Source of the DNA: an uncultured bacterium
GTDB taxonomy: Bacteria > Cyanobacteriota > Vampirovibrionia > Gastranaerophilales > Gastranaerophilaceae
Length of the DNA: 64,000 nucleotides
Direction: 5' to 3'
Assembly: GCA_949299935.1 (NCBI GenBank)
Contig: CASGCE010000033.1
Location: forward strand, 62,001-126,000
Positions 1-64,000 of this stretch are shown here, one piece after another. The translations under genes and the position numbers were made by a program. The notes beneath the pieces are model-generated. The model did no database searches and was not told where the DNA came from. It saw nothing but the letters and a program-made list of their open reading frames with translations. Numbering within the stretch: position 1 is the stretch's first letter; each line of letters starts with the position of its first letter.

Positions 1-1
1 A

Positions 2-436
2 GAAACAATATTCGATGAGATGGCAGAGGAAATGGGTGATGAATATGAGGTTCAGGAAAATCTTGCGATTGATCCAAAGTATTCGTATCAATCAAATTTA
101 GATAGAACAAATGATTTGAAGGTTGTAAATCATCCGAATTTCAGAGGTTATGAAGTGATTGTTATGGAACCGCGTTCATTTGATGATGCAGCGAGCATTG
201 TTCAATATTTGAAAGACAGAAAGACTATTGTGTTAAATTTACATCTTTTAGATAAGGAACAGTCACAGCGTACAATCGATTTTGTATGCGGAGCTGCTCA
301 TGCATTAAACGGTAAACCTCAAAAAGTTGGTGATTTGGTATTTGTATTCACTCCGAGTAATGTAACGTTGTCTGTTGAACTGAATGCAAACCAGAATAAA
401 TTTAATGATTCTTTGTGGAGAGCTCCTTTGCAATAG
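2..436 (+). CDS. sepF: Cell division protein SepF (5' end outside window)
   Basis: SepF anchors FtsZ to the membrane and helps assemble the Z-ring. The visible part holds the conserved C-terminal SepF domain: the stretch around FRGYEVIVMEPRSFDDA, then IVQYLKDRKTIVLNL and the DFVCGAAHAL helix, and the closing VFVFTPSNV strand. The frame is open to the left edge without a stop, and SepF proteins normally begin with a membrane-targeting helix that is missing here, so the ATG at 20 is an internal methionine and the gene begins before the window. ftsZ lies 2 kb downstream on the same strand, the usual neighbourhood in Gram-positives and Cyanobacteria. Family assignment is firm; only the start is unknown. 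Confidence 0.9.
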   Translation, partial: ETIFDEMAEEMGDEYEVQENLAIDPKYSYQSNLDRTNDLKVVNHPNFRGYEVIVMEPRSFDDAASIVQYLKDRKTIVLNLHLLDKEQSQRTIDFVCGAAHALNGKPQKVGDLVFVFTPSNVTLSVELNANQNKFNDSLWRAPLQ

Positions 437-481
437 GAATCCCGCAATAGATTCATAGGGTATGAGAAGAGATAGTTGTAC

Positions 482-507
482 AAGGGAATGAAAATTCCCT
501 TTTTTAT
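482..507 (+). terminator. Intrinsic terminator after sepF
   Basis: Eight-base-pair stem AAGGGAAT / ATTCCCTT with a GAAA loop, followed by a T-rich run. It ends the sepF transcript just before the promoter of the pilin gene. Confidence 0.8.
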
Positions 508-535
508 TGCCAAAAGTTTAGTAAAGTTGTATAAT
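507..535 (+). promoter_or_regulatory. Sigma70-type promoter of the G9-tract pilin gene
   Basis: TTGCCA (507-512), a 17-base spacer, and a perfect TATAAT (530-535). The ATG at 561 follows with a good ribosome binding site (GAGGTGGAAAGCA), so transcription and initiation signals are intact although the reading frame is interrupted. Confidence 0.7.
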
Positions 536-560
536 AGAAATATGAATGAGGTGGAAAGCA

Positions 561-1336
561 ATGAATAGCGTAAGTCTTAACGGGGGGGGGCTACTCCTCT
601 AAGTAGAAATAGCAAGGGTTTTGACCCTGAAGATATTGGGTGTTGTAATTCAAAACACTATTCAAAAAAAGGCTTTACCTTAGCGGAGGTATTGATAACG
701 ATAGGAATAATCGGTGTAATTGCGGCACTGACAATACCAACCTTGATAAGTAATTATAATAAAAAAGCCACTGCCGTACGTGTAAGAAAGACTTATGCAG
801 AGCTTGTTCAGGTCATTAAGCTGTCAGAGATTGAAAACGGTTCGATGGACACTTGGGATTTTCCGGAAAGTCGCAGTAAGGATAATACGCGAGCATTTGC
901 GAGAAAATATATTCTTCCGTATTACAAAAATTGTTTTGAATGCAGTGAGGGTTCAGATTACCGTTGCGGTCAAGCAATCAGCGGGCATGGAGTCAACTAC
1001 GGTCTTAGCAGTAGTGTAGGTATATCTGTTGTTGCAGAGCCAAGCACTTCTAAAAAAATTAATATTACCATTTCTGTACATAATTTCGGTTCCAGAACAC
1101 CCAGACAAGGGCGCGACTGGTTTTATTTTACTATTTCAAATGGTGTTATACAGCCTTTCGGGTGGCGTAAAGGCCTTACAAGAGAAGATATACTGGAGGA
1201 AAAAGTTCTTTATACTTGTAAATCCGTACAAAGAGAAAATCCTAAGGACGGAAGTGCTTTTTATTATGACAGATATGGCTGTACAGCATTATTTGTGCTT
1301 GACAATTGGGAGTTTAAAAACGATTATCCTTGGTAA
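561..1336 (+). CDS. Type IV pilin-like protein, frame interrupted at a G9 tract
   Basis: Pilin/pseudopilin with the class III signal motif KKG^FTLAEVLIT (about 665-700) followed by a hydrophobic helix (GIIGVIAALTIPTLIS) and a soluble C-terminal domain containing cysteines. The initiating ATG (561) with its ribosome binding site reads MNSVSLNGGG and then stops at 600-602. The pilin frame has a TAA at 578-580 and no ATG, GTG or TTG between that stop and TTG 692, which lies inside the signal motif. A net +1 base in the G run (582-590) joins ATG 561 to the pilin, giving 258 residues with a 38-residue leader. Known pilins are cleaved by a prepilin peptidase and assembled by PilB/C/Q machinery such as that at 59-64 kb. 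Whether the gene is switched off, expressed by slippage, or mis-sequenced cannot be decided from one consensus. Confidence 0.8.
582..590 (+). repeat. G9 homopolymer in a pilin leader (locus 1)
   Basis: Nine consecutive G in an AT-rich genome, flanked by TAAC on the left and C-T-ACTCCTCTAAG on the right. The same block recurs at 51181-51189. A small hairpin, AGGGT / ACCCT (615-628), lies 24 bases downstream. Candidate slippage site controlling the pilin frame. Confidence 0.85.
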
Positions 1337-1344
1337 GGTGTTTG

Positions 1345-1376
1345 AAAGATAAAAATTCATTTTTATCTTTTTTGTT
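1345..1376 (+). terminator. Intrinsic terminator after pilin gene 1
   Basis: Perfect 11-base-pair A/T-rich stem (AAAGATAAAAA / TTTTTATCTTT), loop TTCA, followed by TTTGTTG. It overlaps the -35 region of the nadK promoter. Confidence 0.65.
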
Positions 1377-1403
1377 GTTTATTTTTAAGTCTTGTGGTAT
1401 AAA
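1375..1403 (+). promoter_or_regulatory. Leaderless-type promoter of nadK
   Basis: TTGTTT (1375-1380), 17-base spacer, TATAAA (1398-1403), then exactly six bases to the ATG at 1410. Transcription would start at or next to the start codon. No Shine-Dalgarno sequence is present. Confidence 0.55.
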
Positions 1404-1409
1404 TTCTGT

Positions 1410-2207
1410 ATGAAAAATTTTGCAATTTGTTATAACAAAACAATAGAGCATTCCGTGGAAGTTATGGGTGAGCTGAGGGGTATTCTGTCTGCAAATAATT
1501 GTTCTGCAGAGGTTTTGGATATTGATAATTTAAAGAGCGGATATGATTTTGTTTTTGTAATAGGCGGGGATGGAACAATTTTGAAAGCTGCAAGATTTTA
1601 TGCAAAAACATCCACTCCGATTTTTGGAATAAACTTGGGCAGATTGGGGTATCTGTCACAGTCTTGCAAGGGTGATATTAAGATTTCAGTGGAAAAAATT
1701 CTAAAGGGTGAATACAAGATAGAAGATAGAATTATGCTACAAAGCGGTGTTAAAATTGCATTGAACGACTTTGTGGTAAAGGGTACAACGACTGGGAGGA
1801 CTTCCAGATTTTCACTGAAAATTAATGGCAAACTTGTTTGTGATTATTTGGCGGATGGAATTATTGTAACTACCCCCACAGGTTCTACGGCGTATGGACT
1901 TTCTGCGGGCGGCCCGGTCATTTCACCTGAATTGAATGCGTTTGTGATAGTTCCTATTTGCCCGCATACATTAACTGCACGTCCTATTGTAATTCCGGAT
2001 TATGAAATTATTACGATTTGTTCTGATAAGGACTTGACAAATTATGTCGTTTCAACTGACGGTCAAGAATTTTATGAATTTGCAAAAGAAATTGAAATTA
2101 GAAAATCCCAATATACTGCTAAATTGGCGCTTTTGGACGGTTCGGAATTTTATTCTATATTAAGAAATAAGCTTCACTGGGGGATTTCTCCTGCCAATAT
2201 AAAATAA
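1410..2207 (+). CDS. nadK: NAD kinase
   Basis: Phosphorylates NAD+ to NADP+ using ATP in the cytoplasm. The 265-residue protein shows the family hallmarks: the GGDGT motif (FVIGGDGTILKAAR), the NLGRLGYLS segment, and the second conserved block TPTGSTAYGLSAGGP, followed by the TARPIV strand. A longer frame begins at TTG 1392, but ATG 1410 fits the family N-terminus and lies six bases after a -10 box, so the mRNA is probably leaderless. The gene sits between a pilin and ftsZ with its own promoter. nadA at 14.7 kb and an NrtR-like protein at 48.7 kb are other NAD-related genes in the window. Confidence 0.93.
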   Translation: MKNFAICYNKTIEHSVEVMGELRGILSANNCSAEVLDIDNLKSGYDFVFVIGGDGTILKAARFYAKTSTPIFGINLGRLGYLSQSCKGDIKISVEKILKGEYKIEDRIMLQSGVKIALNDFVVKGTTTGRTSRFSLKINGKLVCDYLADGIIVTTPTGSTAYGLSAGGPVISPELNAFVIVPICPHTLTARPIVIPDYEIITICSDKDLTNYVVSTDGQEFYEFAKEIEIRKSQYTAKLALLDGSEFYSILRNKLHWGISPANIK

Positions 2208-2254
2208 ATTTAAAAATTTTTATTAACTTTTGTTCATAATTGGCATGGAAATTA

Positions 2255-2283
2255 TTGTACTTTTTTTCTATTTAAAATAGTAT
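2255..2283 (+). promoter_or_regulatory. Candidate ftsZ promoter
   Basis: TTGTAC (2255-2260), 17-base spacer, TAGTAT (2278-2283). The leader to the GTG at 2372 would be about 80 bases. Other AT-rich -10-like hexamers lie close by, so the exact site is uncertain. Confidence 0.4.
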
Positions 2284-2371
2284 GTTATTATATTATTGTC
2301 GAACCTGCTTAGTCGATGTGGGTAAAATAGCTCGAAAATAAGTAATAATCAATATATAAGAGGTAAAAACA

Positions 2372-3529
2372 GTGGAAAATTTCGTATCAGATATCTTTGC
2401 AAGAAAAGATGACACAACAAGCACTCCCGTGAATAGATCCCCGATAAACCCTACGAATATCAAGGTAGTCGGTGTAGGCGGAGGCGGTGGTAACGCAGTT
2501 AATCGAATGATAAAAGCCGGATTATCAGGTGTAGAATTTTGGTTGATGAATACAGATTTGCAAGTTTTGGAATATGGTCAGACAAAGAACAAAATTCAAC
2601 TTGGCGCGAATTCTACAAACGGTTTAGGCGCAGGCGGTGATCCGTCAATCGGCGAAAAAGCCGCAGAAGAAGCCCAACAAGAAATTACGAACGCACTTGA
2701 AGGTGCGGATATGGTCTTTATTACAGCCGGTATGGGCGGTGGTACAGGTACCGGTGCAGCCCCGATAGTCGCTAAAATCGCTAAAGAATTGGGCATTTTG
2801 ACAATCGCTGTGGTTACAAAGCCTTTCTCTTGGGAAGGTAAGAAAAGACAAAACCAAGCTGTTCAGGGTTTGGAAAAGCTCAGAGAAGCTGTTGATGCTG
2901 TTATCGTAATCCCTAATGATAAGCTGTTACAGGTGGTTGACAGACAAGTTTCATTGACTGAGTCATTCATTATAGTTGATGAGGTCTTATTAAGAGGTGT
3001 TCAGGGTATTTCAGATATTATTACTGTTCCCGGACTTATTAATGTTGACTTTGCTGATGTTAAAAATGTTATGCAAGCCTCTGGATCAGCTCTTATGGGT
3101 ATCGGTCGCGGTCAAGGTGAAGGTAGAGCTATTAAAGCTGCTGAAATCGCTATTAATTCTCAATTGCTCGAAACTTCAATTAATGGCGCATCCGGTGTAA
3201 TTGTTAATATTACCGGCGGACCGGATATGACTCTTCATGAAATTACTGACGCTGCAAATATTATTCATGATGCTGTACTTGATGACGCTACCGTTATTAT
3301 CGGTACTGCAGTTAATGAGAATATTCAAGGCGAAATTCAGGTTACAGTTATTGCTACCGGTTTTGAATTGAAAAATCAATCAGTTGATGAAAAACCTGAG
3401 GTTAGACAACTGAATGCGGCAGATTTCTTTGCTAGTACAGGTTCTTTTAATCAGCCTAGAAGAACTTCTATACCCGAAGTCTCACCGAGTTTTACAAATA
3501 TTGAGATTCCGGACTTTTTGAAAAAATAA
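2372..3529 (+). CDS. ftsZ: Cell division GTPase FtsZ
   Basis: Tubulin homologue that polymerises with GTP into the Z-ring. The 385-residue protein has the glycine-rich N-terminal motif [12 protein letters not shown], the tubulin signature [12 protein letters not shown], the T7 loop region, and a C-terminal tail with the conserved peptide IEIPDFLKK that binds SepF and other partners. It starts with GTG at 2372, eight bases after an AAGAGGT ribosome binding site. It is transcribed alone and closed by a terminator at 3558-3586. Length and motifs are normal for the family. Confidence 0.97.
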
Positions 3530-3557
3530 TTTTTTTGGGTTGAAGTATGAAAAAGTG

Positions 3558-3586
3558 AGGGACGAATTATTTCGTCCCTTTTTTGT
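3558..3586 (+). terminator. Intrinsic terminator after ftsZ
   Basis: Nine-base-pair stem AGGGACGAA / TTCGTCCCT with loop TTAT, followed by a T run. Confidence 0.85.
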
Positions 3587-3750
3587 TTTGTAACGAAATG
3601 TAAAATTAAATTTAAAATTGTTCAGAGCTTATGTTTTGTTGGTTTTGGGTAACATTATATTTTAAAATTGTTTTTTTATGTGTAAATAATTGCAATCAAA
3701 ATTTTTTAATAAATACATAGGGGATAAATTATAAAATATTGGAGGAATTT

Positions 3751-5442
3751 ATGGGATTAGATGGAGTAAATTTCGATGCATTTTCATATTTGCATAATGT
3801 TAAAAAATTAAGGAAACAACAAAAAGCCGAATACAAACAGACTAATAAGGAATTAACCAGAAAGGCACTTTCCTACGTGGAGTCAAATCAAGCAAAAGGT
3901 ATCAGTGCAGAACAAATTGATAAAATGTTAAGGATAAAACCACAAAGGACAGGAGCAGAACTTCAAAAATATGCGCAAGAATTTGAGAAGGCTTTAATAA
4001 GACGTGATGCACTTTCCTACGTGGAGTCAAATCGAGCAAAAAATATCAGTGCAGAACAAATTGATAAAATATTAGGGATAAGACCACAAAGGACAGAAGC
4101 AGAACTTCAAAAATATGCGCAAGAATTTGAGAAGGCTTTAATAAGACGTGATGCACTTTCCCACGTGGAGTCAAATCAAGCAAAAGGTATCAGTGCAGAA
4201 CAAATTAATAAAATGTTAAGGATAAGACCACAAAGGACAGAAGCAGAACTTCAAAAATATGCGCAAGAATTTGAGAAGGCTTTAATAAGACGTGATGCAC
4301 TTTCCTACGTGGAGTCAAATCAAGCAAAAGGTATCAGTGCAGAACAAATTAATAAAATGTTAGGGATAAAACCACAAAGGACAGAAGCAGAACTGCAAAG
4401 ATATGTGAGGGAATTTGAACAAGCTTGGTCAGAGTACGAAGCAACCAAAGTCAAGCAACCTAAATTCCCAAAATTTATGAAGAATTTTAAAGGTAAGGGC
4501 AAATATGCTGCCTTGGCTGCTGCTGTTGGTTTAGTTGTGGGTATTGGTACTCTGTTAAAAAAGGACAAAAAAGAGGATATTGAATTAACAAAACCAGTCC
4601 CAGAAGGGGAACCTAAAGAAAAATGCTCTGTTCCTGTGCTTGAGCAAGCAGCAACTCCAATGCAAGTGCATGAACAGATATCAGGTATTCGTAAAGTTGG
4701 CGAAAACGAAAAAATAGATGTTTTCAGTGATGATGCAACATTTGAACTCGTTGATTTATTAGAGGAGTTGAAAACCTCTAAAAACACGGAATTGATACAA
4801 ACATCCATGTCCCCAACAGGTGACTCTGAAAATGTTGCAGACATTTCGAAAGCAATCGAGCAATATGAGGCAAGAATCAATGAGTTGCAGAAGGATATAA
4901 ATATTTTACAACTGAAAGTTGAATTATTGCAAAATTCAAAATCATCTAGTAACGGACTAAATCCAGCTGTATCAGTTGACAACACCGATGTAGAAAATAA
5001 TACCTTAACAACGAGTAGTGGTACACCGAGTGATGGTGATGCTTCGCAAATTGATTTAAAAAAATTGTTGGCCGATACTAAGACACAACTTACTGAAAAG
5101 AAAGGTGAGATGAAATCATTGAGGAAAGATATAAAAGGACTAAAAAAAGCAGAACATTTGCAAAATCAAATTAAAAGAAAAGCCGATAAATTAGAGAATT
5201 ACGCTAAATCACTTGAAATTGAGTCCACTCAGCTCCCAAAAGTTGATGATATTGAGCCAATTGATTTAACAGGACCGTTGTATGATTCTAAGACACAACT
5301 TACTGAAAAGAAAGGTGAGATGAAATCATTGAGGAAAGATATAAAAGGACTAAAAAAAGCAGAACATTTGCAAAATCAAATTGAACGAAAAGCCGATAAA
5401 TTTGCAGAGTACACTGAAATACTTGAGCAAAAAATGGAATAG
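3751..5442 (+). CDS. Unknown repeat protein with four 48-residue repeats, membrane helix and coiled coils
   Basis: A 563-residue protein I cannot assign to a family. It starts at ATG 3751 behind GGAGGA (3741-3746); the in-frame TTG at 3739 lies before the ribosome binding site and is not used. After a short N-terminus (MGLDGVNF) come four near-identical 48-residue units (about residues 39-230), charged and helical, each containing ISAEQI and PQRTEAELQ. A lysine-rich stretch and one hydrophobic segment (about residues 252-270, AALAAAVGLVVGIGTLL) follow, then an acidic linker, a coiled coil, and a charged helical segment (KTQLTEKKGEMKSLRKDIKG) present twice, 70 residues apart. The pair is separated by VDDIEPIDLTGP, a motif seen in two other proteins here. 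A membrane-tethered or secreted scaffold is possible. Confidence 0.85.
   Translation: MGLDGVNFDAFSYLHNVKKLRKQQKAEYKQTNKELTRKALSYVESNQAKGISAEQIDKMLRIKPQRTGAELQKYAQEFEKALIRRDALSYVESNRAKNISAEQIDKILGIRPQRTEAELQKYAQEFEKALIRRDALSHVESNQAKGISAEQINKMLRIRPQRTEAELQKYAQEFEKALIRRDALSYVESNQAKGISAEQINKMLGIKPQRTEAELQRYVREFEQAWSEYEATKVKQPKFPKFMKNFKGKGKYAALAAAVGLVVGIGTLLKKDKKEDIELTKPVPEGEPKEKCSVPVLEQAATPMQVHEQISGIRKVGENEKIDVFSDDATFELVDLLEELKTSKNTELIQTSMSPTGDSENVADISKAIEQYEARINELQKDINILQLKVELLQNSKSSSNGLNPAVSVDNTDVENNTLTTSSGTPSDGDASQIDLKKLLADTKTQLTEKKGEMKSLRKDIKGLKKAEHLQNQIKRKADKLENYAKSLEIESTQLPKVDDIEPIDLTGPLYDSKTQLTEKKGEMKSLRKDIKGLKKAEHLQNQIERKADKFAEYTEILEQKME
3865..4440 (+). repeat. Four 144-bp in-frame tandem repeats
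   Basis: Units begin at 3865, 4009, 4153 and 4297, each starting GCACTTTCC and each 144 bp (48 codons). They differ at only a few positions, which indicates recent duplication or gene conversion. The last unit diverges towards its end. Confidence 0.95.
5078..5402 (+). repeat. Direct repeat pair, 210 bp apart
   Basis: A block of about 115 bp at 5078-5192 is repeated almost identically at 5288-5402, in frame, within the coiled-coil part of the repeat protein. Confidence 0.9.
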
Positions 5443-5500
5443 AAAACCAACCTCATAGAATATTGAATCAAAAATTAAAGTAGTAATTTAAAGTGTAAAT

Positions 5501-5528
5501 AAAAACCGCTCCGACCGGAGCGGTTTTT
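5501..5528. terminator. Bidirectional terminator between repeat protein and fba
   Basis: Twelve-base-pair stem AAAAACCGCTCC / GGAGCGGTTTTT with loop GACC, flanked by A and T runs. It can serve both convergent genes. Confidence 0.9.
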
Positions 5529-5543
5529 TGGTTTTATAATTAA

Positions 5544-6503
5544 TTAGTCTTTAGCGTGACCGGCTGTACCTAAAACGTCGCGCATCTTATGGATAACCAT
5601 TTCTTTAACGGCTGTTCTGCCCGGTCCCATATATTCTCGAGGATCAAATTTCTCAGGATGTTCAATGAAGAATTCTCTTATAGTTGACGTCATAGCGAGT
5701 CTTAAATCCGTGTCTATATTAATTTTAGCTACACCGTGTTTAGAAGCATAGTTAAGCATTTCTTCCGGAACACCTTGTGCATCAGGTAAATTCCCCCCAA
5801 ACTTGTTGCATTTTTCTACAAATTCTTTCGGAACTGATGAAGAACCGTGAAGAACGAGCGGATAATCATAACCAACAGCCTCGTTAACTGCTTTTTTAAT
5901 TTCAGCTAGTCTTTCAAAATCAAGTTTAGCTTCACCTTTAAATTTGTATGCGCCATGAGAAGTACCTATGGCAACCGCTAAAGAATCACAACCGGTTTCT
6001 TTAACAAACCTCGCTGCTTCTTCAGGATCCGTGTATGTTGAATCTTTTGCATGTACTTTGACATCATCCTCAACACCTGCAAGTTTACCTAATTCAGCTT
6101 CAACTGAAACCCCTCGAGGATGTGCATAATCAACAACTTGTTTTGTTAATTTGATATTTTCTTCCAATGGGAATCTTGATCCGTCAATCATTACGGATGA
6201 AAAACCACCGTCAATACACGCTTTGCATATTTCAAAATCTGCTCCGTGATCTAAATGCAAAGCAATGGGAACCGTTGTCGTTGCTAAAGCAGCTTCAACA
6301 AGTTTTAATAAGTATGTTTGATTTGCATATTTTCTTGCACCTGCAGAAACTTGTAAAATAATAGGAGATTGTGTTTCTTCAGCAGCTTCCGCAATACCCT
6401 GCAAAATTTCCATATTGTTAACGTTGTAAGCACCTATGGCATACCCGCCGGCTAATGCTTTCTTGAACATTTCGCCTGTTCCGACTAATTTTCTTTCACT
6501 CAT
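5544..6503 (-). CDS. fba: Fructose-bisphosphate aldolase, class II
   Basis: Zinc-dependent aldolase that interconverts fructose 1,6-bisphosphate with dihydroxyacetone phosphate and glyceraldehyde 3-phosphate. Visible motifs are the metal-binding HLDHGAD, the EAELGKLAGVED segment, GTSHGAYKF and the LHGSSSVP loop, closing with NIDTDLRLA. ATG at 6503 (MSERKLVG) follows AAGGAG, so the longer upstream extension is not used; 319 residues is a normal size. It is a single-gene unit sharing a terminator with the convergent repeat protein. In a fermentative organism it would feed glycolysis towards AdhE at 26.7 kb. Confidence 0.95.
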   Translation of the reverse strand: MSERKLVGTGEMFKKALAGGYAIGAYNVNNMEILQGIAEAAEETQSPIILQVSAGARKYANQTYLLKLVEAALATTTVPIALHLDHGADFEICKACIDGGFSSVMIDGSRFPLEENIKLTKQVVDYAHPRGVSVEAELGKLAGVEDDVKVHAKDSTYTDPEEAARFVKETGCDSLAVAIGTSHGAYKFKGEAKLDFERLAEIKKAVNEAVGYDYPLVLHGSSSVPKEFVEKCNKFGGNLPDAQGVPEEMLNYASKHGVAKINIDTDLRLAMTSTIREFFIEHPEKFDPREYMGPGRTAVKEMVIHKMRDVLGTAGHAKD

Positions 6504-6620
6504 TTGAGTTCTCCTTCTTAAAAAATTACACACAATAAGTGTATTACAAATATTTGCGAATTACAAGTAGCACAAAATTTATGATTAATGTTAAGATACA
6601 TTAATGTCTTGTTATAACTC

Positions 6621-6649
6621 TTTACAAACCTGAAATATACTGATAAAAT
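6621..6649 (+). promoter_or_regulatory. Candidate promoter of the 6747 gene
   Basis: TTTACA (6621-6626), 17-base spacer, TAAAAT (6644-6649) preceded by TGA. It lies in the 243-bp divergent region between fba and the 6747 gene. No other clear element was found there. Confidence 0.4.
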
Positions 6650-6746
6650 TACATCATAAGGTTAGTGAATTAAGAAATAATAGTGGCAAAAAATATTTTT
6701 AGAGTTTTTGTATGAATGTTAACGGAAAAAAATAAGGAGTAAATAT

Positions 6747-7853
6747 ATGTCAATCCAAGCATTATCAAGTGTTACAAACAAAGGTTATTCAAATGTAAGT
6801 TTTGGTAAACAACATGAAAACGTTGAGAAGGTTAGTAAATATACAAGTCCTATGAAGGCCGTTCCTTTAGCTGTATTAATAGCAATGAGTCCTTTGACTA
6901 CAACGAATGCTGTTAAAATAATGAATGGCGATAAAGAAGTAAATAAAGTTGAACTGTCTGAAGCTCCGCAATCGCAGAGCCGAGTGCTTATTTATGGTGA
7001 TTCATTCAAATCTCAAAACGGCACGGACGTTATTGTGATGGCATTGAATACAAAAGGCGGCACTGACAGCTTTGATCAAATAGTGTTAAAAGTTGGTGAG
7101 TTTACATTTGAAGCCAAGGATCTTCTCTTGCGTGAAGGCTACTTATATTCTTCAAATGGTGTGAAAGAAGGTCCTTTAAGATTTAAAGAGGTTATTGCAG
7201 AAACCGAAATTGACGGTAAAAAAGAAAGATTAAGCTTTGTAGACCCAAATATTGTAAATTATGTAGAAGCTTTAGTCGCACAGCCTACAAACAAAAGTAA
7301 CATCAAAAATATACGCCATGCTGATTTGAACATGGTTGTGGCAAGTTCTAAAGGACAGTTTATATTTCTTACTGATGAAGATTTGAAAAATTATCTTGAG
7401 AATTCCACATTATACAAATTGGTAGGCTCTAATAGTAATCTATATGATGAAATGATGACTGAAGGGTTTGCATCAAACCGTCTTGATGCATGGGAGCGAC
7501 GTATACAAGGATCACATGGAAATTATATAATGAAATTTTATGATCTTGATGATAACCCGGATAATGCTGAGCTTATTGTAGTACAAAAAGAAGGCGATAG
7601 AGATGGTTGTATAGAAGGTGTGGTTTTTGTGGATGGCAAACTGCACGGTGTAGATAATGCATTATCTACTGGTGTTGTCTCTGTTATCCGTATTAGTCCA
7701 AATCCACTCAGCAATTATGAAGAATATATAACTGATGACATTCTTGCAAATGAAATTGTTAAATTCTACAATTCGCCTAAATATAATAAATCACTGAAAT
7801 ATTCCATGACAGTTATGCAATCTGAATCTAATCTGGCATTAGGTGATTATTGA
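6747..7853 (+). CDS. Unknown 368-residue protein with N-terminal SFGK motif
   Basis: Not recognised. It starts at ATG 6747 behind AAGGAG. The N-terminus (MSIQALSSVTNKGYSNVSFGK) is followed by a hydrophobic stretch (VPLAVLIAMSPLTTTNA, about residues 38-55) that could be a signal or membrane segment. The rest is mixed alpha/beta with no cysteine cluster or catalytic motif I can name. The short N-terminal pattern ending in FG also occurs in the small proteins at 24928 and 54849. It has its own promoter and a terminator at 7881-7916. A secreted or envelope role is only a guess. Confidence 0.8.
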   Translation: MSIQALSSVTNKGYSNVSFGKQHENVEKVSKYTSPMKAVPLAVLIAMSPLTTTNAVKIMNGDKEVNKVELSEAPQSQSRVLIYGDSFKSQNGTDVIVMALNTKGGTDSFDQIVLKVGEFTFEAKDLLLREGYLYSSNGVKEGPLRFKEVIAETEIDGKKERLSFVDPNIVNYVEALVAQPTNKSNIKNIRHADLNMVVASSKGQFIFLTDEDLKNYLENSTLYKLVGSNSNLYDEMMTEGFASNRLDAWERRIQGSHGNYIMKFYDLDDNPDNAELIVVQKEGDRDGCIEGVVFVDGKLHGVDNALSTGVVSVIRISPNPLSNYEEYITDDILANEIVKFYNSPKYNKSLKYSMTVMQSESNLALGDY

Positions 7854-7880
7854 TTTATGTTAACAAATGTAACAACATGA

Positions 7881-7916
7881 AAACATGCTGAAATAGGGCA
7901 TTTTAGCATGTTTTTA
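7881..7916 (+). terminator. Intrinsic terminator after the 6747 gene
   Basis: Fourteen-base-pair stem (7881-7894 with 7900-7913, one G-U pair), loop AGGGC, then TTTTTAT. Confidence 0.85.
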
Positions 7917-7948
7917 TATAAATAAGTGTTAAAAACAGAGAGAAAATA

Positions 7949-10285
7949 ATGGCTTTAGGTGACAGTACAATTAAACAAAATATGAATGTAACGCCTGCGC
8001 AAACTGCACCGTCAAGTGTTGTTACATCCGGCGCCGCGGATAGTGCTTCAATTGTTGTACCTGTTGCTGTTGATGAAGAATTACTTAAATTACTAGGGCT
8101 AACTCTGGAACAATATTTACAGTTATCAGACGAACAAAAAAATGAAGTAAATAATCAGATTAATCAAATTAAAAATTCTGCTGATGAAACAAATTTTGGT
8201 ATAAGGGGCTTGTCTGTAGAAAAAACGAATACAAAGGCTACAGATGACCAATTAGCACCAATAGAAAATCCTATAGAAGCAAAAGCAGAAGTTCAGGAGC
8301 AAGAAAATATTTTAAACCGTAAAGATACACCAACGTCTAAAATAACGGAGGCAGACTGGAAAAAAATGTCTTCTGATGAAAGACGCACGTATATAAGGGC
8401 AATGACAGAAAATATATTAAAAGATGTTCCTGAGGATAAGCGCGGCGAGTTAATTAAAGCTGCTATTGACAGCAGAATAAAAGAAAACCGCGGTTTTACC
8501 GATGAACGCTGGGACAAGATGCCTGATGGACGTAAAGAACGACTTAGAGAAAAATTTATTTCAGATTTTAATATTATTATTGAAAAAGGTTTTATCTCCA
8601 AAGATGAACTTAAAACATTGACATATGAAGAAAGATTAGATTTTGAAATAGCTCAAAAAGAAAACCATATCAAGAATATGGAAGAATTAAGAAAAGATTT
8701 AGCAGTTAATGCCCCCGCAGGTGATGACGCGAATATAAAGGCTAATATTAGTGGACTTGCGCATTTAAATGAGCATATAAAAAAGGATCTTGCGGATGTA
8801 CAAAGAAAAAAAGAAGAAAAAAACTTATATTCTGCGCTTAGAACTGAATCAGATATGCCAAGTACAAGGGAGGCTTTTGTATTACAATATGGCAAACAAC
8901 CGGATTTTTCTACTCAAGAAGGGAAAGAAGCTTATTTCAAATTCAGGGATTCCCGTATATCTGCAATGTCACCGCAAGAAGGGGCTAAGGCGGTATTATC
9001 AGATGTTACAGAAATGCTTAACTATGCTAATGAACTTAGCGAAACAGGTAAGGTAGAAGAAGCAAAAAGATATACGCGGTTTGTAATGTTTAATGCGCGG
9101 CGTTTAGGTGTTGACGGCGATTTAGCAATGCGTATAAAAAGTGGTGAAGTTGATGCATTAGAAGCGCAAAAAGTGTTGGATAATTTGGCTAAACAAATGA
9201 GAAAAGTCAAAAAGCCAACAGCACAAGAACAAGATAGTATAAATGCCGTGGCGACAAACTATGCTGCCATTAGAACAAGAGGTTTGCCTATGAGTGCCGA
9301 GGCAGAAGCTCTTTATAAGGATGAACGTTATACGGAATCTTTCGGTGACGGATATCGTTCAATTGAAGGTAATAAAAATATCTTTGATGACTTAAAACGC
9401 TTGGTATCGAAGTTGGATGATAACTTGCAAAGCTCAGAATTTGATAAAAATATGGCTTACACATATACTTTTGATAACGAAGATGATTCAATAACTGCAC
9501 AGAAAGGATTGAATGATATAATTGGCGACTTGGCAGTTGAAAATCAAAGTCATGCTTACGAGATAATTATGACATCAAAGTTTGATGCAGTCCAAGAATA
9601 TGCTGCAAGCAATATTTACAAATTAGATGAAAGTATAAGAGATTGGGCTGCAGATTATACAAGATCTTTAGGTAAAGAGAACCTTAATGATGCAATCAAG
9701 ACGGAGGCACCAACTTCTAATTCCGCTAATAGTGGTTCACCAAGTCCAAAATCTGGTACAGATCGTGGTGAATTGATATATAATGCTACAAGTTTTGTTA
9801 ATAATGCTGTAGATGCTTCTTCACCTGATATTTCAAAAGAAGTAAGCACAGTACTGGAAACGCTCTCATCCAACGCCAGAGATGTTTATAATGAAATAAA
9901 TTTCAGAGAAGGTAATCTTTCCAAAGAAGAAGCAATAAAGTACTTTAAAAGTCTTTCAAGAAAGGAACAGAGTGATCTTTTAAGGGTGTTGCCCGCCCAA
10001 GTATTCAGCAAGCTGCCGGTCACAATATGTGAAAACTTCCCTGAATATGTTTCCACCTTTGTCGAAAAAGGTCGCGGAATTGAAATAATCACTACGTGTA
10101 CTCCTATAATAGTTAACTCTGCCATTAAAAGTATGAAAGTTGGCAGTTCTAAAACTAAAAAAGAATTAAATGAATTTATAGCGCAGCATCCTGAAATGTT
10201 CAACAAAATTTCTCAAGAAGCGGCACAAAGTGCTTTAAGAAATGCAAGTGATAAAACCGAAAAGCCTTTGAAGTTTGGTGCTTGA
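7949..10285 (+). CDS. Large unknown helical protein
   Basis: A 778-residue protein of no family I recognise, starting at ATG 7949 behind CAGAGAGA. The N-terminus is alanine/valine/serine-rich (about residues 1-45); the rest is strongly charged and predicted helical. A short W-K/D-K-M pattern followed by a D/E-R cluster appears twice near residues 136-195 (ADWKKMSSDERR, ERWDKMPDGRKER), similar to the LSDEQKNEV segment earlier, which hints at diverged repeats. There is no signal peptide or membrane helix. A low-complexity Ser/Pro/Asn linker lies near residues 585-600. It lies after an unknown gene and before ispH. Cytoplasmic or exported scaffold are both possible. Confidence 0.8.
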   Translation: MALGDSTIKQNMNVTPAQTAPSSVVTSGAADSASIVVPVAVDEELLKLLGLTLEQYLQLSDEQKNEVNNQINQIKNSADETNFGIRGLSVEKTNTKATDDQLAPIENPIEAKAEVQEQENILNRKDTPTSKITEADWKKMSSDERRTYIRAMTENILKDVPEDKRGELIKAAIDSRIKENRGFTDERWDKMPDGRKERLREKFISDFNIIIEKGFISKDELKTLTYEERLDFEIAQKENHIKNMEELRKDLAVNAPAGDDANIKANISGLAHLNEHIKKDLADVQRKKEEKNLYSALRTESDMPSTREAFVLQYGKQPDFSTQEGKEAYFKFRDSRISAMSPQEGAKAVLSDVTEMLNYANELSETGKVEEAKRYTRFVMFNARRLGVDGDLAMRIKSGEVDALEAQKVLDNLAKQMRKVKKPTAQEQDSINAVATNYAAIRTRGLPMSAEAEALYKDERYTESFGDGYRSIEGNKNIFDDLKRLVSKLDDNLQSSEFDKNMAYTYTFDNEDDSITAQKGLNDIIGDLAVENQSHAYEIIMTSKFDAVQEYAASNIYKLDESIRDWAADYTRSLGKENLNDAIKTEAPTSNSANSGSPSPKSGTDRGELIYNATSFVNNAVDASSPDISKEVSTVLETLSSNARDVYNEINFREGNLSKEEAIKYFKSLSRKEQSDLLRVLPAQVFSKLPVTICENFPEYVSTFVEKGRGIEIITTCTPIIVNSAIKSMKVGSSKTKKELNEFIAQHPEMFNKISQEAAQSALRNASDKTEKPLKFGA

Positions 10286-10360
10286 TTTTAAATAACTTTT
10301 GTTGTTTAATTATCGTACAGCGGCAAGCCGCGAGTTCAAAAGAAAGAAGACAATTCTAAA

Positions 10361-11233
10361 TTGCCGAAAGAAATTATTTTAGCAAAACACGCGGGATTTT
10401 GTTACGGTGTAAAAAGAGCCGTTGAAGCTGCTAAGAAATTAAAAGAAGAAAACCCTGATAAAAATGTTTTTGTGCTTGGGGAGCTTATTCATAATACTCA
10501 GGTTATACATGAGTTAGAGACTTTGGGTATAAAGACTCTTAATGAAATTCCTGAAAAGGGTGAGGGGATTTGTGTTATAAGGAGTCACGGTGAAAGCCCC
10601 CATATTATCGAAAAAATTAAGCAGGCAGGTTTTGAACCTGTTGATTTGACTTGTCCCGATGTTAAAAAAGTTCAGCAAAAGGCAATTGAATTGGCGAAAG
10701 AGGGATATTATGTTGTGATAGTGGGTAAATCTGAACATCCTGAAGTTATTGCCATCAAGGCCAATGCGGAGCTTTACACCGACAAAGTTGTTGTTGCAAG
10801 TTCAGTTAAAAAATTAAAACCAATAGAATCCGAATTGAAATCTCACCGAAAGATAGGTGTAGTAGTTCAAACAACTCAAAGGATAACAACGCTCACGTCT
10901 ATTGTGAAATATTTGACTAATATTGCAAAAGAATTACATATTGCAAATACAATTTGTGCAAGCACCTCCATGCGCCAAACCGAAGCAAAGCAGCTTGCGC
11001 AGACGAGTGATTTAATGATAGTTGTCGGCTCCAGAAAAAGTGCCAATACAACTCACTTGGCGGAAATTTTAAAGGATATTACAAAAACAATTCATATTGA
11101 GAATGATGAAGAATTGGAAAATTACAAAGACTTAATTACAAACTCAACAAATATTTCGGTTACTGCCGGGGCATCCACCCCGCAAGAAGTTATAGAAAAA
11201 GTTATAAATAAAATAAGGAGAAAAATAAAATGA
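10361..11233 (+). CDS. ispH: 4-hydroxy-3-methylbut-2-enyl diphosphate reductase (IspH/LytB)
   Basis: Last step of the MEP isoprenoid pathway: reduces HMBPP to IPP and DMAPP with an iron-sulfur cluster. The three cluster cysteines are visible at residues 14 (HAGFCYGV), 98 (DLTCPDV) and 199 (NTICASTSMRQ), with the IRSHG and TTQR segments between. It starts at TTG 10361 behind AGAAAGAAG. The 290-residue length is normal. Its stop overlaps the start of rpsA by four bases (ATGA), so the two are translationally coupled. In some clostridia the same two proteins are fused; here they remain separate. Confidence 0.95.
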   Translation: MPKEIILAKHAGFCYGVKRAVEAAKKLKEENPDKNVFVLGELIHNTQVIHELETLGIKTLNEIPEKGEGICVIRSHGESPHIIEKIKQAGFEPVDLTCPDVKKVQQKAIELAKEGYYVVIVGKSEHPEVIAIKANAELYTDKVVVASSVKKLKPIESELKSHRKIGVVVQTTQRITTLTSIVKYLTNIAKELHIANTICASTSMRQTEAKQLAQTSDLMIVVGSRKSANTTHLAEILKDITKTIHIENDEELENYKDLITNSTNISVTAGASTPQEVIEKVINKIRRKIK

Positions 11234-12303
11234 CAGAAACACTAGAAAAAACATCTTTGGACGAATTTGAAAGACTTTTGGAAGAAAATTTTTCAAAAAC
11301 TTATTCAGTAGCTGATATTGTAGAAGGTACAGTTACAAAAAAGGAACAGGACGGTTACTTAATCAGCATTCGCGGTGCTAAAACAGAAGCATTTTTGCCA
11401 AGCAAAGAAATCCCTTCAGGCGAAGGTGCTGAAACTTTAGAAATCGGCGATGAAAAAGAATTTTATGTATTAAAAGAAGAAAATGATGAAGAAGGTATGC
11501 TTTTATCACTTAAGCGTATTGCTTTTGCTCAGGCATGGGCACAACTAAATGATGCTAAAATTCAAGGTGACACAATTTTAGCAAAGGTTGTTTCGATTGT
11601 AAAAGGTGGTGTGCTTGTTGATGTCGCCGATTTGAAAGGTTTTATACCATCTTCTCAACTGAGAACCGGAACACCGTTTGATGGTTTGGTTGATCAAAAA
11701 ATTGAAGTAAAAGTTCTTGAAGCTGATCCTAAGAAAAATAAATTAATTCTTTCACAACGTCTTGCTGTCGCTGAGCAACGTGATCAAGTTGTTGATAATA
11801 TCTTATCTACACTTGAAGAAGGGCAAATTGTAAAAGGTGAGGTCGTCAGAATTGCGGATTTTGGGGCATTTGTTGATATCAATGGTATCGATGGCTTGCT
11901 GCCTATTTCCGAAATCTCATGGTCTAGGATTAAACATCCTTCTGATGTTATTTCTTTAGGTGAAACAATTGAAGTTAAAATTATTAAAATTGACAGCGAA
12001 TTGAAAAGAATTTCTCTTTCTTTGAAAAGAATGGGCGAAGATCCTTGGCAGCAGATTGAGGGTGAGTTTCAAGAAGGTCAGGTAATTACCGGTACGGTAA
12101 ATAAAGTTACCGGTTTTGGTGCTTTTATAAATATTTTCCCCGGAGTTGAAGCGTTATTGCCTGTTTCTGAAATGGCTGAAGAAAATGTTAACCCTTTTAA
12201 TAAATTTAAAGTGGGTGATAGCGTTGATGTTCTTATTAAGAAATTCACGCCGCAAGAACACAGAATTGCGTTAAGTATTAAAGATATTAACAAAGATGCT
12301 TAA
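11230..12303 (+). CDS. rpsA: Ribosomal protein S1 / S1-domain RNA-binding protein
   Basis: RNA-binding protein that helps mRNA dock on the 30S subunit. The 357 residues contain four S1 (OB-fold) domains: about 28-97, 113-182, 198-268 and 283-352. Domains three and four show the typical GFGAFV/GFGAFI strand and the ISLSLKR / IALSIKD endings. Four domains, fewer than the six of E. coli S1, is common in Gram-positives and in Cyanobacteria-related lineages. It overlaps ispH by four bases and is closed by a strong terminator. Confidence 0.9.
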   Translation: MTETLEKTSLDEFERLLEENFSKTYSVADIVEGTVTKKEQDGYLISIRGAKTEAFLPSKEIPSGEGAETLEIGDEKEFYVLKEENDEEGMLLSLKRIAFAQAWAQLNDAKIQGDTILAKVVSIVKGGVLVDVADLKGFIPSSQLRTGTPFDGLVDQKIEVKVLEADPKKNKLILSQRLAVAEQRDQVVDNILSTLEEGQIVKGEVVRIADFGAFVDINGIDGLLPISEISWSRIKHPSDVISLGETIEVKIIKIDSELKRISLSLKRMGEDPWQQIEGEFQEGQVITGTVNKVTGFGAFINIFPGVEALLPVSEMAEENVNPFNKFKVGDSVDVLIKKFTPQEHRIALSIKDINKDA

Positions 12304-12308
12304 GTTAA

Positions 12309-12337
12309 AAAAAGCTCCCGAAAGGGAGCTTTTTTTT
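12309..12337 (+). terminator. Intrinsic terminator after rpsA
   Basis: Nine-base-pair stem AAAGCTCCC / GGGAGCTTT with a GAAA loop and an eight-base T run. Confidence 0.92.
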
Positions 12338-12393
12338 ATGATTACAAATTCAAAATGACGAAAAATTGCTTATGTTGTCTTGAACCTGTTTTT

Positions 12394-12618
12394 CTATTTC
12401 TGTTCGTATATCAAATCGTTTACTGTTACGCCCAAGACTTCTGCTATTTTGGAAACCATTAATAGTTTAGGATTGGATAGACGTTCATTTTCTAAAAAAC
12501 TTATTTGTTGTTGTGTTGCGTTTGCCAACTCGGCAAGTGTATCTTGTGAAAAACGATGTTTTGTCCTTAACAAGCGTACATTGTCAGCTAAATTTTTTCT
12601 TAACATTTTTTCATTCAT
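12394..12618 (-). CDS. Small XRE-family DNA-binding regulator
   Basis: A 74-residue protein that is essentially one helix-turn-helix domain of the Cro/CI (XRE) type: LRTKHRFSQDTLAELANATQQQISFLENER, then SKIAEVLGVTVNDLIYE. No effector domain. The start ATG (12618) lies six bases after a TATAAT box, so the mRNA is probably leaderless. It is divergent from a 73-residue unknown protein, suggesting a regulator-target or toxin-antitoxin-like pair, but the partner is not recognisable as a toxin. Confidence 0.85.
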   Translation of the reverse strand: MNEKMLRKNLADNVRLLRTKHRFSQDTLAELANATQQQISFLENERLSNPKLLMVSKIAEVLGVTVNDLIYEQK

Positions 12619-12624
12619 TCAATT

Positions 12625-12630
12625 ATTATA
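12625..12630 (-). promoter_or_regulatory. Leaderless-type -10 box of the XRE gene
   Basis: Perfect TATAAT on the minus strand ending six bases before the ATG at 12618. No clear -35 element and no Shine-Dalgarno sequence. Confidence 0.55.
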
Positions 12631-12694
12631 TATTGCATTTTAAACATAGTTTATAGTAGAATAGATATAAATTATTGATTATAGGAATAAAATA

Positions 12695-12916
12695 TTGAAT
12701 AAAGAAATAATTGACAAACTTTTCGAGATAAACAATGCACTAACAGAAATTGAGTATTTGTTAGAAATTACTACAAAATACTGTGAATTGAGCGAGGAGG
12801 ATTATTCAAAAATAACAATAATGTTCCTTATTATGCAAGACAAATTACGCCAACTACAGGAAGTGGATGACAGTATATTTGGTTTATGCAAAGATGAAAG
12901 TTATTCCCCGAAGTAG
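12695..12916 (+). CDS. Small unknown protein divergent from the XRE regulator
   Basis: A 73-residue acidic, helical protein (one Cys in TKYCELSEEDY, one in GLCKDESY) starting at TTG 12695 with a weak TAGGA ribosome binding site. No family recognised. Its 3' end overlaps the convergent sigma factor gene by 16 bases. The divergent arrangement with the XRE regulator supports its being a gene; the absence of an ATG lowers confidence. Confidence 0.5.
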   Translation: MNKEIIDKLFEINNALTEIEYLLEITTKYCELSEEDYSKITIMFLIMQDKLRQLQEVDDSIFGLCKDESYSPK

Positions 12917-13902
12917 TTTTTCAATCCAACGGTAAGTTTTTTATTTTTGCAAAGTTTTTTAAGTTTAGCTATGGCGCGATTTTCGATTTGTCGAATACGT
13001 TCTCTTGAAACTCCGTATTGAGAACCTATTTCATCGAGAGTTTTTTTGGCACCGTTGTTATCCAAACCATATCGTAGAATTAGTACATCGCGTTCTTTTT
13101 GGCTTAATTGGTTTAAAATTCTTCTTATGTCATCGAGCAAATTTTCCTGAGAAACTCTACTATCGGGCGTAATGGTACTTTCGTCTATGATAAAATCGGA
13201 GAGTTTAGTTGCATCTTCATCAGAGCTTGAAGGGGTATCCATACTGATTGTTGATTGTGCCGCTTTTACTATAGAGGTTAATTTATTTACGGGAACTCCT
13301 AATCGGTATGCGATTTCTTGTTTGGTGGGTGTATGCCCGAGTTCGGTTGTTAAATCAAGTGTAGCGCGCCTGATTTTACCCAAAGATTCAATCATATGGA
13401 TAGGTAGCCTAATAATCCTTGCTTTATCCGCTATTGCTCGGGTTATTGATTGTTGTATCCACCAAGTTGCATATGTCGAAAATTTGTAGCCTTTTGTATA
13501 GTCAAAACGCCCTGCTGCTTTCATTAAGCCCATATTACCTTCTTGAATTAAATCAAGAAAGGAAAGGCCCCTTCCTATATATTTTTTAGCAATACTTACA
13601 ACAAGACGGAGATTTGCATTAACCAACAAATCTTTTGAGAAATCATCGTGATAATCTTTTATTTTCTTTGCAAGTTCCAGCTCCTGCTCTGACGATAAAA
13701 GCGGAATTTTACCTATTTGCTGTAAATAAAGCCTAACACTATCATCTGCATTTACTGAGGATAAACTCTCCTGAACTTTTGGGTCTTCCACCGATTCAAG
13801 AACGTTTTCTTCATCATCCTCTGCTTGAATTTTATGGAAATCTATATTTTCATCAGAAATATCATCTGTTAATATTCCGAATTTTTCAAACTCTTTCTTC
13901 AT
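12901..13902 (-). CDS. rpoD: RNA polymerase sigma factor, primary (sigma70) type
   Basis: Directs RNA polymerase to -35/-10 promoters. The 333 residues contain region 1.2 (DSVRLYLQQIGKIPLLS), region 2 with the -10-melting helix (GYKFSTYATWWIQQSITRA), region 3 (RLPIHMIESLGK...), and region 4 with the -35-binding helix-turn-helix (IGSQYGVSRERIRQIENRA). The autoinhibitory region 1.1 is absent and only a short acidic N-terminus precedes region 1.2. It may be the housekeeping factor or a closely related group 2 factor. It starts at ATG 13902 behind GGAG. Consensus-like promoters in this window fit its type. Confidence 0.9.
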   Translation of the reverse strand: MKKEFEKFGILTDDISDENIDFHKIQAEDDEENVLESVEDPKVQESLSSVNADDSVRLYLQQIGKIPLLSSEQELELAKKIKDYHDDFSKDLLVNANLRLVVSIAKKYIGRGLSFLDLIQEGNMGLMKAAGRFDYTKGYKFSTYATWWIQQSITRAIADKARIIRLPIHMIESLGKIRRATLDLTTELGHTPTKQEIAYRLGVPVNKLTSIVKAAQSTISMDTPSSSDEDATKLSDFIIDESTITPDSRVSQENLLDDIRRILNQLSQKERDVLILRYGLDNNGAKKTLDEIGSQYGVSRERIRQIENRAIAKLKKLCKNKKLTVGLKNYFGE

Positions 13903-13948
13903 TTTTTTGCTCCGTAATTCTATATTACAATAACTTTTTGAGATTTGG

Positions 13949-14692
13949 TTAGTTATTAAGATTATTTAACTTTTGTCTCAAGGTTTCAAAGATTATTGCA
14001 CTGAATGCATTTGATACATTCAGGGAGTTAAAATTATTCATCATGGGAATTTTTACCACAAAATCCGAAAGCTTAAGTAAAGATTTTGACACTCCGGTGT
14101 GCTCAGCTCCCATAATGATTACCGAATTCATATTACAATAATCTATGTTGTAATAATTATCTTTTGCGGATGCGTCGGTAGCAATTATCCACCAGTCTTT
14201 ATTTTTTAATTTTTGGACAGCGTTAACAAGGCTATTGACTTTTATTATTGGAATATGATTAATTGCACCTGCACTTGTCTTTTCAACAACAGTGTTTATT
14301 AAAACATTACGTCTTGAAGGCAGTATAATTCCTCTGACTCCCGCACATACACAGGTTCTTATTATTGCACCCAAATTATGTGAATCCTCTATGCCGTCAA
14401 GGATTACTAATGCATCATTTTGATATTTATTTTCGAGAAACTTATCCAAATCTGTATATTTGATTGGTGAAATCTGGGCTATAATACCTTGATGATTGTA
14501 TCCTGAGTATTCTTGAAATTTTTCTTTCGCCACAAATTGGTATGTAACCCCGTTTTGTCTGGCAAGCTCTTTTATTGTGTTCAATTTGGTATCGCTGTGA
14601 AGATTTTTGGATATCAAAATCTTATTGATTTCTCTGTCACCCGCAATCAATGCCTCCAAAACAGAATTTTTGCCAAATATTATACCGTCCAT
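13949..14692 (-). CDS. rlmB: TrmH-family rRNA 2'-O-methyltransferase (RlmB-like)
   Basis: SpoU/TrmH knotted methyltransferase; RlmB methylates the ribose of G2251 in 23S rRNA. The 247-residue protein has an N-terminal RNA-binding substrate domain (FGKNSVLEALIAG) and the three SPOUT motifs: DSHNLGAIIRTCVCAG, IIMGAEHTGVS, and the knot ending SLNVSNAFSAIIFE. It starts directly after the nadA stop, with no gap, so the two are cotranscribed. The exact target base is inferred from overall similarity and could be another 23S or tRNA site. Confidence 0.85.
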   Translation of the reverse strand: MDGIIFGKNSVLEALIAGDREINKILISKNLHSDTKLNTIKELARQNGVTYQFVAKEKFQEYSGYNHQGIIAQISPIKYTDLDKFLENKYQNDALVILDGIEDSHNLGAIIRTCVCAGVRGIILPSRRNVLINTVVEKTSAGAINHIPIIKVNSLVNAVQKLKNKDWWIIATDASAKDNYYNIDYCNMNSVIIMGAEHTGVSKSLLKLSDFVVKIPMMNNFNSLNVSNAFSAIIFETLRQKLNNLNN

Positions 14693-15601
14693 CTATTTTG
14701 ATACCTCTAACATTTTGTTAATACAGCCAAGCGCTTTTTGGGCTAAATCCTTGTTAACTTTAATTTCATATTTTTCATCTGCCAGCGCATTATATATATC
14801 ATCAAGCTTGTGCCATTTCATGTTCGGGCATATGACGTCATTTTTTATCAGTATAAATTCTTTTTCCGGTAAATCACGTTTAAGTCTGTCACATACACCC
14901 TTTTCTGTCGCCACAATGAATTGTCTTGAGCTGCTATTCTTTGCATAATTCATAATACCTGTTGTGCTGCCTACATAATCCGAAATTTCTGTCACCGATT
15001 TGTGGCATTCAGGATGCGTTAGAATTTTTGCTTCAGGATATTTGTTTTTCATATCAATTATATCTTCTGCTTTTATTCTTAAATGTGTAGGACAGTACCC
15101 CGGATAAGTTATAACTTCTACATCTTTAAGTTGTGCTTCTACATATTTACCAAGATATGTGTCCGGCAAAAACAGAACTTTATCAGTTTTTAGACTTTCA
15201 ACTATTTTTACGGCATTTGAACTTGTACAGCAAATGTCGCATTCGGATTTGACTTCGGCTGTTGAATTTATGTAGCATACTGTAGGTAAGCTGGGATGCT
15301 TTAATTTGAATTCTCTTAATTGTTCAAGATTAATCATATCTGCCATGGGACATCCGGATTCTAACCTCGGAAGTAAAACTTTTTTGTCAGGAGAAAGAAT
15401 TTTCGCGGTCTGTGCCATAAAATATACACCCGCAAAAACTATTATATCCGCATCTGTTTTCGCTGCCATTTGACTTAAATATAATGAATCACCTACAAAA
15501 TCTGCTACTTCATCTATCTCTATATTTTGGTAACAATGCGCTAAAATTACCGCATTTTTCTCTTTTTTAAGCTTGTTTATTTTTTTTGCGATTTTATCCA
15601 T
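14693..15601 (-). CDS. nadA: Quinolinate synthase
   Basis: Condenses iminoaspartate with dihydroxyacetone phosphate to quinolinate in NAD biosynthesis, using a 4Fe-4S cluster. The 302-residue protein has AHCYQNIEIDEVADFVGDS, the VYFMAQTAKILSP segment, cluster cysteines in CYINSTAEVKSECD and near the C-terminus (DVICPNMKWH), and the HPECHKSV motif. It starts at ATG 15601 behind AGGAG and is followed immediately by rlmB. nadB and nadC are not in the window. Confidence 0.95.
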   Translation of the reverse strand: MDKIAKKINKLKKEKNAVILAHCYQNIEIDEVADFVGDSLYLSQMAAKTDADIIVFAGVYFMAQTAKILSPDKKVLLPRLESGCPMADMINLEQLREFKLKHPSLPTVCYINSTAEVKSECDICCTSSNAVKIVESLKTDKVLFLPDTYLGKYVEAQLKDVEVITYPGYCPTHLRIKAEDIIDMKNKYPEAKILTHPECHKSVTEISDYVGSTTGIMNYAKNSSSRQFIVATEKGVCDRLKRDLPEKEFILIKNDVICPNMKWHKLDDIYNALADEKYEIKVNKDLAQKALGCINKMLEVSK

Positions 15602-15642
15602 TAAGCTTTTTCTCCTGCATTTATTGTAAATTTATGTTAATT

Positions 15643-15672
15643 TTGGTATGTTTATAAAATATATTGTATAAT
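15643..15672 (+). promoter_or_regulatory. Candidate promoter of the pilMN-pilO unit
   Basis: TTGGTA (15643-15648), 18-base spacer, TATAAT (15667-15672), about 36 bases before the ATG at 15708. Confidence 0.5.
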
Positions 15673-15707
15673 AAAAATATAAATTAAACGCAAAATTAAC
15701 GGAAATT

Positions 15708-17429
15708 ATGATAGAGAAATTTGTAAATGATTTATTATCACAGCTGGGTGCCGGGAGCAAAGAAATTGTATATTTGTCTGTAACTCCTGGTGTCGGACTT
15801 GAATTAATACAGGTTGACCCTGTTATAAAGTCCGTCAAAACCTATGGTCATAAACCCCTAGGATATAGCGATTCAATGAGGGAGGTGGCTAGTTATGATG
15901 AATTTAAAACTAATTTGCAAGAATTGTTCCAGGATTTGAATATTAACCCGAAATGTAATATAGTATTAAATTTGCCAATGGTGCATTTCGGAAAAGTTGA
16001 ATTACCACTTCTGTTAAATGATGAAGGTATTACGGAAGCTGTTATATCGGAAGTGGAACAGTCTTATATTTTTAAAAGGTGCGAACCTGTTGTCAGTTGG
16101 TTTGAAGGGCGTTCTAATACTGCTTCTGATACTCGGGTAATTTTTTATTCTGCTGTGCAGAAAAATGCTGTGGATAAAATTAGAGAAATTTTAAGTGAAA
16201 TGGGGGCAAATCTCAGGGGGGTTGAAATTTCTCTGGTATCAAATTTGCGTGCCTTATACTTTTCGGGTTTGACTGCAACTCAGATGACTGAGGGTACTCC
16301 TTGGAATTTGATGGTCGTTAACTCCAGCGGTTATTCTCTGATTTCTATGTTGGGTATGCAGATTATTGATTACTACGAAGAACCGTTGGCATTAAAAACT
16401 TATGAGTTGGACGAAATTTATGATGTTGTTAATACCTCTGCTCAAATTGCACTGATGAATTTCCCGAGCAATTATCTCTATGTTGTCTCCGAAACCGATA
16501 TGGTCAGTGCTGAACATTTGAGTTCTAAAATGCCTTTTGAAGGTAAAATTGATTTTCTTGAAAACAACAGTTTTAGGAAAAGAGAAATACTGCCCGTCAG
16601 TTTGAATATTTTGCCTGATCAGGTTATTAAAATTTCTCTCGAATCTGTCGGTGTGGCTGTTTCTCGTGCCTGCGATTATCCTATAAAACTTGATTTTTCC
16701 GGTAATAATCAAAGTGAAATGTCCATGTCTGGTGAAGAAAGTATTTCTTTTAATTTTAATGATAAAGAAATCGTGTTGACAGAAACTGTATTGAAAAAAA
16801 TCTCACTTGTTATCGCAGCAGTGTTAATTGTACCTTCACTTATAGCTATGTTGACTTTGCCTATTGTTCAAAAGAAAAATAGAGCTCAACTTAATGATAT
16901 TAATGCTAAAATTAAAAATATTGAAGATGAGATCAAGAAACTTACTGAATTGGCAACTGAATCAGGTAATTTTGTTATTAGAACTGAAATCGAAAATGTC
17001 TTGAAATACAACAGAGCCAAACTTATTGCTTATTCGGCATTAGGTGAATCTGTACCGGCAGATTTGTGGATTACCTATTTTTCTGCAAAAGATAACGGTA
17101 AGGTAGACATTAAAGGTGTGTCCGAGGACGTTGAGGATATATACTTGTTTTTCAAAAATATGAAGGATTCCATGATTGATACTCAATTACGTTTAAATAA
17201 GCTTGAAATGGTTTCTGATTCAATTGATGAAGCTGTTATGTCCGAAGGTGCGACAATGTATGATTTTGAAATTACTAATATGGCCGCTGGTGAAGTGAGT
17301 TCTTCAGCTGATAAAGCTAATGTTAATAGGGCTAACAATACCAATAAGGAAGCTTCTGATGCTAAGCAGGATACTAAGTCTTCTAAAAAAGTTAATGATC
17401 TGGAGCCGATTGACGTTGCAGGTCCATAA
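15708..17429 (+). CDS. PilM-PilN fusion-like pilus assembly protein
   Basis: A 573-residue protein combining two normally separate inner-membrane platform components. Residues 1-340 resemble actin-like PilM (NLPMVHFGKVELPLLL..., a large alpha/beta region); a membrane helix follows at about 366-386 (LVIAAVLIVPSLIAMLTLP), then a coiled coil (390-425), a PilN-like ferredoxin-fold domain (about 440-535), and a hydrophilic Ala/Asp/Lys tail ending DLEPIDVAGP. The order cytoplasmic actin-like / membrane helix / periplasmic matches PilM plus PilN. PilO follows 15 bases downstream; PilP, PilQ, PilB and PilC lie at 59-64 kb. Assignment rests on layout and synteny more than on sequence motifs. Confidence 0.75.
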   Translation: MIEKFVNDLLSQLGAGSKEIVYLSVTPGVGLELIQVDPVIKSVKTYGHKPLGYSDSMREVASYDEFKTNLQELFQDLNINPKCNIVLNLPMVHFGKVELPLLLNDEGITEAVISEVEQSYIFKRCEPVVSWFEGRSNTASDTRVIFYSAVQKNAVDKIREILSEMGANLRGVEISLVSNLRALYFSGLTATQMTEGTPWNLMVVNSSGYSLISMLGMQIIDYYEEPLALKTYELDEIYDVVNTSAQIALMNFPSNYLYVVSETDMVSAEHLSSKMPFEGKIDFLENNSFRKREILPVSLNILPDQVIKISLESVGVAVSRACDYPIKLDFSGNNQSEMSMSGEESISFNFNDKEIVLTETVLKKISLVIAAVLIVPSLIAMLTLPIVQKKNRAQLNDINAKIKNIEDEIKKLTELATESGNFVIRTEIENVLKYNRAKLIAYSALGESVPADLWITYFSAKDNGKVDIKGVSEDVEDIYLFFKNMKDSMIDTQLRLNKLEMVSDSIDEAVMSEGATMYDFEITNMAAGEVSSSADKANVNRANNTNKEASDAKQDTKSSKKVNDLEPIDVAGP

Positions 17430-17444
17430 ATAAGGATAGTTTTG

Positions 17445-18029
17445 ATGAATGAAATAGAAGTTTATTTTAGAAAATTTAAATCAATAATATTAATTTTACT
17501 TTTTACGTTAATTTTGTTTGGGGTTATTGTGAGTAAAATTGTTCCTGTTGTTAATGATATTTTTAAAACTTCACAGGAATATAAGGTTGCTATAACTACT
17601 CTTGCTGATAAAGAAAGAACTTTGCAAAATTTGAAAGAAAAAACGGCAAAGGTTATGGAGGAAAATAATAAGACACCTAGAGATGTTTTTAGACCTGTTG
17701 AACAAGGTTTAGATACAGAAGCCATAATAGCAGGCGAATTCGCGGAAATTTTGACTTTAATCCGTGGAAATGCTATTAAAACTCGTTCTATCAAATATGA
17801 ATACGATCCTAAAGATGATAATTTTGTAAAAAATGTTCCGAATAAGTATCATGTTGCAAAACTCAATATTGAAATGATTGGGACTTATAAAGAATTTGAA
17901 GGATTCTTAAAGGAACTCTATAAACATGAGCACTTCTTGGATATGGCGTCAATGGAAATTGTGCCTTATGATAAAGATAAAAAAATACTGATAATTAAAT
18001 TTCAATTAAAATTGTATGCTCAAAAATAA
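17445..18029 (+). CDS. pilO: PilO-like pilus assembly protein
   Basis: A 194-residue inner-membrane protein: short cytoplasmic start, one membrane helix (about 14-36, IILILLFTLILFGVIVSKIV), a coiled coil (45-85), then a compact alpha/beta domain. This is the PilO plan, and the gene directly follows the PilM-PilN fusion, which is the standard order. ATG 17445 follows AAGGA; the TTG three bases upstream is not preferred. It ends three bases from the convergent radical SAM gene. Confidence 0.75.
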   Translation: MNEIEVYFRKFKSIILILLFTLILFGVIVSKIVPVVNDIFKTSQEYKVAITTLADKERTLQNLKEKTAKVMEENNKTPRDVFRPVEQGLDTEAIIAGEFAEILTLIRGNAIKTRSIKYEYDPKDDNFVKNVPNKYHVAKLNIEMIGTYKEFEGFLKELYKHEHFLDMASMEIVPYDKDKKILIIKFQLKLYAQK

Positions 18030-18032
18030 CTT

Positions 18033-18893
18033 TTATTCCTTGAAAAGGTTATAGTCAATACCAAAAAGGGCTTGTTTGTTTTTTATACATGTGATGCAGT
18101 ATTTTGTCTCAAGTGTATTTTTATGCGAAAAATCTTTGAATGTGCTGCCGGAGCGTCCCCTATGATCATTTGCCAGAAACGGACATGTGTAAATTCCTTT
18201 TGTAGTTAATATTCTGCCATACTCGCAGTCTAGCGACTCCCACTTGTTGTCATTTGTTATATCCTCATTTTTGCTGTTGTTATCATGCCATAAATTGATT
18301 TTAAAATTATTATCTTGGGCTGCAAAACCTATTTTTGCAAATATATTTTTAAACTCTTTTAACAGAATTTTTTCTTCTTCATTGTAGTAATCTGTTATAC
18401 ATATAATCGGGTTAAAATCGTATTTTACAAGACTTTTCACTGCGTGTAAGACTTGTCTGTATGTTCCTCTGCCTCGAATATCATCACTTTTAACTTCATT
18501 ATAATGGTCTATGCTTAGTTTGAATATAATTTCATAATTACTTTCACTTTCAACACGTTTTAAAAATCTGGCTTTTTTTTCATTTATGAATGAACCGTTT
18601 GTAAAAATACATACATTTGAACGTTTGAGGCACAGTCTTAAAATATTGTTGAAATCAGGATGTGTCATAGGTTCTGCGCCTGTGAGGTAAATACATTCGA
18701 AATTTTCATTTAAGGTATGGCTAAGTGCCTCTTTTATTGTATCTATTGAGATAAAATCCTTAACATTTTTAGTAAGCGGAAAATCAATATAACAATGTTT
18801 GCATCTTTGATTGCAGTTTTTAGCTGTAAGCTCTATAAAAAGATTGTTAAACGCTTTCATTTCGCAAACGGGTGCTGTATATATAGTATTCAT
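18033..18893 (-). CDS. Radical SAM protein with C-terminal cysteine motif
   Basis: A 286-residue enzyme with the radical SAM cluster motif CNQRCKHC (CX3CX2C) near residue 27, the GAEPMTHPDF segment that substitutes for GGE in SAM binding, and an FTNGSFIN strand. Late cysteines (CEYGRILTTKGIYTC and CITC) form a short SPASM/twitch-like auxiliary cluster site. Such proteins often modify peptides or proteins, but no precursor peptide gene is visible nearby. Starts at ATG 18893 behind AAGGGGAT. Downstream of a 110-residue unknown and comF on the same strand. Substrate unknown. Confidence 0.85.
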   Translation of the reverse strand: MNTIYTAPVCEMKAFNNLFIELTAKNCNQRCKHCYIDFPLTKNVKDFISIDTIKEALSHTLNENFECIYLTGAEPMTHPDFNNILRLCLKRSNVCIFTNGSFINEKKARFLKRVESESNYEIIFKLSIDHYNEVKSDDIRGRGTYRQVLHAVKSLVKYDFNPIICITDYYNEEEKILLKEFKNIFAKIGFAAQDNNFKINLWHDNNSKNEDITNDNKWESLDCEYGRILTTKGIYTCPFLANDHRGRSGSTFKDFSHKNTLETKYCITCIKNKQALFGIDYNLFKE

Positions 18894-18963
18894 TATTAAA
18901 TCCCCTTGTCTTCAAAAATATTTTATGATTAGAGAATTTAAATAAAATCCGCCAATGTGGTAA

Positions 18964-19296
18964 TTAGTTATTGTCATTAGGATAGTTTGTGAAGTGGTGT
19001 GGTTTTTTATCCTCAAGCCACCTGCTCATTAAATAATTTTCATAACTTATTGCAAAATTGTTCAGGGCATTCATTAATGTCCTACCACTTTCGGATTTCC
19101 CTATAAGCAGAAAATCGCCTGATTTATTTTCCGCAAGCATAATTTCGCAGTGGATAATTTTTTCTACATTTGTTCGGGGGTGTTTATGTATAATATGTTT
19201 TAACCATTTACAAAGCAATCTTGTTGTGCTGATTTTATTTTGCATTAAATCATCATTGTGTTTTTGTAAATATTTTGCGAACTCTTTGATTATCAT
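18964..19296 (-). CDS. Unknown 110-residue protein downstream of comF
   Basis: Hydrophilic, histidine- and lysine-rich protein without recognisable domain. Its ATG (19296) lies three bases after the comF stop and no ribosome binding site is evident, so it is probably translated by coupling. A shadow frame on the other strand covers the same stretch, but the coupling supports this one. Confidence 0.5.
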   Translation of the reverse strand: MIIKEFAKYLQKHNDDLMQNKISTTRLLCKWLKHIIHKHPRTNVEKIIHCEIMLAENKSGDFLLIGKSESGRTLMNALNNFAISYENYLMSRWLEDKKPHHFTNYPNDNN

Positions 19297-19299
19297 AGT

Positions 19300-19944
19300 T
19301 TAAAATGGTGTTGTTGTAGCAAAACAAATTATATCACAAATTTTATTTTTCTTGAATTCCTTAATTATTTCTTCAAAAGTTGCTCCTGTTGTGCAGATAT
19401 CGTCAATTACAAGGATTTTTTTACCTTCGACAAATGAGGATTTATTTATCTGAAAGGCATCATGAAGATTTTCGGCACGCTGTTTTTTTGTTAATCTGTA
19501 TTGAGGCTGGGTGTCTTTTATTCTTTTTATAATATTAAAATTGGGTTCAAAACCTGTTAACAGACAAAATTGTTGTGCTACAAGTTCCATGTGATTATAA
19601 TGCCTTTTGATTAGGCGTTTCTTGTGCAAAGGCACAGGTACCACTTGAAAGTCGTCTTTAAAACCTAATTTTTCCCAGTATTCAAACATAAACATTGCCT
19701 GAAAATATGCTAAATCTTTTTGTTTATGATACTTAAGTCCACGGATAAGCTTTTGCAATTCATTAGAATAGTTTCCTGCACAAAATACATTCACTCCGTC
19801 TATAATTCGATTCGGTTTTAAGGGTAAAAAAGTCAGTTTGTTATAGCATTTTGAACACATTCGAACAGACTCTTTTGAGCTTTTGCAAAAGTAACACTTC
19901 TTTTTATAAATCCAGTCCAAAAGACTTAACAATACATCCTTCAT
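19300..19944 (-). CDS. comF: ComF-family phosphoribosyltransferase-like protein
   Basis: ComF proteins are needed for DNA uptake during transformation and are related to phosphoribosyltransferases. The 214 residues show the N-terminal zinc-binding cysteines (CYFCKSS...CSKCYNK), the VPVPLHKKRLIKRHYNHMELVAQ block, and the PRPP-binding loop LVIDDICTTGATFEE. Start ATG 19944 lies six bases after a TATAAT box, so the mRNA is probably leaderless. Type IV pilus genes and comM elsewhere in the window would fit a DNA-uptake role. Confidence 0.9.
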   Translation of the reverse strand: MKDVLLSLLDWIYKKKCYFCKSSKESVRMCSKCYNKLTFLPLKPNRIIDGVNVFCAGNYSNELQKLIRGLKYHKQKDLAYFQAMFMFEYWEKLGFKDDFQVVPVPLHKKRLIKRHYNHMELVAQQFCLLTGFEPNFNIIKRIKDTQPQYRLTKKQRAENLHDAFQINKSSFVEGKKILVIDDICTTGATFEEIIKEFKKNKICDIICFATTTPF

Positions 19945-19950
19945 AGATTT

Positions 19951-19959
19951 ATTATAGCA
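19951..19959 (-). promoter_or_regulatory. Leaderless-type extended -10 promoter of comF
   Basis: TGCTATAAT on the minus strand: extended -10 (TGN) plus perfect TATAAT at 19956-19951, ending six bases before the ATG at 19944. Confidence 0.6.
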
Positions 19960-19963
19960 TAAA

Positions 19964-21235
19964 TTATGTTGGCAGCTTTACGCAAAACTCGGTTTTGACA
20001 TTTTCTTCGCTTTCGACGGTAATCTCTCCGCCATGTGAAAGTGCAATTTGTTGTGAAAGGTAAAGCCCAAGGCCAGTACCTATTTTGCGGAATTTTTTAG
20101 CTGCAGAATAATATTTGTTAAAAATCATTTTTATTTCATCAGGCGAAATCCCTTGTCCGTAGTCAATTACAGAAATAGTTATGTAGCCTTTTGATTCACC
20201 TGTTTTAACATCAATACATTCTTTGGTGTTGCTGTGTGAAATTGCATTTGATATAAGATTTTTTATAACCCGATTAAGTTGGATTGGATCTGCATTTACG
20301 TTTAAGGATTTTTCAGGTTTGAAGTTTATTGTTATGCCGGATTTATTTGCGATTGGCTGCATTTCCAGAATAATACCTTCTATAAATGGGTTAAGAGTTA
20401 TGTTTTCTTTTAAAAGTTTAATCCCTTGTTCTTTAATTTTGTATGTTTCAAGCAGGATTTGTACCAGGTCAATTAGTTCCTTATTAGAAATTTGCATATT
20501 TTGTAGTGCAACTTTCTGTTTTTCGGTAATCTCACCAAATTTACCTTCAAGTAAAAATTCAACAATATTTGATTCGGCAACAATCGGGACTTTAAGATCA
20601 TGGGTTAATGTCGCAACAAAATCCTCTTTAAGTGTTTCAATTTCGCGTTCATTTGTGACATCTTTAATTAGAAGTACAAATCTGTGTTTTTTATCATCTG
20701 TCTTAAGTCTTTGCGAGCTTATGACAAAGTTATTTGTGGGAATGTGTTTTATAAAAACATCATTCCCGCTTAATTTTTCAATACTCAAATTATCAGCGAG
20801 TTCTATAAATTCAAAAATATTTTTGCCAACTATATTCTTGCCTTTTACACCAAACCATGTGGAAACCTTTGGAGTTGCACGTAAAATGTCATTATGTTCA
20901 TTAATTATCAAAATCCCATCAGACAAAGAATTAATTACTGATTCAAGAAGTCTGTTTTGCCGCATAAGTTCCGATTGATATTCAATAATCATTTTTTCAC
21001 GATCGTTCAAAGTTTCAACCATCCTGTTTATGCTGTCTGTTACATTTTGATAAGTCGGGTGCTCAAGCTTTTCGATTTTAGTTGTTAAATTCCCGTAACG
21101 AACAGAATTAACGGTATTTGTTACCGTACCCAGATAATCGTTGATTTTTGACCAGCGTTTATTTGTTTTTCTTGTTATGAAAAAAAGCATTACAAATACC
21201 AGAATTAAACCGCTGTTGATAATATAAGAAATCAT
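19964..21235 (-). CDS. Membrane sensor histidine kinase with PAS domain (orphan)
   Basis: Two-component sensor of 423 residues. One N-terminal membrane helix (YIINSGLILVFVMLFFI), a HAMP-like linker (20-80), a PAS domain (about 95-195), a HisKA domain with the phosphoacceptor in ATLTHDLKVP (H box), and a HATPase domain with N box NLISNAISHS, DYGQGIS and GTGLGLYLS. It has almost no periplasmic part, so it probably senses a cytoplasmic or membrane signal through PAS. No response regulator lies nearby. TTG 21244 is an alternative start; ATG 21235 is better placed behind AGGA. It is divergent from the KdsC-like operon. Confidence 0.9.
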   Translation of the reverse strand: MISYIINSGLILVFVMLFFITRKTNKRWSKINDYLGTVTNTVNSVRYGNLTTKIEKLEHPTYQNVTDSINRMVETLNDREKMIIEYQSELMRQNRLLESVINSLSDGILIINEHNDILRATPKVSTWFGVKGKNIVGKNIFEFIELADNLSIEKLSGNDVFIKHIPTNNFVISSQRLKTDDKKHRFVLLIKDVTNEREIETLKEDFVATLTHDLKVPIVAESNIVEFLLEGKFGEITEKQKVALQNMQISNKELIDLVQILLETYKIKEQGIKLLKENITLNPFIEGIILEMQPIANKSGITINFKPEKSLNVNADPIQLNRVIKNLISNAISHSNTKECIDVKTGESKGYITISVIDYGQGISPDEIKMIFNKYYSAAKKFRKIGTGLGLYLSQQIALSHGGEITVESEENVKTEFCVKLPT

Positions 21236-21289
21236 TTGTATCAATCCTATCTTATGATATAATTATAGCAGATAAGAGGATATTTGTCA

Positions 21290-21766
21290 TTGATTAACTT
21301 ACCTGAAAATATAAAATGGATTATAACTGATTTTGACGGGATTGTAACAGACAACCGTGTTTACATTAGCAATGACGGTTCTGTGTCGCGCAGGCTTAAT
21401 TTTAAAGATGTGATGGGTTTTTCAATCCTTAAAAAAAATGGTTATAACATCGCAATAATTTCCGGAGAGAAAAACTTGGCAATTGAGACTATTGCTAAAA
21501 AGTTTGATATTATTGAGGTTCACCAGAACATCAGGACAAAGATTGATGTTTTGAAATCGATTGTCAACAGGTACAATTTATCAGAGGATGATTTTGTGTA
21601 TTTAGGTGATGATATAAATGATTTGGAGTGTCTTGAATACGCAAAATACAAAGTAACTGTACCACACGCTGTTGAAAAACTAAAGAAACTGGATAATATT
21701 CAAATAACAACGTCAGAAGGTGGCGATGGTGCTTTTAGAGAGGTGGCGGATTGTTTGGTTGGTTAA
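21290..21766 (+). CDS. KdsC-like HAD phosphatase
   Basis: Haloacid dehalogenase fold phosphatase related to KDO-8-phosphate phosphatase. Motif I is DFDGIVTD, motif II IISGEK, motif III the lysine in NIRTKIDVL, and motif IV YLGDDINDLEC, closing with the GGDGAFREVAD tail typical of the family. It starts with TTG, either 21290 (10 bases from GAGG) or 21284; the former fits better. The 158 residues match KdsC size. It would act in KDO or sialic-acid-like sugar synthesis for the outer membrane. Its 3' end overlaps the TPR gene by 16 bases. Confidence 0.85.
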   Translation: MINLPENIKWIITDFDGIVTDNRVYISNDGSVSRRLNFKDVMGFSILKKNGYNIAIISGEKNLAIETIAKKFDIIEVHQNIRTKIDVLKSIVNRYNLSEDDFVYLGDDINDLECLEYAKYKVTVPHAVEKLKKLDNIQITTSEGGDGAFREVADCLVG

Positions 21767-23241
21767 GAAAAATTTCTGATAAGATAAAGGACTTGAATAT
21801 TTGTGTTGATAATTATAAAAAAGAAACCGAAAATCAAGTAATTCCTTCGGTAGCCTATGTGAATCGTGCTAAAAAGCACATAGATGCAATGAGGTATGAA
21901 GATGCCAAAAAAATACTAAATGAAGCGTTAGAGATATCACAAAAAGATGCTCTTGTTTACAAATATTTGGGAGTGTGTGAAGAAAGATTGGGGAATTATT
22001 CTGCATCAATAGATGCTTACCGAAAATCTGCAGCGCTTAACCCTCAAGATAAAAATATATGGCATAAGCTCGGTCTGGTTCAAATTACCGTGAAAGACTA
22101 TCTAAATGCGGAAAAGTCATTTATTGAAGCAAATAGAATTTCGCCTATCAATACAGATATACAAACCGGCTGGGGAATGTCATTATTAAAACAACAAAAA
22201 ATCGCAGAGGCTCATGAAAAATTTGTCAATGCCATACAAATCAATCGATATAATTTTGCAGCGATGCTTTTGGCCGCAATTTCAGAAGTGAAACTCGGCA
22301 AGTATGATGATGCTGAAAATAAATTAAATTTTCTTGTTAATGCAAATCCTAACGAAAGTTGTATGTTTGAATTCGCGAATCTATACTTTCTTAAAGAAAA
22401 CTACGAAGCTGCAATTCGTTATGCAAAAAAATCTATAGAATATAATCCGAACATGTTACCTGCATATATACTGCTCGGGAAAGTTTATTCTATGCAATTC
22501 GACTATACAAATTCAGTAAAATATTTTACGGTGGCGGAGAATAGAGAGCTTATTAATACAATTTTGTATCTGGAGTGGGGTAATGCACTAATAAGATTGT
22601 ATCGATTTGCAGAAGCCCAGAAGATGTATCAGAAAGTTTTGTCAGAAGATACAGAAAATTCTGATGCGCAAGCGGGCATGGCTTTATGTGCTGCTGAGAT
22701 AAATGATTTTGAAAAAGCAAATACTTATATTGAATATGCCGATGCTAAAAATATTGGGAATGTATTTTTATTAGAAGCTAAAGGTATTTTAGCTTTTACA
22801 CAAAATAAAACGGACGAGGCAATAAAGTATTTTAAACAGGCATTGGAAAAAGAACCTAAAAATACCTATAACTACTACCGATTGGCGAAATGTTATCAGT
22901 CGCTTGAAAATGACGCAATGATAAGAGATTCTTATGATAAAATTTTAAAATATAATCCTGAATGTGTTGCTGCATATATTGATTATTCAAAATATTTAAT
23001 CTCAAAACAGGAAAATAAAGATGCGCAAAGGAAGCTTAGAAAGGCAGAAAAACTAGAACCTGATAATCAAGAAATATTAAATTTATTATTTTATACAAGT
23101 TATATACTTGTCAAAGAAAGAGTTTGTGAATATAATGTTAAAGAGGCTATAGCAATTGCCGACAAAATAACAGATTTTAAATACCCCGAACTTAGGTCGG
23201 AGTTAGAAGGACTTTTAAAAGGTATAAAAAATAAAGAATGA
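21751..23241 (+). CDS. Tetratricopeptide repeat protein
   Basis: A 496-residue protein composed of about twelve TPR helical hairpins from residue 35 to 450, e.g. ALVYKYLGVCEERLGNYSASIDAYRKSAALNP. No signal peptide or enzyme domain. TPR proteins act as scaffolds; no partner can be inferred. It starts at TTG 21751 inside the end of the KdsC-like gene and overlaps lysC by four bases (ATGA), so the three genes form one operon. Confidence 0.88.
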   Translation: MFGWLRKISDKIKDLNICVDNYKKETENQVIPSVAYVNRAKKHIDAMRYEDAKKILNEALEISQKDALVYKYLGVCEERLGNYSASIDAYRKSAALNPQDKNIWHKLGLVQITVKDYLNAEKSFIEANRISPINTDIQTGWGMSLLKQQKIAEAHEKFVNAIQINRYNFAAMLLAAISEVKLGKYDDAENKLNFLVNANPNESCMFEFANLYFLKENYEAAIRYAKKSIEYNPNMLPAYILLGKVYSMQFDYTNSVKYFTVAENRELINTILYLEWGNALIRLYRFAEAQKMYQKVLSEDTENSDAQAGMALCAAEINDFEKANTYIEYADAKNIGNVFLLEAKGILAFTQNKTDEAIKYFKQALEKEPKNTYNYYRLAKCYQSLENDAMIRDSYDKILKYNPECVAAYIDYSKYLISKQENKDAQRKLRKAEKLEPDNQEILNLLFYTSYILVKERVCEYNVKEAIAIADKITDFKYPELRSELEGLLKGIKNKE

Positions 23242-24503
23242 AAAAGATAATAGTTCAAAAATTCGGTGGTACATCGGTTGCTGACACTGAAAAAATAAAG
23301 AATGTTGCAAAGGTCGTAATTAGGGAAAAAGAAAAAGGCAATGATGTGGTGGTGGTTGTGTCTGCCATGGGTCATACAACAGATCATCTTGTGAAAATGG
23401 CAAAAACATTAACCCCAAACCCATCAAGTCGAGAAATGGATATGCTTTTATCTACGGGTGAATGTGTATCTATAGCACTTTTGACTATGGCAATTCAGGC
23501 GTTGGGTTATGATGCAATAAGCTTCAATGCGATGCAGGTCGGTATTATGACCGAGAACATCCACTCAAAAGCCAGAATTGTTGATATAAGAACTGAGAAG
23601 TTAAGAAAAAATCTTGAGGAAGGTAAAATTATTGTTGTAGCCGGTTTTCAAGGGGTAACTGCGGACGGTGAAATTACCACTTTGGGTCGGGGCGGATCTG
23701 ATACTTCTGCCGTTGCACTTGCTGCAGCATTGAATGCCGAACGTTGCGATATTTATACTGATGTGGAAGGTGTTTATACGACCGATCCCAGAATCGTACC
23801 AAATGCTTCAAAGTTAGATGAAGTTTCTTATGAGGAAATGCTCGAGCTGACGCATGCGGGAGCTAATGTTCTTCATCCCAGAAGTGTTGAAACTGCTAAG
23901 CAATTTGGCGTTTTGATGAGGGTAAGGAGTAGCTTTAAGCTTGAAGATATGGGCACATTAATTGTAGGAGTAGATAAAATGGAATTATACAGACCGGTTG
24001 CAGGTGTTGCAGCAGATTTAAGTCAGGCAAGAATAGTGGTTTGTGATGTACCCGATAAACCGGGCGTTGCCGCAAGTTTGTTTACTGCTCTTGCTAATGA
24101 GAATATATCGGTTGATATGATTATTCAGTCTTATGCAAGAAAAGTTTCTAATACGAATGACATAGCATTTACAGTTGATGCTTCGGATCTGGCTAAAACC
24201 ATGACTGTTCTTGATAAATTGAAAAATGAAATCGGAGCTTCTGATGTTAAAGTTGATGATGAAATTGCAAAAGTTTCAATCGTAGGAGCCGGCATGATTG
24301 ACAGACCAGGTATAGCTTCAACAATGTTTGAGACTTTGGCCAGGTTGGGTGTTAATATTAAAATGATTTCTACCAGTGAAATAAAAATAAGTTGTCTGGT
24401 TGAAAAAGCGGATGCGCAAAAGTCTTTGAAGGGACTTCATACGGTATTTAATTTGGAAAGTGACATTATGGCTGACGTTAAGGGTGATTTACCCGATGTT
24501 TAG
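23238..24503 (+). CDS. lysC: Aspartate kinase
   Basis: First step from aspartate to lysine, threonine and methionine: phosphorylates aspartate. The 421 residues hold the kinase domain (KFGGTSVADTEKIKNVAK at the N-terminus, STGECVS, GRGGSDTSAVALAAAL, DVEGVYTTDPRI) and two C-terminal ACT domains (about 265-335 and 345-415) that bind amino acids for feedback control. The length is typical of monofunctional, feedback-regulated enzymes. Start ATG 23238 overlaps the TPR stop. Confidence 0.96.
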   Translation: MKKIIVQKFGGTSVADTEKIKNVAKVVIREKEKGNDVVVVVSAMGHTTDHLVKMAKTLTPNPSSREMDMLLSTGECVSIALLTMAIQALGYDAISFNAMQVGIMTENIHSKARIVDIRTEKLRKNLEEGKIIVVAGFQGVTADGEITTLGRGGSDTSAVALAAALNAERCDIYTDVEGVYTTDPRIVPNASKLDEVSYEEMLELTHAGANVLHPRSVETAKQFGVLMRVRSSFKLEDMGTLIVGVDKMELYRPVAGVAADLSQARIVVCDVPDKPGVAASLFTALANENISVDMIIQSYARKVSNTNDIAFTVDASDLAKTMTVLDKLKNEIGASDVKVDDEIAKVSIVGAGMIDRPGIASTMFETLARLGVNIKMISTSEIKISCLVEKADAQKSLKGLHTVFNLESDIMADVKGDLPDV

Positions 24504-24554
24504 ACATCATTCAAAATTAATACGGGTATTATCGGTTTAGTAATTTAAAAAGAA

Positions 24555-24577
24555 AAAGGGAGCTGGATGCTCCCTTT
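24555..24577 (+). terminator. Terminator-like hairpin after lysC
   Basis: Nine-base-pair stem AAAGGGAGC / GCTCCCTTT with loop TGGAT. Only a short T run follows, so termination may be inefficient or assisted. Confidence 0.6.
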
Positions 24578-24835
24578 GGAATTAAGAATAGCTGGAAGTA
24601 TGAAAAAGATTTAATTATATTAAATTAAAACAAGATTAGTTTAGCAATTCCCTATATGTGTAGTTTTATAGTCTTAATGGGTGATTTTTATCCGTAAATA
24701 TATTAGCCGATTGTTTATATACTCCGGCATTGAAAACCGGTATAAACCCAAGAATAAGTGTATTTTTATCACTTTATGCTAAAATGCTTAAGCTGTTTGA
24801 TTTTAGAACTATTTAACATAACTTAACAATAGGGG
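24578..24835. other. Intergenic region without recognisable gene
   Basis: AT-rich stretch between lysC and the 24928 gene. Two weak hairpins are visible (CCGG repeats at about 24724-24740, AAGTG / CACTT at about 24754-24774). No open frame with a ribosome binding site and no RNA family recognised. Confidence 0.4.
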
Positions 24836-24864
24836 TTGACAAAAATTATTTTATAGTATATAGT
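24836..24864 (+). promoter_or_regulatory. Strong sigma70-type promoter of the 24928 gene
   Basis: Perfect TTGACA (24836-24841), 17-base spacer, TATAGT (24859-24864). The leader contains a hairpin AAGTGTTTT / AAAACACTT (about 24879-24898) ahead of a GAAGGAGG ribosome binding site, implying high expression. Confidence 0.8.
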
Positions 24865-24927
24865 AAAAATGTTAGTAAAAAGTGTTTTAAAAACACTTAA
24901 TCAAAACCCCGAGAAGGAGGAAATAAT

Positions 24928-25212
24928 ATGAGAGTAACTTCAATAACTAATATTAATACTAATCGTGTTACTTTTGGTGAAGGTAATATGAACAATTTAA
25001 CCCCTAAGGTTGGACTTTTATCTTTACAAAATTCTGATAAACTTAAATTCGAAAAAAATTTAAGACTTACTCAAGAAGCTGATGCGGTTCAATCTAATCC
25101 TTTAAAAGCTTTAGGTCGTAAATTTGTCAAGGCTTATAATATACTATTTTCACCTAGCGTAAACTCTAATAAAGCTGAAGTTCCATATATTCACATACCT
25201 TATATGGCATAG
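24928..25212 (+). CDS. Small unknown protein with N-terminal TFG motif
   Basis: A 94-residue protein, not recognised, starting at ATG 24928 with a near-perfect ribosome binding site (GAAGGAGG) under a near-consensus promoter and followed by a strong terminator, so it is probably abundant. The N-terminus (MRVTSITNINTNRVTFGEG) resembles those of the 6747 and 54849 proteins: Asn/Ser/Thr-rich, ending in FG. No cysteines, no membrane helix; the C-terminus is aromatic (VPYIHIPYMA). Confidence 0.75.
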   Translation: MRVTSITNINTNRVTFGEGNMNNLTPKVGLLSLQNSDKLKFEKNLRLTQEADAVQSNPLKALGRKFVKAYNILFSPSVNSNKAEVPYIHIPYMA

Positions 25213-25255
25213 TATATTTTTATAGAAATCTTAACTGCTTACCCCAATTAAACTA

Positions 25256-25290
25256 TAGCAATTTACCCCGAATTGCTAAGTTTTTTTTTT
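25256..25290 (+). terminator. Intrinsic terminator after the 24928 gene
   Basis: Eight-base-pair stem TAGCAATT / AATTGCTA with loop TACCCCG, followed by a run of about ten T. Confidence 0.88.
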
Positions 25291-25330
25291 ATTATTGTGG
25301 TTTATCCTATTAAAAAAGAAAGGACTAACC

Positions 25331-25720
25331 ATGCATGAAAAAATTAAAGAGCTCAGATTCGACTGCAAAGCCGCGCAGGAATTTTTTGTCAAAAAGCTAG
25401 CTTATATAATCGATCCAAGTCAATTGAAGGAATTTCTGGATTCAAATGAAGCCATAGTGGTGGACATAAGATCTCATGATAAATATATTGAGGGTCATAT
25501 CCCCACCGCAATATCAATTCCAAAGGACGAGATTGACCAAAATATTGATAAATTATCTAAAGACAAAATTACGATTATTTACGGCTGTAGTGAATATTGT
25601 TCTTCGGCAGCACTGGCATGTCTTACTTTAGCAGATTACGATTACCCTTGTGTATTAATGTACGGCGGGTATAGAACTTGGTCTGAAGTTTACAGATATA
25701 CTGTTGTCGGAAATAATTAA
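25331..25720 (+). CDS. Rhodanese-like domain protein
   Basis: A single-domain rhodanese (129 residues). The conserved entry IVVDIRSHDKYIEGHIPTAISIP is present and the catalytic loop reads YGCSEYCSSAALAC, with a cysteine at the expected position, so sulfur transfer is plausible. About 25 helical residues precede the domain. ATG 25331 (MHEKIKELRF) follows AAAGGA; a longer frame from 25295 is not supported. The gene stands alone. Confidence 0.88.
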   Translation: MHEKIKELRFDCKAAQEFFVKKLAYIIDPSQLKEFLDSNEAIVVDIRSHDKYIEGHIPTAISIPKDEIDQNIDKLSKDKITIIYGCSEYCSSAALACLTLADYDYPCVLMYGGYRTWSEVYRYTVVGNN

Positions 25721-25736
25721 GGCATAAAGCTGCTTT

Positions 25737-26441
25737 TTAAATGTTTGCTCCGTCTTCTGTCATTTTTTTGTGAACATTTTGTGCGCCTTTTGTTTTTTGT
25801 ATATAAGACAGGGCAAAGTCTGTTGCTTCCTGATCTCGGGCAACAGCCTCTGTAAGAGCAAGTGTTTCTTCCATTGATAATTTATTCAAACTTTTATCAT
25901 TAACGTTTTTTAAGTATTTTTTGAAATTTTCTTGAGTTTTGCAGTCAAAGCCCGGCAGGTTCATCTTTAAAGAATACCATTTATAAAACTGATGAAGAAT
26001 ATAGTAGGGGTCTGTGTTTTCAGTGTTGATTACAAACATTGGCTTTGTTGAAAAAGAAAATTTATTACTTGTAAAAAGGTTTAAATATAGTGCCTTTAAT
26101 CCTTTTAGTTCGCAAATCAGTCCTTCTTCTTCGCCTACTTTGTTCAAGATTTTAGCGGTATTTTTTAATTTATATACTTTTGTTCCTGCCGCGTTTATAT
26201 ATTCAATGAGTTTTTCGGGGTTATTTTGGCAATTTTTTACAATGTCTTCAACATTTTTACGGACAAGTTCTTTGTTCTTTTCAGTTTCTAAACTGAAAGT
26301 AACATGCTCGGTTGATGAGATTATTGTTTTGGAGGTCTTATTCTTGTAAGAACTTTTCAGACTTCCGTTGAGTCTGTAGACAATAGCCTTTTCTTTTATA
26401 GAAAGACAATAATATAAAATTTTTCGGATAAAATTTTTCAT
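25737..26441 (-). CDS. Unknown 234-residue protein
   Basis: No family recognised. A short basic N-terminus (MKNFIRKILYYCLSIKEK) is followed by a mixed alpha/beta region and a helical acidic C-terminus (SMEETLALTEAVARDQEATDF). No signal peptide. The ATG at 26441 lies six bases after TATAAT, so this appears to be a leaderless single gene. Convergent with the rhodanese gene, 16 bases apart. Confidence 0.75.
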   Translation of the reverse strand: MKNFIRKILYYCLSIKEKAIVYRLNGSLKSSYKNKTSKTIISSTEHVTFSLETEKNKELVRKNVEDIVKNCQNNPEKLIEYINAAGTKVYKLKNTAKILNKVGEEEGLICELKGLKALYLNLFTSNKFSFSTKPMFVINTENTDPYYILHQFYKWYSLKMNLPGFDCKTQENFKKYLKNVNDKSLNKLSMEETLALTEAVARDQEATDFALSYIQKTKGAQNVHKKMTEDGANI

Positions 26442-26447
26442 ACAAGT

Positions 26448-26453
26448 ATTATA
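26448..26453 (-). promoter_or_regulatory. Leaderless-type -10 box of the 26441 gene
   Basis: Perfect TATAAT on the minus strand, exactly six bases before the ATG at 26441. No clear -35 and no Shine-Dalgarno. Confidence 0.55.
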
Positions 26454-26617
26454 CTACATATTTTTAAACACGGTTTCATCCGGATAAATGAACAGTTGCC
26501 AAAGTGCAATGATAATGTTGTTACAAAACCAAGAAAGGGCAGGTTTATGAGTGAAAAAATTCGTGGCACAAATGTCACCGGTGTATAAAGAAAAAATAAA
26601 GATTGTAAAACATACAC

Positions 26618-26646
26618 TTGCTTTTTTATCACAATTGTTTTATAAT
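26618..26646 (+). promoter_or_regulatory. adhE promoter
   Basis: TTGCTT (26618-26623), 17-base spacer, perfect TATAAT (26641-26646). The leader to the ATG at 26746 is about 90 bases and holds the operator at 26651-26668 and a second TATAAT (26690-26695). Upstream, 26454-26617 contains no gene I can support. Confidence 0.7.
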
Positions 26647-26668
26647 GTAATTGTGAAATAAATCACGA
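26629..26668 (+). promoter_or_regulatory. Rex-like operator half-sites at the adhE promoter
   Basis: Three TTGTGA-type half-sites: TCACAATT (26629-26636), AATTGTGA (26649-26656, a perfect inverted repeat of the first, flanking the -10), and TCACGA (26663-26668), which pairs with TTGTGA at 26651 with six bases between. The last arrangement has the spacing of the Rex consensus (TTGTGA-N6-TCACAA) and sits at the expected start of transcription, where a repressor would act. CRP/FNR-type binding has similar spacing and cannot be excluded. Confidence 0.5.
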
Positions 26669-26745
26669 TAAATAACCGTAATTTTGTGATATAATTAGGT
26701 ACTTTATGAAATATTTTAAGTTATAATGAAAAAGGAGATAAGATT

Positions 26746-29418
26746 ATGGCAACAAAGAGTAAAAGGACGGTTGAAAAGCTGGAAAAGACGTTAAAGCGGT
26801 CTACTCTGGTAGATAATGCCGAGCAGTTGGAATTGCTTATCGAAAGAGTCAAGAAGGCTCAAAAGATATACGCAACGTACACACAAGGGCAGGTAGATGC
26901 TATTTTTAAAGCTGCCGCAACAGCAGCTGACAAGGCTCGTATACCATTAGCTAAGATGGCAGTTGAAGAAACAGGTATGGGTGTTTTAGAAGATAAGATT
27001 ATAAAAAACCATTTTGCTTCAGAATACATTTATAACAAGCACAAAAATGCCAAGACTTGTGGTATTATCAGTGAAGATAAAACGAATGGTATTAAAGTTT
27101 TTGCAGAGCCTTTAGGGGTTATAGCCGGTATTGTACCTACGACCAACCCGACATCAACAGCAATTTTCAAGGCTTTAATTGCTTTAAAAACGAGGAATGG
27201 TATAATCTTTTCACCTCATCCCAGAGCTACTAAATGTACGATTGCAGCTGCAAAATTAGTGCTTGAAGCTGCAGTGAAGGCCGGTGCTCCCGAGGATATA
27301 ATCGGTTGGATTGATATTCCATCAATTGACTTATCAAATCAATTGATGAAACACGAATCAATAGCATGCATATTGGCAACAGGTGGTCCCGGAATGGTCA
27401 AAGCAGCGTATTCATCAGGTAATCCGGCTTTAGGTGTGGGCCCCGGTAATGCTGCAGCTGTTATAGATGAAACTGCAGATATTAAAATGGCGGTTTCTTC
27501 TATTATTATGTCAAAAACCTTTGATAATGGTATGATTTGTGCATCAGAACAATCTGTTATTGTTGTAGATGAAATCTATGAAGAAGTGAAAAAAGAGTTC
27601 ATATACAGGGGTGCTCATCTTTTAAGCAAAGCTGACGAAAAGAAGCTTATGGCATTACCTTTTATTGACCCGAAACGAGGTACGGCACATCCTGCCATTG
27701 TAGGACAAAATGCACATAAAATAGCAGAGCTTGCCGGGTTTGAAGTTCCTGCAAATGCTAAAATATTACTCGCTGAAAGACCTTCTGTAGATTGGGAAGA
27801 TCCTTTTTCAAGAGAAAAATTATCTCCCATTTTGACTATGTATAAAGCGAAAGACTTTGAAGAAGCTGCAGAAATGGCATATGAGCTTGTTGTAAAAGGT
27901 GGTGCGGGTCATTCAGCAGACCTATACACTGATGCTCGTCATCAAGAAAGGATTGACAGATATGCCGAAAAAATGCCTACTTGCAGAGTATTAATCAATT
28001 CACCTTCAGCACAGGGTGGAATTGGTGATTTATACAATTTTAAACTAGAACCTTCACTTTCATTAGGTTGCGGTTCTTGGGGTAAGAATGCTGTATCAGG
28101 TAACATTGGTGTTGAACATTTATTGAATTACAAAACTGTTGCTGAAAGGAGAGAAAACATGTTATGGTTTAAAGTTCCGCCGAAAGTTTACTTTAAAAGA
28201 GGTGCGGTTGATTTGGCGCTTCGTGAACTTGAAGGCAAGAAACGTGCATTTATTGTAACTGACAGATTCTTATTTAATTCGGGCGCAGTAGATCAAATAG
28301 TAAATGTACTGGACGAAATTGGTATCGACCATCAGATTTTCTTTGATGTTAAGCCTGATCCGACACTGTCTACAATTAAGCAGGCAATGGAAATTATCAG
28401 ACCTTATGAGCCCGATATCATAATTGCACTTGGCGGCGGGTCTCCGATGGATGCGGCCAAGATTATGTGGTTAATGTACGAACAGCCGGATACTGTATTT
28501 GAAGATATTTCTATGAGATTTATGGATATTAGAAAGAGAATTTGTCGTATTCCTGATTTGGGCAAAAAAGCTACTATGGTAGCTATTCCTACAACCTCCG
28601 GTACTGGTTCTGAGGTAACTCCTTTTGCAATTATTACCGATGATGCAACCCACGTTAAGTATGCTATTGCTGACTATGCTTTAACTCCAAATATGGCGAT
28701 TATTGATCCGAATTTTGTAGATGGTATGCCAAAAGGTTTGACGGCTGCCTCCGGCATTGATGCTTTGGTTCATTCTGTTGAGGCTTATGTATCTGCGATG
28801 GCTACTAACTTCACAAACTCAAATGCATTGGAAGCTACAAAATTAATTTTCAGATATCTTGAAAGATCATACAATGAGGGGGCTAACGATCCTATTGCAA
28901 GAGAAAAAATGCATTATGCGGCAACTATTGCCGGCATGGCTTTTGCAAACTCATTCTTAGGTTTGTGTCACTCTATGGCTCATAAATTGGGTGCTATGTT
29001 TAATATCCCTCACGGTGTTGCTAATGCACTTTTGATTAATCAGGTGATAAAATACAATGCAACCGATTGTCCTAAAAAACAATGCGTGTTCCCGCAATAT
29101 AAGTTTCCGAACGCTAAGGCTAAGTACGGGCAAATAGCTGATGAACTTAAATTGGGCGGCAAAAACGATGATGAGAAAGTAGAGTTATTGTTATCTGAAA
29201 TAACAAGGTTGAAAAATGCCATTAATTTACCAAAATCAATCAAAGATTTCGGTGTAACCAAAAAAGATTTCTATGACAAACTCGATGAAATGGTGGAATT
29301 GGCATTTGACGATCAATGTACAGGTGCTAATCCGGCATACCCGTTAATGGAAGATATCAAAAAAATCTACATTGATGCTTATGAAGGTGTTGTAAGAGAT
29401 TATACAACCGAAAAGTAG
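26746..29418 (+). CDS. adhE: Bifunctional aldehyde-alcohol dehydrogenase
   Basis: Reduces acetyl-CoA to acetaldehyde and then ethanol, regenerating NAD+ in fermentation; forms spirosome filaments in known cases. The 890 residues comprise an N-terminal CoA-acylating aldehyde dehydrogenase (about 15-450, catalytic cysteine near 265 in GMICASEQS) and a C-terminal iron-type alcohol dehydrogenase (about 475-885; [23 protein letters not shown], and the metal histidines in [19 protein letters not shown]). ATG 26746 follows AAGGAG. Operator-like palindromes at the promoter suggest redox control. Closed by a very strong terminator. Confidence 0.97.
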
Positions 29419-29429
29419 TTATTTAAATT

Positions 29430-29464
29430 AAAGCGGCCGGCGATTAATTATCGCCGGCCGCTTT
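29430..29464. terminator. Bidirectional terminator between adhE and a pilin gene
   Basis: Perfect 15-base-pair GC-rich stem (29430-29444 with 29450-29464), loop TAATT, flanked by AAA and TTT. Serves both convergent genes. Confidence 0.93.
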
Positions 29465-29466
29465 GT

Positions 29467-30180
29467 TTAATCACAAGTATCTTTACCGGTAAGACTTAGA
29501 CCGTCACATTTCAGGTAATTTAAATTACCTTTCAAAATTACCCATTCAGTGCAAGCATTGCCGTTGACGTACAAACTGTCTGTCAAATTACATCGTTGAG
29601 GGTTAAACTTATATGGAAGAACGTATCCTTCATTATTTATGGCAAATAAAAAAATATCTCTGCCTGTTTGATTAGGAGGATTTGGGCCGTTCACGTCTAT
29701 TCGGATAGTACCACAGGCATTTTGAGTCTCATATTGAGATGTGCAGGAACCCGTTGATTGAATTTGGATGTATGTTCCGTTTAAAAGTTTTGCCCCTGTA
29801 TAGCGCAAAATCCACATCGATGCAGCTTTCCCTGTTAGATTACCATATGTGTATGCGTAAGGTCGACATTCTAAGATCCCAGTGCATGTAAAAACAGTTT
29901 TTAAATACGGAATAATTTTTTCAAAAAGCATTGGAGAAAACGTTTTATAATTTAATTCCCCATCGTCTGTAATTGCACCGGTCAGCCATGTGTTTATAGG
30001 TCCATGTTCAACGACGGCCATTTGTACTGCGCTATTTAATAAAGTATAGGCTTCTTTAACTCTGGTTACGGTTTGTTTTTCCTGATAATTTGAGATAAGA
30101 GTAGGTATTGTCAAAGCTGCTACAATCCCAATAATACCCAATGTTATTAAAACTTCCGCTAAGGTGAAACCGCGTTTCAT
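29467..30180 (-). CDS. Type IV pilin-like protein with normal short leader
   Basis: A 237-residue pilin/pseudopilin with the leader MKRG^FTLAEVLITLGIIG, a hydrophobic helix (AALTIPTLISNY) and a soluble domain with several cysteines. The frame is open further upstream, but ATG 30180 follows AGGGGG and gives a canonical four-residue leader. In contrast to the two G9-tract pilins (561 and 51154) this gene needs no frameshift. It is convergent with adhE and shares its terminator. Substrate for the Pil machine at 15.7 and 59 kb. Confidence 0.88.
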   Translation of the reverse strand: MKRGFTLAEVLITLGIIGIVAALTIPTLISNYQEKQTVTRVKEAYTLLNSAVQMAVVEHGPINTWLTGAITDDGELNYKTFSPMLFEKIIPYLKTVFTCTGILECRPYAYTYGNLTGKAASMWILRYTGAKLLNGTYIQIQSTGSCTSQYETQNACGTIRIDVNGPNPPNQTGRDIFLFAINNEGYVLPYKFNPQRCNLTDSLYVNGNACTEWVILKGNLNYLKCDGLSLTGKDTCD

Positions 30181-30248
30181 ATTACCCCCTAAAATTGATT
30201 TATAGTATGCTATAATATAACCATAAATCATCGATTAACCGTGTTATT

Positions 30249-30294
30249 ACTGGATATTACCCAGTAAAATTATGTTATCATATCCAGTAAAATT
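30249..30294 (+). promoter_or_regulatory. Palindromic operator array upstream of the 30300 regulator
   Basis: ACTGGATAT (30249-30257) and its perfect inverted copy ATATCCAGT (30280-30288); an intermediate CCAGT (30261-30265) also pairs with ACTGG (30249-30253). CCAGTAAAATT occurs twice 23 bp apart (30261, 30284), about two helical turns. The last copy overlaps the -10 box TAAAAT (30288-30293) that ends six bases before the ATG. This is the layout of an autorepressed XRE gene. Confidence 0.65.
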
Positions 30295-30299
30295 GTCAA

Positions 30300-30515
30300 A
30301 TGGATGAAAAATTGTTTTATGAAAATTTAGGGAAAAGAATCAAATATCTGAGGGAAAATGCACACTTAACTCAAGAAAAACTTGCTGAAAAATCAGGGAT
30401 TAGCTTGGATTATTTAGGGAAAATAGAAGTTTGTATAAATAAGCCCGGATTAAAGACCTTGCTAAAAATTTCGAATGCACTAGAAATTCCAATAAAGTCT
30501 TTATTTGATTTTTAA
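30300..30515 (+). CDS. Small XRE-family regulator, likely autoregulated
   Basis: A 71-residue protein consisting of one XRE helix-turn-helix domain: LGKRIKYLRENAHLTQEKLAEKSGISLDYLGKIEVCINKPG, then LLKISNALEIPIKSLF. It resembles single-domain phage or plasmid-type repressors. ATG 30300 lies six bases after TAAAAT within a palindromic array, so it probably represses its own leaderless transcript. The neighbouring divergent pilin gene at 30180 shares the 119-bp intergenic region and may also be controlled by it. Confidence 0.88.
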   Translation: MDEKLFYENLGKRIKYLRENAHLTQEKLAEKSGISLDYLGKIEVCINKPGLKTLLKISNALEIPIKSLFDF

Positions 30516-30517
30516 CC

Positions 30518-30546
30518 TTGACAATAAGTTATGTCTTTTTTATTAT
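30518..30546 (+). promoter_or_regulatory. tRNA operon promoter
   Basis: Perfect TTGACA (30518-30523), 17-base spacer, TATTAT (30541-30546), 14 bases before tRNA-Cys. Confidence 0.8.
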
Positions 30547-30560
30547 AGAGAAACGAGTAC

Positions 30561-30631
30561 GGCGACATGGCCAAGTGGTAAGGCAGAAGCCTGCAAAGCT
30601 TTTACCCCCGGTTCGAATCCGGGTGTCGCCT
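30561..30631 (+). tRNA. trnC: tRNA-Cys (GCA)
   Basis: Seven-base acceptor stem GGCGACA / TGTCGCC, T-arm with GGTTCGAATCC, anticodon loop containing GCA (CTGCAAA). Discriminator base U at 30631, the identity base for cysteine. CCA is not encoded. Confidence 0.95.
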
Positions 30632-30645
30632 TTTCGTTTATTTAT

Positions 30646-30718
30646 GGGCGATTGGCACAGTTGGTAGCGCACCACATTGACGTTGTGGGGGTCACGTGTT
30701 CGAGTCACGTATCGCCCA
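30646..30718 (+). tRNA. trnV: tRNA-Val (GAC)
   Basis: Acceptor stem GGGCGAT / ATCGCCC, anticodon stem CCACA / TGTGG with loop TTGACGT (anticodon GAC), T-loop GTTCGAGTC, discriminator A at 30718. Fourteen bases after tRNA-Cys, same transcript. CCA not encoded. Confidence 0.94.
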
Positions 30719-30739
30719 GTTGTTTATTAAGTGACGAAT

Positions 30740-31975
30740 TTATATATGCCTGATGTATTTTTCGATATCATCATCAGATATCATTTCAGTTACGGCGACA
30801 AGAATTTTGTTTTTATCGAGTTTTAAGCCGCCGATTATTCCTGCAGTTTTCAATATTTCCAATGTTTTCTCAGCATCTTTAACTTCTATAACAAATTCAT
30901 TAAAGAAATTTTTATTTAGGGTTTTAATACCTTTTTCAGCGAGTTTTTTGGAAAGTTTATGTGCTTGTTTTGCGCAGAGATATCCGGCTTGTTTAAAGCC
31001 ATTTTCGCCCATTACGCTCAAATAAAGAGTGGCACAAAGTCCGACAAGTGCCTGATTTGAACATATATTGCTGGTAGCTTTTTCACGTTTAATATGTTGT
31101 TCCCGAGTTTGGAGTGTTAGCGTAAAGGCCTGATTACCTTCAGCATCAACGGTCCTTCCTGCAAGACGTCCCGGAAGCTGGCGCATGTATTTTTCTTTAC
31201 ATGCCATAAATCCGGCTGTCGGTCCGCCAAAACTTACCGGTATTCCTAATGTTTGGATATCTCCGACCATAATATCGCATTCAACGGGCTTAAGGATTGA
31301 TAATGTAGAAATATCAGTGCAAACCACAAGAAGTGTATTAACTTGTGGTACTTTTAGTATTTCGCCGTAAAAATCAGGTGTCTGGATTAAAACACAGGAA
31401 TAATCTGCCGTATTATCTGGAATATGGTCAAACCATTCGACCTTAACAGAGTTTGCGTGTGTATAGGTTTCAATAACTTTTTTATATTCAGGATTTAGTT
31501 GGTTTGAAACCAATACTTTGTCAATCTTTTTAATGCGAACAGTCATCAATATAGCTTCGGCACAGGCTGTTGCAGCGTCATAGACAGTTGCGTTTGCAAC
31601 ATCCATACCCGTAAGTCGGCAAATCATTGTCTGAAATTCATACATAATCTGCAGCGTACCTTGTGAAATCTCAGGTTGATAAGGCGTATACGCGGTGCTG
31701 AATTCAAACCTTTGCGCAACCTGGGAAATACATGCCGGTATGAATTTGTTATAACTGCCTACTCCCATAAAATTTATATAATCTGTTTTGTTACGTTTGG
31801 CGAGTGATTTGATATGCTTTTGTAATTCCATCTCGCTTATTCCCTCAGCAAGATCAAAATTATTCATAAGCGCCTTAGCGGGAATTTTTTTGAATAAGTC
31901 TTCTACGCCGCTAATGCCGATTTCTTCGCACATTGCCTTTTTTACACTGTCATTATGTACTAAAAAATTTTTCAT
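30740..31975 (-). CDS. gcvPA: Glycine dehydrogenase (decarboxylating) subunit 1
   Basis: N-terminal half of the P-protein of the glycine cleavage system, which decarboxylates glycine onto the lipoyl group of GcvH. The 411 residues show TAYTPYQPEISQGTLQ, the VYDAATACAEA segment, and DIQTLGIPVSFGGPTAGFMAC. In organisms with a split P-protein, the PLP-binding half is GcvPB; gcvPB is not adjacent and the next genes are tRNAs. The ATG overlaps the gcvH stop by one base (TAATG). The order is gcvT-gcvH-gcvPA. Confidence 0.93.
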   Translation of the reverse strand: MKNFLVHNDSVKKAMCEEIGISGVEDLFKKIPAKALMNNFDLAEGISEMELQKHIKSLAKRNKTDYINFMGVGSYNKFIPACISQVAQRFEFSTAYTPYQPEISQGTLQIMYEFQTMICRLTGMDVANATVYDAATACAEAILMTVRIKKIDKVLVSNQLNPEYKKVIETYTHANSVKVEWFDHIPDNTADYSCVLIQTPDFYGEILKVPQVNTLLVVCTDISTLSILKPVECDIMVGDIQTLGIPVSFGGPTAGFMACKEKYMRQLPGRLAGRTVDAEGNQAFTLTLQTREQHIKREKATSNICSNQALVGLCATLYLSVMGENGFKQAGYLCAKQAHKLSKKLAEKGIKTLNKNFFNEFVIEVKDAEKTLEILKTAGIIGGLKLDKNKILVAVTEMISDDDIEKYIRHI

Positions 31976-32355
31976 TATTCTAATTCTTCTTTATAATCTT
32001 CGTATTCTAAAAGGTCTGAAAATTCTGAATCGTCACCTGTTCTTTCGATTTTCACAAGCCAGCCGTTTTCGTAGCAGTCCTCATTTAAAATTTCCGGTGA
32101 ATTGACAATGGCGTTGTTTACATCAATAATTTTCCCGCTTACCGGTATATAAATCTCTGAGGCTGCTTTTACAGATTCTATTGTTGCAAAAGTGTCACCT
32201 TTTGTATATTCCGTATTAACTTCCGGTAACTCTACAAAAACTATGTCACCTAATTGCTCAATTGCATAATCTGTTAAACCGATTATATAATTCCCGTTAT
32301 CTTCCAGCAAGTATTCGTGAGATTTTGTGCATAAAATTTTTTCTGTAATACTCAT
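31975..32355 (-). CDS. gcvH: Glycine cleavage system H protein
   Basis: Lipoyl-carrying shuttle of the glycine cleavage system. The 126 residues include the hallmark GLTDYAIEQLGDIVFVELPE and the lipoylation site in ATIESVKAASE. The start lies one base after gcvT, with its ribosome binding site (AAGGAG) inside the gcvT end. The C-terminal end is somewhat acidic but the length is normal. Confidence 0.95.
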   Translation of the reverse strand: MSITEKILCTKSHEYLLEDNGNYIIGLTDYAIEQLGDIVFVELPEVNTEYTKGDTFATIESVKAASEIYIPVSGKIIDVNNAIVNSPEILNEDCYENGWLVKIERTGDDSEFSDLLEYEDYKEELE

Positions 32356-32356
32356 T

Positions 32357-33463
32357 TTAACTCCTTGTTACTTTATTCCTTTTTTGTATAAAAGGTCGTT
32401 TAACAACTTCGCCATCATGAAGTTTTTCTCTTATCATAACCTGAACTTTCGTTCCTAAGCAAATTTCTTTAATATTTTTTACATATGCCATTGCTATGTT
32501 TGCATTAAGAATCGGAGAAACTCCGCCGCTTGTTATTACTCCGACTTTTTCACCTTTGTAATAAACTTCATATTCGTGACGTGCGATAGATTTATCAAGC
32601 ATTTTTATACCGATAAGTTTCTTGGGCGCCCCGTTTTCTAATTGCTCCGTGATAACTTTTTTCCCGTTGTAATTATCAAGTTTATTCTTCGGTATGGACC
32701 AAGACAATCCTGCTTCAACCGGAGTCGTGTTTTCATCTAAATCGTTTCCGTATAGCGGCAGTGCTGCTTCAAGTCTTAAGGTGTCCCTTGCTCCTAAGCC
32801 TATGGGCATTACATTGTATTCTTTCCCCTCTTCAAGCAGTTTGTCCCATAAATATTCGACATATTCATTTATTACAAGAAGTTCAAATCCGTCTTCGCCT
32901 GTATATCCTGTCCTTGATATATACATAGGTATGTTAAGAAGCTTGTCTTCTTTTATCGTAAATGAATCCTGATTGTCTTTATATCCTAATTTACGGATTA
33001 AATCAATAGATTTTGGACCTTGAACCGCAATTAAGGATAAGTTATGTGATTGATTATCCAAATTTATATTATAACCTCTTTGATTCAAAGACATCCAGTT
33101 AATATCTTCATCTACTCTTGATGCGTTGCATACAATAAGATAGGTATTTTCTTTCAGTTTATAAATAATTAAATCGTCAATCAACCCGCCATTGCGGTTG
33201 GGAAGTTGGCAATATACAGCTTTACCGTTAGTTAGTTTGGAAATGTTTTGCGGGACAATTTTGTTTAAAAATTCTTCTGCATCTTCACCTATAACAAAAA
33301 TTTCTCCCATGTGTGACACATCAAATAAACCTACATTTTCTCGAACATTTTTGTGTTCTTCTATAATGGATGTGTATTGTACCGGCATATGCCAGCCCGC
33401 AAAATCAACCATTTTGGCACCAAGTTCGATGTGTTTTTCATGTAAGTAAGTTTTTTTGACCAT
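32357..33463 (-). CDS. gcvT: Glycine cleavage system T protein (aminomethyltransferase)
   Basis: Transfers the methylene group from aminomethyl-lipoyl GcvH to tetrahydrofolate, releasing ammonia. The 368 residues show FAGWHMPVQYTSI, LFDVSHMGEIFV, the folate-site segment SRTGYTGEDGFELL and the late YGNDLDENTTPVEAGL block. ATG 33463 follows AAGGAGGGA. First gene of the gcv operon. No glycine riboswitch is visible in the 75 bases upstream. Confidence 0.95.
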   Translation of the reverse strand: MVKKTYLHEKHIELGAKMVDFAGWHMPVQYTSIIEEHKNVRENVGLFDVSHMGEIFVIGEDAEEFLNKIVPQNISKLTNGKAVYCQLPNRNGGLIDDLIIYKLKENTYLIVCNASRVDEDINWMSLNQRGYNINLDNQSHNLSLIAVQGPKSIDLIRKLGYKDNQDSFTIKEDKLLNIPMYISRTGYTGEDGFELLVINEYVEYLWDKLLEEGKEYNVMPIGLGARDTLRLEAALPLYGNDLDENTTPVEAGLSWSIPKNKLDNYNGKKVITEQLENGAPKKLIGIKMLDKSIARHEYEVYYKGEKVGVITSGGVSPILNANIAMAYVKNIKEICLGTKVQVMIREKLHDGEVVKRPFIQKRNKVTRS

Positions 33464-33537
33464 ATTCCCTCCTTGTGTTTATTTTCTGATTTATAGGAGA
33501 AAATGTCAAGCATATTGATAAAATTTAAAATAAAATT

Positions 33538-34578
33538 CTAGGCTGATTCGGACAATTTCTTATATAATTCAATCTGTTTGTCAGATAGTGTCTTTGGAAT
33601 AATAATTTTAATTCTTGCATTTAAATTTCCGTATCCTCCCGATTTTTTAGGTAACCCGAGCCCTTTTAATCTCAGCATTTGTCCTGTGGAAGTTTTAGGC
33701 GGGATTTTTATACCTATTTTGCCGTGAAGAGTTTCAATATCCTTTTTTACACCTAAAACTGCTTGCGGTGGCGTTATTTCAACATCTTTTGTTAAATCAC
33801 AGCCTTCAATTTCATAATTATTATCTTTCATATGTATAACAAGGTAAAGGTCGCCTTTTTGGCCGTAGTCATCAGTTTTGCCTTCCCCTTTTACACGAAC
33901 TTTTTGACCTTCTTTTATGTCAGCCGGTAATTTTACCTTTATAGATTTTTGTTCTGATTTTATTCCGGTTCCGCCACATGCTGCACAAAATCCCCCGCCA
34001 GGTGGGCATTGACGACATTTTTCCATTTGATTAAATCTGACAGTTATTGGTTTTTGATCAAATAAATCTTTTGCTGTTACATTCAAATTCATTGTGGTAT
34101 CAAGATTTTCACTTTTTGTTTGTCGCCTGGACCTGGTGCTTTGTTGTTGTGAAGCTCCCCCAAAATCAAAGCCGCCAAAATCCATTCTACTGCTCCTTGT
34201 GGATTGGCCTGCTCCCATCATATCGCCAAATAATGAGCTGAAAAAGTCCGAAAATCCGCCTAAATCTTGACCGCCAAAGTTGAATGTTTGATAACCGCCT
34301 TGCCCGCCCCCAAAATTAAATTGTTCAAATCCCGGTGGTGGGGTGTATTCAGCTCCGCCTTGCCAGTTTGAACCTAAACTGTCATATCTTTGACGTTTTT
34401 GTTTGTCACCTAAAACTTCATAGGCTTCATTTATGTCTTTAAATTTTGTTTCTGCTTCTTTTGTTTTATTAACGTCAGGGTGATATTTGCGTGCAAGTTT
34501 TCTGTAGGCTGATTTTATTTCAGATTCGGTTGCTCCGCGTTTTACTCCCAATATTTCATAATAATCTTTGTATTGCAT
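33538..34578 (-). CDS. dnaJ: DnaJ-family co-chaperone with a single zinc site
   Basis: Hsp40 that delivers substrates to DnaK. The 346 residues have the J domain ([14 protein letters not shown]...HPDVN; HPD present), a Gly/Phe-rich linker (about 75-150) and the two C-terminal beta domains (substrate binding) with the dimer tail. The cysteine-rich region, normally four CXXCXGXG motifs, is reduced to CRQC and CAACGGTG, which would make one zinc site. It is intermediate between DnaJ and CbpA types. ATG 34578 follows AGGAG. Neighbours are not other heat-shock genes. Confidence 0.88.
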
Positions 34579-34640
34579 ATTTATCTCCTATTATTATGAT
34601 AATATAAAATATCATTATTACATTAATAATTAACTTTTTT

Positions 34641-34675
34641 TTAATAAAAAAGTACTTCTTTTGGAAGTACTTTTT
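34641..34675 (-). terminator. Intrinsic terminator after rplR
   Basis: Twelve-base-pair stem AAAAAGTACTTC / GAAGTACTTTTT, with a T run on the minus strand. Ends the rpsH-rplF-rplR unit. Confidence 0.88.
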
Positions 34676-34699
34676 CAGAATAAAATTAGCAAAATTTGA

Positions 34700-35068
34700 T
34701 TAGAACATTAAGCCGGCTTCGCGTGCTGCATCAGCCAGTGCTGCCACACGACCATGATATAAGAACCCTCCACGGTCAAATACAACACATTCAACACCTT
34801 TTGCTTTGGCTTTTTTAGCTATTGCTTCACCAACAACCTTTGCTGCTTCAATGTTACCACCGTGAGCAAGTTTTTCTTTAAGGTCCTTGTCAACTGATGA
34901 TGCAGAGCATATTGTTACGTGATTTTCGTCATCAATCAATTGAGCATAGATGTGTTTTGTACTTCTATATACAGCCAATCTTGGAAATTCAGGTGTCCCT
35001 GAAATTTTTGTTCTGATTGATTTGTGCCTTTTTTGCACTTGTGTTTTTCTCGTTTTTTGTTTAATCAT
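34700..35068 (-). CDS. rplR: 50S ribosomal protein L18
   Basis: Binds 5S rRNA in the large subunit. The 122 residues start [22 protein letters not shown] at ATG 35068 behind AAGGAAC (the frame is open to 35089, but without a ribosome binding site). Conserved parts are [18 protein letters not shown] and [26 protein letters not shown]. It is the last gene of this r-protein stretch: a terminator follows and rpsE, rpmD, rplO and secY, expected next, are absent. Confidence 0.97.
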
Positions 35069-35135
35069 TTTAGTTCCTTTCCAACCCAAACCTTCTTAAA
35101 ATAACAAATTCTAAGGGTTTATGCGGGCTTATTTA

Positions 35136-35675
35136 TTATTTTTTACCTGCTTTACCAGCTTTACGTCTAATATATTCACCTTCGTATCGGATTCCTTTTC
35201 CTTTGTATACTTCAGGCGGACGTTTACCTCTGATTTCTGCGGCTACGTCACCGACTGTTTGTTTATTTGAACCTTTAACAGTGATTTTTGTGTTTGCTTC
35301 AACAGAAATTGTAATTCCCTTAGGAGGGACAATATCAACCGGGTGTGAGTATCCCAATTGCATATTCAAAGTAGTGCCTTGCATTTGTGCACGGTAGCCA
35401 ACACCTTGAATTTCCAATTTCTTTTCAAAACCTTCTTTAACACCGTGTACAGCGTTTGCAACCAAAGTTCTGAATAAACCGTATAATGCATCGGTTTCTC
35501 TTGATTCACCTACTTTTGTCATGATAATACGATTATCTTCAATTTTTACTGCGATTTCAGGACGAACTTCTACTTTTTCTTCGCCCAAAGGCCCTTTTGC
35601 AGTAACTGTTTGACCTTCTATTTTAACCTCAACTCCTTGCGGAATTTCAATTGGTTTTTTACCTATACGTGACAT
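35136..35675 (-). CDS. rplF: 50S ribosomal protein L6
   Basis: Large-subunit protein near the elongation factor binding site. The 179 residues begin MSRIGKKPIEIPQGV and end with the signature RPPEVYKGKGIRYEGE plus basic tail. Normal length; follows rpsH in the standard spc order with about 80 bases between. Confidence 0.98.
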   Translation of the reverse strand: MSRIGKKPIEIPQGVEVKIEGQTVTAKGPLGEEKVEVRPEIAVKIEDNRIIMTKVGESRETDALYGLFRTLVANAVHGVKEGFEKKLEIQGVGYRAQMQGTTLNMQLGYSHPVDIVPPKGITISVEANTKITVKGSNKQTVGDVAAEIRGKRPPEVYKGKGIRYEGEYIRRKAGKAGKK

Positions 35676-35755
35676 TTTAATTTCTCCTTTTGGTATATTT
35701 AATACATCTGATAAACTTTTCTACCAATTATGTTTATCTTTGGATTAATAATCCA

Positions 35756-36151
35756 TTAGTAAATGTAGCAAAGAACTTCGCCGCCGATGTTTTCTTTGCG
35801 AGCTTTTCTGTCGGTCAACAGACCTTTGCTTGTTGATACGATTGCTACACCCATACCACCCAACACTTGTGGTAAGTTTTTAGCTTTTGAGTAGCTTCTT
35901 AAACCTGGTTTTGAAACTCTTTCAAGTCTTGTGATTACAGGTTTATATTTTTCATCATATTTTAAAGTTATTGAAAGAACTTTGAATTTTCCTTCTTCTT
36001 TAACTTCATAATCAGTGATGAAACCTTCTGATTTTAATAATTTAGCCAATTCTACTTTCAATTTTGATGAAGGCATAGAAACAGTTTCGTGAGAAACTTG
36101 GCTTGCGTTTCTGATTCTTGTAAGCATATCTGCTATAGGATCTGTATTCAT
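35756..36151 (-). CDS. rpsH: 30S ribosomal protein S8
   Basis: Central-domain 16S rRNA binder. The 131 residues begin [16 protein letters not shown] and end with the conserved [26 protein letters not shown]. In most bacteria it directly follows rpsN; here it is preceded by a structured leader and by an opposite-strand gene, so it heads its own transcription unit with rplF and rplR. Confidence 0.98.
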
Positions 36152-36169
36152 TTTTTCTCCTTTAACTCA

Positions 36170-36310
36170 GACTTACCCACAGTTCATAGGCAGTATCCGG
36201 TATCTATTACACCGCTTACCGAGCTAATTGTTGCCGCATATTGTGTTCAGAAGTTTTTTTCTCGCACCTTTCGTCCACTTCGGCGCCTCTCGGCAGTTCG
36301 GAACTGTATG
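36170..36310 (-). promoter_or_regulatory. Structured leader RNA upstream of rpsH, with mutually exclusive stems
   Basis: On the minus strand, ACAGTTC (36307-36301) can pair perfectly with GAACTGT near the end of the leader (36185-36179), enclosing about 115 bases; but it can also fold locally as CAGTT / AACTG (36306-36295). Between them lie GCC-GAGA-GGC (a GNRA hairpin), an alternative GCGCC / GGTGC stem and a CGGTG / TACCG stem. Competing local and long-range pairing is typical of riboswitches and r-protein autoregulatory leaders. No known class could be assigned. A candidate -10 (TATAAT, 36324-36319, minus) lies just upstream. Confidence 0.5.
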
Positions 36311-36528
36311 TTAATTCTATTATAAAAATACTTTTTTAACAAGTGTTTTGTTTCGACATGTTACGTAAAAATTTTTACTTATATTAAGTAATGTAAATAC
36401 AGCTTTTTGTTTAGAAAAACTCTATCATAAGGGAATTTGAGCTATATTATTGGAAAATCTAATAGCAATAATTTTCATTTTTATTTTTTATACTGTTATT
36501 AGTTAATATGAAAGGAGGTTCTTCTATT

Positions 36529-36816
36529 ATGGGAATTGATGCAGTAGGTTTTTGCGGGAAATATCAGCTTAATGCAAATCAGGAAATGCATGATCAACGG
36601 GCTTGCTTAAGGCGTGATTATATGCTTGGTGCAGCTTGCGGATATGCGAAAAATGGTGACATTATTGCGAAACAACTGTTAGATTTTTACAATGGTCAAT
36701 ATAATAATGACAATTATGCGCCTTTTAATATTGTTCTTGATTTGCCAGACGAAATGGATGCTCAGTTTGAAGAAAATATGAATAAAGTTGGACAAGAATT
36801 TGATAAATTGGCTTAA
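36529..36816 (+). CDS. Small unknown protein inserted within the spc operon
   Basis: A 95-residue protein on the strand opposite to the ribosomal genes, between rpsN and rpsH. ATG 36529 follows GGAGG at ten bases; ATG 36508 precedes that site and is less likely. It is rich in Asn, Tyr and Asp, has three cysteines (VGFCGKY, RACLRR, AACGYA), and no membrane segment. The N-terminus MGIDAVGF resembles MGLDGVNF of the 3751 repeat protein. Bounded by a bidirectional terminator. Function unknown; the position breaks an otherwise very conserved operon. Confidence 0.75.
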   Translation: MGIDAVGFCGKYQLNANQEMHDQRACLRRDYMLGAACGYAKNGDIIAKQLLDFYNGQYNNDNYAPFNIVLDLPDEMDAQFEENMNKVGQEFDKLA

Positions 36817-36838
36817 ATTATGAATTAGTGCATAAACA

Positions 36839-36865
36839 AAAACACCCGAAAATCTCGGGTGTTTT
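36839..36865. terminator. Bidirectional terminator between the 36529 gene and rpsN
   Basis: Eleven-base-pair stem AAAACACCCGA / TCGGGTGTTTT, loop AAATC, with T-rich exits on both strands. It ends the rpsJ-rpsN transcript. Confidence 0.9.
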
Positions 36866-36885
36866 CTTTGTAATGTTAAATGTAC

Positions 36886-37092
36886 TTACCAGCTTGCTTT
36901 TGTAACGCCAGGCAACAAACCTTGGTGTGCCATTTTTCTTAAACAAATTCTGCATAAACCGAAATCTCTATGGAAACCGTGAGGTCTTCCGCATATGCTG
37001 CATCTGTTATGAAGTCTTACTGTCGGGTATTTACCTTGAGCAGCAAGCATTCTTCTTTTTTCTTCTTTGTTTATCATCGCTTTTTTAGCCAT
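36886..37092 (-). CDS. rpsZ: 30S ribosomal protein S14, zinc type
   Basis: Small-subunit head protein. The 68 residues carry two CXXC pairs ([10 protein letters not shown]...CRICLRKMA), so this is the short zinc-binding form, with the usual ending [11 protein letters not shown]. Last gene of the rpsJ to rpsN unit; a terminator follows. Confidence 0.96.
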
Positions 37093-37154
37093 GAATTTCT
37101 CCTTTATGTTCTTTGTAATTATATTCTATGTTAATATTCAAATCAAGTCCAAAA

Positions 37155-37703
37155 TTACTTTTTGAAAGGCATACCGAGTAATCTTAACAATTCTCTTGCT
37201 TCATCATCAGTTTCTGCGGTTGTAATAACGGACACGTTCATACCTTTTACCAAATCTACTTCTTCATAAGTAATTTCCGGGAAAAGGGCTTGTTCTCTTA
37301 AACCTAATGTATAGTTTCCTCTGCCGTCAAAACTTTTAGGGCTTACACCTCTAAAGTCACGGATTCTCGGAAGAACTACACAAATAAGTTTTTGCAAAAA
37401 GTCATACATTTTTTCGCCGCGTAGTGTTACCATAGCACCAACGGGCATTCCTTCTCTCAATTTATATGACGCAATAGATTTTTTAGCTTTCGTGACAACA
37501 GCTTTTTGACCGGCTATTTTTGTTAATTGAGCTTCGATAGATTCAGCGATTTTTGAGTTGTGAGAAGCTTCACCAACGCCCATATTCAAAACTATTTTGT
37601 GAAGTTTTGGAACTTGGTGATCATTTTTGTAACCAAACTTTTCTTTCAAAGCCGATTTTACTTCTTTATCGTATTTTTTCTTTAAACTTTCTGTTTTTGT
37701 CAT
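37155..37703 (-). CDS. rplE: 50S ribosomal protein L5
   Basis: 5S rRNA-binding protein of the central protuberance. The 182 residues contain [11 protein letters not shown], the [20 protein letters not shown] signature and the LGMPFKK end. Position between rplX and rpsN is standard. Confidence 0.98.
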
Positions 37704-37754
37704 TGTTCTTTTCCTTTTTCTTAAGATGATTGGCGCAAAACCACTAGGTTTCCG

Positions 37755-38093
37755 TTACACATCTAACTGTTCACCACATTTTTTACAAACACGGACTTTT
37801 TTGCCGTCGACAGTGTTGTGTTTTATTCTGGTTGGTTTTTCGCAAGCCGGGCATACCACCATAACTTTTGATGCATCCATTGGGGCTTCAAGTTTTATAA
37901 GCCCCCCTTGAATTCCGGCTGCCGGCATTGGTTTTTGTGCTTTAGTAACCATATTTGCGCCTTCTACAGAAACTTTACCTTCTGTTGCGTACGCTTTTTT
38001 TACGTTACCAATTTTTCCTTTGTCTTTGCCTGCTATAATAATAACTCTGTCACCTGTTTTTACATGCAAGCTTTTTTTATTTTTGTCTTTCAT
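37755..38093 (-). CDS. rplX: 50S ribosomal protein L24
   Basis: Early assembly protein with a KOW motif (VKTGDRVIIIAGKDKGKIGNV). The 112 residues also have two CXXC pairs (CPACEKPTRI and CKKCGEQ), a zinc-binding C-terminal form seen in many bacteria. Standard position after rplN. Confidence 0.97.
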   Translation of the reverse strand: MKDKNKKSLHVKTGDRVIIIAGKDKGKIGNVKKAYATEGKVSVEGANMVTKAQKPMPAAGIQGGLIKLEAPMDASKVMVVCPACEKPTRIKHNTVDGKKVRVCKKCGEQLDV

Positions 38094-38139
38094 TTCTTTT
38101 CTCCTGATTTCATGGACTGACCTTGCGGTCTATTACATG

Positions 38140-38508
38140 TTAGATAACTTCCGGTGCCAATGAAACTATCTTCATATAACCTTTGTCTCTTAATTCACGA
38201 GCAACCGGTCCAAATACACGTGTTCCTCTAGGGTTTCCGTCTTTATTGATAATTACTGCCGCATTTTCATCAAATCTGATAACTGATCCGTCATTACGCT
38301 TGATATCAGCTTTTGTTCTTACTACGACAGCTCTTACAACTTCTGATTTTTTAACAGCCATATTAGGTGTTGCATCTTTAACCGTTGCTACGATTTCATC
38401 ACCTACCGCCGCAAATTTTTTGTTTGAGCTGCCCATAACACGTATGCATAATAATTCCTTTGCACCTGTGTTATCTGCTACTTCTAGTCTTGTTTCTTGT
38501 TGTATCAT
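38140..38508 (-). CDS. rplN: 50S ribosomal protein L14
   Basis: Intersubunit-bridge protein. The 122 residues begin [18 protein letters not shown] and include [27 protein letters not shown]. Complete and conserved. Standard position between rpsQ and rplX. Confidence 0.98.
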
Positions 38509-38567
38509 TTTTCGTTTCCTTTATTTAATTTTGACAGCGCATTAATTTAGTAATGATGTCTGCACAA

Positions 38568-38813
38568 TTAGCGTGCTTTTTCTACTACTTCTGCTACAAC
38601 CCAGCGCTTGTCGCTTGAAATCGGTTTTGACTCAACAATTCTCACGATATCGCCTTCGTTGCATATGTTTTCTGCATCGTGTGCTTTATAGTTTTTGTTT
38701 GATTCTATAATTTTTTTGTATTTTGGATGTGGTTCGTAATCAGCTACTTTTACTACAACTGTTTTGTCCATTTTATTACTGATTACCATTCCTTGTTTTT
38801 CTTTTTTAGGCAT
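38568..38813 (-). CDS. rpsQ: 30S ribosomal protein S17
   Basis: Primary 16S rRNA-binding OB-fold protein of 81 residues: GMVISNKMDKTVVVKVADYEPHPKYKKII followed by the DIVRIVESKPISSDKRWVV block. Standard position after rpmC. Confidence 0.97.
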   Translation of the reverse strand: MPKKEKQGMVISNKMDKTVVVKVADYEPHPKYKKIIESNKNYKAHDAENICNEGDIVRIVESKPISSDKRWVVAEVVEKAR

Positions 38814-38837
38814 TTGTTTCTCCTTTAAAAGCTTGTA

Positions 38838-39035
38838 CTATTTTGTAGCTGCTGCTTTTTCTTTTATTACCGTTTTTGCCTGAGCTATCAATCTTTTTGT
38901 TTTAGAAATCAATGCTGTGTTTTCTAATTTGTGTGTTGACAGTTGCAATCTGTAGTTGAACAAATCTTTCTTCCAATCAACAACCTGATTTTTTAACTCA
39001 TCAATTGTTTTTTCTCGCATTTCACTTAATTTCAT
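38838..39035 (-). CDS. rpmC: 50S ribosomal protein L29
   Basis: Helical protein of 65 residues at the tunnel exit (MKLSEMREKTIDELKNQV..., NYRLQLSTHKLENTALISK). The frame is open to 39065, overlapping rplP, but ATG 39035 follows AGGAAAC and matches the family start. Confidence 0.95.
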   Translation of the reverse strand: MKLSEMREKTIDELKNQVVDWKKDLFNYRLQLSTHKLENTALISKTKRLIAQAKTVIKEKAAATK

Positions 39036-39054
39036 TGTTATTGTTTCCTTTTTC

Positions 39055-39474
39055 TTAAGCTTCAACTTTAGCTTTTTCTACAACTTTAACTTTGATAGGA
39101 AGTTTTTGTGCTGCTAATTCCAAAGCGTTTATTGCAACATTTCTATCAAAATAATCAAGTTCAAAAAGTATTCTATTTGGTTTTACTACCGCTACCCAAT
39201 ACTCCAAATTACCTTTTCCTGAACCCATACGAGTTTCAGCAGGTTTTGCAGTGATAGGTTTATCCGGAAATATTTTAATCCAAACGTTACCGCCGCGTTT
39301 GATTTCACGAGTCATTGCACGTCTTGCAGCTTCAATTTGTCTGCTGGTTATCCAACCCGGCTCTAAGGCTTGAAGCGCATAACCGCCAAATTCAAGTTTT
39401 GTACCTCTTGTTTCGGTTCCTTTCATTCGGCCTTTCATCATTTTGCGGTATTTTGTTTTTTTAGGCTGTAACAT
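39055..39474 (-). CDS. rplP: 50S ribosomal protein L16
   Basis: A-site tRNA-contacting protein of 139 residues: [19 protein letters not shown], then [24 protein letters not shown] and the RMGSGKG loop. Standard position between rpsC and rpmC. Confidence 0.98.
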
Positions 39475-39492
39475 TATTATCTGCTCCTATAT

Positions 39493-40215
39493 TTATTCAG
39501 TTTCTATTGCTTTACGTCTTGGGCGTCTAATACCTTTTTCTTCACCCTTGTCGCTTTTGGTCTTGATATTTTGGTCGGCTTTTTCTCCGGGCATTAGGTT
39601 ACCTTTAAAAATCCATACCTTAACACCAATTTTACCCATTATAGTATCCGCTTCAGTGAAGCCGTAGTCAACATCGGCTCTTAGGGTTTGAAGTGGTATT
39701 CTACCTTCTTTTGCCCACTCTGAACGTGCGATTTCGGCACCGCCTAAACGCCCTGATACCATGACTTTAATGCCTTGAACACCTGCTCTCATTGTCCTTT
39801 GCATTGCCTGTTTCATTGCACGTCTGAATGCTACACGCTTTTCGAGTTGTTGAGCTATTGCTTCAGCTACCAATTGTGCATCTGCATCAATTCTGGCTAC
39901 TTCTATTACGTTAATTACAACCGGCTTACCAAGATATTTAGTTACATCTTGCTTCAATTCTTCGATACCCTGTCCTCCGCGACCTACTACTATACCGGGT
40001 TTCGCGGTTACAACTGTTATTGTCGTATTCTGGGCTTTTCTAGCAATTAATATCTTTGAAATCCCTGCTGCATATAGTTTTTTCTTTATGAATTTTCTGA
40101 TTTTAGCGTCTTCTGCTACAAATTCGCCGTATTCTTTTACCTTCGCAAACCATGTGCTTGCCCAAGGTTGAATAATTCCTACTCTAAATCCGGTTGGATG
40201 TGTTTTCTGTCCCAT
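39493..40215 (-). CDS. rpsC: 30S ribosomal protein S3
   Basis: Head protein at the mRNA entry tunnel, with a KH domain. The 240 residues include [14 protein letters not shown], the KH segment [16 protein letters not shown] and the [14 protein letters not shown] block. It ends with a lysine/arginine-rich tail ([11 protein letters not shown]). Standard position after rplV. Confidence 0.98.
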
Positions 40216-40231
40216 TTTTTATTCCTTTTAC

Positions 40232-40567
40232 TTAATTATTATCACTAACTTTCAATGTAAGGTGTGATGTGCGTTTTAGTCTTTTGTATATACGACCCTG
40301 TGCTCTTGGTTTCCCTCTTTTATATGTAACGCTTTCATCTGCATAGATTTCAGAAATCTTTAAACTTTCTGCTCCTACACCATACTTTTCCTGTGCATTT
40401 GCAACTGCGGCTTTCAAGTTCTTCTCTACCACTCTTGCTGCAAAGTAGGGCATAAAACGTAACATATCTTGAGCATCTTTGACAGCTTTACCTCTTACTT
40501 CGTTTATTACTCTACGAAGTTTTCTGGCTGTCATTTTGATATCTGTTTGTCTTGATTTTGCTTCCAT
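40232..40567 (-). CDS. rplV: 50S ribosomal protein L22
   Basis: Lines the peptide exit tunnel. The 111 residues include RKLRRVINEVRGK and the tunnel hairpin region KRGKPRAQGRIYKRLKRTSHLTL. Follows rpsS by 12 bases. Confidence 0.97.
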   Translation of the reverse strand: MEAKSRQTDIKMTARKLRRVINEVRGKAVKDAQDMLRFMPYFAARVVEKNLKAAVANAQEKYGVGAESLKISEIYADESVTYKRGKPRAQGRIYKRLKRTSHLTLKVSDNN

Positions 40568-40579
40568 TTTTATTTTCCT

Positions 40580-40861
40580 TTATTTTCTTTTTGCAGTTTT
40601 GTCAGAACCTGCGTGTCCTCTAAACATTCTGGTAGGTGCAAATTCACCCAATTTATGTCCGATCATCTGCTCAGTTACATATACGGGAACGTGAGTTTTT
40701 CCGTTGTGTACTGCAATTGTATGACCCAACATATCAGGTATAATCATTGATGCTCTTGACCATGTTTTTATAACTTTATGTTCAGAGTTTGCATTCATTT
40801 TTTCTATTTTTGCCTGTAGAGCCTGTTCTACATACGGACCTTTTTTTAATGAACGTGCCAT
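40580..40861 (-). CDS. rpsS: 30S ribosomal protein S19
   Basis: Small-subunit head protein of 93 residues beginning [13 protein letters not shown], with [30 protein letters not shown]. The frame is open to 40930, but ATG 40861 behind AAGGAG gives the family N-terminus. Confidence 0.97.
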
Positions 40862-41024
40862 TAATTTCTCCTTTAATTTGTTTGAGTATATTATTTTACC
40901 GCCTGTGCAATCGAAGATTGCTTTGTTCATTTCGCTGCTGCTTCATTCACAACGGCGGTATTTTGAGTTTCATCTTATTTGTCACACTATTGTATTTCAA
41001 ATCTGATTCAACTCTAGCTTACGC

Positions 41025-41852
41025 CTATTTTTTTCTTCTTCTAACTATTAACTTATCAGAAGCTTTACCTACTTTTCTGGTTTTGTGACCAAGTGCGGGT
41101 TTGCCCCAAGGTGTTTTCGGGTGTCCGCCCGGGCCTGTTTTACCTTCACCACCACCGTGAGGATGGTCGCAAGGGTTCATTGTTACACCACGTACCGTCG
41201 GTCTTACACCTAAGTAACGTTTTCTGCCGGCTTTACCGATTGATAGGTTTTTAAATTCTGAATTTCCTAACGTACCGATTGTTGCCATACATTCTTTTCT
41301 TACCATTCTCATTTCGGATGAGGGAAGTTTAACTGTTATGTAGTTACCTTCTTTTGCCATGACCTGAGCTGCGTTACCTGCTGCTCTAACCATAACGCCT
41401 CCACGTCCCGGAGTTAATTCTATGTTGTGAACTATCGTACCCAAAGGAATTAACTCTAACGGTAGTGCATTTCCTATTTGTACCGGTGCATCCGGACCTG
41501 ATACAATTACATCACCTACGTTTAAACCTTCAGGTGTTAATATGTATCTTTTTTCACCGTCTGCGTAGTATACTAATGAAATTCTTACGTTTCTGTTCGG
41601 ATCGTATTCGATAGTCTTAACTGTTGCCGGTACGCCAAACTTTTCACGTTTGAAATCTATAATGCGGTATGCTCTTTTCACACCGCCGCCTTTATGGCGA
41701 CAGGTAATTCTTCCGGTATTATTTCTTCCTGCTGTTTTTTTCAACGATTTCAGCAATGATTTTTCAGGAGTTGTTGAAGTGATTTCTTGATAATCACTTT
41801 TCGTCATACCTCTTTGTCCCGGAGATGTCGGATTGATTTTTCTAATTGCCAT
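41025..41852 (-). CDS. rplB: 50S ribosomal protein L2
   Basis: Peptidyl-transferase-associated protein of 275 residues: [37 protein letters not shown], and the essential histidine loop [16 protein letters not shown]. Standard position between rplW and rpsS. Confidence 0.98.
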
Positions 41853-41965
41853 TTTTATTTCTCCTTTAATTGGCTTTGTACTTTATGGGACTTATGCCTT
41901 TCGCCCCTTTTAGTCAGGTTACATGAAGTTCAGATTTGTCGATCAAATGACCTTTATAAAATCTG

Positions 41966-42274
41966 TTATGCACCAACCAGTTCTTCAATAGGATCACCTT
42001 GAATAGTTACGATTGCCTTTTTAGAACTATCGGTTCTTCCGAGTTTGTAACCCATTCTTTTTGAATGTGACGGCATATAAACCGTTCTTACTTTTTTAAC
42101 TTTTCTGCCCGGAAAAGCTAATTCCACTGCTTGTGCAATTTCAACTTTGGTTGCGTCTTTGTCCACTTCAAAAGTATACTGACCAATTGTTGTTGCACCC
42201 ACTGATTTTTCGGTAATCAAGGGTTTTTTGATTACGTCGTATAACTTTTCTGTGTTTGTTTTTTCTTTACTCAT
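41966..42274 (-). CDS. rplW: 50S ribosomal protein L23
   Basis: Tunnel-exit protein and docking site for trigger factor and SRP. The 102 residues have KPLITEKSVG, YTFEVDKDATKVEIAQAVE and the KVRTVYMPSHSKRMGYKLGR segment. Start ATG 42274 overlaps the rplD stop by one base. Confidence 0.96.
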   Translation of the reverse strand: MSKEKTNTEKLYDVIKKPLITEKSVGATTIGQYTFEVDKDATKVEIAQAVELAFPGRKVKKVRTVYMPSHSKRMGYKLGRTDSSKKAIVTIQGDPIEELVGA

Positions 42275-42900
42275 TATTGTAACCTTTCAGTTATTTCATT
42301 TACGGCGGATTCTGTCATTAAAACGAAATCTGCTTCCAATAAATCTTTTACGTTCAAGTTTGATGGTAATATTATCTTTACGCTTGGGATGTTTCTTGCA
42401 GACAATTCCAAATTTTTGTTTTCATCAGCTTTTATGTCTGCTATAATTAGTGTTTTCCCGCTTATATTAAGTGATTTTAAGGCACTAACCATTAACTTTG
42501 TTTTCGGTTCAGTGATTGCAGAAAAGTCCTTAACCACAATCAATTGGGCCTCTTTAGCAGACAATGCTGATTTCAAAGCGAGTTTTCTTGCTTTTTGAGG
42601 CATTGAAAAACCGTAATCTCTTGGTTTAGGTCCAAAGACTACTCCGCCGCCGGCAAACAACGGTGAACGGAGTGAACCGGCTCTTGCTCTACCTGTACCT
42701 TTTTGTTTCCATGGTTTTCTGCCGCCACCTGATACTTCAGCTCTTGTTTTTGCGCATGCTGAACCTTGTCTGGCACTGTTTAACTGTCTTCTTAATGCTA
42801 AGTGCATTACATGCAAATTAGGTTCTACACCAAAAACTTCTTTGCTTAGAGTAATTTCACCTAACTTTTCTCCGTTTGTACTTAATATTTCTTTTGACAT
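42274..42900 (-). CDS. rplD: 50S ribosomal protein L4
   Basis: Tunnel-lining assembly protein, in some bacteria also a repressor of the S10 operon. The 208 residues contain the conserved loop KTRAEVSGGGRKPWKQKGTG and GPKPRDYGFSMPQKARKLAL. It is preceded by an unusually long 215-base gap to rplC. Confidence 0.97.
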   Translation of the reverse strand: MSKEILSTNGEKLGEITLSKEVFGVEPNLHVMHLALRRQLNSARQGSACAKTRAEVSGGGRKPWKQKGTGRARAGSLRSPLFAGGGVVFGPKPRDYGFSMPQKARKLALKSALSAKEAQLIVVKDFSAITEPKTKLMVSALKSLNISGKTLIIADIKADENKNLELSARNIPSVKIILPSNLNVKDLLEADFVLMTESAVNEITERLQ

Positions 42901-43115
42901 TTCTATTTTTCCTTTATATTTTCCGTTTACCTCTTTCGATTTCTCGTTTTATGTGGCAACTCGGGATTTTAGAAACTTTTCTGTTTTGTTAATATATACC
43001 GTATTTTTGTTTTATTCGGACAAGTTGTTCATTTTACTTTGCTGTTATTCACTTTTGTTCTCGTTAATAAGTGACGGGCTGGTTATCACGAACGTTACGT
43101 CTTAAACAACATCCG
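42901..43115 (-). other. Long noncoding gap between rplC and rplD
   Basis: Within most S10 operons this spacing is a few tens of bases at most. Here 215 bases hold no supported open frame. No terminator with a T run and no clear promoter was found; a leader or internal regulatory site is possible. Confidence 0.4.
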
Positions 43116-43751
43116 TTAATTCCATTTTGTCCGTGTAGGGACGATTGTAACCAATCTGCCTTCACATCCGGGGACTGAACCTTTTATAAGGATCAAGTTA
43201 TTTACCGCGTCCACTTTTACTAACTTAAGCTTAGCGATGGTAACTTTTTCGTTGCCCATGTTACCTGCCATTCTTTTGCCTTTGATTACACGGGAGGGAG
43301 TTGTACCTGCGCCGATAGAACCAGGTTCTCTGTGATTTTTAGAACCGTGTCCCATTGGACCTCTGCCAAAGTTCCATCTTTTTACCGTACCTTGGAATCC
43401 CTTACCTATTGATCTTCCGGTTACGTCAACTTTTTCCACGTTATCAAGAACTGATAATTCAATTTTATCTCCTACTTTGTAGTCTTGAGGATTATCCACT
43501 CTGAATTCTTGTAAGTGTCTGTAGTTGTTCAAGCCGTTTTTCTTGAAATGACCCAATTCAGCTTTTGTTAAGTGTTTTTCTTTAGCTGCAACCGTTCCGA
43601 CCTGAATAGCATTATAACCGTCTGTTTCTTCAGTTTTAACTTGTGTTACAACAGTTTCATCAACCTTGATAACAGTTACGGGAATTGCCAAACCATTTTC
43701 GTCGAAGATTTGTGTCATTCCGACTTTTTTTCCTATTACACCTAGTGTCAT
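43116..43751 (-). CDS. rplC: 50S ribosomal protein L3
   Basis: Assembly initiator and part of the peptidyl-transferase surroundings. The 211 residues begin MTLGVIGKKVGMTQIFDENG at ATG 43751 (the frame is open to 43787) and include the signature FQGTVKRWNFGRGPMGHGSKNHREPGS region. Confidence 0.97.
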   Translation of the reverse strand: MTLGVIGKKVGMTQIFDENGLAIPVTVIKVDETVVTQVKTEETDGYNAIQVGTVAAKEKHLTKAELGHFKKNGLNNYRHLQEFRVDNPQDYKVGDKIELSVLDNVEKVDVTGRSIGKGFQGTVKRWNFGRGPMGHGSKNHREPGSIGAGTTPSRVIKGKRMAGNMGNEKVTIAKLKLVKVDAVNNLILIKGSVPGCEGRLVTIVPTRTKWN

Positions 43752-43940
43752 ATTTTTTACCTTTCTAGCTCGCCCTACTTGGTGCAAAGCATTTTGCCCC
43801 TGTTTCGGGTTTGCATTTTCTCTTGCGAGCGCTACGTTCGTCTTTCTTTACCTTGAGGGCTTTAACCTCACATCCTTATTCAGGAAGTCGCAGTTCACAT
43901 TATTATGCATAATGCTATTAAATTTTCAAGCTTTTGCCGA

Positions 43941-44261
43941 TTACAGTTTTACTTCAATATCCACACCGGCCGGCAAATCTAATCTGCTTAACTCTTCAGT
44001 AGTCTGTTGAGTCGGTTCGTATATATCTATAATGCGCTTGTGTGTTCTTAACTCAAAGTGTTCACGTGATTTCTTGTCAACGTGCGGTGATCTAAGAACG
44101 CAATATATACGTCTTTTTGTAGGTAAAGGAATAGGACCGGCCACTTTAGCGTCAGTTCTTTTTGCTGTTTCTACGATTTTGTCTGAGGACACATCTATAA
44201 GTTTGTGGTCATATGCCTTCAAACAAACTCGAATTCTTTGTCTTTTAGTACTACTTGCCAT
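43941..44261 (-). CDS. rpsJ: 30S ribosomal protein S10
   Basis: Head protein of the small subunit, also NusE in antitermination. The 106 residues include [44 protein letters not shown] and the KRIIDIYEP end. ATG 44261 is spaced properly from AAAGGA; ATG 44267 is too close. First gene of the S10 operon; tuf is not upstream. Confidence 0.96.
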
Positions 44262-44294
44262 GTGCATTCCTTTTTCTTTTTACATGTTACACAT

Positions 44295-44320
44295 ACAACA
44301 GCCCGCAGGGGGTATGTTGT
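44295..44320 (-). promoter_or_regulatory. Hairpin in the S10 operon leader
   Basis: ACAACA (44295-44300) pairs with TGTTGT (44315-44320), with an inner CCC-GCA-GGG stem. It lies in the leader of about 95 bases between the promoter and rpsJ, where r-protein autoregulation often acts. No known leader class assigned. Confidence 0.4.
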
Positions 44321-44363
44321 TGCTTAAAGAAAACTAAATTTCGGCTATTCCTTAAGCACAACG

Positions 44364-44392
44364 ATAGTAAAACAAACATATTTTCCTGTCAA
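44364..44392 (-). promoter_or_regulatory. S10 operon promoter
   Basis: On the minus strand, perfect TTGACA (44392-44387), 17-base spacer, TACTAT (44369-44364). Drives rpsJ and the following r-protein genes. The remaining 235 bases to the divergent 44628 gene hold no further clear element. Confidence 0.8.
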
Positions 44393-44627
44393 CAGTGTTA
44401 TTTTAGAAAAGTTTATAAATTGTTACATTATTTGTGTTTTATGTTATATTATGTTAAGAAATATTAATTTAAATATTCATGCGGTTTAAATAACATTTAT
44501 ATTGGGAATTTCCATAGTAATTGCTGTTATGTTTGTAAATTTTTTCGTAACAATTGTAAATTTCTCTTAGACGAATGTTTTTATAACATTATTAGCACAA
44601 AAATTTACAAAAGAAACGAGGTTTATT

Positions 44628-45362
44628 ATGAGTACTGATGGTGTTGACGGAGTATTTAATTCCGATTTTAAGATTAAGCTACAAAATCGCGGTCCTAAAT
44701 TAAGCGGTATTACTTGGGAGTTGAAATCTATTTTTACGAAAATGGCAGAGGATGGTTTGATAAGTGACACTGACTCTAAAGGTTTTACTGAACAGGATGC
44801 TTTAAATTTATACAAGAAATTAGATGAAATACATAAACGAAAAAATTTTGACACAAATTATACTAAGATGCAAGTTAACCAAGAATTTGATTATACAGCA
44901 GATGAGATGAAGGAACTTGCAAAAGCTGCAGGATATGAGATTGTTCAGGGAAATACTGAGGAGCCTGTAGCATTTCAAGCACAAGTAGAAACTACTGCCG
45001 CGGAAACTAATGTGAACTCCAATGAGGTCAAACCTAGTGAGAAAAAAGAAGCGGTACCGGTCGCAGCCAAACAAAATGTAGAGAATTCAGAGTTGACTTC
45101 GACAGAAGATAACACAACTGCAGAATTTGTTGTTGATGGTAAAACAAGGCGTCAATTAAGGCGAGATAAGCGTTTGGCTGAAAAGGATTTAAAAGTTAAA
45201 CTTGCGGATGCTCCTGTGCAATTTATTTCAGCTGAACCAGAACAAGTTGGTAGAATTTTGGATGGAAAGTATTACATAAATTACGAAGAGGTTACAGAAG
45301 CTGAATTTAATGCTGCGAAAGGCGAAATCATAGCAAGGCAACAGAAAAGAGGATCGTTATAA
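44628..45362 (+). CDS. Unknown 244-residue protein with degenerate EF-hand-like loop
   Basis: Not recognised. ATG 44628 follows CGAGGT. The N-terminal third (about 20-110) is helical and contains DGLISDTDSKGFTEQDAL, which looks like an EF-hand or dockerin loop but lacks the acidic residue at the last position. A low-complexity Glu/Val/Ala/Thr linker (about 105-165) leads to a charged C-terminal domain (RRQLRRDKRLAEKDLK, then DGKYYINYEEVTEAEFNAAK). No signal peptide. The N-terminal MSTDGVDGVF weakly recalls MGLDGVNF of the 3751 protein. Convergent with minE across a shared terminator. Confidence 0.75.
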   Translation: MSTDGVDGVFNSDFKIKLQNRGPKLSGITWELKSIFTKMAEDGLISDTDSKGFTEQDALNLYKKLDEIHKRKNFDTNYTKMQVNQEFDYTADEMKELAKAAGYEIVQGNTEEPVAFQAQVETTAAETNVNSNEVKPSEKKEAVPVAAKQNVENSELTSTEDNTTAEFVVDGKTRRQLRRDKRLAEKDLKVKLADAPVQFISAEPEQVGRILDGKYYINYEEVTEAEFNAAKGEIIARQQKRGSL

Positions 45363-45397
45363 TGCCCATGTTGGTTAAATTCCGATTGAAAATTTGT

Positions 45398-45431
45398 AAA
45401 TAAAAAGCGATTTTTAAATCGCTTTTTATTT
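45398..45431. terminator. Bidirectional terminator between the 44628 gene and minE
   Basis: Sixteen-base-pair palindrome (45398-45413 with 45416-45431) centred on GCGATTT / AAATCGC, A-rich on one side and T-rich on the other. Confidence 0.88.
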
Positions 45432-45433
45432 GA

Positions 45434-46027
45434 CTATTTTTTAGCTGTCTTTTTTGAAGGAATTTTCTTTTCACATTCAATGTCATCTGAAAACTCGCAT
45501 TCTCTGCAATCTCCGCAGATTTCTTTGTTTGGAAACTTTTTAGGGTTATCTTTGTTTAAGGTTTCGTTCTCCGATTCAACATCAGCGTCTGCCTCGGCTG
45601 CGTCTTCTTCGGCGTTCAAATCTTCTTCTTCAAGTTCTTCCTCTGTTTCAGTTTCCTCTGCCGCTTCATCTTCTTCGGCATTTTTTTCGGCCATTTTTTT
45701 CGCTTCTTCTTCTGCTAAAGCCTTCTCTATTTCAGTTTCGTCTTTTGCTCTTATTACCGGAATAGAAAGCATTAAAGCCATTTGCTCGCCTTCTTGCTCC
45801 AAGTTAAGCTCAAGAGCATCCTTGTCCATCTCTAAGTATTTGGATAGAAGTTCAACAAGTTCTCCGCGCATTTTTTCCAAAAGCTGCGGGGTTAAATTCG
45901 TTCTGTCTTGCATTAAGACAACTCGCAGCCTGTTACATGCTACATCTTTTGTGCTTTCTTCTTCTTCAGCTTGGCGGAAGAAGCCTAACAATTTGTTATA
46001 TAATTCCGTAAATATATTGTCCTTCAT
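45434..46027 (-). CDS. minE: MinE with acidic, cysteine-containing C-terminal tail
   Basis: MinE stimulates MinD ATPase and drives the oscillation that places the division site. The first 90 residues are a standard MinE: FFRQAEEEESTKDVACNRLRVVLMQDR (the MinD-binding/membrane switch segment) and the dimerisation strands LMLSIPVI. About 105 extra residues follow: a glutamate/alanine-rich stretch (about 95-165), then CGDCRECEFSDDIEC (CX2CX2CX7C) and a basic end. Typical MinE has 80-100 residues, so the protein is twice normal size. ATG 46027 lies just after the minD stop; order minC-minD-minE. Confidence 0.9.
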   Translation of the reverse strand: MKDNIFTELYNKLLGFFRQAEEEESTKDVACNRLRVVLMQDRTNLTPQLLEKMRGELVELLSKYLEMDKDALELNLEQEGEQMALMLSIPVIRAKDETEIEKALAEEEAKKMAEKNAEEDEAAEETETEEELEEEDLNAEEDAAEADADVESENETLNKDNPKKFPNKEICGDCRECEFSDDIECEKKIPSKKTAKK

Positions 46028-46028
46028 C

Positions 46029-46844
46029 CTACTTCTCCTTAACCATTAAACCTTTGAAGAATTTTTTTACCTTTGCAACAACACTTGTTTCTTCTTCTAA
46101 GTTCATAAATTCAACTTCTTCACCCATTATTCTTTTTGCAACATTCGTGTATGCCCTGCCTGCAAGTGATTTTTCATCATTTACTATCGGTTCACCTTTG
46201 TTTGTAGAAGTTATTATACCGGTATCTTCCGGAATTATCCCTATTAAATCCGCTGATAATATTTCAACAACATCTTCTACACTCATCATGTCTTTTGATT
46301 TAATAAGATTTGGTCGTACCCTGTTAAGCAACAAACGGTATGACTCAATTTCTTCTTTCGCTTCCAATAAACCGATTATTCTGTCTGCATCACGTACTGC
46401 GGACATTTCCGGCGTCGTTACAACTATTGCTTCGGTGGCTCCCGCTACTGCGTTTTGGAAACCTTGTTCAATACCTGCCGGACAGTCAACTAATATGAAA
46501 TCATAATCCTTCTTTAACTTTTCACAAATGTCCTTTAGTTGCTCCTCGGTTACTGCGCTTTTATCACGCGTTTGTGCCGCCGCAAGTAAACAAAGATTGG
46601 GATTTTTTTTGTCTTTTACTAACGCTTGTTTCAGTTTGCAACGTTCCTCCACTACATCAACAATTGTGTATACAATCCTGTTTTCCAAGCCTAATAATAA
46701 ATCTAAATTCCTTAACCCAATGTCTGTATCTATCATTACAACCTTGTTTCCGGCTTTTGCCAGGGCTGTTCCGATATTAGCACTTGCAGTTGTTTTGCCT
46801 ACACCGCCTTTACCCGATGTGATTACGATAACTCTACCGCTCAT
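46029..46844 (-). CDS. minD: Septum site-determining ATPase MinD
   Basis: Membrane-binding ParA-type ATPase that recruits MinC. The 271 residues show the deviant Walker A motif GKGGVGKTTASANIG, DTDIGLRNLDLLLGLENR, VDCPAGIEQGF, and a C-terminal amphipathic membrane helix (VVAKVKKFFKGLMVK). Ten bases separate it from minC and its stop adjoins the minE start. Confidence 0.97.
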   Translation of the reverse strand: MSGRVIVITSGKGGVGKTTASANIGTALAKAGNKVVMIDTDIGLRNLDLLLGLENRIVYTIVDVVEERCKLKQALVKDKKNPNLCLLAAAQTRDKSAVTEEQLKDICEKLKKDYDFILVDCPAGIEQGFQNAVAGATEAIVVTTPEMSAVRDADRIIGLLEAKEEIESYRLLLNRVRPNLIKSKDMMSVEDVVEILSADLIGIIPEDTGIITSTNKGEPIVNDEKSLAGRAYTNVAKRIMGEEVEFMNLEEETSVVAKVKKFFKGLMVKEK

Positions 46845-46854
46845 TTATTTCTCC

Positions 46855-47700
46855 TTAGTTCTCTGTTAGTTTGTTTATTATTATGTTCTTTTTGTAAGTC
46901 TTTGCCTCTTCCGGTATAAATTCGTTTGTTTTCTGCACAAATGGCGTATTTATTCCGTCCGGTCTCCTTGCAAATACCTCAGCTATTCTTAATTGTATTG
47001 CGTTCATTTTTAATGCTCTTATCCTTGCTTGGGTGTTGCCTTCCGCTCCGGCATGGGCTATCCCGCCGAGTATGCCCCATACAGTTATGTCACCCTTGGC
47101 AATTATTTCCGCACCGGGATTTACATCACCAATAATCACAAGATTCCCGTCTGAAGTGATGCTTTGACCTGAACGAATTGTCCTTTTGATATATAAAGTC
47201 GGCAGCTTCTCTGCCTCAGATTTCATAAGAACTGTTTCTTCATCATCATCTTCTTCTTCCTCAATAAATCCCTGACTCGCATCTATCTCCTTGACCTGTT
47301 TTTGAGGTTCGTCCTCTTCTTTGTCAAAATCATTATCACCAAATATTTTGTCAAGAGCGTTCTCTACTTCGGGACTTACTGCCGGCTCCATCTCAAAATC
47401 AGGCGCCTCCATAACATTCTCTAATTCCGATATCTCAATGCTAAGTGCTCTCGCTGAATCGATTGTTTCCGGTGAATTGGTGCTTATAAACTCTATCTTA
47501 GAATCCATTGATTCTACAAGCGCCTTGATACTTGTTAATTCCGGCTGTGTTAGCGATACATTCCCTAATTTTAAACATACTTGCTTGTTCTGTGCCTCGG
47601 GTATGTCTAGTATTCTTGACAGCTCGTATATTATCTCTGAAGTCTTTCTTGCATTGCTGAAATCGACTATGAAACCGTTTTCAATATATCCCTTTTCCAT
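46855..47700 (-). CDS. minC: Septum site-determining protein MinC
   Basis: Inhibitor of FtsZ assembly. The 281 residues have an N-terminal FtsZ-binding domain (about 1-95), an acidic linker (about 120-165), and the C-terminal beta-helix that binds MinD and dimerises: RTIRSGQSI, NLVIIGDVNPGAEIIAKGDITVWGILGG, HAGAEGN. ATG 47700 (MEKGYIENGF) follows GGAAGGG; the frame is open upstream but without support. First gene of minCDE. Confidence 0.93.
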   Translation of the reverse strand: MEKGYIENGFIVDFSNARKTSEIIYELSRILDIPEAQNKQVCLKLGNVSLTQPELTSIKALVESMDSKIEFISTNSPETIDSARALSIEISELENVMEAPDFEMEPAVSPEVENALDKIFGDNDFDKEEDEPQKQVKEIDASQGFIEEEEDDDEETVLMKSEAEKLPTLYIKRTIRSGQSITSDGNLVIIGDVNPGAEIIAKGDITVWGILGGIAHAGAEGNTQARIRALKMNAIQLRIAEVFARRPDGINTPFVQKTNEFIPEEAKTYKKNIIINKLTEN

Positions 47701-47712
47701 TTTTTCCCTTCC

Positions 47713-47733
47713 GTCATGGTTAATAATCATGAC
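47713..47733 (-). promoter_or_regulatory. Palindrome upstream of minC
   Basis: Perfect inverted repeat GTCATG-N9-CATGAC, ending 13 bases before the minC ATG, close to the ribosome binding site. Could be an operator or an mRNA hairpin. Confidence 0.35.
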
Positions 47734-47788
47734 ATTACACGAAAAAGATTTTTCCCGCAATGAAATATTGAGATTTGTAATAATTATG

Positions 47789-48586
47789 TTATGAAAGAAA
47801 TATTGATTCGTTAACTCTGTGGCTTCTTAATCTCTGCGCTAATTCGGTTTTTGTTATTTTCCCGTCTTTGTTTAAATCCAGTGCTTTTGCGTTAGCTGCA
47901 TAATACTTTTCTGTTGAATCCGTTAAAATCTCTCTTTTAGCTCTGGCTGGTAAAAATACAAGTGCGTATAATTCACCACTCCCTATTTTTTCATTATCTT
48001 TAAACCCGGCCATTTTTTTGTTTTTTACAAGATATTTTTCTACATAGCTAAGTTGTTCCAATGCCGTCATTTTTCTTAATTCTTCGGTACTTGTTCCTAA
48101 TTCCTTGGCTGTTGCCGGCATAAACTGGATTAATCCAGTGGCACCGCTTGAAGAATTTACTGCTTTCTCATTTAATCCGGATTCTGAATTCATTAGGGCG
48201 AGCAAATCCTTATAGCTACAGTTTATTCGTTTCGCAATTTGTTTCGTTTTTGTAAGAAAAGTTGCTTCTTTCTTTTTTATATTTCTTTTATTAGTGTCTT
48301 TAACAGTACTATCTTTGTCCGAAAAGCTTTTCTTAATTTGTGTTGCAGGTTCTTTGCCCGTTGTATCTCCATAATCGTATACGTAGTTGAAATTATATGG
48401 TCGTATTAAAAAGTCAAATACTGAAGGCGTGTAAAAATTTTTAAACCCCGGGTTGTTAAATCCTGTATTGCCAAAATTGTAATAGTTTAACCCAAAATTA
48501 TTGCAGTACATACCGAAAAATAAATTAGGTATTGTAAAAGCATTCATAAAGAATGGATTGATGCAAAAACCGTATTGCCAAAACAT
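47789..48586 (-). CDS. Lytic transglycosylase-like protein with C-terminal EF-hand
   Basis: A 265-residue protein with a soluble lytic transglycosylase (SLT/lysozyme-fold) domain at about 108-215: catalytic glutamate in LMNSESGLNEKAV, then SSSGATGLIQFMPATAKELG. A canonical calcium-type EF-hand loop (DLNKDGKITKTEL) closes the C-terminus. The first 75 residues are Phe/Asn/Tyr/Gly-rich (e.g. NNFGLNYYNFGNTGFNN) and do not form a clear signal peptide. ATG 48586 (MFWQYGF) follows AAAGGGG. It would cleave peptidoglycan glycan strands if exported. Upstream of minCDE on the same strand. Confidence 0.85.
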   Translation of the reverse strand: MFWQYGFCINPFFMNAFTIPNLFFGMYCNNFGLNYYNFGNTGFNNPGFKNFYTPSVFDFLIRPYNFNYVYDYGDTTGKEPATQIKKSFSDKDSTVKDTNKRNIKKKEATFLTKTKQIAKRINCSYKDLLALMNSESGLNEKAVNSSSGATGLIQFMPATAKELGTSTEELRKMTALEQLSYVEKYLVKNKKMAGFKDNEKIGSGELYALVFLPARAKREILTDSTEKYYAANAKALDLNKDGKITKTELAQRLRSHRVNESIFLS

Positions 48587-48739
48587 AAATTCCCCTTTGA
48601 ACGTTCGCCCCTGTTTATATAAAGTATCTTTTGTTCGCAAAATTGTTAGCTATGTTAATATATGTTAAAAGTTTTTAAAGTTATTTTAAAAAAGTTGTCT
48701 TGTTTATTGTATCATGTAGTTGAGGGACTGAGGATTAAT

Positions 48740-49423
48740 ATGTTTAATGAAACAAAAACCCACGAAATTACTGTTGATGTAGTTATTTTGACAATGAAAA
48801 ATAATGCCATCCAGGTGTTGTTGGTTAAACGTATGAATGAGCCGTTTAAGGACAAGTGGGCAATACCCGGCGGTTATGTCAGATTATCCGAAAATCTCGA
48901 TCAGGCTGCGTTGCGATTGTTAAAAGAACGAACGAATGTTGATAATATATACTTGGAACAGTTGTACACATTTGGTGATCCGCTTCGCCATCCTAATGCA
49001 AGGGTTATCACATGTGCTTACTTTGCATTGGTTAGGGCGGAGGATTTGAATATTGCAACATCACCCGAAATAGGCTGGCATAAAGTTTCTGATTTGCCAC
49101 CGTTGGCATTTGATCATAAAGAGATTATTGAATACTCCTTCAAAAGAACTCGTGAAAGACTTGAGCTTTGCCCTGTGGCTTATCAGTTGCTGAATGAGAA
49201 GTTTACACTTACTGAAATGCAAAAAGCTTATGAGCTTATTATGAACAGAAAGTTGGATAAACGTAACTTTAGAAAAAAGGCTTTAAGCACAGAAGGGCTT
49301 ATAGAGCTTGACGAGTACACAAAATCATCTTCCAAACGCCCCGCAAGACTTTACAAGTTCGAAAATATAAGATTGAATTCAAAACGGGCACATTTCATTT
49401 CTGGCAAAAAGGAGAAAAAATAA
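48740..49423 (+). CDS. NrtR-like Nudix-domain transcription regulator
   Basis: A 227-residue protein: N-terminal Nudix domain (about 8-135; VDVVILTMKNNAIQVLLVKRMNEPFKDKWAIPGGYV) and C-terminal winged helix (about 150-225; YELIMNRKLDKRNFRKKAL...). The Nudix box reads GYVRLSENLDQAALRLLKERTNV, missing the RE of the catalytic REUXEE core, so hydrolysis is doubtful. This layout is that of NrtR regulators, which repress NAD-biosynthesis genes in response to ADP-ribose; nadA and nadK are in the window but unlinked. ATG 48740 follows GAGG; the frame opens at 48662. secG overlaps its stop. Confidence 0.85.
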   Translation: MFNETKTHEITVDVVILTMKNNAIQVLLVKRMNEPFKDKWAIPGGYVRLSENLDQAALRLLKERTNVDNIYLEQLYTFGDPLRHPNARVITCAYFALVRAEDLNIATSPEIGWHKVSDLPPLAFDHKEIIEYSFKRTRERLELCPVAYQLLNEKFTLTEMQKAYELIMNRKLDKRNFRKKALSTEGLIELDEYTKSSSKRPARLYKFENIRLNSKRAHFISGKKEKK

Positions 49424-49647
49424 TGGTTACATTTGTATGGGCAGTCCAGATTTTGGCTGCATTGTTTTTAATCATATTAATCTTACTGCATTCACCGAAA
49501 GGTGACGGTATAGCAGGTATCGGCGGTGCATCTCATATTTTTACGTCACAAAAAAGCGCTGAAAAAGGTTTAAATAAAGTTACGGGTGTTGTTGCAGCCG
49601 TATTTATAATTTGCACTTTTTTACTTGGTTATGGTATAGTTAAGTAG
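49423..49647 (+). CDS. secG: Preprotein translocase subunit SecG
   Basis: Small accessory subunit of the SecYEG channel. The 74 residues have two membrane helices (about 3-22 and 52-72) separated by HSPKGDGIAGIGGASHIFTSQKSAEKGLNKV, which is typical of SecG. The ATG overlaps the stop of the Nudix gene. Confidence 0.92.
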   Translation: MVTFVWAVQILAALFLIILILLHSPKGDGIAGIGGASHIFTSQKSAEKGLNKVTGVVAAVFIICTFLLGYGIVK

Positions 49648-49652
49648 ACTAT

Positions 49653-50408
49653 ATGAGCAATTTTTCAAAAGATATATTTTCGCGTAATGAGCTTTATTGG
49701 GGCAGCGACTTTCAAAATGTTTTGAAGTCGCGTCACGTTGCTGTTATAGGACTTGGAGGTGTGGGAGGATATTGCGCGGAGGCACTTGCACGCTCAGGTG
49801 TCGGAAAACTTACCATAATGGATTTTGATACGGTTTCTCCGTCAAATGTTAACAGACAAATTGTTGCACTACGCTCCTCTTTGGGTCAAAAAAAAACTGA
49901 ACTTTTTGGGAAAAGACTTAAAGATATAAACCCTGAAATTGAACTTAATATTATAGATGATTTCTACACAAAAGACAAAATAAATGCTGACTACGTGGCG
50001 GATGCTATTGATACGATGCGTTCTAAAATCTCTCTTTTGGAATATTGCTCAATAAATGCTATTCCTGTGATAAGTTCGATGGGAGCAGGAAATCGTATTG
50101 ATCCTACAAAACTCTACGTCTGTGACATTGAAGATATAGAGGATAAGAAGGCAGCATTTGTTTCAAATGTAATTTATCAACTTAAAAAACGCGGTATAGA
50201 TAAAGGAATTAAAGTCGTTGTAAGTCGTGAGAAACCTTTTGTTACGGAAAAAATATCGCAAACTGAGCATGTTAAGACAAAAGCCGGTGAAGAAATTGAA
50301 TTTGATAAGATAGTAACATCTTCAACGCCGTTTGTCGCAAGTGTTGCCGGTATATTTATGGCTTCACATATAGTAAAACATTTTAAAAAGGAGTTTGAGA
50401 ATGGTTAA
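49653..50408 (+). CDS. tcdA: tRNA threonylcarbamoyladenosine dehydratase (TcdA/CsdL-like)
   Basis: E1-like (ThiF/MoeB fold) enzyme that cyclises t6A at position 37 of ANN-decoding tRNAs. The 251 residues show the Rossmann ATP site VIGLGGVGGYCAEALARSGVG, DFDTVSPSNVNRQIVAL, DAIDTMRSKISLLEYC, and the SSMGAGNRIDPTKLYV segment characteristic of this branch. It follows secG by five bases and its end overlaps the next gene. Confidence 0.92.
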   Translation: MSNFSKDIFSRNELYWGSDFQNVLKSRHVAVIGLGGVGGYCAEALARSGVGKLTIMDFDTVSPSNVNRQIVALRSSLGQKKTELFGKRLKDINPEIELNIIDDFYTKDKINADYVADAIDTMRSKISLLEYCSINAIPVISSMGAGNRIDPTKLYVCDIEDIEDKKAAFVSNVIYQLKKRGIDKGIKVVVSREKPFVTEKISQTEHVKTKAGEEIEFDKIVTSSTPFVASVAGIFMASHIVKHFKKEFENG

Positions 50409-51099
50409 CATACTTGTTACTGGCGCAACGCAAGGAATTGGTAAGGCTATAGCGGAAGAATTAAGCGATATGGGGACTATATTTGCCACGGGACGAAATG
50501 TGGAGTCACTATTGAACTATAAAAATTATTGCGTATGTGATCTTGCTACTGATGTAGAAACGCTCGAAAGTTATGTTCAGTCAAAAAACATTGATATTTT
50601 GATAAACAATGCCGGTGAATATATTTACGGCTCAATTGATAAAATGACGGATGAACAGATTAGGGAAATTTTCGAGGTTAATCTTCTCGCACCAGTTAAG
50701 CTTATAGCTAAAGCAAGTGTTAATATGAAGAAAAAAAGATGGGGAAGAATCGTTAATATAGGTTCAATTTCAGGTATTATGGGTGAGGCAAATGCCAGTT
50801 TATATTCTTCTACAAAATCAGGATTAATCGGGCTTACAAGAGCTTTAGCACTTGAGCTTGCCGAATATAATATAACTGTAAATACCGTTAATCCGGGTTG
50901 GGTTGACACTGAAATGGGTATGACTTCTGCAGAGCTTTCGGAGTTCTTTCATGATGAAATTATTGAAACAATTCCTCAACGCCGATTTGTTCAACCTGTT
51001 GAAATTGCTAAGCTCGTTAAATATTTGGTATCTGAGGATGCTAAAGGTATAACCGGTCAATCAATAAATCTTTGTGCCGGGTTAAGTGTCGGAATTTAG
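50401..51099 (+). CDS. Short-chain dehydrogenase/reductase (FabG-like)
   Basis: NAD(P)-dependent oxidoreductase of 232 residues. TGATQGIGKAIAEEL (cofactor loop), NNAG at about residue 74, the catalytic Ser of IGSISG and the YSSTKSG motif (Tyr-X3-Lys), and NPGWVDTEM are all present. It may be a 3-oxoacyl-ACP reductase, but it is shorter than FabG and not beside fatty-acid genes, so the substrate is open. ATG 50401 follows AAGGAG and overlaps tcdA. Confidence 0.85.
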   Translation: MVNILVTGATQGIGKAIAEELSDMGTIFATGRNVESLLNYKNYCVCDLATDVETLESYVQSKNIDILINNAGEYIYGSIDKMTDEQIREIFEVNLLAPVKLIAKASVNMKKKRWGRIVNIGSISGIMGEANASLYSSTKSGLIGLTRALALELAEYNITVNTVNPGWVDTEMGMTSAELSEFFHDEIIETIPQRRFVQPVEIAKLVKYLVSEDAKGITGQSINLCAGLSVGI

Positions 51100-51127
51100 T
51101 TGATTTTTTAAAAATTCTTGTTATAAT
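51100..51127 (+). promoter_or_regulatory. Promoter of the second G9-tract pilin gene
   Basis: TTGATT (51100-51105), 16-base spacer, perfect TATAAT (51122-51127), overlapping the end of the dehydrogenase gene. ATG 51154 follows with GGAGGAAAGCG. Confidence 0.65.
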
Positions 51128-51153
51128 TTATGTTGTTACTATGGAGGAAAGCG

Positions 51154-51968
51154 ATGAGTTTGTCTGGTTGCAGAAATAACGGGGGGGGGCGACTCCTCTA
51201 AGCCAACGTAGCCGTTGGATTCATGACAATAGGGATTGGTTAAAGTTATCAAGTGATTACTTAAAATTTAGAAAAGGATTTACCTTAGCAGAGGTGCTTA
51301 TAGCACTCGGAATAATAGGTATAGTTGCTGCACTTACTATACCGACTCTCGTTAAGAAATATCAAGAAAAGATAATGATAACTAAAATCAAACAGGGGCA
51401 CTCTTTGTTAATGAATGCTGTACAATTGTACATGGCTAAGAATAATTGTGTTAATGTTTTATGCTTATTTGATACAAAAAAAACTTCTGAACAAGTTGCT
51501 GCAGAGTTAGGTGAAGTATTAAAAGAGGCAAAATTATGTAAAACTGGTGATAATGATAAATTGTGCAAAGTATATTATTGTAAGGGCAACAAACCTATAA
51601 AAGTAGACGGATTTTATGCAGCCGGAGATGTTTTTCATGCTGCGGGCAGAGTATATCTTCCTAACGGCATGACTTTTCAAGTTTCTCAAAAAAGTGAATG
51701 CCCAAAGACAGAAGTATATATTATCCGAGATGAGAACGGATATGAAATCGGTACGCAGGAAAGGATTTCCGATTTATGTGCATACGTCTATATGGATATA
51801 AACAATGTTGAAGAACCCAATCAGTTCGGTGCAGATACTTATAGATATAATGTTGTATATTCGGGTAAAATATTGCCTCATGATGAAAAACTTTTGAATA
51901 ATGCGCTTTTGTTTAACAAACTTGAATATACACCGTATAATATTGGAGATCCGATTACTGAGGACTAG
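51154..51968 (+). CDS. Type IV pilin-like protein, frame interrupted at a G9 tract
   Basis: Pilin/pseudopilin with RKG^FTLAEVLIALGIIGIVAALTIP (about 51270-51345) and a soluble domain with eight or so cysteines. ATG 51154 has a strong ribosome binding site and reads MSLSGCRNNGGG, then stops at 51199-51201. The pilin frame has TAA at 51177-51179 and no ATG, GTG or TTG until GTG 51294, inside the signal motif. A net +1 in the G run (51181-51189) gives 271 residues with a 42-residue leader. The structure repeats that of the 561 gene in every respect. The end overlaps the convergent GT9 gene by four bases. Confidence 0.8.
51181..51189 (+). repeat. G9 homopolymer in a pilin leader (locus 2)
   Basis: Nine consecutive G, preceded by TAAC and followed by C-G-ACTCCTCTAAG, as at 582-590. 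A perfect hairpin CCAACG / CGTTGG with loop TAGC (51203-51218) begins 13 bases downstream. Candidate slippage site. Confidence 0.85.
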
Positions 51969-52948
51969 ACAATATAACTCACGATATTTTGTGCTGTAAT
52001 ATTAAGACATTCTAAAGTCTTGCAGGTGGTCTGTCTTTTTTCCCAAAGGCATGGTTTTAGTGGGCAATTGTCATCAGCTTTAATTGGGGTGACGTTTTGT
52101 GGAATAAGTTTTTTGTTATCAGTGGGGCCGAATATTGCAAAAGTTTTTATTCCCATTGCGACAGCAATATGCAACGGAGCAGAATCTGAACACAAAAATA
52201 TTTCTGCCCTTGATATAAGTTTTGCAAGTTCTTTCAGATTTTTTGTTTTACCGTATAAATTCTCAAAATTAGCAGTTTCCACGTTTTGCAAAATAGTATC
52301 AATACAGTCTTTATCGTCAGGACCGCCTGCAAGCATAACTTTTTTACCTGAAGCAGCAAGTAAATCAACAACTTCAGCCCAGGTTTTCGGTGAAATAGTT
52401 TTGTTTATGCCTTTTTTTATGCTAATTGTGCTGACACCGGGGTGTATAAGAACGGAGTTGGGAATTTTAGGTTGAGGAGTTATTTTAATCTCGGGTAATT
52501 CTGTAATATTTTTGGTAACATATGTAACTAAATCGTGGTACATTTTTGCGGCATATTGGTTTTTGTTTAAAGGAACAGCTTTTGTTAAAAGTTTTTTGCT
52601 TAAAGTGCCGCAATCATATCCGTAACGTTTTTTTGCACCTGTTAAAAATATAATTATACTCATAAATTTATTTGCACCTGCTGTTATTGCCAGGTCAAAG
52701 TTTTTCATGCGAGCCTTGATAATAAATTTAATCAGTTCAAAGTATTTATTCCTGTTTTTTATATCAACAGTCATAATCTCGTCAATCACATCCGTTAATT
52801 GTGTAATACCTTTGCTTCGCGGTTCCAAAGCAAGTGTGATTGTTGAATTTGGAAATTCTTTTTTAAGTGAAATTAGTGCCGGCAAAAATAGTATTTCATC
52901 GCCGATTCCACCAAAGTTTACTGCAAGTATTTTGTTATTTTTTTCCAT
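51965..52948 (-). CDS. Glycosyltransferase family 9 (heptosyltransferase-like)
   Basis: GT-B fold transferase of 327 residues resembling WaaC/WaaF/WaaQ, which add heptose to the lipopolysaccharide core. Visible features are the N-terminal FGGIGDEILFLPALISLKKEFP, HPGVST, the AGGPDD strand, LISRAEIFLCSDSAPLHIAVAMG (donor site) and FGPTDN. Late cysteines (CPLKPCLWEKRQTTCKTLEC) are common in this family. Start ATG 52948 lies six bases after TATAAT, divergent from comM across 40 bases. Sugar specificity cannot be read. Confidence 0.9.
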   Translation of the reverse strand: MEKNNKILAVNFGGIGDEILFLPALISLKKEFPNSTITLALEPRSKGITQLTDVIDEIMTVDIKNRNKYFELIKFIIKARMKNFDLAITAGANKFMSIIIFLTGAKKRYGYDCGTLSKKLLTKAVPLNKNQYAAKMYHDLVTYVTKNITELPEIKITPQPKIPNSVLIHPGVSTISIKKGINKTISPKTWAEVVDLLAASGKKVMLAGGPDDKDCIDTILQNVETANFENLYGKTKNLKELAKLISRAEIFLCSDSAPLHIAVAMGIKTFAIFGPTDNKKLIPQNVTPIKADDNCPLKPCLWEKRQTTCKTLECLNITAQNIVSYIV

Positions 52949-52954
52949 ATATTA

Positions 52955-52960
52955 ATTATA
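52955..52960 (-). promoter_or_regulatory. Leaderless-type -10 box of the GT9 gene
   Basis: Perfect TATAAT (minus strand) ending six bases before ATG 52948. It lies in the 40-bp divergent region shared with comM. Confidence 0.6.
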
Positions 52961-52976
52961 ACTCAAAAATTTGTTG

Positions 52977-52982
52977 TATAAT
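52977..52982 (+). promoter_or_regulatory. Leaderless-type -10 box of comM
   Basis: Perfect TATAAT ending six bases before ATG 52989. With the box at 52955-52960 it forms a back-to-back pair; neither gene has a Shine-Dalgarno sequence. Confidence 0.6.
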
Positions 52983-52988
52983 GATGTT

Positions 52989-54527
52989 ATGGTTAATAAA
53001 GTGACAACTGCAACCGTAATAGGTTTGAATGCTTATGAAGTTTCTGTAGAAACAGATGTTCAAAACGGACTTCCGTCATTTTCCGTTGTAGGATTACCTG
53101 ATGCTGCGGTAAATGAAGCTCGCGATAGGGTGCGTTCAGCCATTAAAAATTCAGGATTTACGTTTCCTAACAGAAAAATTGTAATTAATCTTGCGCCTGC
53201 CGATTTAAAAAAAGCCGGAACCAGTTTTGATTTGTCCATAGCGTTAGGTATTCTTGTTGAAGAGGAAGTTTTAGAAACAGAGCAGTTAATAGATTATGCA
53301 TTTGTGGGCGAACTTTCGTTAAATGGTGATCTTCGCAGTGTGCGAGGAGTATTACCGCTGGTAATGGGTTTGAAAGAAATTGGTGTCAAAAATGTTATTG
53401 TCCCTGAAAATAATGTAAAAGAAGCAGCTTTAATTGACGGAATTAACGTTTTTGGTGCTTGTTGCCTTCTTGATGTGGTTAACCACTTTACAGAAACTCC
53501 TCTAAAACAATTTAAAATTGATATTAATTCGTATCTATCCAATATTAATGAAAATTTTGAATATGATTTTAAAGATGTAAAAGGTCAACAAAAAGCTAAA
53601 AAAGCATTGGAAATAGCAGCTGCAGGCGGGCATAATCTTTTGATGACGGGTTCTCCGGGTTCGGGTAAAACTCTTATGGCAAAATGTTTTGCATCAATTT
53701 TACCGCCATTAGAGTTGTCTGAGGCCTTAGAGTTAACTAAGATTTACAGTATCTGCGGACTTTTATCATCTGAGGAGCCTTTAATGACAAAACGTCCATT
53801 TAGGGCGGTTCATCATACAGCCTCTGCTAATGGGATTATTGGCGGGGGCAGCAGTCCTATGCCCGGCGAAATTACTCTCGCTCACAGAGGCGTGTTGTTT
53901 TTGGATGAAATGGTTGAGTTTCCGAGAAATGTTCTTGAGGTATTGAGACAACCTCTTGAGGACGGTGAAATAGTTATTTCACGGGCGAAACATTCCATTA
54001 GATATCCAGCAAAATTTATGCTTCTTGGTGCAATGAATCCTTGTCCTTGCGGGTTCAAGGGTGACAGAGAAAAACACTGCACTTGTTCTGATTATATGAT
54101 AAGTCGTTATCTTGCAAAACTTTCTGGACCGCTTTTAGATAGGATTGATCTGCAAATAGTTGTTCCAAGATTGACGGCAAGCGAACTTATGAATATTGAG
54201 CAAAATGCTGAAAAATCTTCAGAAATTAGAAAAAGGGTTATCAAGGCGCGTCAAATTCAGGCGGAAAGATATAAAAATGATAATATTTTAACAAATTCGG
54301 AGTTAACCTCAAAGCTTATTAAAAAGTATTGTCAAATTGATGAAGCCTCTTATGCAATTTTTAAAACTGCTATTGTTAAATACCATTTGTCAGGAAGAAG
54401 ATATGACAGAATATTAAAGCTTGCACGCACAATTGCTGATCTGGATAATTCGCAGCAGATTCAACAAAAGCATTTAATGCAAGCCTTACAGTATAAGATG
54501 TTTGATCCTAAATGTCCAGATCAATAA
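52989..54527 (+). CDS. comM: ComM/YifB-family Mg-chelatase-like AAA+ ATPase
   Basis: Hexameric helicase that extends branch migration during natural transformation. The 512 residues have the N-terminal ribosomal-protein-S5-like fold (ATVIGLNAYEVSVETDVQNGLPSF), Walker A MTGSPGSGKTLMA, Walker B GVLFLDEMVEF, and the C-terminal cysteines in MNPCPCGFKGD...CTCS. ATG 52989 lies six bases after TATAAT; TTG 52971 is not needed. Its last 20 bases overlap the convergent 54849 gene. With comF and type IV pilus genes it suggests competence. Confidence 0.93.
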   Translation: MVNKVTTATVIGLNAYEVSVETDVQNGLPSFSVVGLPDAAVNEARDRVRSAIKNSGFTFPNRKIVINLAPADLKKAGTSFDLSIALGILVEEEVLETEQLIDYAFVGELSLNGDLRSVRGVLPLVMGLKEIGVKNVIVPENNVKEAALIDGINVFGACCLLDVVNHFTETPLKQFKIDINSYLSNINENFEYDFKDVKGQQKAKKALEIAAAGGHNLLMTGSPGSGKTLMAKCFASILPPLELSEALELTKIYSICGLLSSEEPLMTKRPFRAVHHTASANGIIGGGSSPMPGEITLAHRGVLFLDEMVEFPRNVLEVLRQPLEDGEIVISRAKHSIRYPAKFMLLGAMNPCPCGFKGDREKHCTCSDYMISRYLAKLSGPLLDRIDLQIVVPRLTASELMNIEQNAEKSSEIRKRVIKARQIQAERYKNDNILTNSELTSKLIKKYCQIDEASYAIFKTAIVKYHLSGRRYDRILKLARTIADLDNSQQIQQKHLMQALQYKMFDPKCPDQ

Positions 54528-54849
54528 CTGGTCCGTCAACTTTTAACGGTTCAACATCATCAATATATTTGGCGTTTGGGTTAATTTCCTTTAATATTTT
54601 CCCGATAATTGTGTCGGTTCCCCCGGCACCGCCGTTTTTGCCTACGATAATCATGTTACCGTTCTTTTTATCAAACATAACCGCTGCCTTGGAAAAATCA
54701 AGTTTATCAGCTGCTTGTTGAGGCTTCATCAATTTAAAACCCTTTACTTCAAAATATTTGTTCAAAGGTTTTACGTATTTATTCAAAGGTGTTTTATCAT
54801 AATGAATTATGGTTGAACCAAAACTCGGATTATTTACATTGCTAATCAT
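54508..54849 (-). CDS. Small unknown protein with N-terminal SFG motif
   Basis: A 113-residue protein starting at ATG 54849 behind AGGAG. The N-terminus MISNVNNPSFGSTIIHYDK matches the short Asn-rich, FG-ending pattern of the 6747 and 24928 proteins. A glycine-rich stretch VGKNGGAGGTDTIIGK sits near residue 75. The C-terminus IDDVEPLKVDGP resembles VNDLEPIDVAGP of the PilM-PilN fusion and VDDIEPIDLTGP of the 3751 protein. No family recognised. Overlaps comM tail-to-tail by 20 bases. Confidence 0.75.
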   Translation of the reverse strand: MISNVNNPSFGSTIIHYDKTPLNKYVKPLNKYFEVKGFKLMKPQQAADKLDFSKAAVMFDKKNGNMIIVGKNGGAGGTDTIIGKILKEINPNAKYIDDVEPLKVDGPVIDLDI

Positions 54850-54923
54850 CACATACTCCTTTCTTTTGTACTAAAATTTCTGAAAAAATATATTGCTAGA
54901 TTGTATCTTAATATTAAAATTTA

Positions 54924-55454
54924 TTAAGTTGTTAATTTGAAAAAACCTGCTAATAAACCTATTATTGCTGATATTGAGAGGTAATATAAAGGATCGTGTT
55001 TTTGTTTTACACTTATAAAAAATAATATTACAAGCAGAATCATTCCAAATAAATTTGCATTGTTCATAAACATATCAACGGCAACCGCTGCAAGAAGTCC
55101 GCATCCTGCCGGTTTTAAAGCATAAATTGCTGCTTTTACGTTTTTGTTTGTTTCAAATTGTTCCAAAAATTTTGAAATTATTATTACGAGTACGTATGAG
55201 GGCAGAATAACTGAAGTTGTCGCAATAAGGGCACCTAAAATACCTGCTGTTGTAAATCCTGCAAATGTTGCAACATTTACCCCTACAGGTCCCGGGGTTA
55301 TAGAAGATATGGCAATCATGTCTGTTAATTGTTTTATTGTATACCATTTTTGGTTTTCCGCAATATGATACAAAAACGGAAGAGTGGCGTATCCGCCGCC
55401 AAATGAAAATAAACCTATGTGGAAAAATTGTATTAACAGATTGAAATAAATCAT
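54924..55454 (-). CDS. Chromate transporter (ChrA-type) half-protein, second gene
   Basis: Membrane protein of 176 residues forming one CHR domain: FFHIGLFSFGGGYATLPFL, SSITPGPVGVNVATFAGF, and four to five further hydrophobic helices. ATG 55454 forms an ATGA overlap with the preceding gene and is spaced properly from AAGGG; ATG 55463 is possible. ChrA proteins are either long (two CHR domains) or pairs of short ones, as here, working as a heterodimer. The true substrate may be sulfate- or chromate-like anions. Confidence 0.85.
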   Translation of the reverse strand: MIYFNLLIQFFHIGLFSFGGGYATLPFLYHIAENQKWYTIKQLTDMIAISSITPGPVGVNVATFAGFTTAGILGALIATTSVILPSYVLVIIISKFLEQFETNKNVKAAIYALKPAGCGLLAAVAVDMFMNNANLFGMILLVILFFISVKQKHDPLYYLSISAIIGLLAGFFKLTT

Positions 55455-56020
55455 TCGCTGCATCCCTTAATAATCGAATTTTTCTCGGGTATTTGCTTTC
55501 TGTATATTATTCCTGCAGCAATAGAAAGAATAATTATTAGTGCCGGTGAAACCTTAAAGCATGCTGATAAAATAAATGCCGAAAAGAATATTATGCAGGT
55601 AAATTTGTCAACAATACTTTTATTCCACATTTCCTTCGTTGCGAGGAATACTAATAAAATAACTCCGATACCTACACCCCAGAAAATATTTTGTATAAAA
55701 TTCAGATGGACAATTTCTTCAAGCATTGCCGCCACAAGAATTATAGCTAAAAATGCAGGAGTAACTATTCCCAAAACCGCAGCAAGTGCACCAATTTGTC
55801 CACGTAATTTATATCCTACAAAAATAGACATATTAGCTGCAATAATTCCCGGAACAGACTGCCCCAGTGCGTAATACTCACATAATCCATCAGAATCTAT
55901 CCATCCTTTCTTATCAACAAGTTCAGATTGCAAAAGGGGCAATATTACATAGCCACCACCTAAAAGCATTGTGCCTACCTTTAAAAATGTTTTGAATATT
56001 GTGTAAAAAGATTTATCCAT
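55451..56020 (-). CDS. Chromate transporter (ChrA-type) half-protein, first gene
   Basis: A 189-residue CHR-domain membrane protein: FLKVGTMLLGGGYVILPLLQSEL, YALGQSVPGIIAANMSIFVGYKL and several hydrophobic helices. First of a coupled pair (ATGA overlap with the next gene). A -10-like AATAAT lies six bases before its ATG, a weaker version of the leaderless pattern seen elsewhere. Confidence 0.85.
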   Translation of the reverse strand: MDKSFYTIFKTFLKVGTMLLGGGYVILPLLQSELVDKKGWIDSDGLCEYYALGQSVPGIIAANMSIFVGYKLRGQIGALAAVLGIVTPAFLAIILVAAMLEEIVHLNFIQNIFWGVGIGVILLVFLATKEMWNKSIVDKFTCIIFFSAFILSACFKVSPALIIILSIAAGIIYRKQIPEKNSIIKGCSE

Positions 56021-56073
56021 ATTGCGATTATTTTATCATAAAATAACTACGTAAAATGATTTATAAAATTTTT

Positions 56074-56472
56074 TTATTTGTTATTGTTCATAGAGGCTTT
56101 TAACCTTACCATTGCTCTTGCAAATGCAGCTTCAGCACGTTTGGCATCTATTTCGGCGTTATGTTCAGCCAGTCTTGATTTGGCTCTTTCCAAAGCTTTA
56201 CGAGCACGCATTTCGTCTATTTCTTCCCCGTATTCGGCACATTGAGTCAATATAAGGGCCTCTTCATCCTTGAATTGAAAAACTCCTCCCATGGTTGTAA
56301 AAAGTTTTGATTTATCACCTTGAACAATTTTTGTTATGCCTATATCAAGTGCTGACATAAAAGGCACATGACCTTTTAAAATCCCAAATTCGCCGTCAAC
56401 GCCCTTTGAATATATTTCATCAACGTCTTCATCAAAAACAACTCTTTCGTGTGTAATTATTTTTAAATGCAT
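56074..56472 (-). CDS. atpC: ATP synthase epsilon subunit
   Basis: Central-stalk subunit that regulates the F1 motor. The 132 residues have the N-terminal beta-barrel (MHLKIITHERVVFDEDVDEIYSKGVDGEFGILKGHVPF) and the C-terminal helical hairpin with AKSRLAEH. It follows atpD by three bases. No other ATP synthase genes are adjacent. Confidence 0.95.
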   Translation of the reverse strand: MHLKIITHERVVFDEDVDEIYSKGVDGEFGILKGHVPFMSALDIGITKIVQGDKSKLFTTMGGVFQFKDEEALILTQCAEYGEEIDEMRARKALERAKSRLAEHNAEIDAKRAEAAFARAMVRLKASMNNNK

Positions 56473-56475
56473 AAA

Positions 56476-57894
<1,419 letters not shown>

Positions 57895-57919
57895 CTATTT
57901 ATTTTTCCTCGATATATTC

Positions 57920-57950
57920 ATTATACAATAAAAAAATTTTTGTATGTCAA
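57920..57950 (-). promoter_or_regulatory. Candidate atpDC promoter
   Basis: On the minus strand, perfect TTGACA (57950-57945) and perfect TATAAT (57925-57920) with a 19-base spacer, which is longer than optimal. Confidence 0.5.
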
Positions 57951-58016
57951 ATTTAAAAAATTTATTTTTCGGACTAGCAAAATTTTTTTTCTTGTGTTTA
58001 TATGTTCATACTACTC

Positions 58017-58886
58017 ATGGATAATATTATGCAAGGACTTATTGAAAAGGAATTATCTTCAAAAGATAAAATGTTAAAGCCCGATTTTAACTCAAAAACA
58101 GGACGAGAGCTTTTGGCGTTTTACTTGCTTACAAAGTTTAAACAAATTTTGGCATTTGACAGAAAATATGCTATGCCTATTTTCCGCGAAGTTAATCCCG
58201 AATTTATACATAGATTTTCCAGGAGATTGATAAATAATCCTGAAAAAAGGTTTCTAATAAGTATTACGGGTGAATCTGCCGCCGGAAAATCTACTATTTG
58301 CCGTGAAATTAGTAAGGTTATAGAGCAATTATCAATGCCGGTAACTATTTTAAGTACGGATAATTATTTTAACGATATTTCCGCTTTGATTGCAAAATAC
58401 GGTACCTTTGACAATTTGCGTGACAGCGGCTATGATGTCGATGCCCCTTCAAGTTTTCAGCTTGATATTTTAAAAAGTGATCTTCAGGATTTGGCAGACG
58501 GTCTTGACATAAAATCACCCATGTATCTTCCAAACGGGACGGGCGTTTCTATGCCTAAAGCCATTGATGTTAAATCTTCTAAAATTATTATTGTCGAAGG
58601 TACTGCGACTATGTATGAAGATGTCAAAGACGTTTTCGACGTAAAAATTTACGTGGAAACAGACGATGTTATCCGTAAAAAGTGGTTTATAGACAGAGCT
58701 GTTGAGGAAAGAAATCAAGATCTTCAAAATGCCCTCAAGCACTGGGAATATATTACTCATGCCGGCGAAAAATATGTTAAACCCTATAGGCGTGAAGCGG
58801 ATATGATTATTAACGGTAAGGCAGATTTGAAGTATTTCGCTCATATCCTTGAGTATATACATACTATTACAAATAATTTTCAATAA
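58017..58886 (+). CDS. Uridine kinase / phosphoribulokinase-like P-loop protein
   Basis: A 289-residue P-loop kinase-family protein. About 75 N-terminal residues of unknown role precede the nucleotide-binding domain: Walker A ITGESAAGKSTICREI, then LSTDNYFNDIS and IIIVEGTATMYED, as in uridine kinases and phosphoribulokinases. The final part (about 240-289) contains the HAGEKYVKPYRREADMII segment typical of uridine kinases. ATG 58017 is preferred over ATG 58002; neither has a clear ribosome binding site. Substrate not certain. Confidence 0.8.
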   Translation: MDNIMQGLIEKELSSKDKMLKPDFNSKTGRELLAFYLLTKFKQILAFDRKYAMPIFREVNPEFIHRFSRRLINNPEKRFLISITGESAAGKSTICREISKVIEQLSMPVTILSTDNYFNDISALIAKYGTFDNLRDSGYDVDAPSSFQLDILKSDLQDLADGLDIKSPMYLPNGTGVSMPKAIDVKSSKIIIVEGTATMYEDVKDVFDVKIYVETDDVIRKKWFIDRAVEERNQDLQNALKHWEYITHAGEKYVKPYRREADMIINGKADLKYFAHILEYIHTITNNFQ

Positions 58887-58906
58887 GCTTAACATTTTTT
58901 GATTTA

Positions 58907-58935
58907 TTGCCACGTTTTTTTAAATATGTTATACT
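58907..58935 (+). promoter_or_regulatory. Promoter of the pilPQBC operon
   Basis: TTGCCA (58907-58912), 17-base spacer, TATACT (58930-58935). A second -10-like TATAAT lies at 58942-58947, with ATACTG-TTC-AGTAT forming a small inverted repeat between. Confidence 0.6.
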
Positions 58936-59046
58936 GTTCAGTATAATTTCTTATTTTTTGGGTGAAAAATTGAAATAAATACATTAAATAACTGATACAA
59001 TGGCGGGTATTTTTATTTATAATTTGAAAAGAAGAAAAGGTGTTAC

Positions 59047-59739
59047 GTGAGTATAGAAGAAGAGTTAAAAAAGGTATTCCGTGAAATGAATACTAAGTTG
59101 GACAAATATTTCAGCCCAAGCGGTAAGGTGATATTTTTGCTGATTATCTGTTGCGCAATTGCTGCCGGCTCATATTTTGGCATAGCGTCTTTGAATAATA
59201 AAAAGGAAATTCAGGCGGAATTGCCGGTCAGTGAGAGTATCCAAAATGCGGTTAGTGAATCAAATGTAGCAAATGTTAATGAAATTGAAATTGACGAAGA
59301 TGTTGATGATATTGATAAGTCGGATGAGAAGATGGTGTCATTGTCAGTAGAAGATTATGGGCGCTCAAACCCGTTTCTTCCAAGCAGCGAATCATATGCA
59401 AATACGCGTAAATACGGTTTTGAATTAATGACGCCTCCGGAGAATTTGTCCGGTACCGAGTCTGAGGCTGTTAAAGTAATGACTACAAAGGTTTCAGGTA
59501 TAATGTATGAGCCAAACAGTCCGTCTGCTATTTTGAATATCGAAGGTATGGATTATTTGGTTCGATCCGGCGATTATATCAATAATTATAAGGTTTTGGC
59601 AATAAGTAAGGATTTGGTTACTGTTCAACTTGGTTCAAATGTATATAAAGCCAAAGTTGGTGAGGTAATTACCGATTCTGAAATAAATTATAACAATGTT
59701 TATAATTTGGAACAAAAATTTGGAGGAGCTAAAAAATAA
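59047..59739 (+). CDS. pilP: PilP/GspC-like pilus assembly lipoprotein-type protein
   Basis: A 230-residue protein with one N-terminal membrane helix (about 28-48), an acidic linker (about 62-98), the NPFLPSS motif seen in PilP-type proteins, and a C-terminal beta domain (VSGIMYEPNSPSAILNIEGMDYLVRSGDYINNYKVLAISKDLVTVQ) resembling the HR domain of PilP/GspC. It links the inner platform to the secretin. No lipobox; it is a membrane-anchored form. Starts at GTG 59047. First gene of an operon with pilQ, pilB and pilC. Confidence 0.8.
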   Translation: MSIEEELKKVFREMNTKLDKYFSPSGKVIFLLIICCAIAAGSYFGIASLNNKKEIQAELPVSESIQNAVSESNVANVNEIEIDEDVDDIDKSDEKMVSLSVEDYGRSNPFLPSSESYANTRKYGFELMTPPENLSGTESEAVKVMTTKVSGIMYEPNSPSAILNIEGMDYLVRSGDYINNYKVLAISKDLVTVQLGSNVYKAKVGEVITDSEINYNNVYNLEQKFGGAKK

Positions 59740-59753
59740 AAGCAGGAGTAGAT

Positions 59754-61583
59754 ATGAAAAATAAGATTTCACAAAAAATTATTTCGGGTTTAATATTGTC
59801 TGTATTTATGTTTTCCAATACGGCAATGTCGACTTTGGCGGTCGATGAATTACCTTATCTCAGAGATGAGAATGGTAATACAATACGTTTAAAGGCGGAT
59901 ATATCGATTACAGAAGCTAATGAGCCGGTGAGCTTAAGCTTGAGAGATTCCGATGTCAAGCAGGTTTTGAGAATGTTCGCTGACAAAGCTGGTATGAATA
60001 TCATATTTGACCCAAGTGTATCAGGAAATGTTACTCTTGATTTGGTTGATGTCCCTTTAAATTCAGCTTTTGACCTTGTATTGAGTATTGCAGGTCTTTC
60101 GTACGTGGTAGATGATAATACCCTTATAGTTTCAACCGTAGGTACTGATATTAGCGCTTCAAAACAGGAAATTACGTTGCTTCCCGTTAAATATGTTGAT
60201 GCTTCTGTTATTGCGGAATTTTTAAATAAAAATATATTTACTATGAAAAAACCCGGTTTGTCCAGCTCCGAAATTGTGACTGTAAACCCTATGACTAATG
60301 AACTTTTGGTGTTTGGAAACAAAAATGATGTGGCTATAGCCAGAAAAATAGTTGAAAAATTTGACAGAAAACCTTTAGCAACGTCAATAACAATTAATCA
60401 TACAACACCAGAACAGATGGCAAATTTAATATGTGATATGTTAATCCCTGTAACTTCGTCAGGAAGTGGTAAAGGTGGTGGCAAATCCACTGGCGGTGCT
60501 GCAGGTATTAAAGGTGGTATTATGACTGGTGCTGCAAGCCCAGGTGGCGGCGGCTCCAGCAGCGATGTAGAATTGGGAGGCGGTGAAGTGGCTTGTCAAT
60601 TAGACGTTAATTCTTCCGGTACTTTGTCTTCTTTACCTTTGCAAACACTTGTTATATCATATTTTACTCAACAGGGGACGATAGGCGTAATTGGCGGCTC
60701 TGAGCAACAATTGGAAATGATAAAAGATTTTATCGCCGCTAATGATAAAAAACAACCTCAGGCTTATCTTGAACTCTCAATTATTGAATTGAACGAAAAC
60801 GGAAGTAAAACGCTTACAAATACTTGGCAATACTTAAGTAAACATTTTAGCTTTAATGCTTCTGCAGGTTCATCCGGTACAAGTCCTTACTATCCGATAT
60901 TTTTCTCAGGAAGTCAGTATCCTCACGTACCTTCTGCTGATCAGGTCGATACTCCCGATTATTATGTTCACAGATATAATGGCCCTCAAGCATTGACTTA
61001 TGCTATTAATTATATTTTAGAAAACAGAAAAGGTCGTGTTGTAGCTAATCCGCGTATTTTAATTACCAATGGTCAAGAATCTGTTATTGATTTGACTTCT
61101 GATTATGTAAAAACTGTTACATCTCAGGTTGTGTCTGATTCTTTGACTCAAGCTGTTCAAAGAGAATATGAAATTGGTGATGATAATGGTATTAAAATTA
61201 GTATTACGCCGTTTATCAGTCCCGATGGCTACGTCACTTTGAATATTACTCCTGAATACGCAACTATTGCAAGCCAGGTTACAACTCCTAACGAAACGGA
61301 TCCTACCTTGAGTGATATTCAGGCTACACTCTTACAACGAAGAAATCTTGAATTGAAAAATGTCCGGATAAAAGACGGGGAAACACTTGTTATAGGTGGT
61401 ATGATTCGCGAAGAAGATCAAAAAACTGTTCAGAAGATACCTATATTAGGAGATATCCCAGGACTGGGTATGTTCTTCCGCTCTACGGTATCTACAAAAA
61501 CTAAAGAAGAAATGCTTATTATGATTACCCCGAAAATCGTTGTAGATACTGATGATGCGATGAGAAATGAAAATACTCTCTAA
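59754..61583 (+). CDS. pilQ: Type IV pilus / type II secretion secretin (PilQ/GspD-like)
   Basis: Outer-membrane channel of 609 residues. A signal peptide (about 1-31, ending STLAVDE) precedes an STN domain (about 55-125, with ADKAGMNIIFDPSVSGNVTL), a NOLW domain (about 140-205), a glycine/serine-rich loop (about 240-280), and the secretin beta-barrel (about 415-600; VANPRILITNGQES, GGMIREEDQKTVQKIPILGDIPGLGMFF). This implies an outer membrane. Follows pilP by 14 bases. Confidence 0.93.
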   Translation: MKNKISQKIISGLILSVFMFSNTAMSTLAVDELPYLRDENGNTIRLKADISITEANEPVSLSLRDSDVKQVLRMFADKAGMNIIFDPSVSGNVTLDLVDVPLNSAFDLVLSIAGLSYVVDDNTLIVSTVGTDISASKQEITLLPVKYVDASVIAEFLNKNIFTMKKPGLSSSEIVTVNPMTNELLVFGNKNDVAIARKIVEKFDRKPLATSITINHTTPEQMANLICDMLIPVTSSGSGKGGGKSTGGAAGIKGGIMTGAASPGGGGSSSDVELGGGEVACQLDVNSSGTLSSLPLQTLVISYFTQQGTIGVIGGSEQQLEMIKDFIAANDKKQPQAYLELSIIELNENGSKTLTNTWQYLSKHFSFNASAGSSGTSPYYPIFFSGSQYPHVPSADQVDTPDYYVHRYNGPQALTYAINYILENRKGRVVANPRILITNGQESVIDLTSDYVKTVTSQVVSDSLTQAVQREYEIGDDNGIKISITPFISPDGYVTLNITPEYATIASQVTTPNETDPTLSDIQATLLQRRNLELKNVRIKDGETLVIGGMIREEDQKTVQKIPILGDIPGLGMFFRSTVSTKTKEEMLIMITPKIVVDTDDAMRNENTL

Positions 61584-61601
61584 AAATCATAATGTATAAA
61601 A

Positions 61602-63614
61602 ATGAATGAATTACTAAACAGATTAAAAAACAGTGTTAATAAAGAAATACTTAATCACATAGACGACGTACTAATGGAACAAAATAAATTTGTTCCTATT
61701 AGTGTAAAGGATAAGTTTTTATTTGTTGCAGTAAATTCATCATCCGATAAAGATACGGTTAATAAAATTTTAAAGGAGTACTTTCCTTACCAAATTAAAT
61801 TTATTCAGGTTCCGGATGTAGATTTGGACGAGTTAATTTCCAGTTTAAAAAAGGGTATTGCGCCGAAAACCTTCGAAGAAAGTCATGTAGATAAACAAAT
61901 AAAGCTGGGTGAACTCTTAATTCAAAAAGGTTACATAACTGATGTTCAATTACTTCAGGCTCTTGCCGAAAGTAAACGTCAGAAGATGCCAATAGGTTCA
62001 ACTTTATTCAAACTGGGTTTCATATCGCTTGATCAATTAAAATCTATACTGCATTTACAAACCGGTTTCGATATGGTAAGTAATGAGCAGCTTGCTAAAC
62101 AGGATAAGTTTGTAAACATTTTGCCGGAGGATTTTATTAAGGAAAATAAGGTTATTCCTATTTCATCTGACGGAAAAACCTTGACATTAGGTGTTGTCAA
62201 ACCTGTTAAACCGGATGTTTTGAAAGAAATTATTTATTTGACCGGTCAAAATCCAAAACAATTATTGATGACTCACTACGAGTTTCAAAATTCTTTGGAT
62301 ATGTTTTTCAGTGCTCAGAAAAAAGAAACTCAGAAGATTATAGAACAAATTGAAACGGAAGCTGCCGAAATCGAGGTGGAAGAAAGTTTATGGGAACAGG
62401 TTGATGCTGAATTACAGGATTCGACAGGCTCGGTTGCAAAGTTTGTTAACCAAATTATTACAAACGCAATTGATAATAAAGTTTCCGATATCCATATAGA
62501 ACCGCGATTAAGCGGTTATATTGTTCGTTACAGGAAAGATGGAATGTTACAAAAGGTTTTAGACATACCGTCAAAGGTTGAGTCATCAGTCATCGCACGT
62601 TTTAAGGTTATGTCCAGAATGAACATTGCCGAGCACAGAAGACCACAGGACGGTACTTTCTCAATTAAATACAAAAAACAATCTTACGATTTCCGTATTA
62701 ACACACTTTCTGTTTCCGGTAAAGAAAAAATGGTTATCCGTGTACTGGCACCTGCGGTCAGTTTGAAGGCTGAGGATAGAAAAATTATGCTTGTAGGTGC
62801 TTTTGAAAGTGATCTTGTAAAGATTAAGAATATGGTAAGTTGTCCAAACGGTATTATCTTAACCTCAGGTCCTACAGGTTCCGGTAAAACGACTACGCTA
62901 TATTCTGTTTTAAAGAGTTTAAATGATGAACATGTCAATATAACCACAATTGAGGATCCGATAGAAATCAAATTGGAAGGTATCAACCAATCTCAGGTAA
63001 ATCCTAAAGCCGGAATAACTTTTGCATCTTGTATGCGTGCTATTTTACGACAAGACCCGGATATCATACTTGTAGGTGAAATTCGTGACTATGAAACGCT
63101 TGAAATTGCTATTTCGGCAGCATTGACAGGTCACCTTGTATTGAGTACGGTTCACACAAACTCTGCTGCGGCAACGGTTACACGTTTAATTGAAATGGGA
63201 GCAAAGGATTATCTTGTTTCTTCAACCCTTTCTGGTGTAATAGCACAACGTCTTGTAAGATCTTTGTGCCCTGACTGTAAAGAACAGTATTTCCCGAGTT
63301 ATGATGAGGCCAGAAAAGTTGTTGCCGATGAAGAATCAATTCAAAAATTGATGAAAACGCCAATATATAGGGCAAAAGGATGTAACAAATGTGATTTTTC
63401 CGGATACAAAGGGCGTTTAGGGGTTTATGAAATTATGCAAATAACTAAAGAAATTAAAAAACTTATTGCGCAAGGCGCACATGACTTAGAAATTGAAGAA
63501 ACTGCCGTAGAAAATGGCATGGTAACTCTTAACAAATCATGTTTACGGCATATAATAAATGGAGAGACTACTATTGAGGAGTTTGTCCGAGTGTTAGGTA
63601 TTGTAAATGAATAA
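61602..63614 (+). CDS. pilB: Type IV pilus / type II secretion extension ATPase (PilB/GspE-like)
   Basis: Hexameric motor of 670 residues driving pilus extension. An unusual N-terminal region (about 1-85) precedes an MshEN/T2SSE-N domain (KLGELLIQKGYITDVQLLQAL...), then the ATPase core: Walker A SGPTGSGKTTTLYS near residue 424, Asp box TTIEDPIE, Walker B PDIILVGEIRD, His box GHLVLSTVHTN, and a tetracysteine zinc site (CPDC...CNKC). Follows pilQ by 18 bases. Confidence 0.95.
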   Translation: MNELLNRLKNSVNKEILNHIDDVLMEQNKFVPISVKDKFLFVAVNSSSDKDTVNKILKEYFPYQIKFIQVPDVDLDELISSLKKGIAPKTFEESHVDKQIKLGELLIQKGYITDVQLLQALAESKRQKMPIGSTLFKLGFISLDQLKSILHLQTGFDMVSNEQLAKQDKFVNILPEDFIKENKVIPISSDGKTLTLGVVKPVKPDVLKEIIYLTGQNPKQLLMTHYEFQNSLDMFFSAQKKETQKIIEQIETEAAEIEVEESLWEQVDAELQDSTGSVAKFVNQIITNAIDNKVSDIHIEPRLSGYIVRYRKDGMLQKVLDIPSKVESSVIARFKVMSRMNIAEHRRPQDGTFSIKYKKQSYDFRINTLSVSGKEKMVIRVLAPAVSLKAEDRKIMLVGAFESDLVKIKNMVSCPNGIILTSGPTGSGKTTTLYSVLKSLNDEHVNITTIEDPIEIKLEGINQSQVNPKAGITFASCMRAILRQDPDIILVGEIRDYETLEIAISAALTGHLVLSTVHTNSAAATVTRLIEMGAKDYLVSSTLSGVIAQRLVRSLCPDCKEQYFPSYDEARKVVADEESIQKLMKTPIYRAKGCNKCDFSGYKGRLGVYEIMQITKEIKKLIAQGAHDLEIEETAVENGMVTLNKSCLRHIINGETTIEEFVRVLGIVNE

Positions 63615-63625
63615 TAGGTGTGAAA

Positions 63626-64000
63626 ATGACGATCTACAATTATACTGCATTGAAAAACAACAAAGAAATAGTAAAGGGTAAAATAGAAGCTCAATCTCCC
63701 CGTGAGGCCCGAGATAACATTCGTAAGCTGGGTTTTTTACCAACTAAAGTTGAAGAAGAACATTTAAAAGGTCAAGGCGACAGCAAAGACGGCGACAAGA
63801 ATGCCCAAAAGGGTAAAGTATCCAAATTGGGTTTGCAAGACAGGATTGATTTTACCTCAACTTTGCAAATACTTGCTCAATCTGGTATTCCGATTATTGA
63901 ATCATTGTTATTTATTGAAAATGATGCCGCTAAGCTTAAAATAAGACTTGTTGCCAAAGAATTAAGGCGGCAGATTATGAACGGTGGTACATTTGCCGAT
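63626..64000 (+). CDS. pilC: Type IV pilus inner-membrane platform protein PilC/GspF (cut by window end)
   Basis: The first 125 residues of a PilC/GspF-type protein: MTIYNYTALKNNKEIVKGKIEAQSPREARDNIRKLGF, a charged linker, and the start of the first GspF domain (DFTSTLQILAQSGIPIIESL). ATG 63626 lies 11 bases after the pilB stop. The rest is beyond the window. Confidence 0.93.
   Translation, partial: MTIYNYTALKNNKEIVKGKIEAQSPREARDNIRKLGFLPTKVEEEHLKGQGDSKDGDKNAQKGKVSKLGLQDRIDFTSTLQILAQSGIPIIESLLFIENDAAKLKIRLVAKELRRQIMNGGTFAD

Follow-up and report, generated by a model that had tools for sequence, protein, structure and literature searches.

A one-base frame offset at nine-base G or C runs in the leaders of a Gastranaerophilales pilin family

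In the 64,000-nucleotide stretch of DNA analysed here (the window), the start codon of a pilin gene and the pilin itself lie one base out of register, with a run of nine G between them. How would such a gene be expressed, and is it alone in this arrangement? Our search of the literature on pilins or phase variation in Gastranaerophilales returned nothing relevant, and we addressed both questions by sequence comparison within the window, its genome and the genus.

Two pilin loci with a displaced start

The features of both loci in the window are collected in Table 1. At locus 1, the initial annotation had described a promoter, a ribosome binding site and ATG 561 leading into a frame that soon closes, a pilin frame interrupted by a TAA at 578–580 and lacking a start codon before its prepilin motif, and an intact pilin of 258 residues, 38 of them leader, once a single G is added to the run. 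All of this was reproduced from the sequence. Translation from ATG 561 yields M-N-S-V-S-L-N-G-G-G-L-L-L-stop, and the first ATG, GTG or TTG in the pilin frame (phase 590/593 and onward) is the TTG at 692, inside the prepilin motif. The distance from start to run is a multiple of three, as in nearly all paralogues.

The pilin body matches PF07963 (29.1 bits, cut-off 21.2) and TIGR02532 (26.6 bits, cut-off 16.3), and, as expected of a prepilin, a hydrophobic helix comes after its cleavage/methylation motif G-F-T-L-A-E. Its neighbours on either side are sepF and an NAD kinase gene (window positions 2–436 and 1410–2207), with an ftsZ-like ORF beyond them at 2372–3529. The second locus is of the same kind as locus 1. 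G or C runs of at least eight occur at just these two places in the window, both of them pilin leaders, compared to 0.2 matches expected from shuffled sequence.

Table 1. Features of the two pilin loci, in window coordinates
Feature	Positions	Strand	Remarks
Promoter-like site TTGCCA-17-TATAAT	507–535	+	11 of 12 consensus positions
Shine-Dalgarno GAGGTGG	548–554	+	Sequence
Zero-frame mini-ORF MNSVSLNGGGLLL-stop from ATG 561	561–602	+	Start-to-run distance 21 nt
G9 run, putative frame switch or slippage site	582–590	+	C on either flank
Seven pyrimidines CTCCTCT	594–600	+	Can pair with G583–G589; loop GCTA 590–593
Zero-frame stop TAA	600–602	+	Four codons past the run
Pilin-frame part of long prepilin leader (ATPLSRNSKGFDPEDIGCCNSKHYSKKG)	591–673	+	
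Mature type IV pilin-like protein (220 aa) and stop	674–1336	+	−1 frame of ATG 561
Second locus, zero-frame mini-ORF	51154–51201	+	Start-to-run distance 27 nt; TAA 51199–51201
Second locus, G9 run	51181–51189	+	
Second locus, prepilin leader (pilin frame) and pilin	51190–51968	+	TAG end 51966–51968

A family of leaders with one run length and one frame relation

The genome that holds the window (Candidatus Gastranaerophilales; 1.68 Mb in 37 contigs) contains about 70 prepilin motifs and more than 50 G or C runs of at least eight, nearly all of them at prepilin leaders. We analysed 43 of its pilin loci with a G-run leader and eight with a C-run leader; about 20 further pilins have an ordinary SD-ATG-MKK..FTLAE start. 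A prepilin typically has a short, positively charged leader that prepilin peptidase cuts; leaders of the nine-run class span 38 to more than 150 residues, and some other pilins of the genome have ordinary short ones. Because many contigs break at G-run pilins (C4, C6, C8, C30, C31, C32, C33 and C34 end within or just after one), the true copy number is probably higher. By viewing a single locus, the initial annotation missed an arrangement that is family-wide and genus-wide, with a fixed −1 relation.

A motif search found the run motif in 13 of 16 genus genomes; the named relatives that share it are MAGs of Candidatus Gastranaerophilales, some of chicken origin. In the three motif-negative genomes and in two near-negative ones (one or three matches), G- or C-runs with other flanks are still present, at the leaders of pilins or a short way ahead of pilins, so the apparent absence of the motif from these five relatives is a limit of the pattern. 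Outside the genus, only two sampled genomes of the family gave a motif match, and scans of IMG/VR for further copies found none. The pilin repertoires are very large, with 17–117 prepilin motifs (117 in G003) in genomes of 1.5–2.2 Mb, G000 included.

Start codons were chosen by a simple SD score, and loci in other species were found by motif patterns, which bias the flanks and leave run length (above six) and frame unbiased. The run is exactly nine at 119 of 144 genus loci (91 of 113 G-runs and 28 of 31 C-runs), counts that overstate independence because paralogues share ancestry. Among these nine-long runs, 113 need one added base, that is, a −1 shift, to reach the pilin frame; of the other six, five are already in frame and one requires two bases. 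Among other lengths, ten and seven are mostly in frame: 9 of 12 G10 and 3 of 4 G7 runs are, and in-frame C10 and C7 runs also occur. Three exceptions in our own genome are L092 (G7, in frame), L009 (G10, in frame) and L101, where a T-run insertion puts G9 in frame. A listing from eight genomes with no filter on run length (n = 150) gave G9 119, G10 18, G8 6, G11 3, G7 3 and G6 1. In the five species with other flanks (20 loci, runs of 9–13), 12 runs need one base, three are in frame and five need two, a looser preference for the same +1 relation.

Could the nine be a sequencing or assembly error that undercounts a true ten, as the initial annotation had allowed? G-runs are hard to sequence, as noted for Bifidobacterium (PMC9187656). 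However, the same nine recurs at about 100 loci in more than 10 species, in data from several groups and different assemblers; C-runs behave alike, and elsewhere in these genomes or in their sister genomes the assemblies do contain runs of ten, eleven and thirteen. We regard this explanation as highly improbable.

The spacing around the run follows the reading frame. Start-to-run distances at G-runs are mainly 18, 21, 24 and 27 nt, and the run-to-motif distances take 32 distinct values from 29 to 470 nt, in steps of three. In several leaders (L034, L139, L141, L154, L164, L183 and others) in-frame repeat elements such as CHPEAKPKDLRRFFAGAQNDI are inserted between run and motif; these leaders reach 100–170 residues with the frame kept. 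Leader and mature pilin can also differ in history: in the pairs L152/L183, L165/L195 and L028/L093 the mature part is near-identical and the leader diverged, or the reverse, a pattern suggesting that pilin loci recombine or undergo gene conversion with one another.

These leaders bear on a further alternative, in which translation begins at an internal start within the pilin-frame leader and the G-run is irrelevant. In-frame ATGs do lie close to the motif in many paralogues (MKNYSSRKGFTLAE), and in species G014 pilins downstream of a run bring a start and SD of their own. Against this, locus 1 and several others offer no pilin-frame ATG, GTG or TTG before the motif, the internal ATGs that we looked at have no SD before them, and the pilin frame of leaders stays open over as much as 470 nt. 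We consider an internal start unlikely.

The G014 loci (L366–L384) deserve separate description. Of the approximately 35 G9 or G10 modules in this species, the majority precede, by a few hundred bases, pilins that start from an SD and ATG of their own, and most of the modules that we read have an in-frame TAG directly after the run. Since these modules precede self-starting pilins, a length of nine can persist without selection on the pilin frame.

The immediate surroundings of the run are conserved as well. In 42 own-genome loci picked solely by a G-run of at least eight and a downstream pilin, C precedes the run in 42 of 42 and positions +5 to +10 are pyrimidines in 42 of 42. In this genome G9 is nearly always followed by CNN and seven pyrimidines, and all seven positions are pyrimidine in 41 of 41 aligned loci. 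Substitutions at +5 to +10 all exchange C and T, compared to about half transversions at +12 to +36. A zero-frame stop lies four codons past the run in 39 of 40 own-genome loci and 39 of 43 others.

The pyrimidine tract is predicted to fold back on the run with seven pairs and a four-base loop, at a mean energy of −10.1 kcal/mol versus −7.6 for synonymous recodings. Covariation of the outer pairs of this predicted hairpin was not above independence, and the fold of the complete leader has ordinary stability (z −0.62). A main fold in which the tract pairs with the Shine-Dalgarno region instead is disfavoured (0.62 versus 5.9 expected pairs). One idea is that the hairpin would mask the G-run; because the C-run leaders lack it, it cannot be a general requirement for a shift.

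These C-run leaders form a second class (L012, L021, L022, L031, L046, L048 and L100 in our own genome; L204–L233), in which C9 follows a strictly conserved GCGGTTCAGATAGTCG and one added base is again needed. Read on the opposite strand, their core is G9-CGACT, the same as the core of the G9 class. This shared core could reflect chance, an ancient inversion or a site in the DNA.

Possible routes into the pilin frame

Although the sequenced state is out of frame, the pilins look functional. Complete nine-run ORFs are intact and full length in 67 of 69 cases, and in 21 disjoint family pairs the mature part has a dN/dS of 0.32 and the pilin-frame leader one of 0.62; judged by these ratios, the nine-run pilins are under purifying selection. 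Being intact and constrained, they are probably expressed at least sometimes. The initial annotation had offered an OFF phase or programmed slippage as explanations. Its premise that the run sets the frame holds, and both readings keep support from the in-frame variants G10, G7, C10 and C7.

Our preferred explanation, with a probability close to even, is that expression involves programmed slippage on the run, RNA polymerase being the likeliest agent. A base gained at the nine-run would convert the displaced start into a full-length prepilin. By the commonest route RNA polymerase would add one nucleotide, the alternative being that the ribosome slips by −1 on G GGG GGG or C CCC CCC, and each nine-run gene would then yield a constant minority of in-frame product. 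The slippage, its step and its efficiency are what we infer from the sequence patterns. Several observations argue for programming at the level of expression. Run length and the −1 relation stay constant through many indels while the genes remain intact, and conserved nine-base runs in homologues, in that case of A or T, have been taken as a sign of purposeful transcriptional slippage (Baranov and colleagues, PMC1088944); an equal length of about nine is likewise kept in homologues here, among G-runs and C-runs together and among C-runs by themselves. In addition, G9 and C9 begin at different codon positions and are both nine, a pattern more readily explained by a polymerase than by a ribosome. 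Other points count against programmed slippage. About one fifth of loci have another length, and most ten-long runs are in the pilin frame, which shows that the tract changes in DNA. The best documentation of programmed slippage by RNA polymerase concerns A/T runs, whereas the runs here are G or C. The G014 modules, too, count against it, since nine persists there without serving the pilin frame.

Were the ribosome responsible, the RNA would be left unchanged and a programmed −1 frameshift would occur at the heptamer. Both run types do present a slippery heptamer of the X XXY YYZ type, G GGG GGG or C CCC CCC, in zero-frame phase, and a zero-frame stop is nearby. However, the 5′ arm of the predicted hairpin is the run itself rather than a structure 5–9 nt downstream, which rules out the conserved hairpin as a standard −1 stimulator. 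A shortage of cognate tRNA behind ribosomal slippage was ruled out too, as tRNA-Gly(CCC) and tRNA-Pro(GGG) are both present. Given also the constant nine in two codon phases, we consider this mechanism rather unlikely.

In surface genes, a long G-run most often acts as a switch by replication slippage. The pilins could accordingly form a contingency repertoire in which nine is a resting OFF state, ten (or seven) is ON, and few of the approximately 50 pilins are ON at once, giving surface variation among cells. This is a serious possibility, to which we assign somewhat less than even probability. As at contingency loci, a homopolymer in the 5′ coding region sets the frame, its length varies (G7–G11 in the genus) and in-frame states occur. 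Tens and sevens are mostly in frame, ten is the commonest length after nine (18 of 150), and lengths differ inside one module (G10 and G11 in G005; G10 and G13 in G013). These are also surface proteins with many paralogues, and there are precedents in the G-tracts of Bifidobacterium sortase pili (PMC9187656) and in Campylobacter (PMC4965091). Yet the spread of lengths is far narrower than in C. jejuni, whose phase-variable tracts are G8 257, G9 214, G10 431, G11 77 and G12 9 (PMC4965091). Were nine merely an OFF length, a +2 relation would serve as well as +1, and +2 is found at only one of 119 nine-long runs; almost all nine-run pilins are, moreover, intact. Finally, the mismatch repair genes MutS1 and MutL are found in our own genome, which rules out loss of mismatch repair behind mutable runs there and which we count in favour of RNA-level programming.

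Programmed slippage and a DNA switch are not exclusive, and both may act. Changes in DNA length would overlay slippage as a slower genetic switch, with ten and seven in frame and eight and eleven further out. It is tempting to extend this to the genus: in a family of about 50 pilins per genome, programmed slippage at G9 or C9 in a cleaved leader would serve as a shared dimmer and DNA length as the slower second switch. We hold this proposal tentatively, at a little below even confidence. Because the slipped residues lie in the presumably cleaved leader, the run would be a volume control only and the mature pilin would be unchanged.

Implications and comparison with known systems

If this proposal is true, it describes an unusually large bacterial set of paralogues under one shared frame-shifting signal, placed in a leader that is cut off, such that control is limited to amount or timing. 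The loci also offer a natural test of the shares of replication, transcriptional and ribosomal slippage at long G/C runs, with about 50 near-replicate loci per genome, both orientations and natural G7–G13 variants as material. They are, further, a warning that most pilins of these gut bacteria will be overlooked or cut short by annotation pipelines.

Neither G-runs that set a reading frame nor slippage on runs of nine bases is new in kind. In the literature that we searched, we found no description of a genus-wide family of about 50 pilins with a single −1 G9/C9 leader run.

The nearest functional parallel is, by analogy, the pilus G-tract of Bifidobacterium. In B. breve, also a gut commensal, a 5′ G-tract splits the gene of a sortase-dependent pilin into two frames that a base change restores (PMC9187656). 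Those are sortase pili at one or two loci with G10–G12 tracts, and length variation was measured there; here we find type IV-type prepilins at about 50 loci, a nine-run in G and C versions and a fixed −1 relation. Similar to our genome, C. jejuni has many frame-setting G-runs in surface-related genes (PMC4965091), but their lengths extend over G8–G12 and the ON length is gene-specific, whereas here a single paralogue family shows one dominant length and one relation to frame. Ordinary phase-variable loci likewise mix lengths and ON phases, unlike the fixed −1 relation of these pilins.

On the side of expression, the A9 run of Thermus thermophilus dnaX and the runs of IS elements (PMC1088944) resemble our loci in being nine-runs of conserved length with a stop of the other frame close behind. 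They differ in consisting of A or T and in belonging to single genes or to IS elements, whereas the runs here are G/C, lie in a presumably cleaved leader across a whole paralogue family, and would slip only by our reading of the sequences. Ribosomal frameshifting in prfB, the gene of bacterial release factor 2, and in dnaX (PMC5009743) also pairs a short zero frame and its stop with a product that needs a frame change; it uses other shift sites and stimulators, in contrast to the pilin leaders, which have no correctly spaced downstream stimulator.

Follow-up and report, generated by a model that had tools for sequence, protein, structure and literature searches.

The leader in front of rpsH in the window (the whole 64,000-nucleotide stretch of DNA that was analysed, from an uncultured member of the Gastranaerophilaceae) holds two tandem copies of the internal loop recognised by ribosomal protein S8 (uS8), N-ACU-G...U-AAG, with variable, covarying closing stems. 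The leader is interpreted as an S8 autoregulatory operator that would repress rpsH-rplF-rplR, with a probability of roughly 0.88 as judged from sequence comparison. S8 is named as the ligand because the leader carries two S8 recognition loops and S8 is the product of the downstream gene. The two motifs, their covariation, the identity of their core with that of rRNA and Escherichia coli mRNA, their conservation, the promoter and the position of the element point to S8 binding, to repression and to a joint use of both sites.

In the proposed mechanism, a gene inserted on the opposite strand would have severed rpsH-rplF-rplR from the spc cluster, and the run would be transcribed from its own promoter, starting at ACAGUU. 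S8 in excess of free 16S rRNA would bind the two S8 sites of the leader. S8 on site 2, or the helix that it stabilises, would block entry of the 30S subunit and so repress translation of rpsH, since site 2 lies just 5' of the Shine-Dalgarno sequence and a bound protein would cover the ribosome landing site. Through coupling, rplF and rplR would be repressed along with rpsH. A long-range pairing between the mRNA 5' end and the loop of site 2 (P0) would bind both sites into one pseudoknotted fold.

A first-pass annotation had described a riboswitch-like leader and suggested control by a ribosomal protein or a ligand. The ribosomal-protein option has strong support, with the two S8 loops in the leader indicating S8. 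Ligand control in the riboswitch sense found no support: there was no Rfam match, and the conserved positions mostly belong to the promoter, P0 and the two S8 sites. The annotation had also called for a comparison with Rfam leaders. A search of Rfam 15, at the gathering score and at E ≤10, returned nothing over the leader and only weak matches elsewhere, and no family in the searched copy describes it. A metabolite-binding riboswitch before rpsH would account for the long leader and the competing stems, but it is scarcely credible, as Rfam gave no match even at an E of 10, the gene context is exclusively that of a ribosomal protein, the conserved core letters are mostly those of the S8 site, and the element was found only before rpsH.

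The rpsH locus and its transcript

The rpsH gene (S8; 35756–36151, minus strand; Pfam PF00410) is both the regulated gene and the source of the proposed repressor. It is followed 3', in the same gene run, by rplF (L6; 35136–35675, minus strand) and rplR (L18; 34700–35089, minus strand). The window genome encodes an intact S8 protein, in which the STS loop is retained. Farther 3' (30740–34578, minus strand) there are a DnaJ-type gene and then, as judged by eye, gcvT, gcvH and gcvPA-like genes. E. coli has rpsE-rpmD-rplO-secY at that place; the spc order of the window is thus broken downstream as well.

Upstream, the spc cluster is interrupted between rpsN (36886–37092) and rpsH by a small ORF and a hairpin. 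The ORF (36508–36816, plus strand; 102 amino acids from its first ATG) splits rpsH from the upstream spc genes, and the terminator-like hairpin between this ORF and rpsN (36839–36865, plus strand) was found in a simple consensus scan. With A runs 5' and T runs 3' of its stem, the hairpin may serve both strands. A Pfam search with the small ORF gave no match; relatives of it with 46–61% identity occupy this junction, in the same orientation, in L044, L047, L048, L050 and L070. Cut off in this way from the cluster, rpsH needs a promoter of its own.

The relatives retrieved via the rpsH protein from named records are mostly Candidatus Gastranaerophilales. Across the relatives, the gap between rpsN and rpsH ranges from 11 bases to more than 2 kb, and the junction looks like an insertion hot spot in the family. 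In the loci L038–L126, the gap is 44 bases to more than 2 kb within the family and 11–70 bases in other orders of the class. A repeat or mobile element was considered and rejected: a 191-base query matched its own genome over its full length only once, the next best match having an E of 0.043, and there was no phage match.

A sigma-70-type promoter is found at 36314–36342 on the minus strand, with TTGTTA at −35 (36342–36337), a 17-nt spacer and TAGAAT at −10 (36319–36314). In 76 distinct leaders of relatives the promoter reads TTGnAA, a 17-base spacer and TGnTAnTTT, and it ends seven bases 5' of ACAGTT. Transcription probably starts at about 36307, the first base of ACAGUU, as judged from this promoter. 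The first-pass annotation had placed the start of the leader at 36330; with the transcript probably beginning at ca. 36307, the leader spans ca. 36307–36152 on the minus strand, or about 156 nt.

The Shine-Dalgarno sequence AAAGGAG (36157–36163, minus strand) is separated by four bases from site 2, whose fourth outer pair ends at 36168. The rpsH gene starts at 36151, and the same mRNA therefore encodes S8. A simple consensus scan of the minus strand between 35600 and 37200 found no terminator-like site, so that the leader does not qualify as a transcription attenuator. With no intrinsic terminator between the leader and rpsH, translational control is likelier.

Two S8 sites and their core

Site 1 extends over 36212–36301 on the minus strand. 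Its outer stem is CCG (36301–36299) with CGG (36214–36212), and its inner stem is CCGAG (36293–36289) with CUCGG (36223–36219). In rRNA numbering, its 5' core has A641 and ACU 642–644 (36297–36295), its 3' core is AAG 595–597 (36217–36215), and G645 (36294) faces U594 (36218). Inside site 1, a further stem, P1b (GCCG, 36284–36281, with CGGC, 36236–36233, minus strand), encloses a stretch of variable length. Site 2 (36168–36199, minus strand) is more compact, with an outer stem of CGGA (36199–36196) and UCUG (36171–36168) and an inner stem of CCU (36190–36188) and GGG (36178–36176). Its 5' core is U641, ACU 642–644 and G645 (36195–36191), and its 3' core is U594 and AAG 595–597 (36175–36172).

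As given in the available portion of PMC4176348, the S8 core consists of A595-(A596-U644), G597-C643-U641 and the invariant A642, and the corresponding triple of the E. coli spc mRNA is A+80-(A+81-U+11). Helix 21 of the relatives' 16S rRNA reads UAAGUC...GGAUACUG (in L152, for example, GUUAAGUCUGG...CCGGAUACUGGC), and the leader core ACU(G)/(U)AAG with its flanks, GGAUACUG/UAAGUC, is identical to it in letters. Relatives of the same genus or family stand in for the window genome in this comparison, as its assembly lacks its own 16S rRNA. Site 2 has these letters in swapped strand order – the UACUG strand comes first in the leader, and it is the opposite end that the loop closes.

The E. coli spc operator for S8, at the start of rplE (1S03), has the same core, ACU(G)/(C,U)AAG, the same A-(A-U) triple and the same strand order as the leader, the U644 strand preceding that of A595/A596. 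It serves S8 feedback, as is predicted for the leader, and in both the strands are permuted relative to 16S rRNA. When the motif descriptor was run on rplE of E. coli MG1655, with only two pairs (one fewer) demanded of the outer stem, it placed U at +11 and AA at +80/+81. This matches the published triple, and the register is thereby checked against an experimentally solved complex. Searched for a motif placed at rplE as in E. coli, the corresponding regions of 87 relatives gave none.

A ligand other than S8 itself, be it L6 or L18 from the same operon or a complex, is very improbable. Both rplF and rplR do lie downstream, and the ligand of an r-leader is often not the product of the first gene (available portion of PMC7247131), but the motif is what S8 binds in both 16S rRNA and E. 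coli mRNA, and the first gene encodes S8.

The motif descriptor comprises an outer stem, one base, ACU(G/A), an inner stem, (U/C)AAG and the outer stem again. The motif recurs in the rpsH upstream regions of relatives and of the window genome. Within 300 nt upstream of rpsH, the descriptor found it in 45 of 89 relatives, compared to a mean of 0.44 and a maximum of 2 in 50 shuffle sets. A larger set comprised 235 distinct upstream regions; it is biased towards the tandem type, as a tandem-type model supplied 110 of the 279 loci behind it. At least one motif was present in 176 of these regions (shuffles 1.38, maximum 4) and at least two in 96 (shuffles 0). Four odd ones were set aside, leaving 92 two-motif leaders, in which the distance from the end of site 2 (third outer pair) to the start codon is 11–39 nt, mostly 12–22 nt.

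When the stems were enforced and the core positions were freed one by one, 254 sites had the S8 letter at each of A642, C643, U644, A595, A596 and G597, while the shuffle sets gave 1.1–2.5 each. Because the descriptor admits only G-U, A-C and G-C at 645/594, and had chosen the tandem set, this pair was retested free: GU was found in 191 sites, AC in 34, GC in 17, AU in 3 and others in 9. G-U and A-C wobble pairs are of nearly equal shape. A pattern of sequence only, without stems, was rejected as unspecific, the reversed control matching about equally often.

These counts also bear on a simpler explanation, that of a promoter and an untranslated leader setting mRNA stability or basal translation, with S8-like loops that are coincidental. 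The promoter is strongly conserved, and a leader would exist here simply because rpsH lost its upstream operon. Against coincidence stand the number of regions with one motif, the number with two or more and the six locked core positions, and this explanation is judged improbable.

Two alignments were built without structure information: A1, with 14 tandem leaders, and A2, with 48. The input to A2 was the leaders with a 5' CAGUU (78 of the 92), thinned at 90% similarity to 49; L051 (because of its length) and L245 (by hand, only its 3' part having been extracted) were left out before A2, which has 48 rows. In A2, 97.8% of the cells are paired, and two-sided changes are found at 11 of 20 pairs. 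The covariation score was 0.300 versus 0.188 in shuffles (reached in 0 of 500) and at most 0.097 in slid registers. Lack of conservation or of covariation among relatives, the outcome that the first-pass annotation had set against its own proposal, did not occur: the helices of A1 and A2 covary. The S8 core letters of both sites, A642, C643 and U644 facing A595, A596 and G597 across an asymmetric internal loop flanked by two helices, are present in all 48 rows, with the exception of the 5' strand of site 1 (47 of 48, one row having a gap).

Two of the four pairs of P1b have two-sided changes in A1 (columns 26–29 with 113–116). A GNRA hairpin that had been annotated within the leader, GCC-GAGA-GGC, is present in the window, but its conservation is not borne out, as it was seen by eye in only two of the 14 rows of A1 (G000 and G005); the relatives pair CCGAG with the distant CUCGG instead. 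Folding stability was discarded as evidence, since z scores of −1.06 (minus strand) and −0.91 (plus strand) are little better than shuffles and are uninformative.

Long-range pairing and possible switching

The complementary segments reported near the two ends of the leader are there as claimed, on the minus strand: ACAGTT(C) at 36307–36301, AACTG at 36298–36294 and, 115 bases apart, GAACTGT at 36185–36179. Of 1000 dinucleotide-shuffled versions of the leader (158 nt), 91 contained a perfect 7-nt inverted repeat with its arms 60 nt or more apart. As a 7-mer match in one sequence is weak, and the fold energy is ordinary, the relatives had to decide. P0 is formed by ACAGUU (36302–36307, minus strand), at the probable 5' end of the mRNA, and AACUGU (36179–36184, minus strand), in the loop of site 2. 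Its 5' strand can alternatively pair locally with 36294–36298.

The long-range pairing of ACAGTTC with GAACTGT was confirmed, being complete in all 48 aligned relatives at five of six pairs; the local 5' hairpin can form all five of its pairs in 41 of the 48. Since the pairs of P0 are almost invariant, P0 is without covariation support. Among the 92 leaders, 77 combine the 5' CAGUU with (A/G)ACUG in loop 2, 13 lack the two altogether, and one leader each has only the one or only the other, a concordance (90 of 92) that is inflated by shared ancestry. By joining the 5' end to the loop of site 2, P0 crosses that site's stem and makes a pseudoknot.

RNAalifold gave a possible alternative helix, P_alt, between GCGGUGU (36215–36209) and AUACUGC (36196–36190) on the minus strand, which is mutually exclusive with the outer stem of site 1 and with the use of the 5' strand in site 2. 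The competing stems of the first-pass annotation therefore stand as a description, in the form of P0 against the local hairpin and of P_alt against the S8 sites; as a switching mechanism they are weakly supported and unproven.

Such a mechanism would be a two-state S8 switch, which would refine the S8-operator reading with no other ligand, and which is possible but doubtful. In the S8-free state, P0, the inner part of P1 and P_alt might hide both sites and leave the Shine-Dalgarno sequence free. S8 on site 1 might then break P_alt and release the 5' strand of site 2, with site 2 forming against the Shine-Dalgarno sequence. RNAalifold picked P_alt on 14 leaders, its cells pair at 96.1% in the 48 leaders, and the linker GGUGU is nearly invariant, though its UGU is needed by no S8 site. 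The pairing of the linker with the site 2 strand has a mean of −7.0 kcal/mol versus −4.7 kcal/mol for shuffled linkers, and a group with a different linker (L052, L166) can form GGUAGUAU/AUACUGCC. However, only 10 of 71 distinct linkers rank in the best 5 of 100 shuffles, and P_alt has one cell of two-sided change. The S8-competent fold, computed without P0, is 3.1 kcal/mol more stable on average; it is at least as stable in 42 of the 48 leaders, with P_alt favoured in 6.

Distribution and relation to known S8 control

In an unselected set, with 330 nt searched before rpsH, at least one site was found in 44 of 53 genomes of the family. The other nine family members fail the descriptor, some of them being near misses. 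One of 20 genomes in other families of the same order has a site, compared to none of 16 from elsewhere in the class and none of 20 from elsewhere in the phylum, the last sample being 20 upstream regions among 45 such genomes with an rpsH match. R1, a covariance model of A1, matches 117 of 383 family genomes, in 16 of 41 genera. Its 118 matches consist of 110 loci that were examined (L237–L346), seven in rpsH loci already included, and G159, which was left out. Of the 110 loci, 108 have rpsH and L312 ends at a contig edge; the match in L344 was rejected as a false positive, as it lies, by eye, inside a helicase-like ORF. The conserved element was found only before rpsH.

The E. coli spc operator is a single site overlapping the start of rplE, whereas the window and the tandem group have two copies in a dedicated rpsH leader, with a pseudoknot at the 5' end and a promoter of its own. 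The element is very probably a variant S8 leader that moved to rpsH, was duplicated and was tied together by the 5'-end pseudoknot. A larger proposal, tentative and with the odds somewhat against it, is that of a class of r-protein leaders outside the Gammaproteobacteria – a two-site pseudoknotted S8 operator, its sites coupled into a cooperative switch by a conserved alternative helix, that would have been relocated from rplE to rpsH during the break-up of the spc operon. The same S8 module, familiar mainly from E. coli and related bacteria, is found here in a distant phylum at another gene, duplicated and rewired, and the leader would show how autoregulation can survive when a ribosomal operon disintegrates.

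The published bacterial and archaeal r-leaders are likewise conserved, structured leaders before r-protein genes, and none of the 20 in Table 1 of Eckert and Weinberg 2020 is assigned to S8 or placed before rpsH (available portion of PMC7247131). On S8 control, a 2024 review covers E. coli and V. cholerae, giving it as unknown for other species, in its available portion (PMC10931766). No report of an S8 leader before rpsH was found in the literature searched, a corpus with subscription papers mostly outside it, so that this absence is no proof of novelty; nor did that literature yield a paper on Gastranaerophilales and riboswitches. Yeast RPS22B, a uS8 homologue, represses its own gene at splicing via an intron RNA structure that its authors could not align to the bacterial S8 site (available portion of PMC13232506). 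Both systems would thus be cases of self-repression through RNA structure within the uS8 family, as proposed for the leader, with RPS22B acting on splicing.

The E. coli L20 leader of rpmI-rplT reportedly has two L20 sites in one leader, with a long-range pseudoknot. It resembles the S8 leader in having two sites that mimic rRNA, but the protein and the mimic are different and there is no sequence relation.

Leaders with one site, with two sites, and with or without the pseudoknot form a natural series for studying the path from rRNA mimic to regulatory switch. In some relatives the sole site found is far from the start codon (in L072, for example, A642 is at −189), and a steric block of the 30S subunit would be harder there. 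Eight loci of the same genus (L041, L043–L048 and L050) have site 1, in the form GUU-A/G-ACUG...UAAG-AAC, but where site 2 would be they carry another conserved 3' segment, GGAGCC...GGUUUCCGCAAACAG; no relic of a second site was found in them by eye. L106, L107 and L111 have one-site leaders with the A645/C594 variant, CUA-A-ACUA...CAAG-UAG, near the start codon, and their rpsN is 1.2–2.1 kb away.
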